Of a DNA stretch of 64,000 nucleotides, positions 1 to 64,000 are shown one piece after another. The DNA comes from Lachnospiraceae bacterium. GTDB lineage: Bacteria; Bacillota; Clostridia; Lachnospirales; Lachnospiraceae. The stretch covers positions 48,415 to 112,414 of the forward strand of contig JAFZLD010000014.1 in the NCBI GenBank assembly GCA_017553505.1, written 5' to 3'. The notes beneath the pieces are model-generated. The model had not been told where the DNA came from, made no database searches, and saw only the letters and a program-made list of their open reading frames with translations. Each line of letters begins with the position of its first letter. Position 1 is the first letter of the stretch. Position numbers and translations under genes: made by a program.

Positions 1-300
1 AGCCTGATTGCCGGTCTCTCGCCTTACTCCCATGGCATCGTACATGGTAATAAAAGCAACTATCACGCAAATTGCGAATTCAAAGCTTCCCACACCGTAA
101 ATCATAAGTGCCGCCGACGTAAGTGCACACACCGTTGCGGAATGTGAACTCGGCATGCCTCCCGCTCCGAAGAGTCTCTCTCCTCTAAATGACTTAGAGG
201 TTACGGCATAGAGTATGGTCTTGACAATCTGAGCCGAAAGCCAGCCCAGTATCGCGCTTATTAAAACTGTATTGTGCAAAAACGCAGAAATACTATTCAA
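1..300 (-). CDS. Divergent PAP2-family membrane protein (DUF212), N-terminal part
   Basis: First 100 codons of a gene that runs off the left edge. Read on the minus strand from a TTG at 300, it gives a hydrophobic protein with the family's hallmark GAGGMPSSHSAT block at residues 45-56 and a YDAMGVRRETG block at 87-97. The family is a membrane-bound relative of PAP2 phosphatases with no established substrate. The TTG lies 8 nt inside the 3' end of the MATE gene with an AGGGAG ribosome site just upstream, so the two genes look translationally coupled. No ATG fits as a start. The family call is firm; the start is less so. Confidence 0.82.
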   Translation of the reverse strand, partial: MNSISAFLHNTVLISAILGWLSAQIVKTILYAVTSKSFRGERLFGAGGMPSSHSATVCALTSAALMIYGVGSFEFAICVIVAFITMYDAMGVRRETGNQA

Positions 301-1672
301 CGCTTATCTCCCTGTAACGCGGGTTCTTAAATTCAAACACCGCCATAAGTATCGTAGTAGCAACCGCCACCGCATCCGCGATGGGACCCGAATAGATTAT
401 ACCATCAATTCCGAAGAAGCGGGGCAAAATAATGAGAAGCGGAAGCAAAAATATTATTTGTCTTGTAAGTGACAAGAACATACCCCTCTGCGGGCGCCCC
501 GTAGCCGTGAAGAAATTGGACACTATGGGCTGCACAAAGTTTAAGAATATAAAGAAAAAGTATATTCTGAAATACTTAACCGCAAAAGCAAAATACTCGG
601 GGCTTCCCTCTCCGAAGAGCTTAATAATCTGAAGCGGGAAAATCTGGAACACCGCAAAAGCTCCGATTGAAAGTAAGAATCCTATCTTAAGAGCAAGAAG
701 CAGGGCTTCTTTAACTCTCTTAAACTGCTTGGCTCCGTAGTTAAAACTGATAATCGGCTGAAGTCCCTGCGAAATACCGATGATGAAGGAAAAGAACATC
801 ATTCCCACCTTCGAAATAATACCCACGCAGGCAATGGGAACGGACTCGCCGTAGACACTTCTGGCGCCATAATATTTAAGCGAATTGTTAAGAACGATCT
901 GCACCACCATCATTGCTATCTGGTTAAAGAAAGAAGCCGTGCCGAGTGATGCGCTTCTTCCGAAGTAGCGAAGTCTCGGAACAAAGTGCTTAAGTTCAAG
1001 CTTAACGGTCTTGTAGTGGCACAAATACCAGATTACCATAGCCGCGCAGATATACTGACCGATAATGGTGGCAAGCGCCGCACCCTGAATGCCCCATCCG
1101 AATACGAATACAAAAAGTGCATCAAGAATAGTATTGATAACAGCGCCCACAAGGTTACACATCATGGAGTATCTGGGCGAACCGTCCGCTCTTACAAGAT
1201 GAGCGCCTCCGCCCTGAAGTATCAGCGCCGGGAAGCCTATGGCTGTTATGCGTGTATACTCGGAAGCATACGGAAATACGTCCGCGGGAGAACCGAAGAA
1301 ATTAAGAAGCGGGTGCAAGAACACCTCAGCCACCACCGCAAGGATGGTACCTAAGATTACTATCATAGCCGCTGAGTTACCGATGTAGAAAGGAGCTTTT
1401 TCTTTGTCCCCTTCTCCCAGGGTTAAGTTAAACGCCGACGCGCCGCCTATACCGAAAAGCAGTGCCAGCGATACGCATGAAATCGAAAAAGGAAACGCTA
1501 TGTTGGTAGCTGCGTTACCGAGCGGTCCCACGCTTCGACCGATGAAAAACTGGTCTACAATATTGTAAAGTGCGCCCACAAGCATCGCTATGATACTGGG
1601 AATCGCAAACTGTCTCAATAACTTGCCCACAGGGTTAACGCCCAAAGGGTTCTTAACTATGTCTCTGTCCAT
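293..1672 (-). CDS. MATE-family multidrug/Na+ antiporter
   Basis: A 459-residue polytopic membrane protein of normal MATE length (about 450) with some twelve hydrophobic segments in two similar halves. The N-terminal NPLGVNPVGKLLRQFAIPSI and the following VDQFFIG are typical of the family. MATE transporters export cationic drugs or metabolites in exchange for Na+ or H+; the substrate here cannot be read from sequence. The frame stays open to 1738, but the ATG at 1672 is chosen because alignment-like sequence begins there, a GAGGCG ribosome site sits just upstream, and the upstream codons overlap a good promoter (1710-1738). The next gene overlaps its last codons by 8 nt. Confidence 0.9.
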   Translation of the reverse strand: MDRDIVKNPLGVNPVGKLLRQFAIPSIIAMLVGALYNIVDQFFIGRSVGPLGNAATNIAFPFSISCVSLALLFGIGGASAFNLTLGEGDKEKAPFYIGNSAAMIVILGTILAVVAEVFLHPLLNFFGSPADVFPYASEYTRITAIGFPALILQGGGAHLVRADGSPRYSMMCNLVGAVINTILDALFVFVFGWGIQGAALATIIGQYICAAMVIWYLCHYKTVKLELKHFVPRLRYFGRSASLGTASFFNQIAMMVVQIVLNNSLKYYGARSVYGESVPIACVGIISKVGMMFFSFIIGISQGLQPIISFNYGAKQFKRVKEALLLALKIGFLLSIGAFAVFQIFPLQIIKLFGEGSPEYFAFAVKYFRIYFFFIFLNFVQPIVSNFFTATGRPQRGMFLSLTRQIIFLLPLLIILPRFFGIDGIIYSGPIADAVAVATTILMAVFEFKNPRYREISVE

Positions 1673-1709
1673 TTTTAACGCCTCATAATCCTTATCTAAA
1701 ACACAAAAA

Positions 1710-1738
1710 ATCGTACCACATTTTGCCCCTGCTGACAA
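1710..1738 (-). promoter_or_regulatory. Sigma-A-type promoter of the MATE gene
   Basis: On the minus strand TTGTCA (1738-1733) and TACGAT (1715-1710) are 17 bp apart, about 40 bp ahead of the MATE start codon. It lies just after the terminator of the AraC-family gene, so MATE is probably transcribed independently. Confidence 0.5.
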
Positions 1739-1761
1739 ACAAAAAAGTCGTTTCCGGCTTC

Positions 1762-1791
1762 AAAAAAAGAACACGGCGCCGTGCCGTGTCC
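1762..1791 (-). terminator. Intrinsic terminator of the AraC-family gene
   Basis: On the minus strand a GC-rich hairpin (arms ACACGG/CCGTGT around a CACGGCGCCGTG palindrome) is followed by seven U's, just after the stop codon of the AraC-type gene. Confidence 0.8.
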
Positions 1792-1797
1792 CTGTAA

Positions 1798-2715
1798 TTA
1801 AACTGCGTGTTCGTAATGCTGCGCGTAAGCTCCGATTCCGGGGTTAGTATTACGGTACTCCGTGGGGGTACAGCCTACCATCTCCCTGAAGGTCTTCGTG
1901 TAGTGGCTGCCGCTTGTGAAGCCTGTCTGGAAAGCGATGTCCGTAACACTTAAGTCGGAACCCGTAAGAAGCTCCATGCTCTTGGTAATGCGGTACGAAA
2001 TCAGGTAATCGCCCGGGGTCTTGGCCACGTAGCGCTTGAAAATCTTAGCACAAAGAGTCTTACCCACATTACCGGAAAAAGCAATATCCTCAAGGGAAAT
2101 CTTATCCATGTAATGGTCCTGTATAAAGGACATCATGCTCTTGAAAGTAGACGCATGAATCGGCACCGCCTGCTTGGCCGTCGAGAAGTCGATGTGCTCG
2201 TGCATAAGTCTTAAGCACTTAAAAGAAGCTTCGATAATCTCAAGCTCCAAGGTCTTAGGGTCCTTGTTCTCATCAAACAGATTCAAAAGTTCATCGATAA
2301 TTTTCTTGGTCCAATTATCCTGCTTCAAAAGAATGTAGTCATTACATCCGGCCGCAAGAATCGGTGCCACGTAGCGCTGCTCAATGTAGTTGGACGCGCA
2401 CATGTATGAAGGATGAATGACAAGGCACAGGAACTCACAATAGCTTCCCTTATTGGACCAGTTGGAGTGAATACGCTTAGAGTTAACGCAGATACCCTCA
2501 CCCTTATCAAGGTGAATCTGCTTACCGTTAACCATGAACTCAATGCATCCGTCCAGCACATAGAAATACTCTATATCCTCATGCCAGTGCTCCGGAATAT
2601 AAGTGGTGATGCCCGGTCTTATAAAGTGACGGTCTCTGAAGCAGTAAAACAAAGGATTGTTGTAATCAAAGATCTGTGACTTGTCTGAGCGGGTTGTAAT
2701 AATATCTTTGTTCAT
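1798..2715 (-). CDS. AraC-family transcriptional regulator with N-terminal cupin sensor
   Basis: A 305-residue protein with the usual two-part layout. Residues about 40-110 form a cupin-like ligand-binding domain (PEHWHEDIEYFYVLDG, then the LDKGEG turn), typical of regulators that sense sugars or small metabolites. Residues about 195-300 hold two helix-turn-helix motifs; SVTDIAFQTGFTSGSHYTKTFRE is the conserved second one and PTEYR closes the domain. The ATG at 2715 is the only sensible start. The gene has its own promoter and terminator and precedes a MATE exporter in the same direction, which is a possible target, but no operator was identified. Confidence 0.9.
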   Translation of the reverse strand: MNKDIITTRSDKSQIFDYNNPLFYCFRDRHFIRPGITTYIPEHWHEDIEYFYVLDGCIEFMVNGKQIHLDKGEGICVNSKRIHSNWSNKGSYCEFLCLVIHPSYMCASNYIEQRYVAPILAAGCNDYILLKQDNWTKKIIDELLNLFDENKDPKTLELEIIEASFKCLRLMHEHIDFSTAKQAVPIHASTFKSMMSFIQDHYMDKISLEDIAFSGNVGKTLCAKIFKRYVAKTPGDYLISYRITKSMELLTGSDLSVTDIAFQTGFTSGSHYTKTFREMVGCTPTEYRNTNPGIGAYAQHYEHAV

Positions 2716-2798
2716 TGTAATAATCTAACGCCTCCGCGTGATAAAATGACAAAATCGCGGTATATTTGATATATAATTGTCTCTCACCGTGTGATATT

Positions 2799-2827
2799 AT
2801 CATATCAAAAGAAAGAAAATAAAGCAA
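2799..2827 (-). promoter_or_regulatory. Sigma-A-type promoter of the AraC-family gene
   Basis: TTGCTT (2827-2822) and TATGAT (2804-2799) on the minus strand, spaced 17 bp, about 85 bp upstream of the start codon. The long leader contains other AT-rich -10-like words, so the exact start of transcription is uncertain. Confidence 0.45.
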
Positions 2828-2882
2828 TACAATTGTTCACAAGTCATATCAACATATCCTTCTAGGTCCTAAGGACCGCAGA

Positions 2883-2915
2883 GAGAAGCAGCCAGCCACT
2901 GCTTCTTTTTGTTTT
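2883..2915 (+). terminator. Hairpin with U-run on the plus strand
   Basis: GAAGCAG/CTGCTTC (2885-2891 and 2899-2905) followed by five T's and TTTT after one G. No plus-strand gene ends here, so it may stop antisense transcription running toward the sigH cluster. A GGTCCTAAGGACC palindrome lies just upstream at about 2865-2877. Confidence 0.5.
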
Positions 2916-2934
2916 ATGAAAAAGCATATAGCTA

Positions 2935-2970
2935 TAATAAAACCCGGGGCTTCATAAAGCCTCGGGTTTT
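2935..2970 (-). terminator. Terminator of the sigH cluster
   Basis: A long GC-rich hairpin (AAACCCGAGGCTT pairing with AAGCCCCGGGTTT on the minus strand) ending in a U-rich tail, immediately after the last gene of the cysE-mrnC-rlmB-sigH operon. Confidence 0.85.
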
Positions 2971-2972
2971 AA

Positions 2973-3266
2973 TTAACTGTTCTTAATATCTTCAAGGGTT
3001 CCCTTAAGGTCCTCGATAGCCTTCGATGCATTGGCAATTTCTCTGAACTGCTTCTCGAATTCGGGATCGAACTCTCCGTCCTTGTGCATCTCGTAATACT
3101 TGCGACCAATTGCCATGTATGAGCGGTTTACAAGATTCTCGCAGGTCTTGATTTCGCTTCGCACTTCAAGAGCATCGAGTGTATCGTTCTTTTTCTTGGT
3201 GAAACGCTCCACGAGCTCTCCGATAAAGTTTATAAACTTTTCAACCATTTCCCAGAAATCATTCAT
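2973..3266 (-). CDS. Small helical protein of unknown function
   Basis: A 97-residue, charged, mostly helical protein without membrane segment or signal peptide. The middle and C-terminal parts (roughly residues 33-95) look coiled-coil-forming, with a central RKYYEMHKDGEFDPEFEKQF stretch. I do not recognise an established function; it resembles small Lachnospiraceae proteins often described only by a zinc-ribbon neighbour, but no zinc ribbon is present. The ATG at 3266 is preferred over 3284 because an AGGAGAG ribosome site lies between them. The start overlaps the last codons of the sigma factor gene (stop at 3261-3259), so it is the last member of that operon. Confidence 0.7.
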   Translation of the reverse strand: MNDFWEMVEKFINFIGELVERFTKKKNDTLDALEVRSEIKTCENLVNRSYMAIGRKYYEMHKDGEFDPEFEKQFREIANASKAIEDLKGTLEDIKNS

Positions 3267-3909
3267 TAGTTTTTCTCTCCTCAAGTTTCTTTTTAATTTT
3301 ACCCTTAGCGCGTGTAAGCGCGTTGTCGGTGGATTTCTCGTCGCGGCCTAAGACCTTGGCTATCTGAATGTAGCTCATGCCCGTAAGGTGAAGCTCGACG
3401 GCCTCGCGTTCGAAGTCGGAAAGGTCCGAATCGATAAAATGCTCGATGTCTTCCACGTTCTCCCTGTCAATCATGATTGCCTCGGGATCGCCGTCACCGC
3501 CTGCCAGAGTGTCCTCCAAGCTCTTCTCACTGCTCTCGCCTTCCGACTCAAAGGTCTGGCTAAAAGAAATGTACGTATTAAGCGGCATGTGTTTCTTACG
3601 CCCCGAAGCTGTCACTGCGGTGTACATCTGCCTCGACACACAAAGGTCGGCAAAAGTAAGAAAGCTTGCGTCCCTTCCCGCGTCGTAATCCCTGATGGCC
3701 TTGAAAAGCCCTATCATGCCTTCCTGAATTAAATCCTCTGCGTCGGCACCTAAGATGTACATGGACTTGGCCTTGGCTCTCACGAGGTTCTTGTACTTAT
3801 CAAGGATGTACTCGGTAATGCCGGGCTCGCCTTCACGCAAGCGAAGAATAAGCTCTTCGTCGGTGGCGTCGCCGTATTTATTTCTGTAATCTTTGTCTTG
3901 CAATCTCAA
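3259..3909 (-). CDS. sigH: RNA polymerase sigma-70 family factor, SigH (Spo0H) type
   Basis: A 216-residue two-domain sigma factor. Region 2 is visible at about residues 50-85 (DAEDLIQEGMIGLFKAIRDYD, which contacts core polymerase and the -10 element) and region 4 at about 165-210 (MSYIQIAKVLGRDEKSTDNA, the -35-binding helix-turn-helix). Length and the position after rlmB match SigH of Bacillus and Clostridia, where it serves the transition to stationary phase, competence and sporulation. Start is a TTG at 3909 inside the 3' end of rlmB with a GGGAG site 9 nt upstream; a second TTG two codons on is also possible. Linkage to comEA/comEC elsewhere in the window fits a competence role, but only as inference. 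Confidence 0.85.
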   Translation of the reverse strand: MRLQDKDYRNKYGDATDEELILRLREGEPGITEYILDKYKNLVRAKAKSMYILGADAEDLIQEGMIGLFKAIRDYDAGRDASFLTFADLCVSRQMYTAVTASGRKKHMPLNTYISFSQTFESEGESSEKSLEDTLAGGDGDPEAIMIDRENVEDIEHFIDSDLSDFEREAVELHLTGMSYIQIAKVLGRDEKSTDNALTRAKGKIKKKLEERKTNE

Positions 3910-4618
3910 AGCTTAATACTCCCATTGCAACGGATGCGTTAAGTGAATCTATGTCGCCCTTCATGGGAATGCGGGCTACGAAGTCACACTTCTCACGCAC
4001 AAGTCTTGATACGCCTTCGCCTTCATTGCCGATGACAAGTCCGATGGGGCCTGTAAGATTAAGGTCGTACATAACCTCGCCTTCCATGTCAGCGCAGACG
4101 AACCACAAACCTTTTTCTTTTAACTCTTCGATGGTCTTGGAAAGATTGGTAACCTTAACCACGGGAGTGTAATTGAGCGCGCCTGCAGAAGTGCGGGCAA
4201 CAGTTGCAGTTAAGCCCACCGCGCGGTTCTTGGGGATAATAACTCCGTGAGCTCCTACAAGATTGGCGGTTCTTATAATGGCGCCAAGGTTGTGAGGGTC
4301 TTCGATTCCGTCTAAGATAATTACGAAAGGAGCTTCTCCCTTCTTCTTAGCAAGTGCGAAGATATCCTCCATCTCGGAATAATCGTATGCCGCACTTACT
4401 GCGATAACGCCCTGATGATGACCGGTCTGAGACATCTGATCGAGGCGGTCTTTGTCTACGTACTTAATTATCGTATCCTGTTTCTTGGCCTCTCTTTTAA
4501 TCGTAAGTACGGGGCCGTCCTGGCAACCGTCGAGCACGTAAAGTCTGTCTACGGTCTTGCCGGATCTGAAGGCTTCAAGCACAGCGTTGCGGCCTTCTAT
4601 CATTGATTCATTACTCAT
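3878..4618 (-). CDS. rlmB: 23S rRNA 2'-O-ribose methyltransferase RlmB
   Basis: A 246-residue SPOUT/TrmH-family enzyme. Residues about 1-75 form the L30e-like RNA-binding domain (IEGRNAVLEAFRSGKTVDRL). The rest is the knotted catalytic domain with its three motifs: the NLGAIIRTANLVGAHGVII block, the GLVIGNEGEGVSRLV turn and the C-terminal IPMKGDIDSLNASVA loop. Known members use S-adenosylmethionine to methylate a guanosine of the 23S peptidyl-transferase region. It starts 7 nt after mrnC and its last codons overlap sigH. Confidence 0.93.
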   Translation of the reverse strand: MSNESMIEGRNAVLEAFRSGKTVDRLYVLDGCQDGPVLTIKREAKKQDTIIKYVDKDRLDQMSQTGHHQGVIAVSAAYDYSEMEDIFALAKKKGEAPFVIILDGIEDPHNLGAIIRTANLVGAHGVIIPKNRAVGLTATVARTSAGALNYTPVVKVTNLSKTIEELKEKGLWFVCADMEGEVMYDLNLTGPIGLVIGNEGEGVSRLVREKCDFVARIPMKGDIDSLNASVAMGVLSFEIARQRLQK

Positions 4619-4625
4619 AATACCT

Positions 4626-5057
4626 CTATTCTGCGGGCTTCTCTATAACGCCCTTTTCTATTAATTCAAGCATTCTCGCGGTCTCACCTTTAAGATACAG
4701 GTAACCCATTAACGCTTCAAAACCTGTGGCCTTGCGATAGTCGCCTATAGAAGCGTTCTTGGCCTTGGTGGCGGACTTGGCGTTGCGGCCGCGCTTGTAA
4801 ATGTCGGCTTCTTCCTCCGTAAGTAGCGGCAAAAGAACATCTGCCGCATCGGCCTGGGCCTTGGCATTCACGTAGTGTATCGCGTCCTTGTGAACCTTCT
4901 CTATGGGGCGATTGCCCTTGGAAAGCGTCACGGTGCGCACCACCACTTCGTATATCGCGTCGCCTATGTGGGCAAGTATAAGCGGTGCCACCTCTGCGGG
5001 GTTAATGTCCGCGAGAGCGAATTTGTCTTTAATTTCTTTATAAAGGAATTCATCCAT
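4626..5057 (-). CDS. mrnC: Mini-ribonuclease III (MrnC)
   Basis: A 143-residue protein that consists only of an RNase III catalytic domain, without the double-stranded RNA-binding domain. The signature LILAHIGDAIYEVVVR is at about residues 27-42 and the C-terminal catalytic helix reads ALMGYLYLKGE. In Bacillus this enzyme matures the ends of 23S rRNA, so it fits beside rlmB. Its start overlaps the end of cysE by 8 nt. In many Firmicutes cysS lies between cysE and mrnC; here it is absent. Confidence 0.92.
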   Translation of the reverse strand: MDEFLYKEIKDKFALADINPAEVAPLILAHIGDAIYEVVVRTVTLSKGNRPIEKVHKDAIHYVNAKAQADAADVLLPLLTEEEADIYKRGRNAKSATKAKNASIGDYRKATGFEALMGYLYLKGETARMLELIEKGVIEKPAE

Positions 5058-5724
5058 TGAACTTCTTGCTTAACTCCTTAAGTCTCTCTTCCAGATCAAG
5101 CACACGGTTGATAAGCTCGCTGTTGGCCTGCTGAAGGTTCGAAATGTCCTCGCGTACGGGGTCGGGAAGGTCTACCTGATTGAGCTCTTCCTGAGGAAGC
5201 AATGCATCCGCGCGCTTCACCACACGACCGGGAACGCCCACAACAGTAGAGTTCGGAGGCACTTCCTCAAGCACCACGGAACCCGCACCGATTTTGGAAT
5301 TATCCCCAATCTTAAAGGACCCGAGCACCTTCGCGCCGGCGCTTACCATTACGTTATTGCCAAGGGTAGGATGACGCTTGCCCTGCTCCTTACCTGTACC
5401 GCCGAGGGTAACTCCCTGATAAAGCGTACAGTTGTCGCCGATTATGGTAGTCTCACCGATAATAACTCCGTTGCCGTGGTCGATAAAAAGTCCCTTACCG
5501 ATCTCCGCACCGGGGTGAATCTCGATACCCGTCTTGCGCGCAGCCTTCTGGGAAATGTATCTTGCCCAGAAATAATGACCCTTCTTGTAGAGTCTGTGCG
5601 CCCTTCTGTAGCTAAGCATAACCTTGAAACTGGGGTATAAGAATACCTCCCAGTTACAGTGGATAGCCGGGTCACGTTCTTTGATCAATTGTATTTCTTC
5701 TTTAATCTCTTTGATAATACCCAT
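5050..5724 (-). CDS. cysE: Serine O-acetyltransferase
   Basis: A 224-residue enzyme that acetylates serine with acetyl-CoA, the first step of cysteine synthesis. The left-handed beta-helix hexapeptide repeats are clear from about residue 70 to 170 (GAEIGKGLFIDHGNGVIIGE, then DNCTLYQGVTLGGTGKE). The catalytic histidine is in FIDHGNG. The length is that of the short EpsC-type enzyme of Gram-positives. It is the first gene of the cysE-mrnC-rlmB-sigH operon and has a good promoter at 5751-5779. Confidence 0.93.
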   Translation of the reverse strand: MGIIKEIKEEIQLIKERDPAIHCNWEVFLYPSFKVMLSYRRAHRLYKKGHYFWARYISQKAARKTGIEIHPGAEIGKGLFIDHGNGVIIGETTIIGDNCTLYQGVTLGGTGKEQGKRHPTLGNNVMVSAGAKVLGSFKIGDNSKIGAGSVVLEEVPPNSTVVGVPGRVVKRADALLPQEELNQVDLPDPVREDISNLQQANSELINRVLDLEERLKELSKKFNG

Positions 5725-5750
5725 AATCGTACCTTTAAGCGTGATAACTC

Positions 5751-5779
5751 ATTGTAATCCATTTTAAAAAACTTTTCAA
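5751..5779 (-). promoter_or_regulatory. Promoter of the cysE-sigH operon
   Basis: TTGAAA (5779-5774) and TACAAT (5756-5751) on the minus strand with 17 bp spacing, about 27 bp before the cysE start codon. Confidence 0.6.
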
Positions 5780-5811
5780 TGAAGGGAGGGCACATCCCAA
5801 ATATTTTCGCC

Positions 5812-5843
5812 AAAGAAAAGCCACCGGCAGACCCGATGGCTGA
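5812..5843 (-). terminator. Terminator of the lipid kinase gene
   Basis: AGCCATCGG/CCGGTGGCT hairpin followed by UUUUCUUU on the minus strand, directly after the stop codon at 5847. Confidence 0.8.
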
Positions 5844-5846
5844 TTT

Positions 5847-6701
5847 TTATCTGTGTACTTTGTACGATTTAACATCAAGAACTGTCTCGCCGTCAATCTG
5901 AAGCGCGCAGGGGCGGTCGAACTTAACCTCCACCTCGCGGCTCTTAATCTGAATGACTTCCTTGCGATGCTTAATGTGCTCGCCCTTGCCGATACCCGAG
6001 AATATGAGAAGCGTTTTAAGCCTGCTCCTACCTCTGAATATCATGGTAGTAACGGTGTCGTCTTCGTTAAGGCGCTTCTGCCCGGGTGTGGCCTTCATGC
6101 CTCCGCCGTAGTAGCGTCCGTTCATGGTAGGCGCTATCCACACATGGTCGAACACTTTCTTGTGCCCGTCGGAGATGACTGCTGCCGTTACGGGCTTAAA
6201 CTTAAAAAGAAGTCCCTTGATGGCAATAGCCGCATAATTGACGGGCTTATCGCTCTTCTGTCTGAACTTGTCGCCCTCCTCACAGCAGTAGCCGTCGATG
6301 CCGTAACCGATACCGTTTATGAAGCGGTATGTCTCGCCTTTAACCGTAACCTTCGGAAGGTTCTTAATATACGTGTTGAGAAGCACCAGCCCCGGATTGC
6401 CGTCGGGTCTGACATCTCTCATAAAATCGTTACCCGATCCCGAAGGGAAATAATATACCTCTCTCGGAAGCTCTTCATCGCCTATAGTATTTACGAAGCG
6501 ATTAATCGTACCGTCTCCGCCCGAAAGAACAAGCGTCTTGTCCCCGGGAAGCTCTCTCATAAATTTCTTGATATCTTCTATCGAAAGAATGCTCTCGTAC
6601 TCAAACTCGCCGTCCGTGACCGCAGTCTCAATCTCAGTCGCACTCATAAAGCCCCTGCCGCTGTTCGACAGAGGATTAAAAATCACATAATATTTACCCA
6701 T
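5847..6701 (-). CDS. Diacylglycerol/lipid kinase family protein (DAGK catalytic fold)
   Basis: A 284-residue lipid kinase-like protein. It begins GKYYVIFNPLSNSGRG, the usual nucleotide-binding start of the family, and carries the GGDGTINRFVN active-site loop (about residues 59-69) and GSGNDFMRD. Relatives phosphorylate diacylglycerol or related lipids. The ATG at 6701 is chosen over upstream codons because homology begins there and AAAGGAG lies 11 nt ahead. It follows the CE15-like esterase by about 50 nt. A second member of the family is at 44568-45536, so the cell has at least two. Confidence 0.85.
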   Translation of the reverse strand: MGKYYVIFNPLSNSGRGFMSATEIETAVTDGEFEYESILSIEDIKKFMRELPGDKTLVLSGGDGTINRFVNTIGDEELPREVYYFPSGSGNDFMRDVRPDGNPGLVLLNTYIKNLPKVTVKGETYRFINGIGYGIDGYCCEEGDKFRQKSDKPVNYAAIAIKGLLFKFKPVTAAVISDGHKKVFDHVWIAPTMNGRYYGGGMKATPGQKRLNEDDTVTTMIFRGRSRLKTLLIFSGIGKGEHIKHRKEVIQIKSREVEVKFDRPCALQIDGETVLDVKSYKVHR

Positions 6702-6753
6702 TACATCTAACACTCCTTTGTAACCATCCGGAGTATTATAGACCCCCATACCT

Positions 6754-7812
6754 TTATTTTTCCATATACAGATTCTGACTTCTGCACAAAAAATCATGAC
6801 GGCTCGAGAAAATATCGCTGTCAAAGTATTTCACGATTAATTCTGCATCCTCATCCGTCACCGCATGTCCGACCTTGTGCACGTGAATTGCGAAATGCCT
6901 GTTGAGCCCCGCCTCCTCGTAGTAAGGAAGCGCTCTGTTGTAGCACTCCCACATTGCGGGGGCGTTAACCCAGTCCTCGCCTGTAGCTGCGCAGACTATG
7001 AAGTAGTACACTTCAGGGTCCATCGCCAGCGCCGCAAGCATCTCCTGATTGATCGGAATCTCCTCCTCGGTCTTGTACTGCAAGAACTTATCCACGAACC
7101 ATCCGCGCTCCGCATCCGACTGCAGGCACGAAAGTGGCTCGTTCTCGCCGTAAGTGTAGTCTGCCGGCGCATCCACCTCAGTCAAATCATAGGTCTTACC
7201 CTGCGACTTAACTCCGTAAAGCGCCAGTCCGCCCGCTCCCGAGCACGTAGGCACCACCATCTTGAATCTGTGGTCAAAAGCACCGCACACCGCAGTCGCC
7301 TTGCCCCATCTCGAAACGCCCGTCACTACCGCAAGGTTCGGGTCGAATCCAAGCTCGGCTCCCAGACCCGCCTTAACCGCATCCAGCACCTTCGCGGCAC
7401 CCCAGGCCCATGCCATCAGCACACCCGTCTGTTCTTTTTCCTCCCCGTAAGGGTACAATTTGTAAAAGCATCCGTCATGCTTGCAATCGTCCGACGCAAT
7501 CTCCCTAGTATCCATGAATATCAGTCCGAAGCCCGCCTTCGTGAATGTATCCACCGGCTGAATCGGGTGCATGCATATCACAAAAGGATGTGCTCCTTTA
7601 TGCGGCGCGTCTTCCTCCGGCTTAATCACTCTAACGGTAAAAGAAACCCCGTCTACATTTATCTTAACCGGCTCCCCCGGAATCTCCTGTCCGAAGAACG
7701 TCACCGGTTCAGTCTTCGCCGGGTCAAGTATCTCGTAGCTTACACTCTCTCCGCTACGCCACTTACCGTATTCATTCTCTTCAAAAAACTTAATCAGTTT
7801 CTGTCTGTCCAT
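6754..7812 (-). CDS. Glucuronoyl-esterase-like alpha/beta hydrolase (CE15 family)
   Basis: A 352-residue alpha/beta hydrolase. The nucleophile elbow reads VVTGVSRWGKATAV (about residues 163-176), the GxSRxGK form characteristic of CE15 4-O-methyl-glucuronoyl methylesterases. A GHAVTDED near the C-terminus supplies the likely catalytic histidine, and the WFVDKFLQY segment also fits the family. CE15 enzymes cut ester bonds between lignin and glucuronic acid of xylan. There is no signal peptide, so this copy is probably cytoplasmic and may act on imported oligosaccharides or another uronate ester. It has an AGGAGG ribosome site and an extended -10 promoter, and is divergent from a secreted CE1-type esterase. 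Confidence 0.75.
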   Translation of the reverse strand: MDRQKLIKFFEENEYGKWRSGESVSYEILDPAKTEPVTFFGQEIPGEPVKINVDGVSFTVRVIKPEEDAPHKGAHPFVICMHPIQPVDTFTKAGFGLIFMDTREIASDDCKHDGCFYKLYPYGEEKEQTGVLMAWAWGAAKVLDAVKAGLGAELGFDPNLAVVTGVSRWGKATAVCGAFDHRFKMVVPTCSGAGGLALYGVKSQGKTYDLTEVDAPADYTYGENEPLSCLQSDAERGWFVDKFLQYKTEEEIPINQEMLAALAMDPEVYYFIVCAATGEDWVNAPAMWECYNRALPYYEEAGLNRHFAIHVHKVGHAVTDEDAELIVKYFDSDIFSSRHDFLCRSQNLYMEK

Positions 7813-7865
7813 ACCCGTAACCTCCTATGCAGAAACGCCTCTTTGTCGGTTTCCGCAACGACTAT

Positions 7866-7874
7866 ATTATACCA
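7866..7874 (-). promoter_or_regulatory. Extended -10 promoter element of the CE15-like gene
   Basis: TGGTATAAT on the minus strand, that is a TATAAT box with an upstream TG, about 50 bp before the start codon. No good -35 was seen at the usual distance. Confidence 0.4.
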
Positions 7875-7972
7875 AACAGCGCCTTCTTTTTCATTCTTCA
7901 AGTTTTGCCAAAAACTTCTCTGATATTGCCCCGTTTGGTGAAACGTATTGAGGTTTTATTTGTATGTGGTAA

Positions 7973-9088
<1,116 letters not shown>

Positions 9089-9099
9089 ACGCAAAAATA

Positions 9100-9136
9100 C
9101 AGCGATGGGTCTTTTAGCCCATCGCTGCTTTTTTTG
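9100..9136. terminator. Bidirectional terminator
   Basis: AGCGATGGG/CCCATCGCT hairpin with a T-run on the plus side (for the esterase) and a weaker U-rich run on the minus side (for the small membrane protein). Confidence 0.85.
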
Positions 9137-9283
9137 CTAATCTTTTCTTAATGTACCTACTACAGTCATCAGCAAACCCACTGTGCCTAGGACAAGGCAT
9201 CCTATTTCCAAGCCGTTCGAACATAGACTGAGCAAAATAGCAAATAAGATAATAGCTTTTCCGATTTCAGTAAGTCTCTTCAT
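9137..9283 (-). CDS. Small predicted membrane protein, 48 residues
   Basis: Not a recognised family. The frame starts with ATG at 9283 behind a GAGGAGGG ribosome site and ends at 9137 against a terminator. The peptide starts MKRLTEIGKA, has two short hydrophobic runs (about residues 9-20 and 26-44) and ends GTLRKD, so it probably spans the membrane once or twice. An almost consensus promoter (9350-9378) stands upstream. The complete set of promoter, ribosome site, frame and terminator makes it a credible gene despite its size. Confidence 0.65.
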   Translation of the reverse strand: MKRLTEIGKAIILFAILLSLCSNGLEIGCLVLGTVGLLMTVVGTLRKD

Positions 9284-9349
9284 TTCTTAATACCCTCCTC
9301 AATTAATATCACCCAATCGATATTATATCCCATGATATTGCGTGATTAG

Positions 9350-9378
9350 ATTGTATCATTCGCTTATTGTTTAGTCAA
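9350..9378 (-). promoter_or_regulatory. Strong promoter of the small membrane protein gene
   Basis: TTGACT (9378-9373) and TACAAT (9355-9350) on the minus strand with exactly 17 bp between, about 65 bp before the start codon. Confidence 0.65.
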
Positions 9379-9425
9379 TGTATCACATCAGTATAATTAG
9401 TTGCGCTTTATTATATTTCTTATGT

Positions 9426-9464
9426 TAAAAAGGCCTCTTATCATATAAATGAAGAGACCTTTTA
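9426..9464 (-). terminator. Terminator of the malic enzyme gene
   Basis: AAAGGTCTCTT pairs with AAGAGGCCTTT on the minus strand and is followed by U's, 40 nt past the stop codon. Confidence 0.75.
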
Positions 9465-9505
9465 ATTACATCCATATTCAGTTAAGCATCGAAGATGCGT
9501 ATATC

Positions 9506-10678
9506 TTAGATTCTGTTCACACCAGTCTTAACAGCTGCTGCCTTAACAGCCTCTGCTACGGTCTTGCCGACTCTCTCATCGAAAGCGTTGGGAATGATGT
9601 ACTCGGGGTTGAGTTCAGCATCGGATACGAGGCTTGCGATAGCGTAAGCGGCTGCGACTTTCATTTCATCGTTGATGTCGCGGGCACGTACGTCGAGAGC
9701 GCCGCGGAAGATACCGGGGAAGGCAAGTACGTTGTTAATCTGGTTGGGGAAGTCGGAGCGTCCGGTTCCTACAACGGCTGCGCCTGCGGCCTTGGCTTCG
9801 TCGGGGTTGATTTCGGGAACAGGGTTAGCCATCGGGAAAAGAATGGGATTGGGAGCCATTGTCTTAACCATCTCTGCGGTAACGGTACCGGGAGCGGATA
9901 CACCGATGAATACGTCGGCACCCTTGATTACATCAGCGAGAGAACCTTTCTCGTGGTTCTTGTTGGTAATCTTGGCCATTTCAACCTTCTCGGAGTTAAG
10001 GCCTTCTCGTCCTTCGTAGATGGCGCCGGTTCTGTCGCACATGATAACATTTTTAAGTCCCATGCTGACAAGAAGCTTGATGATAGCGATACCTGCGGCA
10101 CCTGCGCCGGAGGTAACTACCTTAATGTCTTTAATGTCTTTCTTAACAATCTTAAGGGCGTTAATCATAGCGGCAAGCACTACAACTGCGGTGCCGTGCT
10201 GATCGTCGTGGAAAATCGGGATGTCGCAGACTTCCTTAAGTCTTCTTTCTATTTCAAAACATCTGGGAGCGGAAATATCTTCAAGGTTAACTCCGCCGAA
10301 AGAACCAGCAAGAAGCTTAACGGTATTTACGATTTCATCAACGTCCTTGGAACGGATGCAAAGAGGGAAAGCATCTACGCCGCCGAAAGCCTTGAACAAT
10401 GCGCATTTACCTTCCATAACTGGCATGCCGGCTTCGGGTCCGATATCACCAAGGCCGAGTACTGCGGTACCGTCGGTGATAACCGCTACGAGGTTGTGAC
10501 GTCTGGTGTACTTGTAAGATAAGTCCACATCCTTCTGAATCTCGAGGCAGGGTTCCGCAACACCGGGAGTGTAAGCTACCGAGAGCTCTTCTTTATTGGA
10601 AACGGAGGCGCGGCTGATTACTTCAATCTTGCCGGCCCATTCTTCGTGCTGCTTAAGTGCGAATTCTTTTTTGTCCAT
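9506..10678 (-). CDS. NAD(P)-dependent malic enzyme
   Basis: A 390-residue malic enzyme of the short bacterial type, which oxidatively decarboxylates malate to pyruvate and CO2. The malic N-terminal domain is seen as ELSVAYTPGVAEPCLEI (about residues 31-47, with the catalytic tyrosine) and DGTAVLGLGDIGPEAGMPVM. The catalytic aspartates are in FHDDQHGTAVV, and the dinucleotide-binding turn GAGAAGIA is at about residue 191. The protein ends without the phosphotransacetylase-like domain of larger enzymes. It stands alone with its own promoter and terminator. Confidence 0.93.
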   Translation of the reverse strand: MDKKEFALKQHEEWAGKIEVISRASVSNKEELSVAYTPGVAEPCLEIQKDVDLSYKYTRRHNLVAVITDGTAVLGLGDIGPEAGMPVMEGKCALFKAFGGVDAFPLCIRSKDVDEIVNTVKLLAGSFGGVNLEDISAPRCFEIERRLKEVCDIPIFHDDQHGTAVVVLAAMINALKIVKKDIKDIKVVTSGAGAAGIAIIKLLVSMGLKNVIMCDRTGAIYEGREGLNSEKVEMAKITNKNHEKGSLADVIKGADVFIGVSAPGTVTAEMVKTMAPNPILFPMANPVPEINPDEAKAAGAAVVGTGRSDFPNQINNVLAFPGIFRGALDVRARDINDEMKVAAAYAIASLVSDAELNPEYIIPNAFDERVGKTVAEAVKAAAVKTGVNRI

Positions 10679-10711
10679 GATAATAGTCTCCTATGAAAGT
10701 TTATCGTTGAT

Positions 10712-10739
10712 AGTATATCACTTTAGTCAAATAAAGCAA
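10712..10739 (-). promoter_or_regulatory. Promoter of the malic enzyme gene
   Basis: TTGCTT (10739-10734) and TATACT (10717-10712), 16 bp apart on the minus strand, about 34 bp before the start codon. Confidence 0.45.
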
Positions 10740-10761
10740 ATACAATTTAATCAAACTTTTA

Positions 10762-10790
10762 TTGTTACTAGGGGAAGTTTTTTGTATAAT
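10762..10790 (+). promoter_or_regulatory. Promoter of the membrane-anchored protein gene
   Basis: TTGTTA (10762-10767) and TATAAT (10785-10790) with 17 bp spacing. Transcription from here would begin at about 10797, so the tandem repeats that follow would be a leader RNA of about 195 nt. Confidence 0.6.
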
Positions 10791-10791
10791 T

Positions 10792-10980
10792 GAGCCGGAA
10801 TAAGTCCGAAGGACTTATTCGAAGGCGACCGATAATAAAGCGCTTTAGCGGTTTATTATAGAGCCGGACCAAACCCAAAGGGTCTATTCGAAGGCGACCG
10901 ATAATAAATCGCTTTAGCGGTTTATTATATGGCTGGGCCAAGTCTGAAGGACTCATTCCGAAAGCGATCGATAATAAAGA
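10792..10980 (+). repeat. Three tandem 69-bp structured repeats in a 5' leader
   Basis: Units begin at 10792, 10861 and 10930, a period of exactly 69 bp. Each opens GAGCCGG or a variant, then has hairpin A (AATAAGTCC gaa GGACTTATT in unit 1), a conserved CGAAGGCGACCGATAATAAA core, and hairpin B (ATAATAAA-CGCT/AGCG-TTTATTAT). The third unit stops after the core and runs into the AGAGAGGAT ribosome site of the next gene, so it could control access to that site. A diverged copy is at 33356-33423. The function is unknown. Confidence 0.85.
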
Positions 10981-10992
10981 GAGGATATCAGC

Positions 10993-11649
10993 ATGAAGAA
11001 TATAAAGCGTTTTGCGGCAGCGTTCATTATTGCCGCCATAGCATTCCTGTCAGCAGGTTCAAGCGCCCGCGCGGAAGGCGAGCTCAACACCTATGAAAAG
11101 ACCTTTACCTATACCAGGGGCGACGGCAAGACCTTCGGCGCCACCGTAACCATCAAGAGTTCCGCCGAGACCGACTGGAACCTTAGATTTGAAAAAGAAA
11201 ACGACGAGACTACCGATAACTACGTCTACTACCGCATAATCGCGGACGGCAACCCCGGTGACGTTATCGATGTAAGTCTCACCACCGAATACCCCGACAC
11301 TTTGCTCGGCGTTACCATGATGCCCAGGATTAACGGCAGCTGGAAGAGCGGCACCCAGAAGACCCTCTTTGCTACCGCCGAGGACAATTCCATCAATTTA
11401 AGCTATACCATCGATCAGAACGCTTCAGACCTTCAGGTAGCCGCAAGTGCTTACTCTAAGTCTTTCAGTTCCAAGAAGCCCGGCAGCATGGATGTTATCC
11501 TTACCATTGAGACCCCGCTTCACACCGATACCGTCAAGAGCGAAGGCGGCGGCAGGTTCTTTATAACTGTTGTAATATCCGTTCTTTTTCTGGTAGCGCT
11601 TTCAATGTTTATGGGCAAAAGAAGCGCCATGAAGAATAAAAAGAAATAA
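10993..11649 (+). CDS. Secreted, membrane-anchored protein of unknown function
   Basis: A 218-residue protein with an N-terminal signal peptide (hydrophobic stretch about residues 8-22, cleavage after SSARA) and a C-terminal membrane segment (about residues 187-207, FFITVVISVLFLVALSMF) followed by a lysine-rich tail. This layout gives an outside domain of about 160 residues with the C-terminus in the cytoplasm. The outside part is beta-rich with repeated Thr and Asp/Asn; no family was recognised. It is preceded by a promoter and three tandem structured repeats and ends 7 nt before the convergent regulator gene. Confidence 0.75.
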   Translation: MKNIKRFAAAFIIAAIAFLSAGSSARAEGELNTYEKTFTYTRGDGKTFGATVTIKSSAETDWNLRFEKENDETTDNYVYYRIIADGNPGDVIDVSLTTEYPDTLLGVTMMPRINGSWKSGTQKTLFATAEDNSINLSYTIDQNASDLQVAASAYSKSFSSKKPGSMDVILTIETPLHTDTVKSEGGGRFFITVVISVLFLVALSMFMGKRSAMKNKKK

Positions 11650-11655
11650 CGCAGG

Positions 11656-12732
11656 TCACTTGCGTTCTTCACGCCTCTTACGCCTTACGCGGTTGATGTG
11701 GCGTACGAAGTCACCGTTTTCGATTAATTCCGCGAGCACGTACTGCTCCATCACCGGAACGGTGCATGAATAGAAACCGATTTTATCACTAAACACCTTT
11801 TCAAGAGTTTTCGGTATTACCATGTAGGCAGCCCTGACGTAGGGGCCTACGGTTCTTGTGAAGGTGTTTACGTATATTACGCGGTCGTTTTTATCAAGAG
11901 AATAAAGCGTCTCCTCCGCCTTTCGGCTGGGGGTAAACTCCGACTCGAAGTCATCTTCTATGATTATTCCGTCTTTCTCAACGCTCCACTTTAAGTACTC
12001 CGCTTTCTTGGCGGCAGATGCAGTAACGCCGGTCGGGAAGCTTCGATATGGCGTAATGTGCAATACCTTCGCCTCTGTCTGCCATAAGAATTCGCTCTCG
12101 ATACCGTCGTCGCCGAGGTGTAATAGTTCAGGCTTCACGCCTTCGGTCTTGTATATCTTGTATATCTTAGGATATGACGGGTACTCGCCCGCGAACTTCG
12201 TATCACGCCCCAGCGCATTGATGATAAGTCCATAGAGATATTCCGCTCCGGCGCCGATTATTATCCTGTCGCTCTCCGCCTTGATGCCTCTGTAGCGGTA
12301 CAGATAATCGCTAATGGCACTTCTTAAGCACTCACATCCGTACCCCGGTGAGCGCTCGGTTAGTTCCTCACCGTATTCACTCAGAACTCGCCTTACTGTC
12401 CTTGCATATATGTTAAAAGAAATCTCTTCGTCGTGCGTTACACCTGTATTAGTTTTCGCATGTCTGTATACACTTCTGTCTGTCACGCCATCTATTTTCT
12501 CAGATACGGCAAAAGAATCGCTTTCTCTGTAGGTCACAAAATATCCGCTTTTTTCGACCGTGGAAATGTATCCTTCTTCCTGCAAAAGTTCAAAAGCATG
12601 CTCCACCGTGATGACGCTTACACCGTTATCCTGAGCCGTAACTCTCTTCGAGGGAAGCTTGTCGCCGTAATGGTAAATTCCGTCGATAATTTTTCTTTTG
12701 ACGTCTTCGTAGAGGCTTAAATATCTGGTCAT
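11656..12732 (-). CDS. MocR/GntR-type regulator with degenerate, shortened aminotransferase domain
   Basis: A 358-residue protein. Residues 1-70 are a GntR winged helix (KIIDGIYHYGDKLPSKR, then the VSVITVEHAFELLQEEGYI recognition helix). From about residue 105 it follows class-I aminotransferases: GAGAEYLYGLI, FPTGVTAS and IIIEDDFESEF. The position of the PLP-binding lysine (usually TFSKT) reads TFTRT, so that lysine appears replaced by arginine. The protein ends about 90 residues earlier than typical MocR proteins, right after the INRVRRKRR segment. It faces an ECF S-component gene, a likely target. It could sense PLP non-covalently or respond to another ligand. Confidence 0.8.
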   Translation of the reverse strand: MTRYLSLYEDVKRKIIDGIYHYGDKLPSKRVTAQDNGVSVITVEHAFELLQEEGYISTVEKSGYFVTYRESDSFAVSEKIDGVTDRSVYRHAKTNTGVTHDEEISFNIYARTVRRVLSEYGEELTERSPGYGCECLRSAISDYLYRYRGIKAESDRIIIGAGAEYLYGLIINALGRDTKFAGEYPSYPKIYKIYKTEGVKPELLHLGDDGIESEFLWQTEAKVLHITPYRSFPTGVTASAAKKAEYLKWSVEKDGIIIEDDFESEFTPSRKAEETLYSLDKNDRVIYVNTFTRTVGPYVRAAYMVIPKTLEKVFSDKIGFYSCTVPVMEQYVLAELIENGDFVRHINRVRRKRREERK

Positions 12733-12761
12733 ATAATATTCTCCGATTTTGGTGATTTCAG

Positions 12762-12782
12762 TATTACCACCTCAATGGTATA
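12762..12782. promoter_or_regulatory. Candidate MocR operator
   Basis: Inverted repeat TATTACCA-N6-TGGTATA in the divergent gap between the MocR-like gene and the ECF transporter gene. It overlaps a TATATT -10-like word for the transporter that has no good -35, a layout seen in activator-dependent promoters. Inferred from sequence only. Confidence 0.4.
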
Positions 12783-12844
12783 TTATGGAGCAACAAGAGT
12801 CAAGAACGACTTAAGAATACTGAGTTTAAAGGAAGAAGAATACT

Positions 12845-13483
12845 ATGAGCAGTCAGAAATCACAGGACAAACTTATTAAGAAACTTGCTTTTGCGGGTCT
12901 CATGGCAGCGCTTTGCTACGCAGGCTACGCTTTTATCCCTCCGCTTCCGATTCCGGGTCTTTTCGATCTTACAAGCGGCACCAAGGTTCACTTCGGTAAT
13001 GCCTTTGTAGTGCTCGGCGCTTTGTTCCTCGGTGGCCCTTACGGCGGACTTGCAGGTGCTGTGGGACTTTCACTTGCAGATATACTTACAGGTTACGGTG
13101 CTTCCGCTCCCAGAACCTTCATATGCAAGCTTTTAATCGGTCTTATCGTAGGTCTTGTAGCTCACAGACTTGCCGAGATTTCCAAGTCTCACGACAAAGG
13201 CTACCTTACCAAATGGGCTATCATCTCATCCGTAAGCGGACTTGCATTTAACGTAATCTTCGAGCCTACACTTAAATATATATGGTTCTCGCTTATCACA
13301 CCCAATGCCGACAAGGCTCAGTCAGCCATCAAGACACTGGTAAGCATCACCATCGCAACATCCTTCGTGAATGCGATAATCAATTCAATCGTAGCTGTAG
13401 TCGCTTACCTTGCGCTTCGCCCGGTGCTTTACAAGACCGGACTTCTCGGAGAACTTCCCTCCAAGCGTCAAAAGCAAGCTTAA
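12845..13483 (+). CDS. ECF transporter substrate-binding (S) component
   Basis: A 212-residue hydrophobic protein with about six membrane segments. The N-terminal KLAFAGLMAALCYAGYAF and the GNAFVVLGALFLGGPYGG and GLSLADILTGYGASAPRTF blocks are typical of S components, which capture a vitamin and dock on a shared EcfAA'T energy module encoded elsewhere. The divergent MocR-type regulator points to a vitamin B6 compound as substrate, since such regulators often control pyridoxal salvage. That is inference from context, and other vitamins are possible. It has its own terminator. Confidence 0.8.
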   Translation: MSSQKSQDKLIKKLAFAGLMAALCYAGYAFIPPLPIPGLFDLTSGTKVHFGNAFVVLGALFLGGPYGGLAGAVGLSLADILTGYGASAPRTFICKLLIGLIVGLVAHRLAEISKSHDKGYLTKWAIISSVSGLAFNVIFEPTLKYIWFSLITPNADKAQSAIKTLVSITIATSFVNAIINSIVAVVAYLALRPVLYKTGLLGELPSKRQKQA

Positions 13484-13495
13484 TTTAAAGCAATA

Positions 13496-13524
13496 AAAAA
13501 GGCCCCCGTAGAGGGCCTTTTTTA
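13496..13524. terminator. Bidirectional terminator
   Basis: A GGCCC/GGGCC hairpin with A-run before and T-run after. It serves the ECF gene on the plus strand and the small 53-residue gene on the minus strand. Confidence 0.85.
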
Positions 13525-13550
13525 TATTGGCGAAGTAATATAAGTATCAA

Positions 13551-13712
13551 TTACTTGAATAAACTAATCAATCTGTCTAAGAAGTACTCTCTGAAGAAAG
13601 ATCTGATGTTTCCGTCGCAATTATCAAGGTGTTCATTCTCAGCCCACTTAGGCAGAACCCTGTTCTCAAAATTACGAGTATCTATTAAACCTGTCATGTA
13701 ATTAAGTCCCAT
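13551..13712 (-). CDS. Small protein of 53 residues, unknown
   Basis: The frame starts with ATG at 13712 behind a near-perfect AGGAGGTAG ribosome site and ends at 13551, shortly before a terminator. The peptide is soluble and amphipathic: it starts MGLNYMTGLIDTRNFENR, has one cysteine (residue 32) and ends in a hydrophobic FFREYFLDRLISLFK helix. There is no signal peptide and no double-glycine leader. I do not recognise a family. The ribosome site and terminator support a real gene. Confidence 0.6.
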   Translation of the reverse strand: MGLNYMTGLIDTRNFENRVLPKWAENEHLDNCDGNIRSFFREYFLDRLISLFK

Positions 13713-13909
13713 AATCTACCTCCTATAAGCTTTAACTTCTGTGTGTCACTCGCGGACACCTTTGATGCTTAAAATATAGCACAAAAGTACTAATTTGAAA
13801 AGTAGATTGCCCCATTATTAACAAAAAATTAGATAAAATTGCCAATTTTCTCGATTTCGTATTATCTGCCGCGGATATCTGTCCGTGTGGCGCATACATT
13901 TTTGACCCA

Positions 13910-13962
13910 TTATCACGCTAAAGCGTTCGCGTGATATTGCGAAAAATCATAGTTATGTAAAC
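13910..13962. repeat. Palindrome followed by GTTATGTAAAC motif
   Basis: TATCACGC/GCGTGATA arms (13911-13918 and 13929-13936), then ATTGCGAAAAATCATA and GTTATGTAAAC (13952-13962). The same pairing of an inverted repeat with this 11-mer is found in the array at 27897-28140, so both probably belong to one dispersed element family. Confidence 0.5.
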
Positions 13963-13993
13963 CATTTGCCCGGTACTTTCTTTTGCCGGTCAA

Positions 13994-14024
13994 AGAAAAA
14001 CCGCGACCAAAATCGGTCGCGGCC
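13994..14024 (-). terminator. Terminator of the aldo-keto reductase gene
   Basis: CCGCGACC/GGTCGCGG hairpin followed by UUUUUC on the minus strand, 28 nt after the stop codon. Confidence 0.85.
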
Positions 14025-14051
14025 ATCCAAACATTCACCTAATAATATGTC

Positions 14052-15179
14052 TTAGCTAAAAAGTTCCTTCATTTCCTTGCCAACCTTCTCAAGGTCGTCG
14101 CGGATATTAATCTTCTGAGGGCACATGGTCTCGCACTTACCGCACTTAACGCAGGAGTAAGGTCTCTCGGCCTCAGGCATCTGGCTCCACTCCCACTGAG
14201 CGCCGCCACGGTTCATGAACTTGTGATAATTGTTCCAAATTGCGAAGTTTCTGGGGATGTTAACGCCCTTAGGGCAAGGCATGCAGTACTTACAACCGGT
14301 ACAGCCGTTCTGAGAGCGGGCTGTAATCTCTTCGTTAACCTTCTCCATAGCTGCCATTTCGGCATCGCTTAAAGGCTTAAATTCCTTGAAGGTCTCAAGG
14401 TTGTCATCAAGCTGCTCCATTGTGGTCATACCGCTTAAGATAACCTTTACGTTGTCAAAGGTTCCTACCCAAGACAAAGCCCATGCTGCAGGGGTAAGGC
14501 CGGGTCTGTATTCATCCATGGGACCGATAACGTCCTTGGGAATACTTGCAAGGCTGCCACCCTTAACGGGCTCCATGATAATAAGCGGAACGCCGAGCTC
14601 CTTGGCAAGCTCGTAGCCCTTCATGGTAGCCTGAGTGTCCTTGTCTACGTAATTAAACTGAATCTGGCAGAAATCCCACTCGCGGTCCTTGATAATATAC
14701 TCAAAAGCATCGTAGTCATCGTGGAAAGAAAAGCCGTAGTTCTTTATTTTGCCTTCATCCTTGTAAGTCTGAAGCATATCCACGATGCCGAGGTTCTTAA
14801 GCTTATCGTAAGAGCCTCTGTTCATGGCGTGAAGCAAATAGAAATCAATGTAATCTGTCTGAAGGTGCTCAAGCTGCTCCTTAAATACCTTCTCAGCCTC
14901 CTCAAGGCTGTTTACGAACCATGCAGGCATCTTGGTGGCAAGATAGAAAGATTCGCGGGGAAGCTGCTTCATAATCTTACCCACAACTCTCTCACTCTGA
15001 CCGCCATGATAAGGCCATGCAGTATCAAAATAATTGACACCGTTCTTGTAGGCCTTCATGAGAAGCTTCTCGGTCTCAACTTCATTAACCGTCTGACCGT
15101 CATCCATAAGAGGAAGACGCATGCATCCGTAACCCAAAAGGGATGATTTATATCCGTTTTTAAGCTCTCTGTACTCCAT
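14052..15179 (-). CDS. Aldo-keto reductase with C-terminal 4Fe-4S domain
   Basis: A 375-residue protein. Residues 1-270 are an aldo-keto reductase barrel with the usual residues in order: Asp and Tyr in VNYFDTAWPYHGG, Lys in FYLATKMPAW and His in DFYLLHAMN. Residues about 285-360 add a ferredoxin-like domain: CTGCKYCMPCPKG, then CVKCGKCETMCPQ, enough cysteines for two clusters. This fusion is common in anaerobic Clostridia; the substrate is not known, and electrons may come from ferredoxin or a flavoprotein. It is a single gene with its own terminator. Confidence 0.92.
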   Translation of the reverse strand: MEYRELKNGYKSSLLGYGCMRLPLMDDGQTVNEVETEKLLMKAYKNGVNYFDTAWPYHGGQSERVVGKIMKQLPRESFYLATKMPAWFVNSLEEAEKVFKEQLEHLQTDYIDFYLLHAMNRGSYDKLKNLGIVDMLQTYKDEGKIKNYGFSFHDDYDAFEYIIKDREWDFCQIQFNYVDKDTQATMKGYELAKELGVPLIIMEPVKGGSLASIPKDVIGPMDEYRPGLTPAAWALSWVGTFDNVKVILSGMTTMEQLDDNLETFKEFKPLSDAEMAAMEKVNEEITARSQNGCTGCKYCMPCPKGVNIPRNFAIWNNYHKFMNRGGAQWEWSQMPEAERPYSCVKCGKCETMCPQKINIRDDLEKVGKEMKELFS

Positions 15180-15233
15180 AAATAATTACCTCCTTACAAA
15201 CTGCCGTACTACTCAACCACTTTTATCATAACA

Positions 15234-15268
15234 AAAAAACCCGGGAGATGATACTCTCTCGGGTTTCG
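15234..15268 (-). terminator. Terminator of the UDP-sugar pyrophosphorylase gene
   Basis: AAACCCGAGAGA/TCTCCCGGGTTT hairpin with a long U-run on the minus strand. Confidence 0.85.
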
Positions 15269-15303
15269 TTTTTGTCAAAATATAACTTTTGCTGCGTACA
15301 ATC

Positions 15304-16521
15304 TTAAAGCTCTACACCGTTCTTTTTAAGAAGTTCACGTGCGCTTTCAACGGAGTCGACACCGGTCTTGTTCTTAATAGGTGCAAACTCGCGCTCTCTT
15401 ACTACCTCGAAAGGTAAGCATGAAGAACTTAAGTAAATCATATCAAGCACAAGCTGCTCAAACTTGCAGCCGTTGGGAGTCTCGGGCTTAACTTCGTTAC
15501 CGTTTTCGTCAAGGCAGGGAATCTTCTTTTCCGCAAGGTGGTAAGGAAGGCTCTTGTCCACTATCTCCTCAAGTTCTTTCTCATTGAAAAGGTAGTTAAG
15601 AATAACGCCAAAGTTGTAAACTCTCTCGCCGCGCTCGTCAGTTAAGTCCATAAGCTCATCGGTAAGCTCGTAGTACTCAACGATTGAAGGATGACCGTCT
15701 TCAAGACACATAACGCCGACCTTCTCGTCACGGGTATTCTTACGAACAACCTTAGCTCCTACGGAACGCTTCTCTAAGATAGTAGCGCCTACGAATACAG
15801 GATCGCAGATACGCTGGCATACGTTATCGACAGCGAATACGTTGAGCCATTCAATGTTGTTCTTCTTAACGATATCAAGGACGCCTGTTCTCTTCATAGA
15901 CTGAAACCACCCCGCATTACCGTTGGGAGAAACAGCAACCTTATCCTTTCTCTCAAGAAGCACCTTGCCGTTGTAATCACAGCAGGGAGCCATTTCCTGT
16001 TTAAAGAAATGAACGTACTCATCAGGGTAACCGAAGTTCTTCTTTTCCTTAAAGAACTTGGTGGTGGAATCATAGTTCAAATCGCTTGTCATTACAAAAA
16101 GATGGAAGTATGTGCCGGTTTCTCTTACCACGTCCATCATGTTATTGATAAGGCACTCGAAGATGTATAAATCTCTGGTAAGACCTACATTGTACATACC
16201 CTTAGGGTCGTTGGAACCGAGTCTGGTACCCATGCCGCCTGCAAGAAGCACTGCTCCGACCTTGCCGGCCTTCAAAGCATCGACGCCGACCTTTCTGTAC
16301 TCAGCCTCTCTTGCCTGAATCTCTGGGAGCTCCAAGCTCTTAAGAGGGGTAATCTTGCCTCTCTTCTCGGGCTTATGCAAATGCTCGATGTTCTTAACTA
16401 CGCTAAAATCAAGGGACTCAATCTGCTCATAAAGCGCTTTCTTTTGCTCCTCGGTAAGCTCCGACTCGTACTTTAAAAGCTGCTCCTGACCAATCTTACT
16501 AAGCTTCTCCTTAACGTCCAT
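15304..16521 (-). CDS. UDPGP-type-1 nucleotidyltransferase (UDP-sugar pyrophosphorylase)
   Basis: A 405-residue protein of the eukaryote-like UDPGP/UAP1 family, not the bacterial GalU type. The nucleotide-binding motif is LLAGGMGTRLGSNDPKGMYN (about residues 92-111), and NVFAVDNVCQRICDP gives the metal and sugar-nucleotide contacts. These enzymes make UDP-glucose or UDP-N-acetylhexosamine from UTP and the sugar 1-phosphate; sequence alone does not settle which. The N-terminal 60 residues are a helical extension. It is followed closely upstream by a DJ-1-type gene and probably shares its transcript. Confidence 0.88.
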   Translation of the reverse strand: MDVKEKLSKIGQEQLLKYESELTEEQKKALYEQIESLDFSVVKNIEHLHKPEKRGKITPLKSLELPEIQAREAEYRKVGVDALKAGKVGAVLLAGGMGTRLGSNDPKGMYNVGLTRDLYIFECLINNMMDVVRETGTYFHLFVMTSDLNYDSTTKFFKEKKNFGYPDEYVHFFKQEMAPCCDYNGKVLLERKDKVAVSPNGNAGWFQSMKRTGVLDIVKKNNIEWLNVFAVDNVCQRICDPVFVGATILEKRSVGAKVVRKNTRDEKVGVMCLEDGHPSIVEYYELTDELMDLTDERGERVYNFGVILNYLFNEKELEEIVDKSLPYHLAEKKIPCLDENGNEVKPETPNGCKFEQLVLDMIYLSSSCLPFEVVREREFAPIKNKTGVDSVESARELLKKNGVEL

Positions 16522-16541
16522 TTATCAACTTCTCCTTCTGA

Positions 16542-17090
16542 TTAATAGTGATCGTAACAGATCTTATCCGCCATAGCCTTGGCAGCGTCGGGTCCGTCGA
16601 TTGCCTCAATAATCTTAAGGGCAAAAGGAACCGCGCAGCCCGCCGAACGACCTGTAATCACGTTTTTATCCCATTCAACCTCCGCACCGGTGCACTCCGC
16701 ACCCTTGCATTCCTCTTCATAGCCCGGGAAACAGGTAACTTTCTTACCCTTAAGCACTCCCGCGCGACCAAGAATCGAAGGTGATGCACAGATAGCCGCA
16801 ATGAACTTGCCTGCCTCGTCAAACTTCTTAACATACTTCATAAGAAGATCGCACTTCTCAAGATTGGTGTGTCCGGGACCGCCGGGAAGCACCAGCATAT
16901 CAAAAGTTTTGAACCAGACTTCATCCACTACAAAATCCGCTTTAAACACGATTCCGTGCGAGCCGCCCACATGATGTGAATGTCCCACCGAAACCGTCTC
17001 AACATCGTAACCCTGTCTTCTTAAAATGTCAACTACGGTAAGTCCTTCGATTTCTTCAAACCTTTCCCCAAAGAAAACGCCTATACGCAT
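16542..17090 (-). CDS. DJ-1/PfpI-family protein
   Basis: A 182-residue single-domain protein of the DJ-1 branch. The nucleophile elbow cysteine is in FIAAICASPSILG (about residue 100), and the conserved glutamate is in the N-terminal FGERFEEIEG. Relatives include stress-response chaperone-like proteins, glyoxalases and the thiamine-pathway protein ThiJ. The frame extends to 17135, but the ATG at 17090 is chosen because a GAGGAGG site precedes it and family homology starts there. It is divergent from the CYTH gene. Confidence 0.88.
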   Translation of the reverse strand: MRIGVFFGERFEEIEGLTVVDILRRQGYDVETVSVGHSHHVGGSHGIVFKADFVVDEVWFKTFDMLVLPGGPGHTNLEKCDLLMKYVKKFDEAGKFIAAICASPSILGRAGVLKGKKVTCFPGYEEECKGAECTGAEVEWDKNVITGRSAGCAVPFALKIIEAIDGPDAAKAMADKICYDHY

Positions 17091-17128
17091 AGTAACTACC
17101 TCCTCATTTAACTTTAAGTATACAATAT

Positions 17129-17158
17129 TTGTCACACTTTTTCCACCTGTGATATACT
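17129..17158 (+). promoter_or_regulatory. Promoter of the CYTH-domain gene
   Basis: TTGTCA (17129-17134) and TATACT (17153-17158), 18 bp apart, about 33 bp before the start codon. Confidence 0.45.
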
Positions 17159-17190
17159 TCTGTTGTGACCGACATTTTAGGAGATATTAC

Positions 17191-17637
17191 ATGGAAATCG
17201 AAAGAAAATTTTTAATAAAAGAAGGTGCCTTCCCCTTCCATGACTACCCTTACAAGGATTACGAGCAGGGCTACCTTAACACCAAGCCCGTCGTGCGCGT
17301 GCGTAAGGAGGGTGACGATTACGTTCTTACTTACAAAGGCAAAGGCATGATGGTCCGCGAGGAGTACAACCTTCCTCTGAACAAAGAAAGCTTCGAGCAC
17401 CTTATTACCAAGGCTGACGGCAACATTATCCGCAAGCGTCGCTACTTTATACCCCTTGGTGAGCTCACTGTCGAGCTTGACGAATTCCGCGAGCCTTTCG
17501 CTCCGCTTCTCATGGCCGAAGTCGAGTTCCCGTCGGAGGAAGCCGCACGTTCTTTTGCCCCGCCCGAGTGGTTCGGCGAGGATGTGACGCTTAATAAGGA
17601 ATACCACAATGCGACAATGAGTCAAAAGAAATTTTAG
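17191..17637 (+). CDS. CYTH-domain protein (triphosphate tunnel metalloenzyme family)
   Basis: A 148-residue single CYTH domain. It begins MEIERKFLI, the family's ExExK motif, followed by the tunnel strands YLNTKPVVRVRKEG, YVLTYKGKG and VELDEFREPFAPLLMAEVEF. These proteins bind and usually hydrolyse inorganic or nucleoside triphosphates with a divalent metal. The ATG at 17191 follows an AGGAGA site; the longer upstream frame lacks homology and overlaps the promoter. Single gene on the plus strand. Confidence 0.9.
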   Translation: MEIERKFLIKEGAFPFHDYPYKDYEQGYLNTKPVVRVRKEGDDYVLTYKGKGMMVREEYNLPLNKESFEHLITKADGNIIRKRRYFIPLGELTVELDEFREPFAPLLMAEVEFPSEEAARSFAPPEWFGEDVTLNKEYHNATMSQKKF

Positions 17638-17640
17638 ATG

Positions 17641-17671
17641 TAAAAAGCGCCGTTTATACGACGCTTTTTCT
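17641..17671. terminator. Bidirectional terminator
   Basis: AAAAAGCGxCGT/ACGxCGCTTTTT hairpin with A- and T-rich flanks between the convergent CYTH and ABC exporter genes. Confidence 0.8.
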
Positions 17672-17680
17672 TATGTTTCA

Positions 17681-19858
17681 TTAGTTTAAGTATTGTATCC
17701 GTGCAAGTTCTGCATACTTGCCTTCCGCGGCGCACAGTTCGTCATGCGTTCCCGCTTCCGTAATCTTTCCGTTTTCAAATACATAAATTCTGTCGCAGTT
17801 TCTGATAAGGCTGAGCCTGTGAGCGATGATTATCACTGTAATGTCCCGGGCAAAAGAATCGAGCGACTCGGTAAGGGTCTTCTCCGTCAAAGCATCCAGG
17901 TTGCTGGTGGCTTCGTCAAGTATCAGTATGCGAGGCTTCTTAACAATTGCTCTTGCTATGGCGAGCCTCTGCTTTTGCCCGCCCGAGAGGTTGGAACCGT
18001 TTTCTTCAATCAGCGTATCGTAACCAAGTGGCATCTCTTCTATGAAATCATGAGCCATCGCAATCTTCGCAGCCGCTACCACATCTTCCTGCGTAGCGTG
18101 CTCGCAACCGATAGCTATATTCTCGGTCACCGTGCCTCGGAACAAGAAAGTATCCTGAGGAATATAGACCACATTTTCTCGCAAGGCACTCTTGGAAATA
18201 TCCGAAATGTTTACTCCGCCTATCTCGATTGTTCCGCCCTTTGCCTCGTAAAAACCGAGAAGGAGCTTGGCTATTGTAGTCTTGCCTGAACCGCTGTCAC
18301 CCACAAAGGCAACATGCTCTCCGGGCGCTATATTTGCGCTTATGCCGCTTATTACTTCTTTTCTGAAGCCGTACGAGAAGTGAATATCCTTAACAGAAAT
18401 GCTGTTGTCCGCCGGAAAAGCTTTATCGGCATCCTTCTTTCCTTCCTCATCAAGCTCCATAACTTCGTTAAGTCTGTCTGCCGCAACCATGGCGGTCTGC
18501 ACCTGCGGCTGAAGGTTAATAATGCTTTTCAACGGTTCCATAAAGAATGACATGAGTGAGCTGAATGCAAGCACCGTACCAATGCTTATCTCGCCCCTTA
18601 TTACGCTCATGGCGCCGACCCAGATTATCACGCTTGTTCCCACAAGCTCGGTGGCACTCTTCAGAGCATCCTGGGCATTTATGGAATAGTACATCTTTGA
18701 AACGCTGCTCATGTATGCATCAAATCGCGAATCGCCCTTGTCGATAACGTTCGCCTCAGTCCGATATGCTTTGACTGTCATGATGCCGTTTAGAGACTCC
18801 ACCAAATGTGAGGTGAGTTTCGCGCCATTCTCCATCACTTCTTCGTTAAGTCTTCTGAAAAGTCCGTTGTAAGCAAGCGCAATCACCGCATATACCAGCA
18901 CTACCGCAAGAGTAATAAAGAACATCTTTGCATTCTGCAAGTACAGAACTATCGCCCCGGCAATTGCCATCAGCGTATCTACCATTATAGTGACCGTCGC
19001 CCCGATAACAGCCTCCCTGACCTTACCGGCGTCAGTGAACCTCGAAACCACCTCACCGATTCTTCTGCTGTCAAAGAAAGTCATCGGCAGTTTCATGACA
19101 TGCTTAAAATATCCAAACACCAGCGATGTATCCACTTTTCTTCCAAGCGATATCAAAAGGTGCCTTCTGAAGGCGTTTAACAATACCCTGAAAACATTTA
19201 ACAGAATAACGCCGATTGAAACCGCCGCAAGCGTCTTTTCAAGGGCATTCGGAAGAATGTTATCAAGGATTTCTTTTAAAAAGAAAGAGCTGAGAATTCC
19301 TGCGGCCGAAAAAAGAACGGATGCGACAAAAACCGCCGCAAGTATTCCTTTGTGAGCAAGCAGCACCTCAAGTGCCTTTCTTATACCGCCCTTTGACCGA
19401 GCCATGGTCGGCATCTCGTCGGTTTTCTCAAGAACAACAATTACTCCCGACCACTTATATGTGTGGCGGCCTTTGGCCGGTTTTTTCTTTCCCGTAAATT
19501 CATCTATGGTTAAATGCACCAATCCCGCTGCAGGATCGGCGATTGTCAGTTTTCCGTCTTTAATCTTATGTATTACCACAAAGTGAAGTAAGCCATCGTC
19601 TACCACCACATGGGCAATGCACGGCGTATCAAGGTCACTTGTAAGTGCCTCTTCGGTGCCCTTGTAGCCTTTGGCGTTATATCCGAGTCTTGATGCGGCA
19701 TAAATCAACCCCTTAACATTCGTGCCCATCTTGTCGGTTCCCGCAGCCTCGCGAATCTTGGCGATGCTGACGCTTCTGTTATCCTGTTTGCATATCGTGG
19801 CAAGGCATGCTGCCGCACAATCCGTCACATCGTGCTGTCTGACACAAGCATACTTCAT
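17681..19858 (-). CDS. Peptidase-containing ABC exporter for double-glycine peptides (C39, LanT/PCAT type)
   Basis: A 725-residue exporter that cleaves leaders and exports the product in one chain. Residues 1-125 are a C39 cysteine peptidase: Gln8, Cys14 in VTDCAAACL, His92 in LLHFVVIHKI and Asp108 in IADPA. Residues about 150-450 carry six membrane helices. The ATPase domain has GDSGSGKTT, NLSGGQKQRLAIARA and ILILDEATSN. The frame extends to 19906; the ATG at 19858 is chosen because the peptidase fold starts there. It lies behind two tiny genes for double-glycine peptides (20122-20253 and 19968-20084), separated by a leaky terminator. No accessory membrane-fusion protein, modification enzyme or immunity gene is adjacent. 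Confidence 0.92.
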   Translation of the reverse strand: MKYACVRQHDVTDCAAACLATICKQDNRSVSIAKIREAAGTDKMGTNVKGLIYAASRLGYNAKGYKGTEEALTSDLDTPCIAHVVVDDGLLHFVVIHKIKDGKLTIADPAAGLVHLTIDEFTGKKKPAKGRHTYKWSGVIVVLEKTDEMPTMARSKGGIRKALEVLLAHKGILAAVFVASVLFSAAGILSSFFLKEILDNILPNALEKTLAAVSIGVILLNVFRVLLNAFRRHLLISLGRKVDTSLVFGYFKHVMKLPMTFFDSRRIGEVVSRFTDAGKVREAVIGATVTIMVDTLMAIAGAIVLYLQNAKMFFITLAVVLVYAVIALAYNGLFRRLNEEVMENGAKLTSHLVESLNGIMTVKAYRTEANVIDKGDSRFDAYMSSVSKMYYSINAQDALKSATELVGTSVIIWVGAMSVIRGEISIGTVLAFSSLMSFFMEPLKSIINLQPQVQTAMVAADRLNEVMELDEEGKKDADKAFPADNSISVKDIHFSYGFRKEVISGISANIAPGEHVAFVGDSGSGKTTIAKLLLGFYEAKGGTIEIGGVNISDISKSALRENVVYIPQDTFLFRGTVTENIAIGCEHATQEDVVAAAKIAMAHDFIEEMPLGYDTLIEENGSNLSGGQKQRLAIARAIVKKPRILILDEATSNLDALTEKTLTESLDSFARDITVIIIAHRLSLIRNCDRIYVFENGKITEAGTHDELCAAEGKYAELARIQYLN

Positions 19859-19880
19859 CTGACCCATACTCCATTCCCGA

Positions 19881-19920
19881 ACAAAAATAAGCATCCACCC
19901 GCCCAAGGGATGGATGCTTA
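19881..19920 (-). terminator. Partial terminator between peptide genes and exporter
   Basis: AAGCATCCA/TGGATGCTT hairpin followed by AUUUUUGUU on the minus strand, 48 nt after peptide 1 and before the exporter. It would make peptide transcripts more abundant than exporter transcripts, with read-through for the exporter. Confidence 0.7.
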
Positions 19921-19967
19921 CATATAAATTACCAAATAATACTCACTAACTCAATAGATGAAATCAA

Positions 19968-20084
19968 TCACGGTAAATCAGCGTTCCTATGAACAAACCA
20001 ATCGGGAGGGAGCACTTCATACTCTCCACCGGTAATAGCCTCGAGTTCCTGATCGTTGAGTTCAACCAAAATTTCTTTCTTCAT
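19968..20084 (-). CDS. Double-glycine leader peptide 1 (38 residues)
   Basis: Recognised on the minus strand from ATG 20084 behind an AAAGGGG ribosome site. The leader MKKEILVELNDQELEAITGG (residues 1-20) has the form cut by C39 peptidase exporters: helical, acidic, hydrophobic at the usual spacing, ending in GG. The predicted 18-residue product is EYEVLPPDWFVHRNADLP. It is acidic, Pro- and aromatic-rich, has no cysteine and does not look like a membrane-active bacteriocin. It is 37 nt after peptide 2 and upstream of the exporter, hence probably one operon. Confidence 0.82.
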   Translation of the reverse strand: MKKEILVELNDQELEAITGGEYEVLPPDWFVHRNADLP

Positions 20085-20121
20085 ATATTAACCCCTTTCT
20101 AATCTCTTAAGTACTTTTTAC

Positions 20122-20253
20122 TTAATGGCCGCCACCCAAGCTGCCGACCTTGCCATCCCATACAGGAATGTCAATCGGAATATACTCATAGCGTCCGCCT
20201 TCGGTATTTTCAAGTTCCTGTTCATTAAGTTCAACTAATAGTTCTTTCTTCAT
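20122..20253 (-). CDS. Double-glycine leader peptide 2 (43 residues)
   Basis: Recognised on the minus strand from ATG 20253 behind AAAGGAAG. The leader MKKELLVELNEQELENTEGG matches that of peptide 1 at 14 of 20 positions. The predicted 23-residue product starts RYEYIPIDIP and ends KVGSLGGGH. Like the other two it begins x-Y-x-x-[LI]-P. It is the first gene after the promoter at 20329-20356. Function unknown; candidate secreted signal or small antimicrobial peptide. Confidence 0.82.
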   Translation of the reverse strand: MKKELLVELNEQELENTEGGRYEYIPIDIPVWDGKVGSLGGGH

Positions 20254-20328
20254 GCCATAACTTCCTTTCTGTTTTGTACTGATTTTCAATAACATCCCAA
20301 TATTTCTTGCAAGAATTGGTATGTGCTA

Positions 20329-20356
20329 ATTATAATCCTTCAGTCTTCTTTTGAAA
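20329..20356 (-). promoter_or_regulatory. Promoter of the peptide-exporter operon
   Basis: TTTCAA (20356-20351) and TATAAT (20334-20329) with 16 bp spacing on the minus strand, about 75 bp upstream of peptide 2. Confidence 0.5.
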
Positions 20357-20465
20357 AGAGATTCTTTTATTAAAATATTATTACATTATCATCGATATGG
20401 CAGACAATACTTCCCATACGCTCTAATTATTTAATAATTTATTTACAAACAGCGCAAAGGGCACA

Positions 20466-20508
20466 TAAAAAAGGAGCTGTATCGTATCGATACAACTCCT
20501 TATATAAT
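20466..20508 (-). terminator. Terminator of the four-helix membrane protein gene
   Basis: AAGGAG..GTATCG/CGATAC..CTCCTT hairpin followed by six U's on the minus strand. It separates the gene at 20528 from the peptide operon. Confidence 0.8.
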
Positions 20509-20527
20509 GCTTTAGGTTAATTCAAAA

Positions 20528-21262
20528 TCATTCGTCGGCTTCGCCGTCTTCTAACTTAAGGCCTTCAGCTTCGATGTTGTCGCGCTTTGCACAGGTCTTG
20601 CAAAGACGGGTCTTGTTGTCTGCGATTGCCTGATCGACAGAGCCCTCGTACAATGTATCGCTGTTGTTTAAGTGTGAGCAATCTGCGCTGGTGTGATATA
20701 CCTTACCGAACTGTGTCCAGTATACTTCGCCGGTAATGGCTGCTTCTGCTGCTGCCTTTTCTTCGGAAGAAATAGGGTTCCAGTCGTAGCTGCATAATCC
20801 GCCGATTAAGAGTGCGATGATACCTACAACTACTGCGATAGCCTTGGTCTTCTTGTCAAGCTTGTTCTGCTTGTCGGTGAAGATCAAGATGATGTAAGGA
20901 AGGAAAGCAATGATACATACGATAACGCCCATGTTGTTCCAAAGGAAGAACTTAACGGGGTTCTTCTTGGATGCGGGATCGATGCGGTTAGCTTTCTTCC
21001 AAAGCTGAGAACCGATGATTACAAAGATTAAATCAAGTACCAGAACACCGATAATACCTGCAAGTGTAGGTAAAGGTAATCTGATCTTGTCAAAATATAA
21101 TAAAAATCCTAATACTTCAAAACAAATTGCGACAAGCCAGCAAATAATGGCGCCGCATCTTAAGCCACCTGCGTTGCCTACAGGCTTAGCTTCTTTAATG
21201 GTCTTACCGTCTTCGGTCTTCTCAACCTTGACGATTTTGCGTTCCTTTTTCTCTTCTGCCAT
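20528..21262 (-). CDS. Membrane protein with C-terminal Cys/His motif, unknown
   Basis: A 244-residue protein. Residues 1-35 are charged and cytoplasmic. Four hydrophobic segments follow at about 37-57, 66-88, 108-128 and 139-160. The C-terminal part contains VYHTSADCSHLNNSD and then RLCKTCAK, a pattern like the small Ada-type Cys4/Cys3His metal-binding modules seen at the ends of many Gram-positive membrane or secreted proteins. It lies between the peptide operon and the third peptide, but its own terminator and ribosome site suggest independent expression. A link with the peptides is possible but unproven. Confidence 0.65.
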   Translation of the reverse strand: MAEEKKERKIVKVEKTEDGKTIKEAKPVGNAGGLRCGAIICWLVAICFEVLGFLLYFDKIRLPLPTLAGIIGVLVLDLIFVIIGSQLWKKANRIDPASKKNPVKFFLWNNMGVIVCIIAFLPYIILIFTDKQNKLDKKTKAIAVVVGIIALLIGGLCSYDWNPISSEEKAAAEAAITGEVYWTQFGKVYHTSADCSHLNNSDTLYEGSVDQAIADNKTRLCKTCAKRDNIEAEGLKLEDGEADE

Positions 21263-21443
21263 GGTTACTCTCCCTGTATGATAGTGTGTGCGCGGGTACC
21301 TCCCGAGCCAAAATTATTATATAACAAAATAAACTGTCATTTCAATACTTTGCGAGATCTATGTGAGATAATAATTGACTTTTGTGAGTTATAAACTCAT
21401 AATTGAATTTAAAGAGGTATAGCCCTCGGAAAAGGAGAGAATC

Positions 21444-22022
21444 ATGGATTTATCTAATGTTTTGGGCCTTTTATCAGGCGGCGAAGTAAGTAAAGTAAGT
21501 AAAGAAACAGGCGCATCCACCAAGGATGTCACAAGCGTTTTGACAACAGCTCTTCCCCTCCTTGCAGGCGGAGCCGATAAAAAGAAAGCGAGCGAAGCTA
21601 CGGCCAAGAAAACCGGCCTCTCCCTCGAGACCGTTCTTCCCATCATCACCGCTGCACTTCCTCTTCTCCAGAAGTTAATCAACACCAATGCCGATGAAGA
21701 AACCACTTCCACCGGCAAAAAGAAGAAAAAGAAACCCGCAGCCGGACAGTCCCAGGCATCCGGTGCCCTCGGCCTTCTCGGCGGATTACTCGGTGGCGGA
21801 AACTCCTCGGGTAGCGGCTCAGGCGGCGGATTATTAAGCGGTCTTGCAAGCTTGGTAAGCACCTCAACCGAAGATGAGGAAGAAGAAAAGCCTAAAAAGC
21901 CCGCAGCCAAGAAAAAAAAGACTTCTTCAAGCAGCACTACCGCAAAAAAGAAAACGTCTTCTACTTCTTCTGCCAAGAAAAAGACAAGCACTACAGCTAA
22001 GAAAACTACAGCAAAGAAATAG
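21444..22022 (+). CDS. DUF937-family protein with lysine-rich histone-H1-like tail
   Basis: A 192-residue protein. Residues about 1-85 fit the DUF937/YidB-like helical fold, with SGGEVSKVSKETGAS and two similar TALPLL/AALPLLQKL helices. A glycine-rich stretch (about 105-135, GLLGGLLGGG) follows, then about 50 residues made almost wholly of Lys, Ser, Thr and Ala, like the tail of histone H1 or bacterial Hc1-type proteins. Such tails bind DNA or RNA without sequence preference. It begins behind AAAGGAGAG and ends at a terminator. Confidence 0.75.
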   Translation: MDLSNVLGLLSGGEVSKVSKETGASTKDVTSVLTTALPLLAGGADKKKASEATAKKTGLSLETVLPIITAALPLLQKLINTNADEETTSTGKKKKKKPAAGQSQASGALGLLGGLLGGGNSSGSGSGGGLLSGLASLVSTSTEDEEEEKPKKPAAKKKKTSSSSTTAKKKTSSTSSAKKKTSTTAKKTTAKK

Positions 22023-22042
22023 AAAGATTCTTATAAACAAGC

Positions 22043-22076
22043 AAAGGGACCTGCCCATCAAGGCAAGTCCCTTTTT
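22043..22076. terminator. Terminator between DUF937 gene and peptide 3
   Basis: AAGGGAC/GTCCCTT hairpin with a T-run for the plus strand. The minus side has a weaker U-run and lies 44 nt past peptide 3. Confidence 0.8.
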
Positions 22077-22119
22077 AGTTTCGAATTGTTCGTTGTTAGG
22101 CCAATCGGTCTATCCTATA

Positions 22120-22245
22120 TCACGGATTTCCGGGATAAGGCTTACCATTTCCATACATCTCATAGAGAGGAAGGCATACATATTTACCGCCATCAACCTT
22201 CTCAAGTTCTTCTTCTTCCAACTCGATTAAAAGATTCTTCTCCAT
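22120..22245 (-). CDS. Double-glycine leader peptide 3 (41 residues)
   Basis: Recognised on the minus strand from ATG 22245 behind AAAGGAGAG. The leader MEKNLLIELEEEELEKVDGG is similar in length, charge and spacing to those of peptides 1 and 2. The predicted 21-residue product starts KYVCLPLYEM and ends PYPGNP, again beginning x-Y-x-x-[LI]-P; it has the only cysteine in the set. It stands about 1.9 kb from the other two, with two unrelated genes between, and must use the same or another C39 exporter in trans. Confidence 0.78.
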   Translation of the reverse strand: MEKNLLIELEEEELEKVDGGKYVCLPLYEMYGNGKPYPGNP

Positions 22246-22424
22246 ATTGAACTCTCCTTTCCTAATGTACCATAATACCTATCGGTGAACTTATTGTACA
22301 CCATCAATCCGAGTGTTTATATGCATATAATTGACGAATAGCGCAACTACTTTTTGTACAAAACATCCTATTGGACATATAACATCTGCAATTTTTACGA
22401 ATTGTGTCTCTTTATGAGTAATCA

Positions 22425-22465
22425 GTCAAAAAAGCAGACCGACCACGTCACGCGATCGGCCTGTG
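22425..22465 (-). terminator. Terminator of the ArsA-type operon
   Basis: AGGCCGA/TCGGTCT hairpin followed by CUUUUUU on the minus strand, just after the second ArsA-type gene. Confidence 0.8.
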
Positions 22466-22468
22466 TAT

Positions 22469-23623
22469 TTATTCAAAACTTATAATCAGATATCCCTCCT
22501 CAAATTTTGCTCCCGCCACATTCAGCTCCTTGAACTCTGCCGGCACGGGGAATCTGCGGCGCTCGTTCTTGACGCCTACGGTTATTTCGGAGCCGTCCTG
22601 GTTAAGTTCGAGTTCTTCTTTGGTCGCGAAAGGAAGGTAGATGGTGAGAGTTCGTGCGGCGCTGTCTACACGGTACATTTCTTTCTTGAAGAGGACCGCG
22701 TCGGGCTGCATGTCTTTAAACATGAGGTCGCCGATTCTGCCTAGGCCATCGACGGTACGAAGCTCGCTGTCCTGAAGCTCCACATAAATCTTGGGCACTT
22801 CGCCGAAGCATTCTTTAATCTCTGTCAGGCCTTCCTCCTGGCGCTTGATCCACTTGTTGAAGTAGCCTTCCATGGCCTTCGCGGGGTAAATGTGGTTCAC
22901 GATTACCGCGTCTACGTTGTAATGGTAAAGGTAAAGGCAGGTGAAGTTACGCTTCGCCTCGCTGATTACGATTTTCTCGGGCGTTGTCACCACTCTGAGG
23001 CTGACGGTGTCCGTATTGAGCATCAGCTTCTGAAGGCGCTGCATCTTGTCCATAAGATACTCAACGTCGTCGAATACGCTCTCACCGGGCATGGGAATCT
23101 TCATGAGCCCTTCAACCACGGGTCCCGCCACTTTCACGCCCACTTTCTTCATGGGAAGCACCTTGTCGATGAGCGTCGAGAAACGCTCGGGATACTTAAG
23201 AAGCGACAACGTCTCGCCTGTGGGGGCGCAGTCTACGATGATTACGTCGTATCTGCCACTTTCGTACATCTCCAGAATTTTAAACATCGAAAACAGTTCT
23301 TCAAGTCCCGGAAAAACAAGGAGTTCCTCCGCCTCGATTCCGCCCTCACCCCTGCTGGTTATGAGACGCTTCATGTAATCCTTGAGGTTGCCCCAGCTCT
23401 TCTCGCCCTCGTAAACCGTATCGATTTCCATGGCATCGAGATTGTTGGTGACGGGTGTCGCCTCGCGCCCTACCTTGCAGTCAAAAGAATCTCCCAGGCT
23501 GTGGGCCTGGTCGGTACTCATGATGAGTACCTTTTTGCCGGCGCGTGCCAGTTTCACGGCGGTTGCGGCAGCCATGCTGGTCTTGCCGACGCCGCCCTTG
23601 CCGGTATATATAATCACTCTCAT
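22469..23623 (-). CDS. ArsA/Get3-family ATPase (second of a pair)
   Basis: A 384-residue ATPase of the ArsA/Get3 group. The deviant Walker A is YTGKGGVGKTSMAAA (residues 6-20); switch I reads STDQAHSLGD and switch II VDCAPTGETLSLL. A C-terminal beta domain of the ArsA-HSP20 type runs from about residue 320 (LTIYLPFATKEELELNQDG). Relatives either power arsenite export or carry tail-anchored membrane proteins. No arsenite pump, ArsR or ArsD is nearby, so arsenic resistance is unlikely. It is about 40% identical by eye to its upstream twin and probably pairs with it. Last gene of a MarR-linked operon. Confidence 0.85.
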   Translation of the reverse strand: MRVIIYTGKGGVGKTSMAAATAVKLARAGKKVLIMSTDQAHSLGDSFDCKVGREATPVTNNLDAMEIDTVYEGEKSWGNLKDYMKRLITSRGEGGIEAEELLVFPGLEELFSMFKILEMYESGRYDVIIVDCAPTGETLSLLKYPERFSTLIDKVLPMKKVGVKVAGPVVEGLMKIPMPGESVFDDVEYLMDKMQRLQKLMLNTDTVSLRVVTTPEKIVISEAKRNFTCLYLYHYNVDAVIVNHIYPAKAMEGYFNKWIKRQEEGLTEIKECFGEVPKIYVELQDSELRTVDGLGRIGDLMFKDMQPDAVLFKKEMYRVDSAARTLTIYLPFATKEELELNQDGSEITVGVKNERRRFPVPAEFKELNVAGAKFEEGYLIISFE

Positions 23624-23636
23624 GTGTGTGTTCTCC

Positions 23637-23885
23637 TTACTGAATGTCTACTTTCTTGACGCGCTCTTCGGTCTCTGCGCCGCTGTCGGTGCAGGCGTCC
23701 GCGCCCGTTCCTGTTCCGAAGGCGCACTCTCGTCCGAATCTTATGACGCTTTCTTTTACCAGCGCCTTCAGTTCCTTGGCTATCACTTCTATATGTCCTG
23801 CCGACTCCTTGGGAAGGAGTTCCATTATTGCTTTCTTTTGATATTCGCTCGCGCGTTTGATTCTTTGTCTCAATTCTCTATTCAT
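23637..23885 (-). CDS. Small protein between the two ArsA-type genes, unknown
   Basis: An 82-residue protein whose start overlaps the end of the upstream ArsA-type gene by 8 nt and which ends 13 nt before the next. The first 48 residues are helical and charged (ELRQRIKRASEYQKKAIMEL). The tail is Gly/Thr/Ala-rich with two cysteines (ECAFGTGTGADACTDSG). There is no signal or membrane segment. The tight packing suggests a partner or cargo adaptor of the two ATPases, but no family is recognised. Confidence 0.7.
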   Translation of the reverse strand: MNRELRQRIKRASEYQKKAIMELLPKESAGHIEVIAKELKALVKESVIRFGRECAFGTGTGADACTDSGAETEERVKKVDIQ

Positions 23886-25062
23886 TCTCGTCTCCTTTCT
23901 CCTCTTTGGTGAAAAGAATGTTTAACTTGCCGTCCTCGTATCCTGCTTTGGCCACGCTTAAGTTCATGAGCATGTTGGGAAGAGGAATGTTTCTTTTGAA
24001 GTTACCTATCTTGATTACTATGTCCGCGCCTGCCTGGAAGAGGTCGATGTCGCCCTTGTCGGCGCAGGGAATGTTGACCTTGAGCACGTAGCCGTCGTCG
24101 GTCTTTTCGAAGCTTTCGCGCTCGGTAGTTGCGTGGCTTGCGAATACGTCCTTGTCTGCGAGCGCGTCATTTACAAGTCTTTCTACGTTCTTAATGCCCT
24201 TGAGTTCCTCGTCGTACCAGGGAATCTCGCAGATGGGGAGTCCCGCGAAAGTGCTCTTAAGCACATCGATGTAATCCTTCTGAAGCTTAATCCACTTGTC
24301 AAAGAAATCGTTGCCGATGTCCTCGGGCAGGATTCTGTTGATGTATAGACCGTCTACGTTGAAATTGTAGAGGTTCATGTACATGTAGTTACGCTTGGTC
24401 TCCTCAACCACCATTTTCTCGGGAACGCTTACGATGCGCACGCTTGTGACGTCGCGGTTTTTAAGCAGTTCCTGAAGTTCTGCAAGCTTCATGTAAATCT
24501 TCTCGATGTCGTTCATGGCCTGCTTGTTAGGCATCTCAATCTTGAAAAGCGACTTCGATACCGGCGCAAGTACCCGGACACCTACCTTACCTATCGGGAA
24601 AAGCTTCTCCATGTACCAGGAGAGCATTTCGGGGAACTTAAGAAGCGATAACGTCTCACCTGTCGGCGCGCAGTCTACGATGATGCGCTCATATGCACCG
24701 CTCTTATGAAGCTCTGCGATTTTTAACAGCGAAAAAAGTTCTTCCGTTCCCGGTATAATTCCTATGTCCGCCGGTGCCAGCTCATCTGCGCCCGCAAGCA
24801 GGTTCTTGGCATATCTGATTATGTCCGCGAAGTCAGTCTCGCACACATACGCGGGGTCTATCTCGTAAATATCAAGGTTCGGCATTACATTCTCGATATC
24901 TCTTGATAACTTGCGCTCGAAGATGTCCCCGAGATTATGCGCCATGTCGGTACTGACAAGAAGCGTTTTCTTGCCTTCTTTGGCGCTTTTATAAGCGTGG
25001 GCCGCCGCGATACTGCTTTTGCCGACTCCGCCTTTACCTGTGAAAATGTATATTCTGCTCAT
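23878..25062 (-). CDS. ArsA/Get3-family ATPase (first of a pair)
   Basis: A 394-residue twin of the ATPase at 22469. It has FTGKGGVGKSSIAAAHAYKS, switch I STDMAHNLGD, switch II VDCAPTGETLSLL and a C-terminal ArsA-HSP20-type beta domain (DDGYVLKVNIPCADKGDIDL). Classical ArsA fuses two such halves in one chain; here they are two genes, so a heterodimer is likely. It is the first gene after the MarR-type regulator, with a palindromic operator-like site at 25098-25110 just before it. Confidence 0.85.
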   Translation of the reverse strand: MSRIYIFTGKGGVGKSSIAAAHAYKSAKEGKKTLLVSTDMAHNLGDIFERKLSRDIENVMPNLDIYEIDPAYVCETDFADIIRYAKNLLAGADELAPADIGIIPGTEELFSLLKIAELHKSGAYERIIVDCAPTGETLSLLKFPEMLSWYMEKLFPIGKVGVRVLAPVSKSLFKIEMPNKQAMNDIEKIYMKLAELQELLKNRDVTSVRIVSVPEKMVVEETKRNYMYMNLYNFNVDGLYINRILPEDIGNDFFDKWIKLQKDYIDVLKSTFAGLPICEIPWYDEELKGIKNVERLVNDALADKDVFASHATTERESFEKTDDGYVLKVNIPCADKGDIDLFQAGADIVIKIGNFKRNIPLPNMLMNLSVAKAGYEDGKLNILFTKEEKGDENE

Positions 25063-25097
25063 TATTTCGCCTTTCGTGTAATTCTTTGTATGAATAG

Positions 25098-25110
25098 TTC
25101 GCGTGTCGAA
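25098..25110. promoter_or_regulatory. Candidate MarR operator before the ArsA-type genes
   Basis: TTCGCGTGTCGAA, with TTCG/CGAA arms, in the gap between the MarR-type gene and the first ATPase gene. Nearly the same word is found upstream of the regulator itself (25687-25699). Confidence 0.5.
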
Positions 25111-25161
25111 GTATTTCTTTTTATGTAAGGCAGCTACTGTAACCGTGCTGCCTTGGTGTAG

Positions 25162-25665
25162 CTATTCTATTGTTATCTTTCGTACCTTTTTAACCTTGGC
25201 TTCCTTGTCGTGTTCTTCCTTAAACACTGTCTTCGCCTTAGTCATGATGCTTTCGAGAAGCTTAAGCTCGTCACCCGTGAGCGAGCCAAGTATTTTCATA
25301 CCGTATGACAGCAGTTCCTCCACCAGGCGGTTAAACTGCGCGCGTCCCTTCTCCGTGAAGGTGATAAGCACCACTCTCTTATCTTCCTTGGAATGCGTGC
25401 GCTCGATAAGACCGTTCTTCTCCATACGGCTCACAATACCCGTCGCCGTATTAAGCGGCACATGAATATACTCGGCGATCTCCGACATATTCACCTCGCC
25501 CTTCTGATAAAGCAGCCAAAAAAGAAGCACCTCATTCTTCGAGCAATTAAGAAAAATATTGCTCCAAAGATCAAGCGATAACAGCTCCTTAATCTCTTCA
25601 ATATAGTCCGTGAAGTTCTTTAACACTTCTTCCGGCTTATCGTTTCGGCTTATTTTAACAGTCAT
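25162..25665 (-). CDS. MarR-family transcriptional regulator
   Basis: A 167-residue winged-helix regulator. The DNA-binding part covers about residues 45-115: NEVLLFWLLYQKGEVNMSEI, then the recognition helix NTATGIVSRMEKNGLI and the wing HSKEDKRVVLITFTEKG. The first and last helices form the dimer domain. MarR proteins usually repress their own and neighbouring genes until a small ligand binds. Matching palindromes before this gene and before the ATPase genes make it the likely regulator of the ArsA-type pair. Confidence 0.9.
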   Translation of the reverse strand: MTVKISRNDKPEEVLKNFTDYIEEIKELLSLDLWSNIFLNCSKNEVLLFWLLYQKGEVNMSEIAEYIHVPLNTATGIVSRMEKNGLIERTHSKEDKRVVLITFTEKGRAQFNRLVEELLSYGMKILGSLTGDELKLLESIMTKAKTVFKEEHDKEAKVKKVRKITIE

Positions 25666-25686
25666 TTCAGGTCCTTATAAAAATGC

Positions 25687-25724
25687 TTCGCGTCTCGAAC
25701 TAAATTAATTCTACACGCGAAGTA
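25687..25724. promoter_or_regulatory. Candidate MarR autoregulatory operator
   Basis: TTCGCGTCTCGAA (25687-25699) and, 11 bp on, CTACACGCGAAGTA (25711-25724), which contains the same half-site in the opposite direction. They lie just upstream of the regulator's start codon. Confidence 0.5.
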
Positions 25725-25769
25725 TTTTTTTGTCAAGGGGTATTTATATGTATTAATCGTCGATCTTCG

Positions 25770-27785
25770 CTAAACGCTTTGTATCTCCTCAATATAAACT
25801 ATTACTCCATGATCGATTATTACCTCATAGCCGGCACCATAAAGGTACTTCTCTAAATAATCCTTCGTGACAAAAGTAGGGTAAATCGAATTATTCAAAC
25901 CCACAATTACCACATCATCAGACACTTTTATCGTTTCAAATACACCGTCTTGCCCAATGACTCCTGCGCCACCGCCGTAACGATTCTCAACTTCCGATCC
26001 AAAATCAACCTCTATGGTACCGTCATTAGATGAATAGTTCTTTAAATCTGCAGGTCTGATAACCACTTTTTCCGGGTAGTTATTTCTATAATTCCAAATA
26101 TCTATAGCATTGTCAGGGTAAAAATCGGTATAGGCAACCGTTGGCTCATTCTCAAGGCCAATCTTTTGAGCATTGAAAGAGCCAAGCAGTTTTTCTTTCC
26201 CTTCAAACGTGGCATACACTTTGATAGTGTCCGGGGATTTCTTACTGTTCTTAAATACCAGATTGATAGCGGATACATCTACATTTGTATCTAGCTCATA
26301 ACAATAGATAAATAACCTCTCTACCTCTATAGCCATATCACCGCAAGGGCCGCCCTCAGGTATAATCTTTACCAAGTCTCCATATTTCATAGCATCTTCA
26401 TCACTGACAGTGACAAGTTTTTCGCTCTCTACGTCCTCGGCGATACATTGATAGAGATTCTTGTCAGCGTCTTCTTCTTTGGACTTAATAAAGAAGGTAT
26501 AGTCATATACCATTTTATTGGAGGATACGTATGGTTTCAGTTGCCCGACGGGCTTCTTGGTTGTTACAGGCACATAAGGATATATCGCATCGCCCACATC
26601 CCCCGGCGGAGTGCTGTCCATAAGATAGTATTCATAAGATTCTACTAACTGACCAAGGCTGTCATACTTTCGAAATCCGTGACCGTCTTCGCCATCACTT
26701 CTTACGGTAGAGCGCTCATACCCTCCGTTTATATCGGTAAATGTATATACAGTCTCGAAATCTACAAAACCTTCCCGTGGCCAATAATATGTGCCGTATT
26801 CTTTGACTTTTCTTCCCAAGTCGTCATATTCGTAATTGAAATCGTCCTGTTCTCCGGCCGCGTATGTCCGAATTTCTTTGACTAGCCTATCCTTGTCATC
26901 ATAGGTATTTTCCCCAAAATTTATACTACCCTGCGAATATTCATAGGAACATTTTATTTCTCTGCCCTTTTCGTCATACTCGTAGCGGCGTATACCTCCG
27001 TCTTTCTCATATTTAATCACACAATTTCCTGACTCATCATATTCATATGTGTCTGCGTTATCGCTTAACAAATACTCTTTTCTGATTAATCTGCCCGAAT
27101 CGTCGTAGATGTAATTGTTTTCATATCGGTATGTGCCCCCGTTCTCGTATTCATAGACCACTTTACCGCTTTCATCAAACTTTCGGTATCGATATCTACC
27201 CTCGCCCCAGTTATCCAGTTGCTCATTCTTTCCGTATTCGGTTGTTGTAGTGTATACACTATCTTCTTTCTTGATTATTCTTCCATGGTCGTCGTACACA
27301 TAATGCATATAAGGAGTCATCTCCTCATTGAGCCCATGATACTCGGTAATGATGTATGAATTATCTCTGATAAATTGCAAAAATACTTCACAGTTCTCGC
27401 TGTCTCTTTTAATCACACAATCTGCAGCCTTAACCGGATCATCCATGCAAAGATAAATATATGCAAGCTTAATAATTGAATCATCATCCTGACTTGTAAA
27501 TTGTTCCAAACATTTCTTGTTAAAGTTCCCATATTTTTCAGCTTCTTCTGCTGCCAGATAAGCCTCTTCGTAATTTTCCTCCTGCACGAATTCCTCAAAC
27601 CTCGCAAAAGCATCTGCAAATAAAGTCTCGCTGTTATCCTCTTCAGACGCACTAACTTCAGCTGCTACCGATGCTGATATTTCTGTGTCCGGTTCGGATT
27701 TTGTCTCCTCTTTCTTTGACCCGCAAGCGCAAGCACTTGAAACAACCAATGCCAATATTAGTAATCCCGCAATCTCTCTTCTCAT
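25770..27785 (-). CDS. Lipoprotein with YD/RHS-type repeats, unknown
   Basis: A 671-residue exported protein. The signal peptide ends near VVSSACACG, with either cysteine a possible lipidation site, followed by an acidic Ser/Glu linker. Residues about 55-145 look like helical TPR-like repeats (EENYEEAYLAAEEAEKYG). Residues about 160-390 hold at least eight YD-type repeats of the form YxYDxxGRxIxK, which in RHS and wall-associated proteins form a beta shell that binds carbohydrate or peptide. The last 240 residues are beta-rich and unrecognised. The ATG at 27785 has a GGGGG ribosome site. The palindrome array lies upstream. Confidence 0.8.
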   Translation of the reverse strand: MRREIAGLLILALVVSSACACGSKKEETKSEPDTEISASVAAEVSASEEDNSETLFADAFARFEEFVQEENYEEAYLAAEEAEKYGNFNKKCLEQFTSQDDDSIIKLAYIYLCMDDPVKAADCVIKRDSENCEVFLQFIRDNSYIITEYHGLNEEMTPYMHYVYDDHGRIIKKEDSVYTTTTEYGKNEQLDNWGEGRYRYRKFDESGKVVYEYENGGTYRYENNYIYDDSGRLIRKEYLLSDNADTYEYDESGNCVIKYEKDGGIRRYEYDEKGREIKCSYEYSQGSINFGENTYDDKDRLVKEIRTYAAGEQDDFNYEYDDLGRKVKEYGTYYWPREGFVDFETVYTFTDINGGYERSTVRSDGEDGHGFRKYDSLGQLVESYEYYLMDSTPPGDVGDAIYPYVPVTTKKPVGQLKPYVSSNKMVYDYTFFIKSKEEDADKNLYQCIAEDVESEKLVTVSDEDAMKYGDLVKIIPEGGPCGDMAIEVERLFIYCYELDTNVDVSAINLVFKNSKKSPDTIKVYATFEGKEKLLGSFNAQKIGLENEPTVAYTDFYPDNAIDIWNYRNNYPEKVVIRPADLKNYSSNDGTIEVDFGSEVENRYGGGAGVIGQDGVFETIKVSDDVVIVGLNNSIYPTFVTKDYLEKYLYGAGYEVIIDHGVIVYIEEIQSV

Positions 27786-27896
27786 ATTGTCCCCCAATAA
27801 GAATTATCTTTCTGAAATTATCATACAACGTAGCGCGCTGTTCGTTTCTTAATTCTTTTTGAAAAAGCAGCTTCTCGCCCCCTATTCCCGCCATTG

Positions 27897-28140
27897 TTAT
27901 CGCAATACGCTGTTTTATCCCTAAACTGCGATAAAAAATCCGCCATTTTTCATGTTATGTCAACCTGTTTATCGCAATATGAAATTTTAGTTTAAACTGC
28001 GATAAGTTTTGGGCATTTTCTTATCGCAATTTCAATTCTTTTTGCGTATTGCGATAAGTAGTTTACATAACACCAGCTTTTGGGGTACTTTTTTATCGCA
28101 GTTTCAATTCTTTTTCAGTATTGCGATAACTAGTTTACAT
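27897..28140. repeat. Array of four TTATCGCA/TGCGATAA palindromes
   Basis: Palindromes at 27897-27934, 27969-28005, 28021-28057 and 28093-28129, each with perfect 8-bp arms TTATCGCA and TGCGATAA and 37-38 bp overall. The first to second and third to fourth are both exactly 72 bp apart. A GTTATGTCAAC word lies between the first two; GTTTACATAAC, in the opposite direction, follows the third and the fourth. The array is therefore roughly symmetric about 28013. The inner 21 bp of the last two are nearly identical. Confidence 0.85.
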
Positions 28141-28171
28141 AACTCAGCTTTAGAGAGCTATTTCTAGCCCG

Positions 28172-28252
28172 ATGAAAGCTATTCTGTGGTAAATGAAAGT
28201 CTTTTAGCGGCATAAAAAGCCATTCCATGGTAAAAGAAAGCCTTTAAGCGAC
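28172..28252. repeat. Pair of 40-bp direct repeats
   Basis: Two imperfect copies side by side. They share a CATTC/TATTC word, then TGGTAAA, GAAAG, CTTT and AGCG at the same spacing. They lie between the palindrome array and the malQ terminator. Confidence 0.6.
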
Positions 28253-28285
28253 AAAAACAGCCGCCGGACACCATCCGACGGCTGC
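28252..28285 (-). terminator. Terminator of the glgP-malQ operon
   Basis: AGCCGTCGGA/TCCGGCGGCT hairpin followed by GUUUUUGU on the minus strand, 27 nt after malQ. Confidence 0.85.
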
Positions 28286-28311
28286 TAAATTACACTTATC
28301 TTCTATTAAAC

Positions 28312-29790
28312 TTACCTCAGGCAGAGCTTCCTAAGCTTATCAATGTCTTTCGCAAGCTTCTTGGTGCAGGCGTTCTTTTTCATGCGCCACTGCCAGTTGC
28401 CGCCTAAGACTGCGGGGGTGTTGATGCGGCCTTCGCCGCCGATGTTAAGGAAGTCCTGCATCGGGATGATTACGGTGTCGCATACGCTCTTGTAGCAGAG
28501 CTCGATGAGCGCCCAGGCCATCTTTGTAGCATCCTCCTCGCGAGCGTAGAAACGCACGTACTCCGCGCATTTTTTGTCGTCCTTGAGCATTCTTTCGTAC
28601 CAGCCGCGGACGGTTTCGTTGTCGTGGGTGCCGGTGTAGATTACGGAGTTGGACGATAAGTTGTGAGGAAGGTACTCGTTGCCGGCGCCGGAGCCGAAGG
28701 CGAACTGCATGATTTTCATGCCGGGGTAGCCGGTACGCTTAACGAGGCGACGCACGGAGTCGGTTAAGAAACCGAGATCCTCGGCGATAATCTGCTTTTC
28801 ACCCAAAGCGTTGTTGATAGCCTTGAACAAATCGTAACCGGGGCCCTTGCGCCACTTACCGTTCTCTGCGGTCTTATCGGTAAAAGGAATCGCATAGAAG
28901 GCATCGAAGCCTCTGAAATGGTCGATTCTTACCACATCATACAAATCGAAGCAGTAAGCAATTCTCTTAATCCACCACGCATAACCGGTCTCGCGGTGCA
29001 CATCCCAGCGGTACAAAGGATTGCCCCAGAGCTGTCCCGTAGGAGCAAAGGGATCCGGAGGGCAGCCTGCCACAGCATTGGGAATGTTCTCTTCATTAAG
29101 GTCGAAGAGCTCGGGACTTGCCCACACATCCGCCGAGTCGAAAGCTACATAAATCGGTATGTCGCCCACAATCTCGACGCCCGCAGCATTGGCATATTTC
29201 TTAAGCGCCTTCCACTGTTTGTTAAAATAAAACTGCTGGAACTTATAAAAGTCAATCTCGGAAGCGAGGCGCTTACGAGCATTCTCCAAAGCCTTAGCCT
29301 TGCGAAGCTTTAAGTCCTCCTCCCACTCGGTCCAGGCGATTCCGCCCTTTTCATCCTTAAGAGCCATGAACAAAGCGTAATCGTCGAGCCAGAATTCATT
29401 GTCCTTCACAAAGCCCTTGTAAGCCTTCAAAGTCTTCACATTGCTGTTTTCGAAAGCCTTGCGAAGAAGCTTGAAACGCTTCTTGTACATATCTTCGTAA
29501 TCTACGTAAGACCCGTCCTTACAAGCATACTTCTTGCAGTCAGCCTCGGTGACGAAGCCTTCCTTCACGAACTCGTCCACGTCGATAAAATAAGGATTAC
29601 CGGCGAAAGTCGAGAACGACTGATAAGGTGAATCACCGTAGCCTGTAGGACCCAGAGGCAATATCTGCCAGAGGCTCTGTCCCGCAGCCTTAAGGAAATC
29701 TACAAATTCATATGCTTCTTTGGAAAAAGAACCTATTCCGTACTTAGACGGAAGTGAAAATATCGGCATCAAAATACCGCATCTTCTCAT
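28312..29790 (-). CDS. malQ: 4-alpha-glucanotransferase (amylomaltase)
   Basis: A 492-residue GH77 enzyme of normal length. The N-terminus GILMPIFSLPSKYGIGSFS and GQSLWQILPLGPTGYGDSPY are family signatures. The catalytic residues lie in VRIDHFRGFDAFY (nucleophile Asp) and IIAEDLGFL (acid/base Glu), with YTGTHDNETVRGW near residue 360. It transfers alpha-1,4-glucan segments between maltodextrins and makes chains long enough for phosphorylase. It is 25 nt downstream of glgP and shares its transcript. Confidence 0.95.
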   Translation of the reverse strand: MRRCGILMPIFSLPSKYGIGSFSKEAYEFVDFLKAAGQSLWQILPLGPTGYGDSPYQSFSTFAGNPYFIDVDEFVKEGFVTEADCKKYACKDGSYVDYEDMYKKRFKLLRKAFENSNVKTLKAYKGFVKDNEFWLDDYALFMALKDEKGGIAWTEWEEDLKLRKAKALENARKRLASEIDFYKFQQFYFNKQWKALKKYANAAGVEIVGDIPIYVAFDSADVWASPELFDLNEENIPNAVAGCPPDPFAPTGQLWGNPLYRWDVHRETGYAWWIKRIAYCFDLYDVVRIDHFRGFDAFYAIPFTDKTAENGKWRKGPGYDLFKAINNALGEKQIIAEDLGFLTDSVRRLVKRTGYPGMKIMQFAFGSGAGNEYLPHNLSSNSVIYTGTHDNETVRGWYERMLKDDKKCAEYVRFYAREEDATKMAWALIELCYKSVCDTVIIPMQDFLNIGGEGRINTPAVLGGNWQWRMKKNACTKKLAKDIDKLRKLCLR

Positions 29791-29815
29791 AATCTAACCC
29801 TCCCTGCGACCAAAC

Positions 29816-32134
29816 TTAATCCATTGACTTTAAGTGCCATACATCTTTGTTGTAATCTTCGATGGTTCTGTCGGATGAGAAGAAGCCGGCCTTCGCGATA
29901 TTGGTAAGCATCATCTTCTTCCACATGGTGCGCTTCTCGTAATCTGCGAAGATCTTATCCTTCATCTCGATGTACTCTTCAAGGTCGAGAAGGGTCATGA
30001 ACCAGTCTTTGTTAAGAAGTTCGTTGTAAAGTCTCTCAAGATTCTCCTTGTGACCTACCTTCATGCACTTGTCGCCTACGATAAAGTCAACTGCGTTCTT
30101 GATAACCTTGGAGTTCTTGTAGAAGTCCTTGGATACGTAGTCAGCCTTCTTGTAGTGGTTGATAACGGTCTTAGAATCCTTACCGAAGAAGTAAATGTTC
30201 TTCTTACCTACAAGGTCTCCGATTTCAACGTTCGCGCCGTCCTTGGTGCCGAGTGTAACCGCACCGTTAAGCATAAACTTCATGTTACCGGTACCTGATG
30301 CCTCCTTGGATGCCAAAGAAATCTGCTCGGAAATATCACATGCGGGAATAATCTTTTCTGCGTAAGAAACGTTGTAGTTCTCTACGAAGAGCACCTTCAT
30401 GTAAGGGCTTACCTCGGGATCGTTGTTGATGATTTCCTGTAAGCAAAGGAGAAGGTGAATTATATCCTGCGCAATTATGTAAGCGGGAGCTGCCTTGGCA
30501 CCGAAGATAAAGGTCATGGGTGTGGAAGGCTTCTTGCCCTTCTTGATTTCAAGGTACTTGTGTATTATGTACAAAGCATTCATCTGCTGACGCTTGTACT
30601 CGTGCATACGCTTGGCCTGTACGTCGAAGATGGAGTGAGGGTCGAGCACAACGCCTTCTTTTTCCTTGATGTAAGCGCAAAGCTCTTTCTTTTTCTCAAA
30701 CTTAATCTCGGCGATGCGGTCGAGAACCATTTCGTTGTCGATGTAGTCCATGAGTTTTTCAAGCTCGGTTGCATCCTTCTTGTAGTAGTTACCGATAAGG
30801 GATGAAATGTAGTCCGAAAGCTCGTGGTTACAGGAAAGAAGCCAGCGACGGAAGGTGATACCGTTGGTCTTGTTGTTGAACTTCTCGGGGTAAATCTTGT
30901 AGAAGTGATTAAGCTCGGTCTTCTTTAAGATTTCTGTGTGAAGGGCAGCAACACCGTTAACGGAGAAGCCGTAGTGGATGTCAATGTGAGCCATGTGCAC
31001 GCGGCCTTCCTTGTCGATGATGTGAAGCTTCTTGCTCGAGTATTTTTCTTTAACCTTTTTATCGAGTTCCTTGATGATGGGAACTAAGTGAGGCACTACC
31101 TTCTCAAGGTAAGCAAGGGGCCACTTCTCGAGTGCTTCTGCGAGGATGGTGTGGTTAGTGTATGCGCAGGTCTTGGATACTACTTCAACGGCCTCGTCAA
31201 AAGTAAATGCCTTGTCGTTCACAAGGATTCTGATAAGCTCGGGGATAATGAGCGTAGGGTGTGTGTCGTTGATCTGAATTACGCAGTAATCGTACATTCT
31301 GCGAAGGTCGTACTGCTTTTCTTTTAACTCTTTTAAGATGAGCTGAGCGGCGTTACTAACCATAAAGTACTGCTGGTAGATTCTAAGTAAGTTGCCGGCT
31401 TCATCGGAGTCATCGGGATAGAGGAAAAGAGTAAGGTTCTTCTCTATATCGGTCTTATCGAAGTCGATGCCCTTGTCTACGATTGACTCGTCAACGGACT
31501 CGATATCGAATAAGTGAAGCTTGTTGGTGCCGCTTCTGTAGCCTACGATGTCGATGTCGTAGAGTTTGGAGTTAACGGTAAGGTTACCGAAGTGTACGGG
31601 GAAAGAAATTCCTGTATCTTCAAGCCAGGACTTGTCTTCAATCCAGTCGTTGGGCTCAGCCTTCTGAAGCTTGTTTCTGAATACCTGCTTGAATAATCCC
31701 AAGTGGTAGTTAAGTCCGATACCGTCGCCCTGATAGCCAAGTGTTGCGATGGAATCAAGGAAACATGCGGCAAGACGACCGAGTCCGCCGTTACCGAGTG
31801 AAGGTTCGGGCTCGAACTCTTCGATTTCTGCAAGGCTCTTGCCGTTCTTGGTAAGAATCTCGTTAATCTTGTCATAAAGACCCATGTTGATAAGGTTGTT
31901 GGAAAGTAACTTACCGATAAGAAACTCTGCGGAAATATAATAAACCTTCTTATCACCCGAAATAGGCTCGGATAACTCGGTCATTTCCTTGGTAAGTGAC
32001 AAAAGAATGTAATAAAGCTCCTTGTTGTCGCAGTCCTTGAGGGACTTTTTGTACGCCTTCTTGGCTCTGTCCTCAAGCTCTGCCTCCATATTCATAAGCA
32101 TAACTTCCTGCTGCATCTCTGCTCTTAAACTCAT
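29816..32134 (-). CDS. glgP: Glycogen/maltodextrin phosphorylase
   Basis: A 772-residue GT35 phosphorylase that releases glucose 1-phosphate from alpha-glucans. Seen: [20 protein letters not shown] near residue 65, [19 protein letters not shown] (about 108-126), and the C-terminal PLP site [19 protein letters not shown] with the lysine that holds pyridoxal phosphate, followed by [12 protein letters not shown]. It starts behind AAGGAGG. It lies between lacI and malQ, so the three form an alpha-glucan utilisation operon. The length is slightly short of the mammalian type, as usual for bacteria. Confidence 0.95.
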
Positions 32135-32176
32135 TTGTAAATCCTCCTTAGATTGGGGTCACGGTAGTCCGTGCTG

Positions 32177-33163
32177 TTAATGGATAACGTCCAGATACTC
32201 GATTCTTACGACTTTGTGAGGAAGAATCACTTCTCTTCCCGCTTCGCCGAGTAACAATTTCTCGGCTTCCTCAACGGCGGTCATCGCAATCTCTGTGAAG
32301 TCCTGCTTGACGGTGGTCATCTGGCGACCCGCATAACCCATAAGGGATATTCCGTCAAAGCCGCATACCGGTCTGAATATGTCCATTTTCGTAAGGGCCA
32401 TCATGGCACCTATTGCACAAAGGTCTGATGCGCATATCACGGCATCGTAGTCGGCGCCGATTTTAAGCACAATCTCGCGGGCTTTTTTCTCACTGAAGTC
32501 TGCCTGCTCCACTTTGAGTGTGAGCTTTTTCTTTTTGCAGAAATCCTTAACCGCCTGCAAACGCTTCTCGCAGACGAAGCTGTTTTTCTTGCCCGACAAA
32601 TACAGTATTTTCTTAGGCTTGTTCATCTTGTAAAGCGCTTCGGCCACGTCATACTGGGCTTTGTACTGGTCTACCCATACGCATGAGGTGCTCTCGCTCA
32701 CAAGGGGTGCGTCTACGCAAACTGTCTTGAATTCGCCGCTTTCCACCAGTTTCATGATTACCTTGTCGTCCTTGGAAAGTCCGAAGATTACTAATGCTTC
32801 GACGTTCTGGGACTTAAGGTAAGCAGTGATTTCCTTAAGGCTCTTGTCCCCCAGCATGGAAAAGAAAAGGGTTATTACGTCCAGTTTCTTCTCTCTGGCC
32901 TTGAGTATCGCGCCGGATAAGTACTGCATGTCCACCTCATCGATGGAGGCGTTGGTCATCTGATTGATTAAGATGGCCACCCTTCCCGGCTGCTTGGAGG
33001 AAAGGGCCGCCGCTACGGCGTTGGGCATAAAGTCAAGCTTCTTGATGGCTTTATTGACCTTGTCCTTGGTCTCCTTGCTTACATTGGGGTAATTGTTTAA
33101 AACCTTGGAAACAGTGGATACGGCAACTCCGGCTTCACGGGCTACGTCTTTGATTCCGGCCAT
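32177..33163 (-). CDS. LacI-family regulator of the alpha-glucan operon
   Basis: A 328-residue repressor. Residues 1-60 are the LacI helix-turn-helix and hinge (IKDVAREAGVAVSTVSKVLN, then KKLDFMPNAVAAALS). The rest is a periplasmic-binding-protein-like sugar sensor (CVWVDQYKAQYDVAEALYKM, FDGISLMGYAGRQMTTVKQD). The ATG at 33163 is chosen over the open frame to 33238 because the family starts there. It is the first gene of lacI-glgP-malQ. Two palindromic operators flank its promoter, so it very probably represses itself and the operon until a maltodextrin-type sugar binds. Confidence 0.92.
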   Translation of the reverse strand: MAGIKDVAREAGVAVSTVSKVLNNYPNVSKETKDKVNKAIKKLDFMPNAVAAALSSKQPGRVAILINQMTNASIDEVDMQYLSGAILKAREKKLDVITLFFSMLGDKSLKEITAYLKSQNVEALVIFGLSKDDKVIMKLVESGEFKTVCVDAPLVSESTSCVWVDQYKAQYDVAEALYKMNKPKKILYLSGKKNSFVCEKRLQAVKDFCKKKKLTLKVEQADFSEKKAREIVLKIGADYDAVICASDLCAIGAMMALTKMDIFRPVCGFDGISLMGYAGRQMTTVKQDFTEIAMTAVEEAEKLLLGEAGREVILPHKVVRIEYLDVIH

Positions 33164-33222
33164 TGCTGTCCTACCTTTCTTATGTGCACGTTTCCGACCT
33201 TCCTGTGTCTGCGGAAAGTCTC

Positions 33223-33293
33223 GGAAACCGTTTTCCATAATTATAATATTATGGCATTAACGGAAAGTCAAGGAAAATTTGGAAAACGTTTTC
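33223..33293 (-). promoter_or_regulatory. Promoter and two LacI-type operators of lacI-glgP-malQ
   Basis: TTGACT (33271-33266) and TATTAT (33248-33243) with 17 bp spacing on the minus strand. A GGAAAACGTTTTC palindrome (33281-33293) lies upstream of the -35 and GGAAACCGTTTTCC (33223-33236) at the expected transcription start. Two operators around one promoter suit looping or steric repression by the encoded LacI protein. The sites also resemble catabolite (CcpA) elements. Confidence 0.75.
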
Positions 33294-33306
33294 TTTTGCC
33301 TGAATT

Positions 33307-33340
33307 AAAAGAGCGAGCACAGGAAATACCCGTCTCGCCC
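33307..33340 (-). terminator. Terminator of the three-helix membrane protein gene
   Basis: GCGAGxCGGG/CCxGxGCTCGC hairpin followed by UCUUUU on the minus strand, downstream of the gene at 33404 and of the repeat at 33356-33423. Confidence 0.6.
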
Positions 33341-33355
33341 ATTATATACATTCTC

Positions 33356-33423
33356 TATAATAATCACCTGAGTGATTTATTATCGGTCGTCTTCAAACAT
33401 GCCTCAGGGGCCTATTTCGACTC
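33356..33423 (-). repeat. Diverged copy of the 69-bp structured repeat
   Basis: On the minus strand this 68-bp stretch has the same layout as the units at 10792: GAG, hairpin A, GAAGACGACCGATAATAAA core, hairpin B. Hairpin B arms are TCAC/GTGA here against CGCT/AGCG there, so pairing is kept while sequence changes. The first 20 bp overlap the last codons of the gene at 33404; the rest is its 3' untranslated region. Confidence 0.75.
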
Positions 33424-33835
33424 TGTTGTATAACCTATAATTCTCTATCTCTATGATTACGGTGCTTATGATTACGATAACCGCTCCGCATACCGCAACC
33501 CTGTAATCGATGTAGCATGTCCAGAAGTACTTGCTGAGTGCCAGAAGTGCTAAGGCTAAGAGGCCTATCAGTGTATCGTAGTGAAAGAAACCGCGCTGCT
33601 TCTTTAAGTCTTCCGGTGAAAGTCCCATGTCCTCAATGCCGCCTGCAAGCGCCTTGCGAATACGACCTACTCTGGCAATTGCGTAGATGCCGTACATTGC
33701 GATGATGCAAAGGATGGTCCAGTGAATATTGCAATGTGCGGCGGCCGTCTCAGGTACCGCTTCATCTTCAATTTCCGTAACGCTGCCCACAACTGTGCTA
33801 ATCAGCCACATTGCCTTGGCAAGTAATGCATTCAT
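33404..33835 (-). CDS. Three-helix membrane protein, unknown
   Basis: A 143-residue protein with three hydrophobic segments (about residues 5-20, 35-55 and 87-130; the last may be two helices) and a short cytoplasmic loop (GRIRKALAGGIEDMGLSPED). No family recognised. The ATG at 33835 is chosen over the open frame to 33904 because the upstream stretch is part of a candidate structured RNA (33864-33954). Its last codons fall in a dispersed repeat, so the C-terminus may have been changed by insertion of that repeat. Confidence 0.6.
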   Translation of the reverse strand: MNALLAKAMWLISTVVGSVTEIEDEAVPETAAAHCNIHWTILCIIAMYGIYAIARVGRIRKALAGGIEDMGLSPEDLKKQRGFFHYDTLIGLLALALLALSKYFWTCYIDYRVAVCGAVIVIISTVIIEIENYRLYNRVEIGP

Positions 33836-33863
33836 AGTGTCATTCCCAAAGTTAATTGTATGT

Positions 33864-33954
33864 GGCGGACTATTCGATGACAAGCGCATAGCGGCACCCA
33901 CCATCAGAGTTGTAAAAGGATGTCATCAATTATTGAGTGCCATGCACGTCCGCC
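33864..33954 (-). ncRNA. Candidate pseudoknotted leader RNA
   Basis: A 7-bp closing stem GGCGGAC/GTCCGCC brackets 77 nt. Inside, GGCAC (33941-33937 on the minus strand) pairs with GTGCC (33897-33893), and GATGACA (33927-33921) with TGTCATC (33882-33876). The two inner pairings cross, so they would form a pseudoknot. It ends about 30 nt before the start of the gene at 33835. It does not match a riboswitch class I know. Found by eye only. Confidence 0.35.
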
Positions 33955-33962
33955 AAATTTAA

Positions 33963-35987
33963 TTATACATCAAGCCAGTAGTTTTTTTCAACTATGCTGA
34001 CGGTGTTGTCTTTTTTCTCAAGGGAAAGCACCACTTCCGCGGTGTCGGCGCTGTCTGCGAGGGTAGCGTTCTGAGCCTTAATTAGGAGCTCCAGATAGCG
34101 TCTTGCGCTGAACTCAGAATACAGGATTTTGGTCACGTCGTCGTAGCCAAGTTCAGTATAGCTGCCTTTATTTAAGTATTCTTTGCCCACAAAAATCACG
34201 CGGCGAAGCTTGGTATCAAGCCACGCATACTCAAGTCGGCCAGACTGAAGCGCTGTTATATCATGGTTAAAGAAACAATTCTTTCTGTCATAAAGCTGCA
34301 CTTTAACGCCAAGTTTCTCGACCGCCATCATGCCGGTGAAGCCTTCGGAAAGATCGGTGAAATTGTGCTTGGGCTCTGTGTAGAAATCGTCCACCACAAA
34401 ACGCACGTAGTGGGGAAGCTCGCCGTTTCGAAGATCGACGTCAATATACTCGGCCGCGTTGCTGTGAGTAACGTCGCCGGAAGTCGCCATACCGCTGTCT
34501 CTGAACTCTCCGTTCCAGCCGATGTGCACCGATTCCTCTCTGCCGTCAAAATACCCTTCGGCATGAAGGTCAAGGTCGGCGCGCTCTTCTGTGGAGTTCC
34601 AGTACACGAAGAATCGCACTGTTGTCGCCTCATCCGGAATTCTGTAAGCAAATCCGCTCTGCAGGTAACCCGTAAGCGCGCTCTTGTCATTGCCCGCAAT
34701 CGTGGAGCGTGAAAGGTCCACGTCGCCTTCATCAATATAAACCTTCTTGCCCTGCCAGCCGGTATCTACGTGCTTCATCTTCTCTTCCATGAGACGCAGG
34801 AAAATGTTGTAAATCTGCAGTCTCTCACGCTCATAGCTCTCGAAAGGATGGCCAAAGAACACCAGACAAGTGTTGAGGGTCTGTGCACTGAGTTTCCCAG
34901 CCACAGGCAAAAGTCGCGAAAGAATCTCGTACTCGCCATATCCAAGCTTAATAAGACGGTTAATCTTCCTAAGCATAAGTCCCGGGCGCTTCGCAAGAAA
35001 GTCCAGCGCCTCTTCGGAACGAAGCTTAAGCAGTGCGTCCACCTGCGCCTCGAAAGACTTAAGCTCGCCCGTTCTGAGCCCGCGTATTGCCTCGGAGAAC
35101 TCCGGGTTCTTAGAGAAGCGGTTAAAGTCTATAACGGTAAGCAATTTAATGATTCGCTCACCCTTCTTGATACTAAGCTGCAGGTTCTCTCTGAAGTCGC
35201 CTGCGCCATAAGATTCAAACAGGCGCACGAGTTTCTTTTTCTCAGATGTGCGAAGGTGGAAACGTTTATGAGTAATCAGGTAATCCGCGCACTTCCACAC
35301 GTCACCCGTGTGTTTGCAGAATGCCTTCATGGAATCGATGAAATCCTCAGTCTCAAGCGTGTCAAAAGCAATCGCAAAGAGCGCCATCAAGTTCTGTTTA
35401 AAGGGCACCTGAAGTTCGGAAAGCCAGGTCTTACCAAGCTCGTGTTTGTAGGCAAGAGCCACGTAGGTCTTGTCGTCCTGCGACATGCGTTCTTTTTTCG
35501 AAAGAACTTTCTCGAGGCAGTAACGATATGCATCGTTCTCGTCGACAACCGTAAGAAACTTAAGGTTCAAAAGCGCCTCGTCCTTCTCGGTCTTCGCGGT
35601 GTCGGGAGTGTCCGGGAGCCAGCCCTTCTTAATCTTCACGCCGTACCAACGCTCAAGGCCGTAGGTGGACGTATAGTGACATATCTGGTGGAATCGGAAG
35701 GTTGCCTCGTCGATATTCATAAGAGTCGTGGGGAAGTCGGGGTACATGGGCTTCGCGCCGTGCATGTCGGCGGTACTCTCGACGTCCTTGTATATGGTTT
35801 CAATGGAATCTGAGGATGCAAGCTTAAGAAGAGCCTCTGCCCCCATGGAGTAGCCCAGAGTCTTAAGGTTTTCATTGGCAGTAACGGCCATTACGAGGCG
35901 CTCGTCCGTAAGCTCGTGAGTGCCTTCTCCCTTAATTACCACTGTTCTGAATGCCGCAAAAAGAAACTTCTCAAAATCCGTCATCAT
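33963..35987 (-). CDS. Large cytosolic protein with C-terminal TerD-like domain
   Basis: A 674-residue soluble protein. Residues about 1-430 are alpha-helical with repeated short helices (FRENLQLSIKKGERIIKLLT, GELKSFEAQVDALLKL). Residues about 440-590 resemble the TerD tellurium-resistance fold: RFFVYWNSTEERADLDLHAE and then VHIGWNGEFRD. This combination recalls the MXAN_6230/SCO0930 group linked to Ter stress systems, proposed to bind RNA. No other ter gene is near. The family call rests on my recall of motif order and is moderate. The gene downstream is the small membrane protein. Confidence 0.6.
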   Translation of the reverse strand: MMTDFEKFLFAAFRTVVIKGEGTHELTDERLVMAVTANENLKTLGYSMGAEALLKLASSDSIETIYKDVESTADMHGAKPMYPDFPTTLMNIDEATFRFHQICHYTSTYGLERWYGVKIKKGWLPDTPDTAKTEKDEALLNLKFLTVVDENDAYRYCLEKVLSKKERMSQDDKTYVALAYKHELGKTWLSELQVPFKQNLMALFAIAFDTLETEDFIDSMKAFCKHTGDVWKCADYLITHKRFHLRTSEKKKLVRLFESYGAGDFRENLQLSIKKGERIIKLLTVIDFNRFSKNPEFSEAIRGLRTGELKSFEAQVDALLKLRSEEALDFLAKRPGLMLRKINRLIKLGYGEYEILSRLLPVAGKLSAQTLNTCLVFFGHPFESYERERLQIYNIFLRLMEEKMKHVDTGWQGKKVYIDEGDVDLSRSTIAGNDKSALTGYLQSGFAYRIPDEATTVRFFVYWNSTEERADLDLHAEGYFDGREESVHIGWNGEFRDSGMATSGDVTHSNAAEYIDVDLRNGELPHYVRFVVDDFYTEPKHNFTDLSEGFTGMMAVEKLGVKVQLYDRKNCFFNHDITALQSGRLEYAWLDTKLRRVIFVGKEYLNKGSYTELGYDDVTKILYSEFSARRYLELLIKAQNATLADSADTAEVVLSLEKKDNTVSIVEKNYWLDV

Positions 35988-36029
35988 TGTTTAAGTGCCC
36001 CCATTAATCAGGTTTTCTTAATCCATAAT

Positions 36030-36062
36030 AACACAAAGGACAGGCCTGTGTGACCTGTCCCT
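36030..36062 (-). terminator. Terminator of the lipoprotein gene
   Basis: GGACAGG/CCTGTCC hairpin followed by UUUGUGUU on the minus strand, 18 nt after the stop codon at 36081. Confidence 0.7.
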
Positions 36063-36080
36063 GCAGTTAAAATTCAGCAT

Positions 36081-37064
36081 TTATTTGTATCCCTGCTCTA
36101 CCAGCCAGTCGGACATAATCTTGTGTGATTCCTCTTCGGAAACTACCTTGATACCTACATTGGTAAATGCCTGTCCGGCGGGGCTTGAAGCGTCATATTC
36201 TTCGCCGTCGAAGCCTTTGTAAAGGGTTACCATGATATCTTCAGCCTTGGGGTCTTCCTTAAGAGTGAACAGCGAAACGCTGAGGTCGTCTGTGTCAACG
36301 CTGCTTAAATCAACCTTGATGGGGTCCTTGGAAAAGCTTACGTAGTAGTCGGCTGCCATTACTTCGGTATTTTCTTCCCACTGTGAGATGAACTTGTAAT
36401 CACCGTTACCGTCTATAATCGCTACGTCTCCCACGTGCACGGAAGCACCTGCGGAACCGCCATTCATGATGTAACCGTCGCGTCCTACAGTAACTTCGCT
36501 GCGTGACCAGCTGTCTGCGTCGTATGCAATCTTAAGGGCACCGTCCTTCTCCACGATTACCATGTCGACGGTGAAATCTTCAATGCCTTCCACGGGAAGT
36601 TCGATGCGAACGTGAAGTTCTTCCTTACCGTCCATACCGCAGTCAATATATTCTTTGTAAATCTCGCCGAGTGTGGGGCGCTTGTCCCAGCCGTTCTGCT
36701 CCATGTTGTCGGAAAGATTGGTAATGATCTCGTTAAGTGTGTAAGACTCGCCTGCGGTCATGGCATTTGTAAATGTGTAGTACTGGCCCTTGTCGCCTTC
36801 GGCGGTAACCATAGCCTTGGCTTCGCCTGCCATAAATGCTTCGTACAAAGCCTGACCTGTTAATTTCTCTTCATCTGAGGCTGTGCTTGCGCCGGTGTCC
36901 TCCGTAGATGTCTCAACGGATGCCTCTGAGCTTACAGAAGTCTCTGTGCTCTCGATAGGTGTCTCACTGATGGAGCTTACCGTCGTTTCATCCTTCTTCT
37001 CACATCCTGCCAAAGCAAGAATGAGTGCCATTGTCAATGTTACTGAAAGTATTCTTCTCTTCAT
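36081..37064 (-). CDS. Surface lipoprotein, unknown
   Basis: A 327-residue exported protein. The signal peptide MKRRILSVTLTMALILALAG ends in a lipobox with the cysteine at residue 21 (LAGC), followed by an acidic Ser/Thr/Glu linker to about residue 65. The mature domain is beta-rich, with no family recognised; LGEIYKEYIDCGMDGKEELH and VHVGDVAIIDGNGDYKFIS are the most distinct segments. The linker is like those of two other lipoproteins in the window (8006 and 25770). The ATG at 37064 follows GGAGAGGAG; the open frame to 37088 begins with a TTG inside that site. Confidence 0.8.
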   Translation of the reverse strand: MKRRILSVTLTMALILALAGCEKKDETTVSSISETPIESTETSVSSEASVETSTEDTGASTASDEEKLTGQALYEAFMAGEAKAMVTAEGDKGQYYTFTNAMTAGESYTLNEIITNLSDNMEQNGWDKRPTLGEIYKEYIDCGMDGKEELHVRIELPVEGIEDFTVDMVIVEKDGALKIAYDADSWSRSEVTVGRDGYIMNGGSAGASVHVGDVAIIDGNGDYKFISQWEENTEVMAADYYVSFSKDPIKVDLSSVDTDDLSVSLFTLKEDPKAEDIMVTLYKGFDGEEYDASSPAGQAFTNVGIKVVSEEESHKIMSDWLVEQGYK

Positions 37065-37173
37065 ACTTTTATACTCCTCTCCTCTCAAATATATCCTAGA
37101 TTATATTGCACAATTATTAATATCTCCATAACAATCTTCCCAAAAAAATATTAAAATCCCCGCAATTTTGATG

Positions 37174-37179
37174 TATAAT
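37174..37179 (+). promoter_or_regulatory. -10 element immediately before a start codon
   Basis: TATAAT ends six bases before the ATG at 37186. Transcription would start at or next to that ATG, giving a leaderless message. The -35 region is weak. Confidence 0.4.
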
Positions 37180-37185
37180 TGCCTC

Positions 37186-37572
37186 ATGGCCGGATTAATA
37201 TATGATGCAAGAAAAATAATGGTATACGAAGATTTGAAGTATCTGGCGGAGTTTAGCGGTAAGCCCGCGGACTTTGCGGATACGTTATGGGCTGAGTTTC
37301 TGAATAAGGCTGAGCTCTATGAAGAATTTCTTTATTATATAGACCACAAGAGTCTTAAAGACAAGTTTGAGTTCCGCGGTTATTTCTTATCTGATATATA
37401 TGTTTACCTGTTAGGTGAATATAAGATGTTTAAAGACATCGGCAAGAACGGTTCCGAATGCAGCAAAGAATGGCTCATTCTCGAAACCTTCATGGAAATG
37501 GCTCATTTTATAAACGACCCCGATAACTATATTAAGAAACTTGAAGCGGGGCGCGGCATGGATATTATGTAG
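37186..37572 (+). CDS. Small cytosolic protein, unknown
   Basis: A 128-residue soluble protein, acidic and helical (ADTLWAEFLNKAELYEEFLYYI in the middle), without membrane segment or known motif. The ATG at 37186 has no ribosome site but sits six bases after a TATAAT, so it may be made from a leaderless message; an internal ATG at 37219 is the alternative. It is a lone plus-strand gene with its own terminator and is divergent from the lipoprotein gene. Confidence 0.65.
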   Translation: MAGLIYDARKIMVYEDLKYLAEFSGKPADFADTLWAEFLNKAELYEEFLYYIDHKSLKDKFEFRGYFLSDIYVYLLGEYKMFKDIGKNGSECSKEWLILETFMEMAHFINDPDNYIKKLEAGRGMDIM

Positions 37573-37575
37573 GTA

Positions 37576-37604
37576 AGGACCCGGTGATGCGGGTTCTTTT
37601 TTTG
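37576..37604 (+). terminator. Terminator of the 128-residue protein gene
   Basis: GGACCCG/CGGGTTC hairpin followed by seven T's. Confidence 0.85.
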
Positions 37605-37611
37605 AAAAAAA

Positions 37612-37658
37612 GGCAAAAATATGGAGAGGACATCCTGCTGTTACTGATGCCCTCTCCT
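37612..37658 (-). terminator. Terminator of the orphan unit
   Basis: GGAGAGGxCATC/GGATGxCCTCTCC hairpin with a 10-nt loop followed by AUAUUUUUGCC on the minus strand. Confidence 0.75.
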
Positions 37659-37903
37659 AAAGAAATATCTCGTCCAATGGACTAATCCTGCCTTTCTCTT
37701 CTCATCTTTCCACGTATTGTTTTGTACTCGTTGTACTTGGCGTCCTGTATCCAACCGCCTGTATTACTATGTACTCGATCTAAGAAGTGATATATATTGG
37801 ATTTAAATTAAGTAGTAAGGTGGACTGTACCTCCTTTTCTTAAGATCTGTATTAAGTTTTGTTCTCTTCCTTTCTGAAGATTCTCTCTTCTGTTTGTATC
37901 TAG
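37612..37903 (-). ncRNA. Orphan transcription unit, small RNA or undetected small gene
   Basis: A strong promoter (37904-37932) and a strong hairpin terminator (37612-37658) bracket about 290 nt on the minus strand. An AAGGAGGT ribosome-site-like word lies at about 37830, but no ATG, GTG or TTG follows for nearly 100 nt. A frame read to 37684 ends GGWIQDAKYNEYKTIRGKM plus a short basic tail and looks protein-like, yet it has no usual start codon. It could be a regulatory RNA, a gene with an odd start or a decayed gene. Confidence 0.45.
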
Positions 37904-37932
37904 ACTATATCATTTCGCCGTTAAATTGTCAA
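37904..37932 (-). promoter_or_regulatory. Near-consensus promoter of the orphan unit
   Basis: TTGACA (37932-37927) and TATAGT (37909-37904) with exactly 17 bp between, one of the best promoters in the window. Confidence 0.7.
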
Positions 37933-38071
37933 GTAACTTTATAATTTCTTAATAAATTTATAGTTAATTATGCCGTTATAGTCTGAATTGTCTTTACATT
38001 TTGATTCTTTTGAACAATTCAAACTGTTACTGAAATTGATTTCCCGTAAAATAAGGGGTTTCGAAGGGCAC

Positions 38072-38098
38072 AAAAAAGGCACCTAAAAAGGTGCCCTT
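38072..38098 (-). terminator. Terminator of the aspartate-family operon
   Basis: GGCACCT/AGGTGCC hairpin followed by UUUUUUGUG on the minus strand, after aspartokinase. Confidence 0.85.
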
Positions 38099-38123
38099 TT
38101 GTCTGAAAATTAAGTTCAATTTA

Positions 38124-39452
38124 TTAGAGTCTTGCTACTACAAAAATGTCATAAATGGCCTTGATGGCTGCTTCGAAATCTGCGTTATCGACACCGATGA
38201 TGATGTTTAACTCACTGGAACCCTGATCGATCATCTTAACGTTAACGTCCGCATGAGCAAGTGCTGAGAAGATACGACCTGCGGTACCGCGGGTGGACTT
38301 CATGCCACGACCTACGACTGCGATAAGTGCAAGGTCTGCTTCAATCTCGATGGTGTCGGGATCTGCAAGGCGGTGAATAGCGGATACTACCTGCTGCTCC
38401 TTGTCCATGAATTCGTCCTGGTGAACGAATACTGTCATGGTATCGATACCTGAAGGCATATGCTCAAAGGAAATGCCGCTGTCTTCGAAAGCCTGAAGAA
38501 CCTTTCTGCCGAATCCGACTTCGGAGTTCATCATGTCTTTCTCTATATTAATAGAACAAAAGCCTTTACGTCCTGCCACACCGGTAATGGTGTACTTGGA
38601 CTTCTGGCAGGTACTCTCAACAATCCATGTACCGCCGTCCTGAGGGGAATTGGTATTGCGAATGTTAATCGGGATGCCTTCGCGTCTTACGGGGAAGATA
38701 GCGTCTTCGTGAAGTACGCCTGCGCCCATGTATGAAAGCTCGCGAAGCTCTCTGTAAGTGATGGTCTCGATAACTTCGGGATTCTCGATGATACGGGGAT
38801 CTGCGATAAGGAAGCCCGATACGTCTGTCCAGTTCTCGTATACGTCAGCTTTGCAAGCTCTTGCAACGATGGAACCGGTGATGTCGGAACCGCCTCTTGA
38901 AAATGTCTTAATGGTGCCGTCGGGTAAAGAACCATAGAAGCCTGGAATTACGGCATTCACACAGGTCTTAAGCTTCTCGGACAATACCTTATTGGTAAGC
39001 TCTGAATCAAAGTCACCGTTAGCGGTAAACTTAATAACCTCAGCCGCATCGATGAACTCATATCCGAGATAGTCTGCCATGATGATACCGTTTAAGTATT
39101 CACCTCTGGAAGCTGCGTAGTCGCGACCTGCCTTCTTAATGAAATTCTCGCGGATGGTCTTAAACTCATCGTCCAAAGAAAGCTTAAGCGCAAGTCCGTC
39201 GATAATCTCCTGGTAACGCGCCTTGATATCCGCAAGGTCCGCATCCATCTTTTCTACTCCGCCCTTGCCTGATACATTCGCATAGCAGGCATAAAGCATA
39301 TCAGTTACCTTTTTATCTTTGGAAAAACGCTTACCGGGGGCGGAAGGAACGACGAAGTGTCTGTCCTTATCATCGGTAATGATCTTCCCTACCTTCTTAA
39401 ACTGCTCAGCACTCGCAAGTGAGCTGCCGCCGAATTTAACAACTTTATTCAT
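38124..39452 (-). CDS. Aspartokinase
   Basis: A 442-residue kinase that phosphorylates aspartate, the entry to lysine, threonine and methionine synthesis. It begins VVKFGGSSLASAEQFKKVG; the substrate loop is FSRGGSDITGSIVARA (about residues 188-203), with DVYENWTDVSGF after it. Two ACT domains for feedback control fill the last 150 residues (AVVGRGMKSTRGTAGRIFSA). It is the third gene of ACT-hom-aspartokinase. That order suggests a threonine/methionine-branch isozyme, but the inhibitor cannot be read from sequence. Confidence 0.94.
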   Translation of the reverse strand: MNKVVKFGGSSLASAEQFKKVGKIITDDKDRHFVVPSAPGKRFSKDKKVTDMLYACYANVSGKGGVEKMDADLADIKARYQEIIDGLALKLSLDDEFKTIRENFIKKAGRDYAASRGEYLNGIIMADYLGYEFIDAAEVIKFTANGDFDSELTNKVLSEKLKTCVNAVIPGFYGSLPDGTIKTFSRGGSDITGSIVARACKADVYENWTDVSGFLIADPRIIENPEVIETITYRELRELSYMGAGVLHEDAIFPVRREGIPINIRNTNSPQDGGTWIVESTCQKSKYTITGVAGRKGFCSINIEKDMMNSEVGFGRKVLQAFEDSGISFEHMPSGIDTMTVFVHQDEFMDKEQQVVSAIHRLADPDTIEIEADLALIAVVGRGMKSTRGTAGRIFSALAHADVNVKMIDQGSSELNIIIGVDNADFEAAIKAIYDIFVVARL

Positions 39453-39494
39453 ATATTCACCTCACAGCAGAGAACACTCCGGCTCTCTACACCT

Positions 39495-40703
39495 TTATTT
39501 TTCCACTCTTAAGTAATTAAGGGTAGTACCCATTTTTGCTTTTTTGCTTGCAAAATCTGCTTCGGAAAGTTCGCAGGTCATAAATGCATACTCATCGAAG
39601 TATCCTGCATCAACTTCCGTAACCTCTCCGTCGAAAGCATTGATTGCATCCTGCTTAAGCTCTGCGCCTACGCGGACAAAGAAAACTTTCTTGGAAGCCT
39701 GATATCCGGGAAGGTTAATCTCTTCGTCAATCCAGTTGCAAGGGATGTGCTTGCCGTTACTCTTGGCACACTCAACCACGTCGCCGCATACAGCACTGGC
39801 GGTGGGAAGCTTGCCGGCGCCGCGACCCATAAACATCGCATCATCTAACATATTGCCGCGCACAAGGATTGCATTGTAAACGTCGTCAACATTGTAAAGG
39901 GGATTGCCCTTCTTAACAAGGTAAGGAGCCACAAGAGCAAAAGCACCTGTAGGTCTGTCCTCGTACTTGGCAAGAAGCTTAATCTTCATTTTAAGCTGTT
40001 CCGCATACTTAATGTCGCGGGCGGTAATATTGGTAATACCTTCGGTGGGAACCTTTGCAAAATCAACGGTCTTGCCGCATACCACCGAAGCTAAAATTGC
40101 TATCTTTCTCGCTGCATCGTGACCTTCGATGTCAGCCTCGGGATGAAGCTCTGCGTAGCCTAAAGCCTGAGCTTCCTTGAGTACTTCGTCAAAGTCGGAG
40201 CCTTCGTAAGTCATCTTGGTAAGCATGTAGTTAGTCGTACCGTTAACGATACCTACAACGCTTAAAATATGGTCTGCGGTAACAGAGCTCTCAAGCGCTC
40301 TGATAATCGGAATACCGCCGCCTGTGGATGCCTCAAACTTATAAGAACAGTTATGAGCCTTGGCAAGCTCGATAAGTTCGGGACCGTGAAGAGCCACAAG
40401 CTCTTTATTGGAAGTGCAGACGCTCTTGCCTGCCTCAAGTGCCATCTTGGTATACTTGTAAGCGTAAGTCGCGCCCCCCATTGTCTCGCACACGATGTCG
40501 ATTTCGGGATCGTTAACAATCGCCTCAACCTCGTGAACCACAAGCTTTTCAAAGGGGTCGCCGGGAAACTCTCTTAAGTCAAGGATTGCCTTAACCTTAA
40601 CGTCGTCGCCCACGTTCTTCTTAATTACTTCAGCGTTCTGAGTAAGTACCTCTACGACGCCGCTTCCGACGGTGCCGTAACCAAAAACTCCAACATTAAT
40701 CAT
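39495..40703 (-). CDS. hom: Homoserine dehydrogenase
   Basis: A 402-residue enzyme that reduces aspartate semialdehyde to homoserine. The NAD(P)-binding turn is GVFGYGTVGSGVVEVL at the N-terminus. The catalytic segment includes STGGGIPIIRALE, NGTTNYMLTKM and LGYAELHPEADIEGHDAARK, with the catalytic lysine in the last. The C-terminal 70 residues keep an ACT-like strand pattern but are shorter than in the common 430-residue form. It lies 42 nt before aspartokinase. Confidence 0.94.
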   Translation of the reverse strand: MINVGVFGYGTVGSGVVEVLTQNAEVIKKNVGDDVKVKAILDLREFPGDPFEKLVVHEVEAIVNDPEIDIVCETMGGATYAYKYTKMALEAGKSVCTSNKELVALHGPELIELAKAHNCSYKFEASTGGGIPIIRALESSVTADHILSVVGIVNGTTNYMLTKMTYEGSDFDEVLKEAQALGYAELHPEADIEGHDAARKIAILASVVCGKTVDFAKVPTEGITNITARDIKYAEQLKMKIKLLAKYEDRPTGAFALVAPYLVKKGNPLYNVDDVYNAILVRGNMLDDAMFMGRGAGKLPTASAVCGDVVECAKSNGKHIPCNWIDEEINLPGYQASKKVFFVRVGAELKQDAINAFDGEVTEVDAGYFDEYAFMTCELSEADFASKKAKMGTTLNYLRVEK

Positions 40704-40738
40704 TTCAACCGATATCCTTTACATTTATAATTTCTTGC

Positions 40739-41182
40739 CTATTCTTTGGCAATAATCTTTACATAGTGAATGCCGCGCTGGGCTTCCATTTCTTCAAGCA
40801 TCTGCGATACGTCGAGGGTCGTCTCGAGAATCTGTATGCTTATGGACAAAGAAGCCATTCCGTTAATCGGAATACTCTGGTGAATCGTCAGGATGTTGGC
40901 GCCGTGATCGGCGATAATCTTGAGGACGTCCGAAAGTACACCGGGCTCATCGTCCATTTGAAATGTAATTGTAATCGTGGTACCCTGAGAGTTGTCGTGG
41001 AACTCCATTATGTCGTCCTTGTATTTGTAAAAAGAAGAACGACTGATGCCCACCTGCTCCACCGCTTCCTGAATGGTGGAAACCTTGTGGGTTTCAAGAA
41101 GTCTCTTAGCCTCTACAACGCTAAGTAACACCTCGGGAACCGCCTTTTTTCTCAGTACGTAGTATTCAGATTTCTCTGCCAT
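40739..41182 (-). CDS. ACT-domain protein (UPF0735/PheB type), first gene of the homoserine operon
   Basis: A 147-residue protein with a small helix-turn-helix-like N-terminal part (TIQEAVEQVGISRSSFYKYK, about residues 36-55) and one ACT domain from residue 69 (TITFQMDDEPGVLSDVLKII). In Firmicutes this protein commonly precedes hom and is thought to sense an amino acid and regulate the pathway; its exact role is not established. It starts close to a promoter at 41225-41253 and is 35 nt before hom. Confidence 0.9.
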   Translation of the reverse strand: MAEKSEYYVLRKKAVPEVLLSVVEAKRLLETHKVSTIQEAVEQVGISRSSFYKYKDDIMEFHDNSQGTTITITFQMDDEPGVLSDVLKIIADHGANILTIHQSIPINGMASLSISIQILETTLDVSQMLEEMEAQRGIHYVKIIAKE

Positions 41183-41224
41183 GCTTGTCTTCCTTTCGCG
41201 TACAGTTGTGCGCTCATGGAAGAT

Positions 41225-41253
41225 AGTCTATCATACGTTCACGCTTTAATCAA
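41225..41253 (-). promoter_or_regulatory. Promoter of the ACT-hom-aspartokinase operon
   Basis: TTGATT (41253-41248) and TAGACT (41230-41225), 17 bp apart on the minus strand, about 42 bp before the first gene. Confidence 0.55.
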
Positions 41254-41321
41254 CTAAAATCTTTACTATTTTTTGAACTCTTTTATCGGGGTTTTGTGCA
41301 ATTGCCACAAAAGCCCGTAAA

Positions 41322-42305
41322 TCAGTACTTTTTGACACTAACTTCGCCGCTTGAAAGGGTCTCTTCGTGTCCGTCGTCGTAGCGCACCGTGAGGCCGCAG
41401 TTGTCGTCAATGCCCGTGACGAGCGCATATTTTGCCTTGGCGTTTTCTTTGAACGTTTCTACGCGGACATACTTACCGATGAGCATGGAAAGGTCGCGGT
41501 ACTCCTGTACAAAGTCGGGGTGGTCGCCTTTGATGTAAGAAAGGAGCTCCGCTATGAATGTTGCACAAAGCTTCTCGCGGGCGTCCGGCTGCCTATCGTT
41601 GAGGAGGTAGCCTGCGATGTCCTTAAGCTTGCTGGGGAAGCCTTCGTAAGGGTCGTAGATGTTGGTGCCGGCGCCGATTACCACGTGGGAAAGGCTCATG
41701 TCCTCTACAGATGCTATTCCTTCCGTAAGAATGCCTGCGACCTTCTTGTCGCCCAAGAATATGTCGTTAACCCACTTTATCTTAGTATCGATTCCGAGAG
41801 CGCTTTTAATGGACTTGCTGAGAGCTACCGCGGTCATACATGTATAAAGTGCCGCTTCCGAGAAGTCTGCCTTGGGGTAGATTAAGAAACTCATGTAGAT
41901 TCCGGTGTCCTTGGGCGAGTAGAACTCTCGTCCTCTTCTGCCTCTGCCTGCGGTCTGTCTGCCGGCGATGAACACGGCTTCCTCTCCCGGATGCTCCTTG
42001 GCGTATTTGAGGGCTTCGTCGTTGGTGGAGCCGACTTCGTCGTAGATAAAGAGTTTAGGCGTATTCGCGCCGGTCTCCGCAAGATAAGCTACTATCTTCT
42101 CGGCGTCGATGGATTCCTGCACGACTTTCAGTCTGTAGCCTCTGTTGGTGACTGCCTCGATCTCATGTCCGTCTTTTTCAAGTGCCTTGATGCCCTTCCA
42201 AACCGCCGCGCGGGTTACAAAGAGGCGCTTTGCAATGTCTTCGCCCGAGATAAAGTCGGTGCCGTTTTCTTTTAATATGTTAAGAATTTCGTCTTTGGTC
42301 TTCAT
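41322..42305 (-). CDS. birA: Biotin-protein ligase and biotin repressor BirA
   Basis: A 327-residue bifunctional protein. Residues 1-65 are a winged helix (ISGEDIAKRLFVTRAAVWKG, then HEIEAVTNRGYRL). The ligase core holds DEVGSTNDEALKYA, the biotinyl-AMP loop AGRQTAGRGRRGREFYSP and IKWVNDIFLGDKKVAGILTE. It attaches biotin to carboxylases and, when loaded with biotinyl-AMP, represses uptake genes. The ATG at 42305 follows GGAGAAAAAG; upstream codons to 42359 are not family-like. It is divergent from bioY, with TGTAAAC half-sites in the gap. Confidence 0.94.
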   Translation of the reverse strand: MKTKDEILNILKENGTDFISGEDIAKRLFVTRAAVWKGIKALEKDGHEIEAVTNRGYRLKVVQESIDAEKIVAYLAETGANTPKLFIYDEVGSTNDEALKYAKEHPGEEAVFIAGRQTAGRGRRGREFYSPKDTGIYMSFLIYPKADFSEAALYTCMTAVALSKSIKSALGIDTKIKWVNDIFLGDKKVAGILTEGIASVEDMSLSHVVIGAGTNIYDPYEGFPSKLKDIAGYLLNDRQPDAREKLCATFIAELLSYIKGDHPDFVQEYRDLSMLIGKYVRVETFKENAKAKYALVTGIDDNCGLTVRYDDGHEETLSSGEVSVKKY

Positions 42306-42329
42306 GACTTTTTCTCCGTTTTTCCGTGA

Positions 42330-42425
42330 TTGTAAACTTTTAATGTAAACCTCTTGCAATTATCTGCGGGTTTTCGTACACTCACATAGGTTTGATTGTA
42401 AACCACGCGTGATTGATTGTAAACC
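42330..42425 (+). promoter_or_regulatory. bioY promoter with BirA-type half-sites
   Basis: TTGCAA (42354-42359) and TACACT (42377-42382), 17 bp apart, form the bioY promoter. BirA half-site words of the form TTGTAAACC lie at 42330-42338 (last base T), 42343-42351 (first base A), 42396-42404 and 42417-42425. The last two are direct repeats exactly 21 bp apart, downstream of the transcription start, a good place for repression. The usual inverted partner GGTTTACAA is not complete here. Confidence 0.7.
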
Positions 42426-42451
42426 ATTTCTTTATCAAGGAGAGTGAATAT

Positions 42452-42991
42452 ATGTCTAAAAATGTTCAAAGAATAACCTTCATCGGGCTCGCCGCCGCCA
42501 TCATCTGCGTACTCAGTCCCTTTACTATAGCAATACCGATAAGCCCCGTGCCGATTTCGCTTTGCATCTTCGCTATTTACATTGCAGTGTACGCTTGCGG
42601 AATGCTTGACGGAACAATCGCAGTACTTGTATACCTCTTAATCGGCGGTGTCGGTGTTCCCGTCTTCTCCGCCTTTTCCGGCGGATTTGCCAAGATTGCG
42701 GGTCCTACAGGCGGATACATGATCGGCTACATTTTCGTAGCTTTGATTGCAGGTTTCTTTATCGATAAGTTCCCGAGGAAACCTTACATGCACGCAATCG
42801 GCATGATACTCGGTACCGCAGTCTGCTACACCTTCGGCAGTCTCTGGCTTGCTCACCAGGCAGGTATGAGCTTAAAGGCAGCCTTCGCCGCAGGCGTAAT
42901 TCCCTTCATCCCCGCGGATGCAGTTAAAATTGCTGTCGCTATCCCCGTGGGAATGGCTATCAGGAAAGCACTTGTGAAAATCAAAAAGTAA
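42452..42991 (+). CDS. bioY: Biotin transporter BioY
   Basis: A 179-residue S component of the biotin ECF transporter with about six membrane segments. Family marks: IPISPVPISLCIFAIYIAVY near residue 25-45, LIGGVGVPVFSAFSGGFAKI and GPTGGYMIGYI. It works alone or with the shared EcfAA'T module. The ATG at 42452 follows AAGGAGAG; the open frame to 42413 runs through the operator and is rejected. Regulated by the divergent BirA, judging from the half-sites. Confidence 0.95.
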   Translation: MSKNVQRITFIGLAAAIICVLSPFTIAIPISPVPISLCIFAIYIAVYACGMLDGTIAVLVYLLIGGVGVPVFSAFSGGFAKIAGPTGGYMIGYIFVALIAGFFIDKFPRKPYMHAIGMILGTAVCYTFGSLWLAHQAGMSLKAAFAAGVIPFIPADAVKIAVAIPVGMAIRKALVKIKK

Positions 42992-43008
42992 TATAAACTA
43001 ATGCCAAA

Positions 43009-43036
43009 AGGCCCGATGCTGTCGGGTCTTTTTCTT
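43009..43036 (+). terminator. Terminator of bioY
   Basis: AGGCCCGA/TCGGGTCT hairpin followed by TTTTCTTT. Confidence 0.85.
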
Positions 43037-43048
43037 TGGCCATAAATG

Positions 43049-43084
43049 CGAAACGGGCCCGCAGATAAATCTGCGAACCCGCTT
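43049..43084 (-). terminator. Hairpin after glyA
   Basis: GCGGGTTCGCAGAT/ATCTGCGGGCCCG stem just past glyA on the minus strand. It is very stable, but the following U-run is short (GUUUCGC), so it may be a weak terminator or a 3' stabiliser. Confidence 0.5.
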
Positions 43085-43097
43085 CCATAAAGAGAAG

Positions 43098-44336
43098 TTA
43101 GATTAAGGGATATGCTTTGGTAAGTTCAAGAATACGTGCCTTGGTGGGCTCGATTGCTGCCTCGCCACCTTTGATGATGCTTGCGATGCAGTCGGCGATA
43201 ACGTCCATGTCGGCTGTGTTCATGCCACGGCTGGTAACTGCGGGAGTTCCGAGACGGATACCGGAAGTAACGAAGGGCTTCTGAGGATCGTTCGGAATCG
43301 TATTCTTGTTGGCAGTTATGTGAGCGGCATCAAGCCATTTCTCAACTGCCTTGCCGGTAAGACCGAAGTTGGTGAGGTCGACAAGCATTAAGTGGTTGTC
43401 GGTACCGCCGGATACGATCTTAACGCCTCTGCTCATGAGACCCTTGCAAAGAGCCTGAGCGTTGTTAATAATATTCTGCTGATATACCTTAAATTCGGGC
43501 TGAAGTGCTTCCTTGAAGCAAACTGCCTTACCTGCAATAACATGCATGAGAGGGCCGCCCTGAATTCCGGGGAAGATTGCCTTGTTAAAGTTGAACTTGT
43601 CCTGTACATCCTGATTGCAAAGGATGAGTCCGCCACGGGGACCTCTTAAGGTCTTGTGTGTGGTGGTGGTTACGACATCAGCAATGCCGATGGGTGACTC
43701 GTGAAGGCCCGCAGCTACAAGACCTGCGATGTGAGCCATATCTACCATAAGTACTGCGCCGCAATCGTCCGCAGCCTTTCTGAATTTCTTAAAGTCAATT
43801 GCACGTGCATAAGCGGAAGCACCTGCGATGATGAGCTTGGGCTTATGTTCCATGGCAAGATCGTACATCTTGTCATAATCAAGGAATCCGTCGTCGTTAA
43901 CGCCGTAAGGTACGATGTTGAAGTACTTACCGGACATATTAACCGGGCTTCCGTGTGTAAGGTGTCCGCCGTGGTCGAGGTTCATACCCATTACGGTGTC
44001 ACCGGGATTAAGAATCGCAAACTGCACTGCCATGTTAGCCTGTGCGCCTGAGTGAGGCTGAACGTTTGCGTAATCACAGCCGAAAAGTTCCTTGGCTCTG
44101 TCGATTGCAAGATTTTCAACAACGTCTACGCAATCGCATCCGCCGTAATAGCGCTTTCCGGGATATCCTTCAGCGTACTTGTTGGTAAGGGGGCTGCCCA
44201 TTGCAGCCATAACTGCCTTGCTAACCCAGTTCTCGGAAGCGATGAGTTCGATATGATCGTTCTGTCTCTGCTGTTCGTTAACAATGGCTTCGGCGATTTC
44301 AGGATCAACTTTCTTGATTTCGTCAAAAGAATACAT
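43098..44336 (-). CDS. glyA: Serine hydroxymethyltransferase
   Basis: A 412-residue PLP enzyme that converts serine and tetrahydrofolate to glycine and methylene-tetrahydrofolate. Visible: [20 protein letters not shown] near the N-terminus, [28 protein letters not shown] and the PLP-lysine site [15 protein letters not shown]. The length is that of other bacterial enzymes. It is monocistronic with its own promoter (44392-44419). Confidence 0.96.
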
Positions 44337-44391
44337 TTCTAACTTCTCTCCTCTTTATTGTTTTAATCCTTTAGCACGTTAAATTGGTATC

Positions 44392-44419
44392 ATTATAGCA
44401 TAATAAATTGCCTTTGCAA
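44392..44419 (-). promoter_or_regulatory. Promoter of glyA
   Basis: TTGCAA (44419-44414) and TATAAT (44397-44392) on the minus strand, 16 bp apart, about 55 bp before the start codon. Confidence 0.6.
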
Positions 44420-44497
44420 GTCCAAAATTGATTTTTTCGCAAAATTTCTGAAAAAATACAATCGAGCGTGCCAAACGACCAATAACAATGTTACAGA

Positions 44498-44526
44498 TTT
44501 ACAAGAGGTTTGTAAATTGATAAAAT
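44498..44526 (+). promoter_or_regulatory. Promoter of the second lipid kinase gene
   Basis: TTTACA (44498-44503) and TAAAAT (44521-44526), 17 bp apart. The -35 is part of a TTTACA/TGTAAA inverted repeat that may be an operator. Confidence 0.5.
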
Positions 44527-44567
44527 AAAGAAAAGTAAATTATTTCTATATTTCAGGGGGTTCATGC

Positions 44568-45536
44568 ATGTTCTTTTTCCTTGTTAATCCGGCTTCCAAA
44601 TCAGGCCACGGTATGAAGGTGTGGAAAACGGTCAGCTCATATCTTAATGAAAGAAACGTTGAGTATGAGGTGTTCTTTAGTAAGCGCCCGGGCCACGTTC
44701 AGGAGCTTATGTACGATATATGCAGTAAGAATCTGGAGAAAGACGGTCGCATCAACGTGGTAATACTCGGCGGCGACGGCACTTTCAACGAGGCGATTCA
44801 GGGAGTTATTTCTTTTGACAAGGTTAATATAGGATATATTCCGACGGGTTCCAGCAACGATTTCGCAAGGGCGCTTCCCTATGTGGACGACCCGGTTGAG
44901 AATGTAAAGAAAATTATCGAGTGCGAGACGCCTCTTAAATATGACCTCGGCAGACTCAAATACGAAGGCACGATCAAAGAACGCTCTTCCGCTTCAAGCG
45001 GTTCCATGGCAGCGACTAGATACTTTAACGTATCCTGCGGTATCGGTTTTGATGCGGCTGTGTGCGAAGAGGCTCTTCATTCCCGCGCCAAGGACTTTCT
45101 TAATAAGTTTGGGCTCGGTAAGCTTGCTTACGGATTGATTGCTATTAAGCAGATTTTCGGGGCTAAGCTCTGTGATGCGAAGCTTACTTTTGAAGACGGT
45201 GAGGTTGTGGAGATTAAGAAGTGCAGATTTGTGGTAGGCATGAACACCTGCTACGAAGGCGGAGGATACAAGTTCGCTCCCACTGCCGTTCCCGACGACG
45301 GATTTCTCGACATCTGTACCGTAGGCAACATCAGTGCTTTAGGTGTAATTCTCGCTCTTCCGAGTGGCATGAAGGGTAACCATGTTAAGAAGAAAAATAT
45401 CCATTTATATCACGTGAAGAGCTACGAAATCACCACCGACAAGCCCCTCTGGGTACACACCGACGGCGAGGTCCATGCCAAGGCCGACCACATCAAGGTT
45501 TCTGTGATTCCCGGAGCACTTAATTTCTTATTCTAA
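44568..45536 (+). CDS. YegS/DAGK-family lipid kinase
   Basis: A 322-residue lipid kinase-like protein. It begins MFFFLVNPASKSGHG and carries the active-site loop VVILGGDGTFNEAIQG (about residues 66-81) and IPTGSSNDFARALP. The C-terminal beta-sandwich includes CYEGGGYKFAPTAVPDDGFL. Members phosphorylate diacylglycerol or other lipids on the inner face of the membrane. A GGGGG ribosome site lies 7 nt before the ATG. It is longer than the first copy at 5847 and has its own promoter and terminator. Confidence 0.9.
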   Translation: MFFFLVNPASKSGHGMKVWKTVSSYLNERNVEYEVFFSKRPGHVQELMYDICSKNLEKDGRINVVILGGDGTFNEAIQGVISFDKVNIGYIPTGSSNDFARALPYVDDPVENVKKIIECETPLKYDLGRLKYEGTIKERSSASSGSMAATRYFNVSCGIGFDAAVCEEALHSRAKDFLNKFGLGKLAYGLIAIKQIFGAKLCDAKLTFEDGEVVEIKKCRFVVGMNTCYEGGGYKFAPTAVPDDGFLDICTVGNISALGVILALPSGMKGNHVKKKNIHLYHVKSYEITTDKPLWVHTDGEVHAKADHIKVSVIPGALNFLF

Positions 45537-45551
45537 ACTAATCGGCAACAT

Positions 45552-45587
45552 AAAAGAGTCGCTGCGTATTCGCAAGCGACTCTTTCT
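45552..45587. terminator. Bidirectional terminator
   Basis: AAAGAGTCGCT/AGCGACTCTTT hairpin between the convergent lipid kinase and Feo genes. Confidence 0.8.
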
Positions 45588-45590
45588 TAT

Positions 45591-45737
45591 TCATTCATGT
45601 ATGTTGCAGTTCGAGCAGTCACCGGAGCAGCCTTCGCACCCGGACTTACCTTTCTTACGTGAAGATATACGTGCGAAAACCGCCAGTCCCGCCAGTATTG
45701 CTATCACAGCCACAATAATAATCGATGCAGTATTCAC
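45591..45737 (-). CDS. FeoB-associated Cys-rich small membrane protein
   Basis: A 48-residue protein starting with GTG at 45737 behind AGGAGAAT, 10 nt after feoB. Residues 4-22 form one membrane segment (SIIIVAVIAILAGLAVFAR). The rest is basic and then carries four cysteines, CEGCSGDCSNC, at the C-terminus. Small proteins of this type commonly follow feoB in Firmicutes and are thought to bind iron or an Fe-S cluster and assist ferrous iron uptake. Confidence 0.85.
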   Translation of the reverse strand: MNTASIIIVAVIAILAGLAVFARISSRKKGKSGCEGCSGDCSNCNIHE

Positions 45738-45747
45738 TGTAATTCTC

Positions 45748-48120
45748 CTAAAAAATCATGTTGCCGATTACATTAACGAGCATGCCGCATATCCATGCCA
45801 CTGCGCACTGAAACAGCACCATGAAGAGTGCGTATTTTCTGCCGAGTTCTCTCTTAACTGAAGCTACGGCCGCCACGCAGGGGGTGTACAGCAGACAGAA
45901 TGTGAGGAGCGCCGCAACACTGACTGTGGTCATAGCCGCAAGCATTGCAGTCTCGCTTCCGAATAGTACGAGGAGGGTTGAGACCACGCTTTCTTTGGCC
46001 ATGAAGCCGGTGATGAGGGCTGTGGAAATTCTGTAGTCACTAAAACCGAGGGGCTTAAATATCGGCGCTATGAAGCCTGCTATGGTAGCAAGTATGCTGT
46101 CGCTTGGGTCAGCCACCGCCGTCAGCGTAAAGTCAAAGGTCTGAAGCAACCACACCACAATCGTGGCCACGAAAATGATGGTGAAGGCTCTCTGCAGGAA
46201 GTCGCGCGCCTTGTCCCACAATAAGTGAAGCACGTTCTTGGCTCCGGGAATGCGGTAATTGGGAAGTTCCATTACGAAAGGCACCGGCTCGCCTTTAAAC
46301 ACCGTCTTCTTAAAAAGAAAGGCCGTCACAATGCCCACCAGAATTCCCAGTACGTACAGCGCCACCATCACAAGCCAAGCACACTTCGGGAAAAACAGTG
46401 TCGCGAAGAATCCGTAAATCGGAAGCTTGGCGGAACAGCTCATGAAGGGTGTAAGTAAGATTGTCATCCTGCGGTCTCGCTCGGACGGAAGGGTTCTCGC
46501 CGCCATAACGCCCGGCACCGTACATCCGAAGCCTATAAGCATGGGCACGATACTGCGCCCCGAAAGGCCCAGCTTACGAAGAAGCTTGTCCATTACGAAA
46601 GCGACTCTTGCCATATAACCCGAGTCTTCGAGCATCGACAGGAAAAAGAACAGCGTCACGATAATCGGCACGAAGCTTACCACGCTGCCGACACCGCCGA
46701 AAATAGCATCAATCACAAGCGACTGCACCGTTCCGTTAACGTTCCAGCGCTCAAAAGCATCGCCCACGACTCCCGCAAGCGAATTTATCAGAAATTCCAG
46801 TCCGTCCTGCATCCACTTACCCAGGACGTTAAATGTCAGATAGAATACAAGCGCCATAATCAGCACGAAAATCGGTATCGCCGTGTACTTACCGGTAAGA
46901 AGTCTGTCTATCTTGCGGCTTCTCTCGTGCTCCTTGGACTCGGCGGGCTTAACAACCGCTTTCTCACAGAGCTTGCCGATAAAAGAAAACCTCATGTCCG
47001 CGATGGCTGCCTGGCGGTCGAGGCCGCGTTCTTTCTCCATTCTGCGGATAATCTGCTCTACCATGCCGGCTTCGTCGGGCGCAAGTTTCAGGGCTTTCTT
47101 AATAAGAGAGTCGCCCTCCACGAGCTTGCTGGCCGCGAACCTCACGGGAATGCCCGCTGCCGTAGCCTTGTCCTCGATAAGGTGCATGATACCGTGAAGG
47201 CAACGATGAACCGCGCCGCCGTGGTCTTCCTTGTCACAGAAGTCCTTGCGGCCGGGGCGCTCGCAGTACTTGGCGATATGAACCGCGTGCTCCACAAGCT
47301 CCTGAACGCCTTCGTTCTTGGACGCCGAAATCGGAACCACCGGTATTCCCAGCGCTTCCTCAAGGTCGTTGACTCTTATGTGTCCGCCGTTACCTCTCAC
47401 TTCGTCCATCATGTTGAGGGCGAGAACCATGGGAACGTCAAGTTCCATAAGCTGCATGGTAAGGTAAAGGTTTCTCTCTATGTTCGTGGCATCTACGATA
47501 TTGATGATGCCCGTAGGTTTCTCGTTGATAATGAACTGCCTCGACACGATTTCCTCGCTCGTGTAAGGAGACAGTGAATAAATGCCCGGAAGGTCAGTAA
47601 CCTCGGTGCCGGGACGGCCCTTAATGGCGCCGCTGATGCGGTCTACCGTAACTCCGGGGAAGTTGCCCACATGGCGGTTGGCACCGGTTAACTGATTGAA
47701 CAGTGTCGTCTTACCGCAGTTCTGATTGCCTGCCAGAGCAAAAGTAAGAAGCGTGCCCTCCGGAAGCGGATTCTCGTCGGCCTTACTGTGATAACGGCCT
47801 TCCTCACCGAGTCCCGGGTGGTCCGTGTGGTTCTTAAGAGTAAGAACACCTTTAGGCTTCTCGGGCTGATTCTCAGGCTTCACGTATACGTGTGCACTTT
47901 CCTCGTCAACCTCTATCTGCTCCGCGTCGGCAAGTCTTAAGGTTAACTCGTAGCCGTGTATCATAAGCTCCATCGGGTCGCCGAGAGGCGCAAGCTTCAT
48001 AACAGTCACTTCCACACCGGGTATAAGTCCCATGTCGAGGAAATGCTGCCTCAAACTTCCGCTTCCTCCCACCACCTTGACGGTAGCGCTTTGTCCTATC
48101 GGTAATTCTTTAAGTGTCAT
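45748..48120 (-). CDS. feoB: Ferrous iron transporter, FeoA-FeoB fusion
   Basis: A 790-residue fusion. Residues 1-75 are a FeoA SH3-like domain (LRQHFLDMGLIPGVEVTVMK). A linker to about 125 follows, then the FeoB GTPase: G1 AGNQNCGKTTLFN, G2 NFPGVTVD, G3 DLPGIYSLSP and G4 LNMMDE. From about residue 415 two groups of membrane helices contain gate motifs such as GFGCTVPGVMAARTL. It imports Fe2+. The final 4 nt of the upstream nucleotidase gene overlap its start. Confidence 0.95.
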   Translation of the reverse strand: MTLKELPIGQSATVKVVGGSGSLRQHFLDMGLIPGVEVTVMKLAPLGDPMELMIHGYELTLRLADAEQIEVDEESAHVYVKPENQPEKPKGVLTLKNHTDHPGLGEEGRYHSKADENPLPEGTLLTFALAGNQNCGKTTLFNQLTGANRHVGNFPGVTVDRISGAIKGRPGTEVTDLPGIYSLSPYTSEEIVSRQFIINEKPTGIINIVDATNIERNLYLTMQLMELDVPMVLALNMMDEVRGNGGHIRVNDLEEALGIPVVPISASKNEGVQELVEHAVHIAKYCERPGRKDFCDKEDHGGAVHRCLHGIMHLIEDKATAAGIPVRFAASKLVEGDSLIKKALKLAPDEAGMVEQIIRRMEKERGLDRQAAIADMRFSFIGKLCEKAVVKPAESKEHERSRKIDRLLTGKYTAIPIFVLIMALVFYLTFNVLGKWMQDGLEFLINSLAGVVGDAFERWNVNGTVQSLVIDAIFGGVGSVVSFVPIIVTLFFFLSMLEDSGYMARVAFVMDKLLRKLGLSGRSIVPMLIGFGCTVPGVMAARTLPSERDRRMTILLTPFMSCSAKLPIYGFFATLFFPKCAWLVMVALYVLGILVGIVTAFLFKKTVFKGEPVPFVMELPNYRIPGAKNVLHLLWDKARDFLQRAFTIIFVATIVVWLLQTFDFTLTAVADPSDSILATIAGFIAPIFKPLGFSDYRISTALITGFMAKESVVSTLLVLFGSETAMLAAMTTVSVAALLTFCLLYTPCVAAVASVKRELGRKYALFMVLFQCAVAWICGMLVNVIGNMIF

Positions 48121-49034
48121 TTACTCTTACCCTTTTCTACGTACGGAACTCTGGCGCTTGGCACCACCTCGGACGCAGGCGTCGTATGAATCGCCTGATC
48201 GTCAAAGAAAATGTGCGCCCCGAATGCCTCCAGCACGTCTCTTTTCGAAACTCCTCCGAGGAAAAAAGCCTCATCGATACGCACATTCCAGGCTCTCAAG
48301 GTTCTGATGACACGCTCGTGAGCCGGCGCGCTTCTTGCGGTAACAAGCGCGGTGCGAATAGGCACATTCTCCGGTGGAAATTCTTTCTGTATATTTGAAA
48401 TCGTCTTTAAAAACTTGGCAAAAGGTCCCTGGGGAAGAGGCTTGTCCGCGTTTTTACGCTCGTTTTCCTCAAAGGCCTCCAAGCCTTCTTTTTGATATAT
48501 CATCTCGGACTCGTCGGTAAATAAAACCGCGTCTCCGTCGAAAGCTATACGAATCTGACTGATCTCCTCCGAAGCGTCGTAATCACTGTCCACATCGTTG
48601 CAGATGATACCTGCCGCGATGCCCGAATTGATGGCCGACTGCACATCATCCTCATACGCCGACAAAAAGAGATCCGTCTTAAATGCGTTCAAATAAGGGG
48701 CAAGGCTTCCTCCGCTTGAAAGCACAGCTCTTGTGATATTGAGGCCATAGTACTCAATCGAGTTAAACACTCTTAACGACGTATCAGCGCTGTTACGTGA
48801 CATAATGATAACTTCCACTATGTCCTTGCTTTCATTAAGCTCGTTAAGCTGCAAAAGCGCTTTGATAAGCTTAAAACCGGGGCCCGGCTTCAAGATTTCT
48901 TTTTCATGAGCCACCTGATAATCACAGAAAGCCTTCACGCCCTCGCGCTCGAATATTTCGTTCTCGTAACTTAAGTCAAAAAGCGCTCTTGACGAAACGC
49001 CTACCACAAGTCTGTTTTCAAGATTGTATGCCAT
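48117..49034 (-). CDS. 5'-nucleotidase, cytosolic NT5C1-like
   Basis: A 305-residue HAD-type phosphatase of the cytosolic 5'-nucleotidase I family. The N-terminus (LVVGVSSRALFDLSYENEIF) has Ser where most HAD enzymes have the nucleophilic Asp-x-Asp, as expected for this family. IAFDGDAVLFTDESEMIY in the middle carries the DGDAVLF motif, and VRIDEAFFLGGVSKRDVLEA near the C-terminus the third. It should release nucleosides from AMP/IMP-like nucleotides. It overlaps feoB by 4 nt, so it is co-transcribed with iron uptake; the reason is unclear. Confidence 0.8.
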   Translation of the reverse strand: MAYNLENRLVVGVSSRALFDLSYENEIFEREGVKAFCDYQVAHEKEILKPGPGFKLIKALLQLNELNESKDIVEVIIMSRNSADTSLRVFNSIEYYGLNITRAVLSSGGSLAPYLNAFKTDLFLSAYEDDVQSAINSGIAAGIICNDVDSDYDASEEISQIRIAFDGDAVLFTDESEMIYQKEGLEAFEENERKNADKPLPQGPFAKFLKTISNIQKEFPPENVPIRTALVTARSAPAHERVIRTLRAWNVRIDEAFFLGGVSKRDVLEAFGAHIFFDDQAIHTTPASEVVPSARVPYVEKGKSK

Positions 49035-49049
49035 ATGCTCCTCCGGAGC

Positions 49050-49502
49050 TTAACGAAGCCTCAAGCACTCATACTTGGCATGGGTCTCAAGACAGCTCAT
49101 AAGCTCATTGTATCTGTCTTCTGTCTTACCGTCTTTAATATCAAGGTCCAAAGAAACCGCCATCGTATTAATCATGGAATCCGTAATGCGGGGACGAAGG
49201 TGAGCAAGAATCTTGATACGCTCCTCGTAAGTCTCGGCATCAAGGAACTCCATAAGCCCCGGATCGAGCATGGAATCGGTCTTCTCGAATCTGTACTGCT
49301 GGGTTACCTCCGGGTACTTCTGCCTGTCCACTTCGCTCATAAACATGTCGAGGGGTCTCGCATATACTCCTCCCTCGCCGTAAAGCGCTCTGTATATTAC
49401 AAGCGTCTCGCGGGTCTCCGAGTGAGTGGCAAGTGTCACTATCTGGTAAAGGTTGCCTTTAAAGTGGCGATATACTTCGTTTTCTTTGGGATCGGGTCTC
49501 AT
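49050..49502 (-). CDS. DUF1653-domain protein
   Basis: A 150-residue protein. Residues about 10-70 match the DUF1653 beta domain: VYRHFKGNLYQIVTLATHSE, VIYRALYGEGGVYARPLDMF. The remaining 80 residues are helical and unrecognised. The function of the domain is unknown. Its ATG overlaps the stop codon of the preceding gene (49502), and it lies 15 nt before the nucleotidase, so the four genes from 49873 to feoB look like one operon. Confidence 0.8.
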   Translation of the reverse strand: MRPDPKENEVYRHFKGNLYQIVTLATHSETRETLVIYRALYGEGGVYARPLDMFMSEVDRQKYPEVTQQYRFEKTDSMLDPGLMEFLDAETYEERIKILAHLRPRITDSMINTMAVSLDLDIKDGKTEDRYNELMSCLETHAKYECLRLR

Positions 49503-49873
49503 TATTCCTCATTTCCGGAAAAAGAAAGTCTCACCGTAGCGCTGTCTACACCTAAATCCACCGCTTCAAGCTGCTCACGGATGTATTCTCTCTCCTCTGT
49601 ATTAAAATATTGGGGTAAATTGATTACCACTTCGTATTCAAGTGTGCGGCCGTCGTTGCATCGTTTTGTAAGGTTGATGCCTGCGGTGGAGGCCTTGCAG
49701 CTCTTTAAAACTGCCTTTAATTCATGTCTGTATTCAAGCTCCTGCTCGTCTGTGCCCTCAAAAGGATTGTGAGGCTTGGCCAAAGAATGAAGCGTGAATA
49801 AGCCGAATATCATAATGACTACAAAAGTCAATATAAGTAATGCAAGTCCTGTCTTTCTGTTAATCGCTCTCAT
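49502..49873 (-). CDS. Single-pass membrane protein, unknown
   Basis: A 123-residue protein with one N-terminal membrane segment (about residues 9-31, LALLILTFVVIMIFGLFTL) and an outside or periplasm-side domain of 90 residues, with two cysteines and a VVINLPQYFNTEEREYIREQ segment. No family recognised. The ATG at 49873 follows a GGAGGT site; the frame to 49948 is rejected. It leads the operon that runs into feoB. Confidence 0.7.
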   Translation of the reverse strand: MRAINRKTGLALLILTFVVIMIFGLFTLHSLAKPHNPFEGTDEQELEYRHELKAVLKSCKASTAGINLTKRCNDGRTLEYEVVINLPQYFNTEEREYIREQLEAVDLGVDSATVRLSFSGNEE

Positions 49874-49988
49874 AATGAATACCTCCGTGAACTGTAAACT
49901 CTTGATTTGTCTTATCTTTGAGTACAAGTTATCACAGAGGGTGTCCAATATAAGGTACAGAGCTCGGCGTTTTCGAAGTTTATTGGCG

Positions 49989-51035
49989 CTACGCTCTCGC
50001 GGTCGCCTTGTCGGCCGGCATGGAACATTCGACGATCAGAAGTTCGAGACTCATGGAGTCTGTCAGGTTACCGTTCTTAATGTCCTCGTCGGCCTTGGCA
50101 CAGGCTTCGAGGTTACGGCGGATTTCTTTGAGTGAAATGTTGCGTGTCTGGTCGCCTATCTTCTTGGCAAGCCAGTCCTGCATATCGAGCTTACCCGCAA
50201 TCTGCGCTATCGGTACGCGTTTCTGCATCGCATCCTTGATGGCAAGCATTCTGGTATACTGTCTGACCAGAAGAGTCAATATGTGAAACGGCGATTCACG
50301 GAGCACCAGAAGGTCGTAATACATAGCCAATGCTTCTTTTTGATGATGGAGAGCGATGGCTGTAACCATGTCGAAAATCTTGTTATTCACCTGATGTGTG
50401 CAGACTGTATCAACGTCCTCGCGAGTGATACTGTCCCGGTCAAGACACCACGCAAGAAGCTTCTGCATTTCTTTGTCCAGAAGGAACATGTCCTTGCCAC
50501 ACTCGGATACCAGATACATAGCCGTGGCGGGATCCATTTTCTTACCGTCCGCGCGAGCCTGATTGATAAGCCATCTTGCAAGCATCTCATCGGTCTGCTC
50601 TCCAAACTCCTCGGCAGCACCCTTCGCCGTAATCGTCTTAAATAGCTTCGAACGCTTATCTACCTTCTCTTCCGAGAATATGACAATCACGTCGTCGCCC
50701 ATATTCTTGATACCCTCAATAACAAGTGCAAGCTTACCGTCGCCCGAAGACTTCTCTTCCGAGTCGTCACCCAAGGACTTGGCCATCCATCCGCTGTTCT
50801 CTATGATAATCACGCGATGCTCTGCCAGAAACGGCATAGTCGACAAAAGCTCCGCCACCTCCGTAGGGTTGGTGCCGGTACCTTCAAAATATGAATAATT
50901 AAGATTATCGCCTTCATTGACCAAAGCGGTCTTTAAAGCATTCTTATAATAATTTCTGAGATATCCTTCAGTTCCGTACAAAAGATATGCATTCTTGTAT
51001 TCCTTGGACTGAAGGCTGCTTGCAACAACACCCAT
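49989..51035 (-). CDS. holA: DNA polymerase III delta subunit
   Basis: A 348-residue clamp-loader subunit. The N-terminal AAA-type domain begins NAYLLYGTEGYLRNYYKNAL, which is the degenerate nucleotide site typical of delta. The later RFC-like segments include LARWLINQARADGKKMDPAT and the C-terminal DIKNGNLTDSMSLELLIVEC. It opens the sliding clamp with delta-prime and tau/gamma. The ATG at 51035 is chosen because homology begins there. It commonly follows comEC in Firmicutes; here two metabolic genes and a terminator lie between. Confidence 0.92.
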   Translation of the reverse strand: MGVVASSLQSKEYKNAYLLYGTEGYLRNYYKNALKTALVNEGDNLNYSYFEGTGTNPTEVAELLSTMPFLAEHRVIIIENSGWMAKSLGDDSEEKSSGDGKLALVIEGIKNMGDDVIVIFSEEKVDKRSKLFKTITAKGAAEEFGEQTDEMLARWLINQARADGKKMDPATAMYLVSECGKDMFLLDKEMQKLLAWCLDRDSITREDVDTVCTHQVNNKIFDMVTAIALHHQKEALAMYYDLLVLRESPFHILTLLVRQYTRMLAIKDAMQKRVPIAQIAGKLDMQDWLAKKIGDQTRNISLKEIRRNLEACAKADEDIKNGNLTDSMSLELLIVECSMPADKATARA

Positions 51036-51097
51036 TTTGGCACATATTCTCCCTGATTCTATATTACATTTTAACTTTCGTAAGCCTTCTTTGCAAC

Positions 51098-51141
51098 ACA
51101 AAACCGCCTGAAATGCCACGCGACATTTCAGACGGTTTTAA
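51098..51141 (-). terminator. Terminator before holA
   Basis: AAACCGTCTGAAATG/CATTTCAGGCGGTTTT hairpin with a U-run on the minus strand, 32 nt after the TIM-barrel gene. Confidence 0.8.
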
Positions 51142-51172
51142 GAAGGAGTTTCGAATACTCTACCTATAAATC

Positions 51173-51994
51173 TTATTTAATTCCGAGGCGTTCACGCACA
51201 TACTTAAGGCTCTTAAAGTACGCCTCATCGTTCTCGAGATGCTCGATAATCATGGGCATGTCGGGGTTGTATTTATCAGCCAGTTCCACATACTTTTCAA
51301 TATCCAAGGTACCCTCGCCGCACGGGCATTCTCTAAGCTGGAACGTGTAATCATCAAGGAGCTTGATATCCTTTAAGTGACAGCTCTTAATATTCTTACC
51401 GAGAAGTCCGAAGGTTCTCTCGAGGAAATCGTCGCAAAAGAAATATCTCTCGGGACAATTAATCATATTGACGATATCCATATGCACGCCGAAGCATCCT
51501 CTACTTACACTCTCAAGGAGCATATGATAGCACTCGGGGCTGTCGGGGTACATCCAGGGCATGGGCTCGACAGTAAAATAAGTGTTGCGGGGCTTAACCT
51601 CATCGATTACTTCTTTAATCATCTTAACAAGCTTGTTAAAGGCTTCTTTGGAGAAGTTCTCTCTGTAGCCTCCGTCCCAGCGCTCACCCATGGAGCCGGC
51701 GACGTTGACGCAACAATTGGCCTTGATTCTCTCCGCAAGAGCCAGCTGGTCGATGCAATACTGAAGGTTTTTCTTCCGCTCGCTCTCATCGCGTGATAAC
51801 GCGTTACGCCAGATGCCGACCTCTGCAATCACGAGGTCATTGTCTGCCGCTGCCTTGACATAATCATCAATAAGCGAATCGGGCGCAGTATGGTCTACGG
51901 GAAAAACAACGCTTCTGCAGCCTGCCTCTCTTAATGTACGTCCCCATTCTTCCGGGGATAAACCCTGTAGTGATGTTGATATACCTAATCTCAT
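51173..51994 (-). CDS. Sugar phosphate isomerase/epimerase-like TIM-barrel protein
   Basis: A 273-residue protein of the AP-endonuclease-2/xylose-isomerase-like barrel family. Conserved metal-ligand positions are visible: ENF near residue 112, TVEPMPW (Glu), GVHMDIVNM (His, Asp), KSCHLKDIKL (His) and MIIEHLEN (Glu). Members isomerise or epimerise sugars and related polyols, and the substrate cannot be given. It is 27 nt after the FMN enzyme gene and probably works with it on the same hydroxy-acid or sugar. Confidence 0.85.
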   Translation of the reverse strand: MRLGISTSLQGLSPEEWGRTLREAGCRSVVFPVDHTAPDSLIDDYVKAAADNDLVIAEVGIWRNALSRDESERKKNLQYCIDQLALAERIKANCCVNVAGSMGERWDGGYRENFSKEAFNKLVKMIKEVIDEVKPRNTYFTVEPMPWMYPDSPECYHMLLESVSRGCFGVHMDIVNMINCPERYFFCDDFLERTFGLLGKNIKSCHLKDIKLLDDYTFQLRECPCGEGTLDIEKYVELADKYNPDMPMIIEHLENDEAYFKSLKYVRERLGIK

Positions 51995-52021
51995 GTGACC
52001 GCCTTGTATGTGTAATCTGAG

Positions 52022-52903
52022 TTAAAAGGTTCTGAATCTGAGTGCCGATGAATTAATATCTTTAACCGACTTAAATCCGGTCCTTGCCATTACGGTCTTA
52101 AGCTCGCAGTTAATCTCTTCGATACGCTTGTATACGGCCTCTCCGCCGCCTTTAAGCGGTCCCATAAGCGCGCGTCCTATACCGACACCGTCTGCGCCGA
52201 GCGCCAGCGCTTTATACACATCCATGCCGCTTTCAAAGCCGCAATCGACGATAATCTTAAGTGAATCGCCCACCGCCTTCTTAATCGCGGGGAGCATATA
52301 TAACGGTGGCACCATCGAATCCATTATACCATGATGATGCGAAATAATAATACCCGCCGCGCCTGCTTCCACGCATTTATATGCGTCATCTACGCTCAGC
52401 ACACCCTTTACGATAAACGGTACGCCTGCTGCCTTCACGTAAGATTCAAGCTGTTCCGTGGTCTTAGGCTCCATAGGCAGTCCCATTACATTGTCGTATG
52501 TGCCGTGCGAAGAAATCGAGTGATCGATATCCATGCCGACAGCCACCGCACCGGCCTTAACCGCACGCTCAATCTTCGTAAATATAACCGATTCGTCCGC
52601 ATGAGGCTTCACAATCTTAACCGTATCGGCTCCCACTGCCGCAATCTCATCGAACTCGTCGTCCTCACTCATGCCCACAAAATGAAGCGCATGCGCCATT
52701 AAGGCACCTTTCGCATATTCACACATTCCGTTCTCGCAGGTATTGTGAAGATGTGAAAGGGCGGCCGTCATGACGGGAGTATTATACTTTTTCCCGAAAA
52801 ACTCTATGGAAATGTCGGGAATATCCCCGTCTAAGTACCTTGGAACCACCATTATGGAATCGAAATATTCTCTCGTAAGCTCGTCAGTGTTTCTCGTATA
52901 CAT
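52022..52903 (-). CDS. FMN-dependent alpha-hydroxy-acid dehydrogenase family protein
   Basis: A 293-residue FMN barrel related to lactate oxidase/dehydrogenase and type-2 IPP isomerase. The FMN phosphate site DCGFESGMDVYKALALGADG (about residues 218-237) and GIGRALMGPL are clear. The usual catalytic HGGRQLD motif reads IISHHHGIMDS, so the substrate-binding arginine is not conserved and the substrate may differ from lactate. The ATG at 52903 follows AAAGGGG; the open frame to 52990 is rejected. It shares a transcript with the TIM-barrel gene. Confidence 0.8.
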   Translation of the reverse strand: MYTRNTDELTREYFDSIMVVPRYLDGDIPDISIEFFGKKYNTPVMTAALSHLHNTCENGMCEYAKGALMAHALHFVGMSEDDEFDEIAAVGADTVKIVKPHADESVIFTKIERAVKAGAVAVGMDIDHSISSHGTYDNVMGLPMEPKTTEQLESYVKAAGVPFIVKGVLSVDDAYKCVEAGAAGIIISHHHGIMDSMVPPLYMLPAIKKAVGDSLKIIVDCGFESGMDVYKALALGADGVGIGRALMGPLKGGGEAVYKRIEEINCELKTVMARTGFKSVKDINSSALRFRTF

Positions 52904-53002
52904 AAGCGCCCCTTTACACTCTACCACTTTACTAATATGAGTATACGCAAAAGAAAGTGATACATATATAAATATAGATTCTTTTTTCATAAAAATATGC
53001 CG

Positions 53003-55222
53003 TCACTTGCGGAAACAGAATATACGTATTCTCCTTCCCCTCGGCGCGACGCTTACCGCCCCGCTCTTATCCGTGCGCAGCAGAACGGTCTTAGGCGTGT
53101 ACTGTCTGAATCGCTTAAGTACCTCTTTGTGAGGGTGCCCGTAACGATTGTTGATTCCGGCCGATACCACCGCCGTGCGTGGCGCCAGAGCCTTCAAAAA
53201 GCCCGCGTCACTGGCAGAATTCGACCCGTGGTGCGACACCGACAAAAATTCAAGGTTGCCGCTCATTGCCCCTGCTACGCTCTTTATGATATGCCTCTCG
53301 GTTTCCCCGGTTGCGTCCCCGCATAAAAGCGCGTCGAAGTCTCCCTTAGATGCAAGAATCACCATAGAGCCCTCGTTGACGTCCTCGCAAGAATATCCCT
53401 TTGCCGGCCACATGCAGGCAAAAGAAAAATCCCCAAACCGCATCCGCTGTCCCCCAGACATATGTATCACCGGAACTCCCGCGCTTCGTGCCGTCGCCTC
53501 TGCTTCCGCCAGGAACTTGCTTTTGCCGGTCTTGGCAATATCCTGCGTTACAAGGCTCCTCAACCTCACGCCTTCTCCCGCCAGATTTTCTATGAGATAT
53601 GGCACTTCACCCACATGGTCGTAGTCTCCGTGCGACACGAATATGGCATCCACCCGCGATACCCCTGTATAGCGCAGGTACGGAATCACCGTATACTCAC
53701 CGATATTCGACTTGGATGTTGAGCCGCAATCGTATATCACCGCGCTCCCCGCTCCCGTATGCACCACCACGCACTCGCCCTGTCCCACATAAAGCGTTGT
53801 CACTTGCCCCGAAAGATTCGCAGGCATGGCTATAAAGAGCACCGCCCCAAGCGCCACTCCGAGCCTCGCTACGGTTCCCACGACATTCTTCCCTTTAAAC
53901 AGCACCCACAGCAAAAGAACATAGTACACGCACACCTTCCACAATGCCGGTCGCCCCAGCAACGTGAATACCGGATACAGTGATGTTAGTTTACATAACT
54001 CGTCAAATCCCCGCAACATCAGTGCTATCAAAAAATCCGTCACTCCCACCGGAACCGCCATCCCCATAAAAGATATTCCCAGCCCCAGAAACGCCAATAT
54101 CAGAATCGGTGCCGAAAGCGGCGCCAGCAACGCATTAATCAATATCGAAGCCGCCGAGCACCCGTATGACAGGCACAGATTCACAGGCATCACGAATAGC
54201 CACAGCACCAGAGGGAATTTAAGATATCTTTTCACTACGCCCCTAAACCCCTTCTCAGCGCTCTTTCCCGGGCTTATAAACGTCACATACACTGCAATCG
54301 CCAACACCGTAACATAAGAGTAGATAAAAGCCGTATCCGTGACGCACAGCGGATTTATGGCTACATTCACCACCGCCGCGACCGCCACCGCATTGAGCAT
54401 GTCATAAATGCGCTTCAACACATCCGCCAAGAGCCTTATAAAGAACATCACGACCGCCCTTATCACCGATATCGAGAACCCCACAAATATCCCATACAGC
54501 AAAAGAAAGCCCATCGCCGCCGCGCACCCGTGCCGTACCTTGACTCCCATTCGCCTAAGAGCCCGATAAATACACGTTCCGACAGCTGAGATATGCAGAC
54601 CCGAAATCACCAGAAAATGTCCCACCCCGGCATTAGTGTATAAACCCTTTCGCTCTTTGGACAGAAAGGTCTTGTCCCCGCACAAAAGCGTATTTACGGT
54701 TCCCCCTTCAAGTATGAAGAACCTCATAATTCTCTCGGATATTCTACGCCGCAAGTTCAAAAACCACTCTCTGATGCCAAGCTTAGGCTCCTTAACCGTC
54801 ACAACCGATTCGGCACTGATTTCAAAAAATACCCCTTTGGCACCGTAATAGTTCTTCCTGTTAAACTCTCCGGGATTCATGGGCCCTTCAATTTCCTTGA
54901 CATCTCCGCCGACGGCAACCGTCGCCCCTAACTTAAACCGCCTTTGATCCGCAGTCTCGCAGTTTACATAACATAATGTATTCCCGACAACTACACTCTT
55001 AACCTTCCCCGTCTCATCAAACGTCTTCTCTCGGATTCTTCCTGTAGTTGTCACATTCTCTACCGATGTCACAGCCACAACATTGCCCGATTTCAAGCGT
55101 GGGGTCCTAAACAATAGGTTGACATAAATCAAATCGACGCATATTACAAATACAGCGACCACCACCAACGGCCTGACCTTAGCAAACTCAATTAACCACG
55201 ATAAAATCCTTAATCTTTTCAA
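53003..55222 (-). CDS. comEC: Competence DNA channel ComEC/Rec2
   Basis: A 739-residue protein. The N-terminal part has membrane helices and an OB-like outside domain (about residues 45-135). The central Competence domain contains LLCGDKTFLSKERKGLYTNA and VGHFLVISGLHISAVGT. The C-terminal metallo-beta-lactamase-like domain carries IFVSHGDYDHVGEVPYL and LSVSHHGSNSASDAGFLKAL. It takes single-stranded DNA across the membrane. Start is TTG at 55222 inside the end of comEA with an AAGGAAGG site, giving a 35-nt overlap and likely coupling. It is complete, so DNA uptake may be functional. Confidence 0.93.
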   Translation of the reverse strand: MKRLRILSWLIEFAKVRPLVVVAVFVICVDLIYVNLLFRTPRLKSGNVVAVTSVENVTTTGRIREKTFDETGKVKSVVVGNTLCYVNCETADQRRFKLGATVAVGGDVKEIEGPMNPGEFNRKNYYGAKGVFFEISAESVVTVKEPKLGIREWFLNLRRRISERIMRFFILEGGTVNTLLCGDKTFLSKERKGLYTNAGVGHFLVISGLHISAVGTCIYRALRRMGVKVRHGCAAAMGFLLLYGIFVGFSISVIRAVVMFFIRLLADVLKRIYDMLNAVAVAAVVNVAINPLCVTDTAFIYSYVTVLAIAVYVTFISPGKSAEKGFRGVVKRYLKFPLVLWLFVMPVNLCLSYGCSAASILINALLAPLSAPILILAFLGLGISFMGMAVPVGVTDFLIALMLRGFDELCKLTSLYPVFTLLGRPALWKVCVYYVLLLWVLFKGKNVVGTVARLGVALGAVLFIAMPANLSGQVTTLYVGQGECVVVHTGAGSAVIYDCGSTSKSNIGEYTVIPYLRYTGVSRVDAIFVSHGDYDHVGEVPYLIENLAGEGVRLRSLVTQDIAKTGKSKFLAEAEATARSAGVPVIHMSGGQRMRFGDFSFACMWPAKGYSCEDVNEGSMVILASKGDFDALLCGDATGETERHIIKSVAGAMSGNLEFLSVSHHGSNSASDAGFLKALAPRTAVVSAGINNRYGHPHKEVLKRFRQYTPKTVLLRTDKSGAVSVAPRGRRIRIFCFRK

Positions 55223-55754
55223 AGGTGCCTTCCTTAATTCCCGAAACCTTCATAATATCTTCAGGCTTTGAAAAAGAACCGTGCTTGTCCCTGTATGCAA
55301 TTATCGCCTTGGCTCTGGTCTCCCCGATACCCGGCAGAGTAGTAAGTTGCGCCGTGGTAGCTTGATTTATGTTAACCATCGAACTATCAACGGTCTCAGC
55401 AGATTCAGTTAATTCCTTACAAATCGGCACCACAACTCTGTCGCCATCATGCATTATGTTAACCAAATTCATCGTCGACTCATCGCCTTCATCGGTGACT
55501 CCGCCCGCCGCATTCACAGCATCATAAATTCTGCTGCCCTCAGGCAGGATGTACACTCCCGGATTGACCACGCACCCCGACACATAAACATAAATTTCCC
55601 CACGCAAAGAAGTCTTCGACTCATCATCCGAGTCCAAGACTTCCGCATCGTCATATACATTTAAATCATCCGCATAGGAAATTCGGTTCTTATCGCCGCA
55701 CGCTGTAAGCGTAAGCATCAGAACCATTAGAAAAAACAGAAAAAATCTCTTCAT
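55188..55754 (-). CDS. comEA: DNA-binding competence protein ComEA, lipoprotein form
   Basis: A 188-residue DNA receptor. The N-terminus is a signal peptide with a lipobox (LTLTACG, Cys about 19), so this ComEA would be lipid-anchored instead of held by a membrane helix. Residues about 50-115 are a SLBB domain (GEIYVYVSGCVVNPGVYIL). Residues 125-188 hold the helix-hairpin-helix pair (NINQATTAQLTTLPGIGETR, GSFSKPEDIMKVSGIKE). Its ribosome site GGAGG is one arm of a hairpin (55759-55775), and a promoter is at 55794-55822. Confidence 0.93.
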   Translation of the reverse strand: MKRFFLFFLMVLMLTLTACGDKNRISYADDLNVYDDAEVLDSDDESKTSLRGEIYVYVSGCVVNPGVYILPEGSRIYDAVNAAGGVTDEGDESTMNLVNIMHDGDRVVVPICKELTESAETVDSSMVNINQATTAQLTTLPGIGETRAKAIIAYRDKHGSFSKPEDIMKVSGIKEGTFEKIKDFIVVN

Positions 55755-55758
55755 GTTA

Positions 55759-55775
55759 CCTCCGAAAGCCGGAGG
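55759..55775 (-). promoter_or_regulatory. Hairpin that sequesters the comEA ribosome site
   Basis: CCTCCG-GCTTT-CGGAGG on the minus strand, 4 nt before the comEA start codon. The 3' arm contains the GGAGG ribosome site, so folding would block translation. Confidence 0.6.
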
Positions 55776-55793
55776 ATTTGTGTTGACTGACCT

Positions 55794-55822
55794 ATGATAA
55801 CCTAAATCACAAAAATCCGCAA
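55794..55822 (-). promoter_or_regulatory. Promoter of comEA-comEC
   Basis: TTGCGG (55822-55817) and TATCAT (55799-55794), 17 bp apart on the minus strand, about 40 bp before the comEA start codon. Confidence 0.4.
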
Positions 55823-55829
55823 CAGGAAT

Positions 55830-58043
55830 TTAGAAATCCTTTTTGTACCGCTTCCAATCCGTGATAAACACCTTACCGTCACCGCTTTCGGTGAGAATGC
55901 CCTCTTCCACAAGCTCCTCAATAAGGCGCACGGAATCTTCAATCCTGAAGGCCGCTCCGAACTGAAAGCCTCTTTCTTTGTCAAAGAAAATGCATTTATC
56001 GGCCTTTCGCTGAAGCGTTACAAACTCCTCATAAATACGCTGCTTCCTGTAATAATCGAATACCTTGTCATGAGGCACCTCAAGCCCTCTGTCCTCACAG
56101 AGTCTCTCAATAAGTTCATACTGAGCTCTCGCCTCTGGCTGACCCCAGAGACCGGTAATAACATCATATTCATTCACAGGCTTATAAATTGCCGCAACGT
56201 CCTCGGAAGTAACCGCACCCTCGGGCATGGCCGCAAGCTTATCATAGTCGATTCTGAAAGCGGAAAACTCCTCAATCTGCTTAACGTGCGACTTAACAAT
56301 CTTTAATAAATCCGAAACGCTTACAGGCAAAGAAATCGTATTGCAGGAAAGGTCGGCATCTATCATCTCGTTAAGGTATCCCAAAGCCTCGCCGACTCTG
56401 CTGTGTATACCCGCCGCATCATACGCGGAACTCGTAAGAATGTAGCTGTCATTGTCTCTATCCATCGACCACTTAAAGCTCTCAAAGCTGTCACCGGTTC
56501 GGGCGTCCTCAATAAGCGTCAGCACGCTGTATAACTTATCGGCATACTCACTTCCCACAACAGCCGTCGCAACTTCCTTAAGAAGCGCCCCGCTGCCCAT
56601 ACCGGGATCCTGCAAAAGCATGCCCGCGCAGTAAAGCGAGAAGATATTGGCAAGATGGTACGAATCCATCTCGCTCCAGTAAGTGGGCTTACAAATCTCG
56701 TCTTCCTCAGCCGTTCTTAAATAAACTTCTTTTAGAAGCTTGGAATTAACGTTCATCTCGGCAAGCTGATCGATCTCCATCTCAACAAGATTCCATGACC
56801 AGATACCGTAATTAAGTTCCCTGCTTCTGCAGATGTTTCTGAAGTCTTCCCACTTTCTTTCGTCCGTAGTCTCAACGCCCGAGTAAAGCGTCACATCTCC
56901 GTCCAGCTCACTTTCAAGCAGGAACAAATCAATCGTATCCATATAGCTTTCCACGCCGAAGTCGATGTCGGGATTAATCTCCCTGAACTTATCGCGCAAT
57001 TTGCGGGCAAAGAAAGCTGTATCTTCCTGGGTTCTAAGGTTAGTCGGATCGTGGAAATGACCGATAACCCTGTCGGAGCAATCCGCAAGCTCCGCATATA
57101 TCGAATAGTATTTGTCAAAAGTCTCAAGCGCCTTGGGATTCTCGCTCGCAAACTGATACTCAAGCTCATCAACTCCGTAATAATCCACGGTGTCATCGTC
57201 CCAGCCGTATCCGTTAAACTCGGCGCCCCATACCCAAAGGGTAAACTTCATGCCCATGGAATGAGCCGCGTCGGCCATAAATCTTAATCGTTCCTGCACA
57301 TACTCATAGCTTCCGTACGCTGCCCAGGCTGCACATATATCGGTCACCTGAATGCCCGTAAATCCGCAGTCGTGCATCATCTTAACATACGAATACAGCA
57401 TATCGTCCGAGTATGACAGCACCTCACTCTTAAGGTTCGTCGCCGAATTGTAATAAGCGCCTCTGCTTGTGCTCGTCTTCCAAAGGCAGATAATCGGCTC
57501 CCTCTCCCGCATCCAGGGCTCGGCATTATGATAGACATTCTCGGGAATTCTGACAGCATCACCTACCGTATCAAGCACATGCTCTCTCGCCTCTCCGGCA
57601 AAAGAAAGTCCCAGATACAAATTGGCAAATTCCTTAACAGCCTTCAGACACTCTTCGTCATTTCTGCCGCGGATAATGATATTACCGTCTTCAATCAAAA
57701 TGTGCGGGTCGTATTCGCCGAGCTTCTTGTCCTTGGAAACAGCAATATACTTGCCGACTCCTCTGAAAGTAAGCTTAGTGGAAAGCTTCTTACCCGTCAC
57801 CTTGTAGATATAGTCTCTAAGCTCCGTTGCTGCTCCGTTAAAACCGCTCTTCTGAACTATTGAATAATCCGTAATAGGCGTCTTTCCCACATAGATTTCT
57901 ATGCCGGCAGGATTCTTCATAAGGGCGTCTTTGTCTTTAAAAAAGCCCATTTTAAACGCAAACAGGCATCCTGCCAGTGCAAGCAGGACGCCAATAATAA
58001 GCGAAATTATAACGTGAAGTTTATTAATCGGGGTTTTCTTCAT
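55830..58043 (-). CDS. Membrane-anchored glycoside hydrolase-like protein (GH67/GH20-type N-domain)
   Basis: A 737-residue protein. Residues 9-30 are an uncleaved membrane anchor (LHVIISLIIGVLLALAGCLF). Residues about 45-150 resemble the N-terminal domain shared by GH67 alpha-glucuronidases and GH20 hexosaminidases (AATELRDYIYKVTGKKL, IIIRGRNDEECLKAVKEFA). A barrel follows (MMHDCGFTGIQVTD, MGMKFTLWVWGAEF), then a long helical region. No catalytic pair was assigned, so an enzymatic role is inferred. It lies 4 nt after the solute-binding-protein gene and is at the end of the arginine operon. Confidence 0.65.
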   Translation of the reverse strand: MKKTPINKLHVIISLIIGVLLALAGCLFAFKMGFFKDKDALMKNPAGIEIYVGKTPITDYSIVQKSGFNGAATELRDYIYKVTGKKLSTKLTFRGVGKYIAVSKDKKLGEYDPHILIEDGNIIIRGRNDEECLKAVKEFANLYLGLSFAGEAREHVLDTVGDAVRIPENVYHNAEPWMREREPIICLWKTSTSRGAYYNSATNLKSEVLSYSDDMLYSYVKMMHDCGFTGIQVTDICAAWAAYGSYEYVQERLRFMADAAHSMGMKFTLWVWGAEFNGYGWDDDTVDYYGVDELEYQFASENPKALETFDKYYSIYAELADCSDRVIGHFHDPTNLRTQEDTAFFARKLRDKFREINPDIDFGVESYMDTIDLFLLESELDGDVTLYSGVETTDERKWEDFRNICRSRELNYGIWSWNLVEMEIDQLAEMNVNSKLLKEVYLRTAEEDEICKPTYWSEMDSYHLANIFSLYCAGMLLQDPGMGSGALLKEVATAVVGSEYADKLYSVLTLIEDARTGDSFESFKWSMDRDNDSYILTSSAYDAAGIHSRVGEALGYLNEMIDADLSCNTISLPVSVSDLLKIVKSHVKQIEEFSAFRIDYDKLAAMPEGAVTSEDVAAIYKPVNEYDVITGLWGQPEARAQYELIERLCEDRGLEVPHDKVFDYYRKQRIYEEFVTLQRKADKCIFFDKERGFQFGAAFRIEDSVRLIEELVEEGILTESGDGKVFITDWKRYKKDF

Positions 58044-58047
58044 AAAT

Positions 58048-59601
58048 CTACTCCACAGCAAGCTGGGACTTAATCTGTTCCGAAAGCGACTTAAGGCTCG
58101 CCTCGGGATCCGCACCGTCCCAAATCTCTTTAAGTGTTATCTCAAGCTGAACCCAGAGGTTGGATGCCTCTACAAGCTTGGATAAGGGAATTGAATCCTC
58201 ATATGCTTCCTGGAATATGGCTTCGGGCGAGCCTTTTTCATATCCCGCGCCGAGACAGGATGCAAGTCTTCCGGTTCTCTGATATAACCTTGATGCACAG
58301 TCCATGGAAATGAACTTGGCAAATTTCTCAGCAGCTTCCTTGTTGACGGAATAGCCGTTTATTACGACAGCGTCGGTAACCGAAAGTGCTCTTGATTTAA
58401 GAGTCTCCTTAACGTAAGGAACCTTGGCGAAACCGTATTCATAAACATCTATCGCTTCAACGTCTTTGCGAAGCTTGTCTATTTCTTCGTTAAGAGTCTC
58501 GACTCCGCTTGAAGCATCGCCGATTTTGGAAATCTCGAATTCCTTGTCTGCAATGGCTGCCTCGAGTTCTTCAATCTTGGCGTTCTTGTCGGCGTTGTAC
58601 TGAGAAGACTTGGCAATCGCATCGCTTGAAACTATAGTGTAGAGCGATTGTCCGTCCAGGAACTCATCAAGTGTCGAAGTATAATCCGTATCCGAACCGA
58701 AAGCGAAAATATCGTTAAGGTTCTTGTACGCCTTCATACACTCAAGTGTGTTCTCGTTGTAGATATCGATAAGTGTCGAATCATCACCCGTATCTCCGCC
58801 CACAAGCATGTAGTTGCCTAAGAACAGGTAATTGTATAAGACATCGGAAACATCCCATTTTACGAGGTTCTTAACCTTTTCCTTGGCCTCGTATTGATCG
58901 GAGAAGTAATAAATATCGTCAAAGCTCTGAGGAATCACGCTCTCAAGAGTAATGGTCTCTGCAGGTGTCTCCTCAACCTGATTGCCTTCTTCTTCGAATT
59001 CCATGTTACCGGATTCATCTTCGGAGAACTCCATTTCCTCTCGGCTTACACCTTCACCTTTGGCGGTTTCTTCACCGGCGTTGACTCTGTCTACCCAGTC
59101 CTGAAGGTAGGTCTTATTGTACATAAGAGCCGTCGTCTCAAAAGTAAGCGGATAGCCGATGGTGTTCTTATGGTAAGTCACCGCATCAAGCGCTGCCTTC
59201 GGATAGAATCTGGTATCAAGAACACGGAAAGTATTCTTAACCTTGCAGGCAAGACCCGCAAGATATGCTTTTTCAAGGGATTCGTTGGAAAGAATGTACA
59301 AATCCGGGAAGTTCTCGCCGGATACAGAAGCGTCATTGATGGCCTTGACGTACTCAGAGGAGCTTACAAGTACCGGAATAACACGGGTATCGGGGTTGGA
59401 CGTATGGAACTCAACGGCCGCATTGGTAAGAAAGTCCGTATAACGCTCGTCCGTGTACCAAAAGTAGAGCGTCTGAGTCTGGTAATAGGCGTTCTCCTGC
59501 TCTTCCTCGGCCAGTCGGTTGTTCTTATGGCCTACATATAATATACCCGTAATCGTTGCAATAATAATCACAACGACCAAAAATCTCTTTCTGAATGACA
59601 T
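58048..59601 (-). CDS. Membrane-anchored solute-binding protein (family-1 type)
   Basis: A 517-residue protein with the fold of ABC sugar-binding proteins. Residues 6-24 are an uncleaved membrane anchor (FLVVVIIIATITGILYVG); there is no lipobox. Typical segments are LTNAAVEFHTSNPDTRVIP, IGYPLTFETTALMYNKTYL and the C-terminal AVVINGYSVNKEAAEKFAKF. Two inserts are unusual: an acidic stretch (about residues 170-210) and a short coiled coil (about 335-385, NAKIEELEAAIADKEFE). No permease or ATPase gene is adjacent, so it may sense rather than import. Confidence 0.75.
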   Translation of the reverse strand: MSFRKRFLVVVIIIATITGILYVGHKNNRLAEEEQENAYYQTQTLYFWYTDERYTDFLTNAAVEFHTSNPDTRVIPVLVSSSEYVKAINDASVSGENFPDLYILSNESLEKAYLAGLACKVKNTFRVLDTRFYPKAALDAVTYHKNTIGYPLTFETTALMYNKTYLQDWVDRVNAGEETAKGEGVSREEMEFSEDESGNMEFEEEGNQVEETPAETITLESVIPQSFDDIYYFSDQYEAKEKVKNLVKWDVSDVLYNYLFLGNYMLVGGDTGDDSTLIDIYNENTLECMKAYKNLNDIFAFGSDTDYTSTLDEFLDGQSLYTIVSSDAIAKSSQYNADKNAKIEELEAAIADKEFEISKIGDASSGVETLNEEIDKLRKDVEAIDVYEYGFAKVPYVKETLKSRALSVTDAVVINGYSVNKEAAEKFAKFISMDCASRLYQRTGRLASCLGAGYEKGSPEAIFQEAYEDSIPLSKLVEASNLWVQLEITLKEIWDGADPEASLKSLSEQIKSQLAVE

Positions 59602-59634
59602 TACAATCCTCTCAATAACGGGGACTATCTACCC

Positions 59635-60825
59635 CTATACCTCGCTCATGCACTCCTTCAGAATCTTAATCATTGCATCAACTTCCGACTCCGTAATCAC
59701 AAGCGGCGGTACGAAACGTATTATATTGGCACCTGCATTGATAAGCACAAGACCTTTCTCAAGCGCCTTGTTGATAATTGGTGCAACCGGTTTATCAAAT
59801 TCCAGTCCCTGGATGAGTCCCACACCCCTGTGAGCTACTACTCCCGGAACGGATGTCTTAATCTCTTCAAGCTTGCCGTACAGGTAGTCTCCTACGGTAC
59901 GCACATTACTTATTATATTTGATTGAGCAAATATTTCAAGCACTTTATCCGCAGCGGCGCATGCGAGAGGGTTGCCGCCGTAGGTAGTTCCGTGGTCTCC
60001 GGCCTTAAGCGAATTCTGTGCAACCTTTTCCGTCAAAAGAAAAGCTCCGATGGGCACACCGCATCCCAAAGCCTTGGCAACAGTCATAATATCGGGCTTC
60101 ACGCCGTACTTCTGCCATGCAAACATATATCCGGTACGACCCATACCGCACTGAACTTCGTCGAGTATCAAAAGAATATCTTTCTCATCGCAGATTTTTC
60201 TTACACCCTTAATGAATTCGTCGGTTGCGGGATAGATTCCGCCTTCGCCCTGAACAGTTTCAAAGATAATTGCGCAGGTCTTATCGGTAATTAAATCCTT
60301 AACGCTCTCCAAATCGTTCATCTTGGCAAACTTAATAAGACCGATGCCGGGCTCAAAAGCCTCGCGGTACTTGGGGTTACCGGTTACGGACAAAGCTCCC
60401 ATGGTACGTCCGTGAAAAGAATGCTCCATCGCAATAATCTCATGATCGGTGCAGCCGTCCTTAAGATATGCGTACTTGCGAGCAGCCTTCAAAGCGCCTT
60501 CAATTGCCTCGGCACCGCTGTTTGTAAAGAATACACGGTCCATTTCGGCAGCCTTTGTAAGCTTTTTCGCCGCTTCAATGGCGGGAACGTTGTAGTAGTA
60601 ATTTGATGTGTGAATAATCTTGTCAATCTGATTCTTCAGCGCATCGTTGTATTCTTTGTTATTGTATCCGAGTGCAAATACAGAAATACCTGCCACGAAG
60701 TCAAGGTACTTCTTGCCTTCCTCATCATAAAGGTATACTCCGTCGCCGTGGTCAAATACCACCTGATAACGATTATATGTATGAAGAAGCACTTTCTCGG
60801 CTTCTTCGATGTGTTCTTTCATCAT
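59635..60825 (-). CDS. argD: Acetylornithine aminotransferase
   Basis: A 396-residue class-III aminotransferase of the arginine pathway. Seen: [35 protein letters not shown], the catalytic aspartate in [15 protein letters not shown], and the PLP lysine in [16 protein letters not shown]. The start overlaps the stop of argB by 4 nt, so it is translationally coupled. It is followed after 33 nt by a solute-binding-protein gene without a terminator. Confidence 0.95.
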
Positions 60826-61712
60826 TCTTCCTCACCTTCATCGGTCCTGAAGCAGGTGCCGACGCCTTCTTTGGTAAATATTTCAAGTAACAGACAATGT
60901 GCGATTCTTCCGTCCAAAATGTGGACTCTGCTTACGCCACCTCTGATGGCATCGGTGCAGTTGGTAAGCTTGGGAAGCATTCCGCCGCCGATAACGCCGG
61001 AGCTTATAAGGGCTTCGCCTTCGGTTGCAGTCATTCTCGAAATAAATGTGGACTTATCGTTAAAGTCTCTGTATACGCCTTCAACGTCTGTAAGGAACGC
61101 AAGCTTCTCAGCCTTAACAGCTTTAGCGATAGCGCATGCAGCGTCGTCTGCGTTGATATTGTATGTGGTGAAGTCATCATCGAATCCGATGGGAGATACG
61201 ATGGGAAGAAAGTCCTTCTCGAGAAGGTCGAGTAAAATCTTGGTATCCACACCCACAACGTTACCTACGAATCCGATGTCCTTGCCGTCGGAATATTTCT
61301 TTTCACATTTAAGAAGTCCGCCGTCTTTACCGGAGATACCCACTGCCTTAACGCCGAGCTCCTGAACCATGCTTACAAGGGACTTATTAACCTTACCAAG
61401 TACCATCTCCGCAATTTCCATGGTCTCTGCGTCGGTAACTCTTAAGCCGTTTACGAACTCCGACTTTTTGCCGGTCTTCTCAATCCACTTGCTGATTTCC
61501 TTGCCGCCGCCGTGAACTATGATGGGCTTAAATCCTACAAGTTTCAAAAGGGTTACGTCTTTAATTACGTTTCTCTGAAGTTCGGGGTTGCTCATTGCTG
61601 AACCGCCGTACTTAACAACGATAATCTTTCTGTTGAATTTCTGAATGTAGGGGAGCGCCTCGATAAGGACCTCCGCCTTCTTTAAAAGTTCGTCGATTTC
61701 TTTCTTCTCCAT
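60822..61712 (-). CDS. argB: Acetylglutamate kinase
   Basis: A 296-residue amino-acid kinase. The N-terminal helix ([14 protein letters not shown]) resembles that of arginine-inhibited hexameric forms. Substrate sites are [21 protein letters not shown] and [12 protein letters not shown], with [20 protein letters not shown] at the end. It phosphorylates N-acetylglutamate. Between it and argJ lie 140 nt with three hairpins, and argD overlaps its end. Confidence 0.96.
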
Positions 61713-61744
61713 AACAATATTCTCCTAACAATATTTTTAAAGGA

Positions 61745-61852
61745 ATCAGTCCATTTGTGAACTACCAAATGGAATGCGGAACTCTCCGCGTGGCGGCCAT
61801 TTTAAAGCTAATGCCCGCCATCATGAATCTACAATACAGATTCATGATTCCT
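61745..61852 (-). other. Three hairpins between argJ and argB
   Basis: In order of transcription: ATCATGAATCT/AGATTCATGAT, TGGCGG/CCGCCA and CCATTT/AAATGG. None is followed by a U-run, so they are not standard terminators; they may be RNA processing or stability elements. Confidence 0.5.
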
Positions 61853-61853
61853 A

Positions 61854-63077
61854 CTAACTTCTATAATCTGCATTAATCGATACATATTCGTGAGTCAGAT
61901 CGCAGCCCCAGGCGGTTGCCGAAGCGTCGCCTAAGTGGAAGTCAGCGATGACTTTAACTTCTTTGTTGGAAAGAATCTGTGTGGCCTTCTCTTCCGAGAA
62001 ATCGGTACCCACACCGTTTTCGAATATCAGAATGCTCTCGCCGCCGCCCTCAAAAGAAAGGGTTACGTTCTCGGGATTGAAGGTCTCGCCCGAGTAACCG
62101 AATGCGCAAAGAATACGTCCCCAGTTGGCATCGTGACCGTAAATAGCGGCCTTGGTAAGGCTTGAGCAGATAACGGACTTCGCAAGAACACGCGCCTGCT
62201 CTTTGGTCTTCGCATTCACAACGTTTACTTCAAGCATTGCGGTAGCGCCTTCGCCGTCTGTCGCCATCTTCTTGGCAAGAGTCTTCATAACATCGAAAAG
62301 AGCCGCTTTGAAGGTCTCGTAATCCGCACCTTCTTTGTCCACTATAGGGTTCTCGGCGAGGCCGTTGGCAAGAACTACCAAAGTATCATTGGTGGAAGTG
62401 TCTCCGTCAACCGATACCATGTTGAAAGTGTCCGTAACGTTCTCGGAAAGAGCCTTCTGAAGTAACTTCTTATCTATAGCGCAGTCTGTGGTGATGAAGC
62501 CGAGCATCGTGCACATGTTGGGGTGAATCATACCCGCGCCCTTGCACATACCACCCATTGTTACGGTCTTGCCGCCGATTTGGAAAGATACCGCAACTTC
62601 TTTGTTCACCGTGTCAGTGGTCATGATGGCCTTGGATGCAAGTGTTCCCGATTCTTTAGAGCCATCAAGGGTCTCGCAGAGCACAACCGCTCCGTTTACA
62701 ATCTTTTCTATAGGAAGCTGCTTACCGATAACGCCGGTGGAAGCAACCAGTGTTCCTTTGACAGGAATGCCCTTTTCCTCGGAAACAGCTTTAGCCGTCT
62801 CTTCGCAATACTGAAGTCCGAGCTCACCGGTGCAGGCATTGGCGATACCTGCATTGATGACTACTGCGGAAACCTTCTCATCGGAAGCCGTAACCGCCTT
62901 GTCCCACTGTACGCAGGCTGCCTTCACGAGGTTAGATGTATACACGCCTGCCGTAGTGCAGGGAGCATCCGACCAGATCATGGCCATGTCGGTTCTTCCT
63001 TCATATTTGATTCCTGCCGCGCAGGATGATGCTTTAAAACCTTTAGCTGCGGTGATGCCGCCGTCAATTGTATACAT
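61854..63077 (-). CDS. argJ: Bifunctional ornithine acetyltransferase/N-acetylglutamate synthase
   Basis: A 407-residue ArgJ that recycles the acetyl group in arginine synthesis. It is made as a precursor that cuts itself before the threonine of MCTMLGFITTDCAI (about residue 188-201), after the MGGMCKGAGMIHPN loop. The C-terminal half has IYGHDANWGRILCAFGYSGE and the final ATAWGCDLTHEYVSINADYR. It is coupled to the GNAT gene upstream (14-nt overlap). Confidence 0.96.
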   Translation of the reverse strand: MYTIDGGITAAKGFKASSCAAGIKYEGRTDMAMIWSDAPCTTAGVYTSNLVKAACVQWDKAVTASDEKVSAVVINAGIANACTGELGLQYCEETAKAVSEEKGIPVKGTLVASTGVIGKQLPIEKIVNGAVVLCETLDGSKESGTLASKAIMTTDTVNKEVAVSFQIGGKTVTMGGMCKGAGMIHPNMCTMLGFITTDCAIDKKLLQKALSENVTDTFNMVSVDGDTSTNDTLVVLANGLAENPIVDKEGADYETFKAALFDVMKTLAKKMATDGEGATAMLEVNVVNAKTKEQARVLAKSVICSSLTKAAIYGHDANWGRILCAFGYSGETFNPENVTLSFEGGGESILIFENGVGTDFSEEKATQILSNKEVKVIADFHLGDASATAWGCDLTHEYVSINADYRS

Positions 63078-63540
63078 TTTGCTCCTCCTGAATATAACTT
63101 ATAATATTGTCTCGATTCAGTGTGAAATCGTAGTAGTTCAAATCTTCTCTCTTGGTCCAGCTCATGCTGTTCCAGAAAGCGTTTCCTATATCGTTCTTGG
63201 TAAAAGCAATAAGCGATACCTTATTAATATGTTCTTCCATAAGTTTTTCCATGCAGTGTACCACCATCGCCTTGCCGATACCGTGGCGTCTGTAGCCTGC
63301 ATGCACGCATACGTGATAGAGGCATCCTCTTCGTCCGTCGTGACCGCAGAGAATCGCGCCGACGATTTTGCCGTCTTCCACGGCAACTACGCTGATGCCG
63401 GGGTTTCTTTTAAGAAATACCTCTACGCCCTCTCTCGAATCATCGATACTTCTGATTGCAAAGCCCTTGATGGAGTTCCAAAGTGCGAATACTCCGTCGT
63501 AGTCTTCAATCGTCATGGGGCGAACCGTGAACTTATCCAT
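63064..63540 (-). CDS. GNAT acetyltransferase in the arginine operon
   Basis: A 158-residue GNAT. It begins MDKFTVRPMTIEDYDGVFAL and has the acetyl-CoA site CVHAGYRRHGIGKAMV (about residues 96-111). First gene before argJ. It may supply an extra N-acetylglutamate synthase activity, but the length and motifs also fit general amino-acid or protein acetylation. The ATG at 63540 is chosen by family start and a GAGAGG ribosome site; upstream codons to 63660 are the operator region. Confidence 0.85.
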   Translation of the reverse strand: MDKFTVRPMTIEDYDGVFALWNSIKGFAIRSIDDSREGVEVFLKRNPGISVVAVEDGKIVGAILCGHDGRRGCLYHVCVHAGYRRHGIGKAMVVHCMEKLMEEHINKVSLIAFTKNDIGNAFWNSMSWTKREDLNYYDFTLNRDNIISYIQEEQNVYN

Positions 63541-63612
63541 AATCCTTAACCTCTCTTTATACACTCCATATATGAATATAACGCATATACGGGTGAAATA
63601 CCACAGTTTATT

Positions 63613-63741
63613 TTGCATAACTATACAGCCAATTTGAATATTATGCAAGCATTTATACATATTTTTGTGTAATATTTATAGTTTGAATCTATTTTTATGC
63701 AGATTTTTGTACTTGCATTTGCATAAATATGGGTATATATT
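63613..63741. promoter_or_regulatory. Divergent arginine promoters with ArgR-like boxes
   Basis: Minus strand: TTGCAT (63648-63643) and TATAGT (63625-63620), 17 bp apart, for the GNAT-argJBD operon. Plus strand: TTGCAT (63713-63718) and TATATT (63736-63741), 17 bp apart, for argG. ArgR-like words made of TGCAT/ATGCA and AT-rich centres overlap both: about 63613-63627, 63633-63648, 63688-63703 and 63717-63735. One ArgR could therefore repress both directions. Confidence 0.7.
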
Positions 63742-63761
63742 AAGGAAGACACGAAAGCAGT

Positions 63762-63780
63762 GCCCCAAACGGGGGCTTTT
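63762..63780 (+). promoter_or_regulatory. Terminator-like hairpin in the argG leader
   Basis: GCCCC/GGGGC hairpin followed by TTTTC, 14 nt after the predicted argG transcription start and about 36 nt before the argG start codon. It could attenuate argG transcription. Confidence 0.45.
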
Positions 63781-63815
63781 CATGAATAAAAATACACATA
63801 AGGAGATTAGTTACA

Positions 63816-64000
63816 ATGGCTAAAGAAAAAGTAATTCTTGCATACTCCGGCGGACTTGATACCACAGCTATCATTCCCTGGCTTAAGGAAAATTTTGATT
63901 ATGAAGTAATCTGCGTCTGCGTTGACTGCGGTCAGGGCAACGAGCTTGACGGTCTCGAAGAGAGAGCCAAGTACTGCGGCGCAGAGAAGTTATATTTTGA
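63816..64000 (+). CDS. argG: Argininosuccinate synthase, N-terminal part
   Basis: The first 61 codons of a gene cut by the right edge. It starts [20 protein letters not shown], the P-loop of argininosuccinate synthase, followed by [20 protein letters not shown] and the start of the next strand. It joins citrulline and aspartate using ATP. The ATG at 63816 follows AAGGAG. It shares the regulatory gap with the GNAT-argJBD operon. Confidence 0.95.

What the first reader, a model, noticed from the sequence alone, without database searches (positions are those of the whole stretch)
17681..20356. Unmodified double-glycine peptide pair with a C39 exporter: candidate new secreted peptide system
Two tiny genes encode 38- and 43-residue peptides with near-identical leaders ending in GG. 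They are followed by a complete C39-peptidase ABC exporter. The products (18 and 23 residues) start EYEVLPP and RYEYIPI, are acidic to neutral and rich in Pro and aromatics. No modification enzyme, immunity gene, accessory export protein, kinase or response regulator is adjacent, unlike typical class II bacteriocin or lanthipeptide loci. Secreted signalling is a plausible function.
Basis: partly seen in the sequence, partly recalled or inferred. Interest (0 to 1): 0.85.

Follow-up and report, generated by a model that had tools for sequence, protein, structure and literature searches.

The report
Three variable exported peptides with exporter
A gut-type bacterium carries a dedicated pump that would cut and release three very short, unmodified and fast-changing peptides, probably messages or weapons aimed at its relatives, although what receives them is not known.

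Summary
In detail: p1 (20122-20253), p2 (19968-20084) and a PCAT1-like C39 exporter (17681-19858), all on the minus strand, are genes.
A sister species (G013, Lachnospiraceae YSD2013) keeps the exporter (98% aa) and p3 but has one divergent peptide at the p1/p2 place; exporter dN is 0.011, core dN 0.11 (p3) and 0.44 (p1).
A third species (G002) is collinear and lacks both pieces, 2.8 kb (exporter+p1+p2) and 0.47 kb (p3), which sit between different convergent gene pairs.
Only 2 of 18 genus genomes hold the peptides; searches of 397 family and 392 order genomes gave no clear relative outside the own genome. Of 20 near family loci, 16 have an HlyD adaptor; this one does not.
Most likely these are secreted, unmodified, specificity-determining peptides; I favour signalling (0.5) over narrow antimicrobials (0.25). 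No receptor, activity or expression is shown. Known kind (GG peptides plus PCAT), unusual variant.

The parts
20122..20253 (-). p1: 43-residue precursor, leader MKKELLVELNEQELENTEGG, core RYEYIPIDIPVWDGKVGSLGGGH
   Evidence: frame at the same place in sister L064:7787-7918
19968..20084 (-). p2: 38-residue precursor, leader MKKEILVELNDQELEAITGG, core EYEVLPPDWFVHRNADLP
   Evidence: no second peptide at this place in the sister
17681..19858 (-). C39-peptidase ABC exporter, 725 aa, PCAT1-like
   Evidence: PF03412, PF00664, PF00005; TIGR01193 647.5 bits, cut-off 523.85; PCAT1 4ry2 657 bits
   Evidence: conserved in L064:5834-5959
20329..20357 (-). promoter-like site of p1 (TTTTCA, 17, TATAAT)
   Evidence: TATAAT kept in the sister
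20296..20319 (-). 24-base imperfect palindrome just downstream of the p1 -10 site, kept in the sister; operator candidate
   Evidence: one copy in each of the two genomes at up to 3 mismatches
22284..22305 (-). p3 upstream element GATGGTGTACAATAAGTTCACC; the 100 bases upstream of p3 are 95% identical in the sister
   Evidence: one copy in each of the two genomes at up to 3 mismatches
19887..19921 (-). 14-pair terminator-like hairpin between p2 and exporter; candidate partial terminator
   Evidence: hairpin also in the sister, 13 of 13 counted pairs kept, one compensatory (two sequences, shuffle control not passed)
22043..22074 (-). terminator-like hairpin after p3
17638..20463 (.). segment absent from the collinear genome G002 (exporter, p2, p1, promoter); limits approximate
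22023..22490 (.). segment absent from G002 (p3 unit); limits approximate

Best explanation
A small two-site secretion system. The exporter binds the leaders of p1, p2 and p3 through leucines at -7 and -12, cuts after GG in its C39 domain and exports linear, unmodified peptides of 23, 18 and 21 residues. Their fast-changing cores act outside the cell as lineage-specific signals sensed by a receptor encoded elsewhere. Shown by sequence: genes, exporter identity, leader features, conservation, core divergence, shared presence and absence in three genomes. Inferred: cleavage and export by this exporter, joint use by p3, the signalling role and an unlinked receptor.
For: Exporter closest to PCAT1 among solved chains, with the catalytic Cys and the His of its HF motif aligned. 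L-7 and L-12 are present in all five leaders, three of the window and two of the sister; PMC6959990, passages seen, reports that these leucines matter for binding PCAT1. Between G000 and G013: exporter dN 0.011, dS 0.22; p3 leader dN 0.02, core dN 0.11; p1 core dN 0.44. p1 core DNA identity is 38 of 72 against 2063 of 2178 for the exporter. The window cores are short and polar (charge -3.1 to +0.7, GRAVY -0.26 to -0.71), unlike the hydrophobic products beside many related exporters. No evident further gene enters with the peptides; the neighbouring 244-aa membrane protein is also in G002, which lacks them. p3 and the exporter unit are both present in G000 and G013 and both absent from G002. 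Signals of this export class with undiscovered receptors are on record: VP1 and BriC (PMC7595303, passages).
Against: No kinase, regulator or receptor in either insert. The complete peptide/kinase locus on C5 has no counterpart in G013 by exporter, regulator or kinase, so it cannot be the receptor shared by both species. Three different cores in one cell is more than a classic pheromone locus has. Bacteriocins diversify as quickly (recalled), and the exporter sits in a clade whose neighbours are mostly bacteriocin-like. dN/dS of the cores stays below 1 (0.40 for p3, 0.47 for p1), so positive selection is not shown. No expression data.
Confidence: 0.5

Rival explanations
1. The peptides are narrow-spectrum, unmodified antimicrobials (class II bacteriocin-like, possibly multi-peptide) that hit close relatives; immunity lies elsewhere or is intrinsic.
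For: Exporter clade and NCBIfam subfamily (TIGR01193) are bacteriocin-associated; p2 just passes the leader model TIGR01847 (16.0 bits, cut-off 15.7); the sister's p1 comes near two bacteriocin models (NF038167 25.6 of 32, TIGR03949 20.4 of 21.5 bits); tandem peptides; rapid core change and patchy presence.
Against: Window cores are not cationic-amphiphilic by charge and hydropathy; no core-spanning bacteriocin model reaches its cut-off; no evident immunity gene inside either insert.
Confidence: 0.25
2. Secreted structural or public-good peptides (biofilm matrix, surface or metal binding), neither signal nor toxin.
For: Precedent: GG peptides in Synechococcus affect biofilm (PMC4997328, start of abstract in the listings only); p1 and its sister both end in GGGH.
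Against: Rapid core change with a near-frozen exporter fits partner-specific recognition better.
Confidence: 0.12
3. Precursors of a modified peptide whose enzymes are unlinked.
For: Weak hits to lantibiotic leader models below cut-off; Tyr-, Pro- and Trp-rich cores.
Against: No modification family among the 17 window proteins scanned (exporter, three peptides and 13 neighbours from 11.7 to 27.8 kb); one Cys and one Ser in the three window cores. The rest of the genome was not searched for such enzymes.
Confidence: 0.06
4. A decaying remnant of a bacteriocin locus that lost kinase, regulator and adaptor.
For: Lacks HlyD although 16 of 20 near family loci have it; long stem of the exporter in the tree (1.03 changes per column).
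Against: Exporter under strong purifying selection (dN/dS 0.05), intact catalytic residues, and 95 of 100 bases identical upstream of p3.
Confidence: 0.07

Closest known systems
PCAT1 and its substrate CtA (Clostridium thermocellum; organism recalled)
   Same: Closest solved exporter (657 bits); C39, membrane and ATPase domains in one chain; leucine -7/-12 leader recognition
   Different: CtA is about 10.2 kDa, the window precursors are 38-43 residues; CtA's sequence was not compared
Pneumococcal rtg locus (PMC7018657: abstract and two sections read)
   Same: A PCAT exporting several co-regulated GG peptides that share an N-terminal leader motif
   Different: rtg has a linked Rgg regulator, pheromone RtgS and adaptor RtgB; none here
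ComC/BlpC-type GG pheromones (recalled; VP1 and BriC seen)
   Same: Short linear core behind a GG leader, allelic cores
   Different: No linked kinase and regulator; PF03047 12.9-14.3 bits against 20.4 for p3 and p2, VP1 model 14.3-18.9 bits against 85 for p3 and the sister peptides
Class IIb/IIc bacteriocin loci of Lachnospiraceae, such as C5 of the same genome (L119)
   Same: Exporter 52% identical; GG leaders
   Different: C5 has kinase, LytTR regulator, HlyD and hydrophobic peptides

Membership tests
GG peptides with a C39 exporter (PCAT system) | C39, ABC membrane and ATPase domains in one chain, catalytic residues kept | tested here: met
GG peptides with a C39 exporter (PCAT system) | Leader with hydrophobic -7, -12 and GG at -2/-1 | tested here: met
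   five of five leaders; rule from PMC6959990 (passages)
GG peptides with a C39 exporter (PCAT system) | Cleavage after GG and export | not testable with these tools
   needs protein and mass spectrometry
Class II bacteriocin | Core-spanning family model over cut-off | tested here: not met
   PF10439 12.6-15.9 bits against 27.1, TIGR03949 15.1-20.4 against 21.5, NF038167 up to 25.6 against 32; only the 15-residue leader model TIGR01847 passes, for p2 alone
Class II bacteriocin | Cationic or amphiphilic, hydrophobic core | tested here: not met
   charge -3.1 to +0.7, GRAVY below -0.25 for the three window cores; amphipathicity itself not computed
Class II bacteriocin | Linked immunity gene | tested here: not met
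   no further evident gene in either insert; unlinked immunity not excluded
Class II bacteriocin | Kills or inhibits relatives | not testable with these tools
   bench assay needed
ComC/BlpC-type quorum-sensing pheromone | Linked GHKL kinase and LytTR regulator | tested here: not met
   none among window proteins scanned from 11.7 to 27.8 kb, none in 18 kb of the sister locus L064
ComC/BlpC-type quorum-sensing pheromone | Conserved leader, allelic core | tested here: inconclusive
   p3 fits (leader dN 0.02, core 0.11); for p1 the leader has diverged too (dN 0.19, synonymous sites saturated); two genomes only
ComC/BlpC-type quorum-sensing pheromone | Peptide activates a receptor | not testable with these tools
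   bench assay needed
Lanthipeptide or other modified peptide | Linked modification enzyme | tested here: not met
   17 window proteins between 11.7 and 27.8 kb scanned; rest of genome not searched

The most novel reading that the evidence does not exclude
p1-p3 are the first members of a class of linear Tyr/Pro-rich GG pheromones, exported by an adaptor-free PCAT lineage and encoded at two separate sites gained or lost together, in which the peptide cassette is replaced between sister species while promoter palindrome, hairpin and exporter stay. The receptor is an orphan GHKL/LytTR pair, such as C9:74-76 kb or C19:13-16 kb, both with counterparts in G013 and none found in G002.
Probability: 0.15. 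Interest if true: 0.65.

Novelty: new variant of a known kind. Interest (0 to 1): 0.42.

Why it matters
If the peptides are signals, they would open peptide communication in a rumen- and gut-associated Lachnospiraceae lineage where the listings of my open-access text searches showed no description of this locus. The sister pair with different peptides and the natural empty-site species make specificity and function directly testable. If they are antimicrobials, they are an unusual, polar, very short type.

Tried and rejected
Cross-talk with the C5 peptide QYPIIYILPVEPTPYGKPVTI: looks alike, but local alignment to p1 and p3 is no better than shuffles (534 and 663 of 2000 reach it), and G013 lacks C5. 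Pediocin (YGNG in p3): no class IIa hit at E <= 1. Shared promoter elements between p1, p3 and C5: best 20-base matches 13-16 of 20; 10-base direct repeats 18-24 bases apart with 8 or more matches upstream of p3 (1), the sister's p1 (1) and C5 genes (7 lines, partly overlapping), the p3 one not seen in the sister's p3; no shuffle control was run, so LytTR sites are neither shown nor excluded. RNA structure at the p1 palindrome: not supported (z about +0.4 for 106 nt, two genomes), so a DNA operator is more likely. Covariation of the intergenic hairpin: 257 of 500 shuffles reach it with two sequences, so no evidence by itself. Rfam: one hit below its gathering score (23.4 of 40 bits, E 0.0042) over the p3 terminator, dismissed. 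Weak hits of the peptide profile elsewhere: unrelated where inspected. Viral contigs (all five peptides as alignment), phages (p3 only), plasmids (p1 and p3 only): no relative. PADLOC: ATPase-type hits only, judged from position; PHROGs: none for the peptides. Structure prediction was not run; isolated 18-23-residue peptides would give little.
Full report
WHAT IS THERE. Along the minus strand: p3 (22120-22245), then past a DUF937 gene on the other strand a 244-aa membrane protein, then p1 (20122-20253), p2 (19968-20084) and the exporter. The window is G000:C18:48415-112414 of a 3.13-Mb genome.

EXPORTER. PF03412, PF00664 and PF00005 all match; TIGR01193 scores 647.5 bits (cut-off 523.85). The closest solved chain is PCAT1 (4ry2, 657 bits), then ComA (507 bits). 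In the C39 alignment the TDC motif with the catalytic Cys and the HF motif line up; PMC6959990 (passages) names C21 and H99 as catalytic and shows that L-7 and L-12 of the substrate matter for binding. All five leaders (three of the window, two of the sister) have L at -7 and -12.

SISTER SPECIES. G013 contig C17 has the same length, 80,206 bases, as FMTX01000018 of Lachnospiraceae bacterium YSD2013 (L064), so I take them as the same contig. It is collinear with the window. The exporter is 97.8% identical in amino acids, dN 0.011, dS 0.22. p3 is conserved: leader dN 0.02, core dN 0.11, 95 of 100 upstream bases identical. At the p1/p2 place there is one peptide with core QLEYLPVDWEKVWGGLAGSGGGH; against p1 its leader has saturated synonymous differences and dN 0.19, and its core dN is 0.44. 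Since the exporter beside it has dS 0.22, the peptide cassette looks replaced or exceptionally diverged rather than simply inherited. dN/dS stays below 1, so positive selection is not shown. Which species changed is unknown.

EMPTY SITE. Of 18 genus genomes, several incomplete, 3 hold the neighbouring ArsA-like gene at E <= 1e-60. In one of these, G002, the region is collinear at 85-89% DNA identity in the long blocks but lacks about window 17638-20463 and 22023-22490. Both missing pieces lie between convergent genes and are separated by about 1.56 kb of shared DNA. So in the three comparable genomes the two pieces are both present twice and both absent once. This is why I count p3 as part of the system; with three genomes it is suggestive, not proof. 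Gain in the G000/G013 ancestor and loss in G002 are both possible. Because the 244-aa membrane protein is in G002 as well, it is unlikely to be an immunity protein for these peptides.

DISTRIBUTION. Peptide profile searches: genus, strong hits in 2 of 18 genomes, 5 others with weak hits at E <= 1; family, strong hits only in the own genome of 397, a draw that did not bring up G013; order, only in the own genome of 392, a draw that overlaps the family draw. Weaker hits occur in 26 other family genomes (E <= 0.1) and 5 other order genomes (E <= 0.01). Of the 32 weak places, 21 match the leader part only. The 11 that reach into the core part were read: none is a short frame with a GG leader (stops inside, long frames or no leader). 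The leader-only places were scanned by pattern and five loci by eye; where a peptide was seen its core is unrelated, but not each place was read. No relative in viral contigs or, for p1 and p3, in plasmids, or, for p3, in phages; p2 was not searched alone there. The exporter's next full-length relatives are at most 53% identical in the family loci fetched, and 45% in plasmids. A scan of 84,980 genomes gave only L064 as a close relative, but that method finds close relatives only.

HOW IT DIFFERS FROM ITS CLADE. One search lists 75 places besides the window's own. I fetched 60 loci: a first set of 20, all from the top 22 of that list (ranks 20 and 21 went into the second set), and 40 more. In the first set an HlyD relative is found in 16, a regulator in 9 and a kinase in 7; in the second set of 40, in 9, 6 and 6. 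The queries come from the C5 locus, which is itself one of the first 20, and sensitivity falls with distance. Of the four first-set loci without HlyD, L111 has a broken exporter frame, L114 and L130 are short contigs, and L126 (41% identical) is a real exception as far as seen. The G013 locus has none and none was seen in the window. In a 53-row tree the window pair sits on a long stem (1.03) inside the bacteriocin-exporter clade, without a resolved nearest neighbour. GG-leader frames were listed by a script that demands a ribosome site, so misses and false frames are likely: at 14 of the first 20 loci, mostly hydrophobic. Over the 60 loci eight have cores of 26 residues or fewer, and two of these eight have two or more prolines: L119, in the same genome, and L124, whose leader is doubtful.

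CORE MOTIF. Y2, [LI]5 and P6 occur in p1, p2 and p3. The product of shuffle chances for p2 and p3 given p1 is 4.6e-6, but the motif was chosen after seeing the data; a less tailored count (two columns identical in all three within the first twelve) is reached by 203 of 200,000 shuffles. Free local alignment supports p1-p2 (40 of 2000 shuffles), p2 with the sister's p1 (23 of 2000) and p1 with the sister's p1 (0 of 2000), but not p1-p3 (1308 of 2000) or p2-p3 (797 of 2000). The sister's p1 has L at position 2. So p1, p2 and the sister's p1 are one family; p3 is tied to them by its leader and by shared presence.

EXPRESSION LAYOUT. p1 has TTTTCA-17-TATAAT (14 such sites in 2.8 kb against 5.4 in shuffles) followed by a palindromic 24-mer found once in each of the two genomes at up to three mismatches. 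It is kept while nearby DNA diverged, and the stretch around it does not fold as RNA better than shuffles, so I read it as an operator for an unknown factor. p3 has its own conserved upstream region and terminator-like hairpin. A strong hairpin before the exporter may give more peptide than exporter transcript; that is inference.

RECEPTOR. The C5 locus (L119) is a complete peptide/kinase/regulator/adaptor locus, but G013 shows no such exporter. Of the 11 LytTR loci of G000, 8 have a DNA match among the 10 of G013; C5:61954, C26:49021 and C9:241697 have none. Of the 9 GHKL kinase loci of G000, 6 match G013; of these six, C9:74 kb and C19:16 kb have no match among the 4 loci found in G002. These two pairs are the candidates I would test first. 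One has a chemoreceptor and a sugar-binding-type protein beside it and the other a 7TM kinase domain, so their ligands may be something else. Many genes will share this pattern by descent, and receptors of other kinds were not searched.

JUDGEMENT. Real precursor genes: high confidence. PCAT-type export: high by sequence, untested. Function: signalling 0.5, antimicrobial 0.25, structural or other 0.12, degenerate 0.07, modified peptide 0.06. Literature: PMC13289728 (Hungate1000 bacteriocins; passages) does not name YSD2013 in its main text. Of the 14 papers holding that string, seen only in the search listing, one is about rumen lasso peptides and one about the sheep rumen; the other titles look like other uses of the string. 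Supplements were not searched, so earlier automatic listing of this locus is possible.

Noticed in passing
L119:4326-5123 and 5367-11796 (G000 contig C5): Complete class II bacteriocin-type locus: peptide 4503 passes TIGR03949 (28.8 bits, cut-off 21.5), with kinase, C39 exporter, HlyD adaptor and LytTR regulator.
   Followed up: partly
L119:4724-4873: A 49-aa membrane-type frame near peptide 4326 copies its C-terminal part (16 of 25 residues identical): possibly an immunity protein that mimics its bacteriocin, or a leaderless partner.
   Followed up: partly
window 22469-25062: Two tandem ArsA-type ATPases, each with an HSP20-like tail, beside a MarR regulator; found in 3 of 18 genus genomes.
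   Followed up: no
window 20528-21262: 244-aa membrane protein with a C-terminal Cys-containing stretch; no Pfam or NCBIfam family over cut-off; kept in the genome without the peptides.
   Followed up: no
L206:3818-5784 (G000 C9) and L212: GHKL kinase and LytTR regulator pair next to a chemoreceptor and a periplasmic binding protein; counterpart in G013, none among the GHKL loci of G002.
   Followed up: partly
L213:1608 and L214:1447: GG-leader frames with core KYEVLDSNGTLIGYADTLEEAMASG..., identical in two species of one other genus; a different peptide kind.
   Followed up: no
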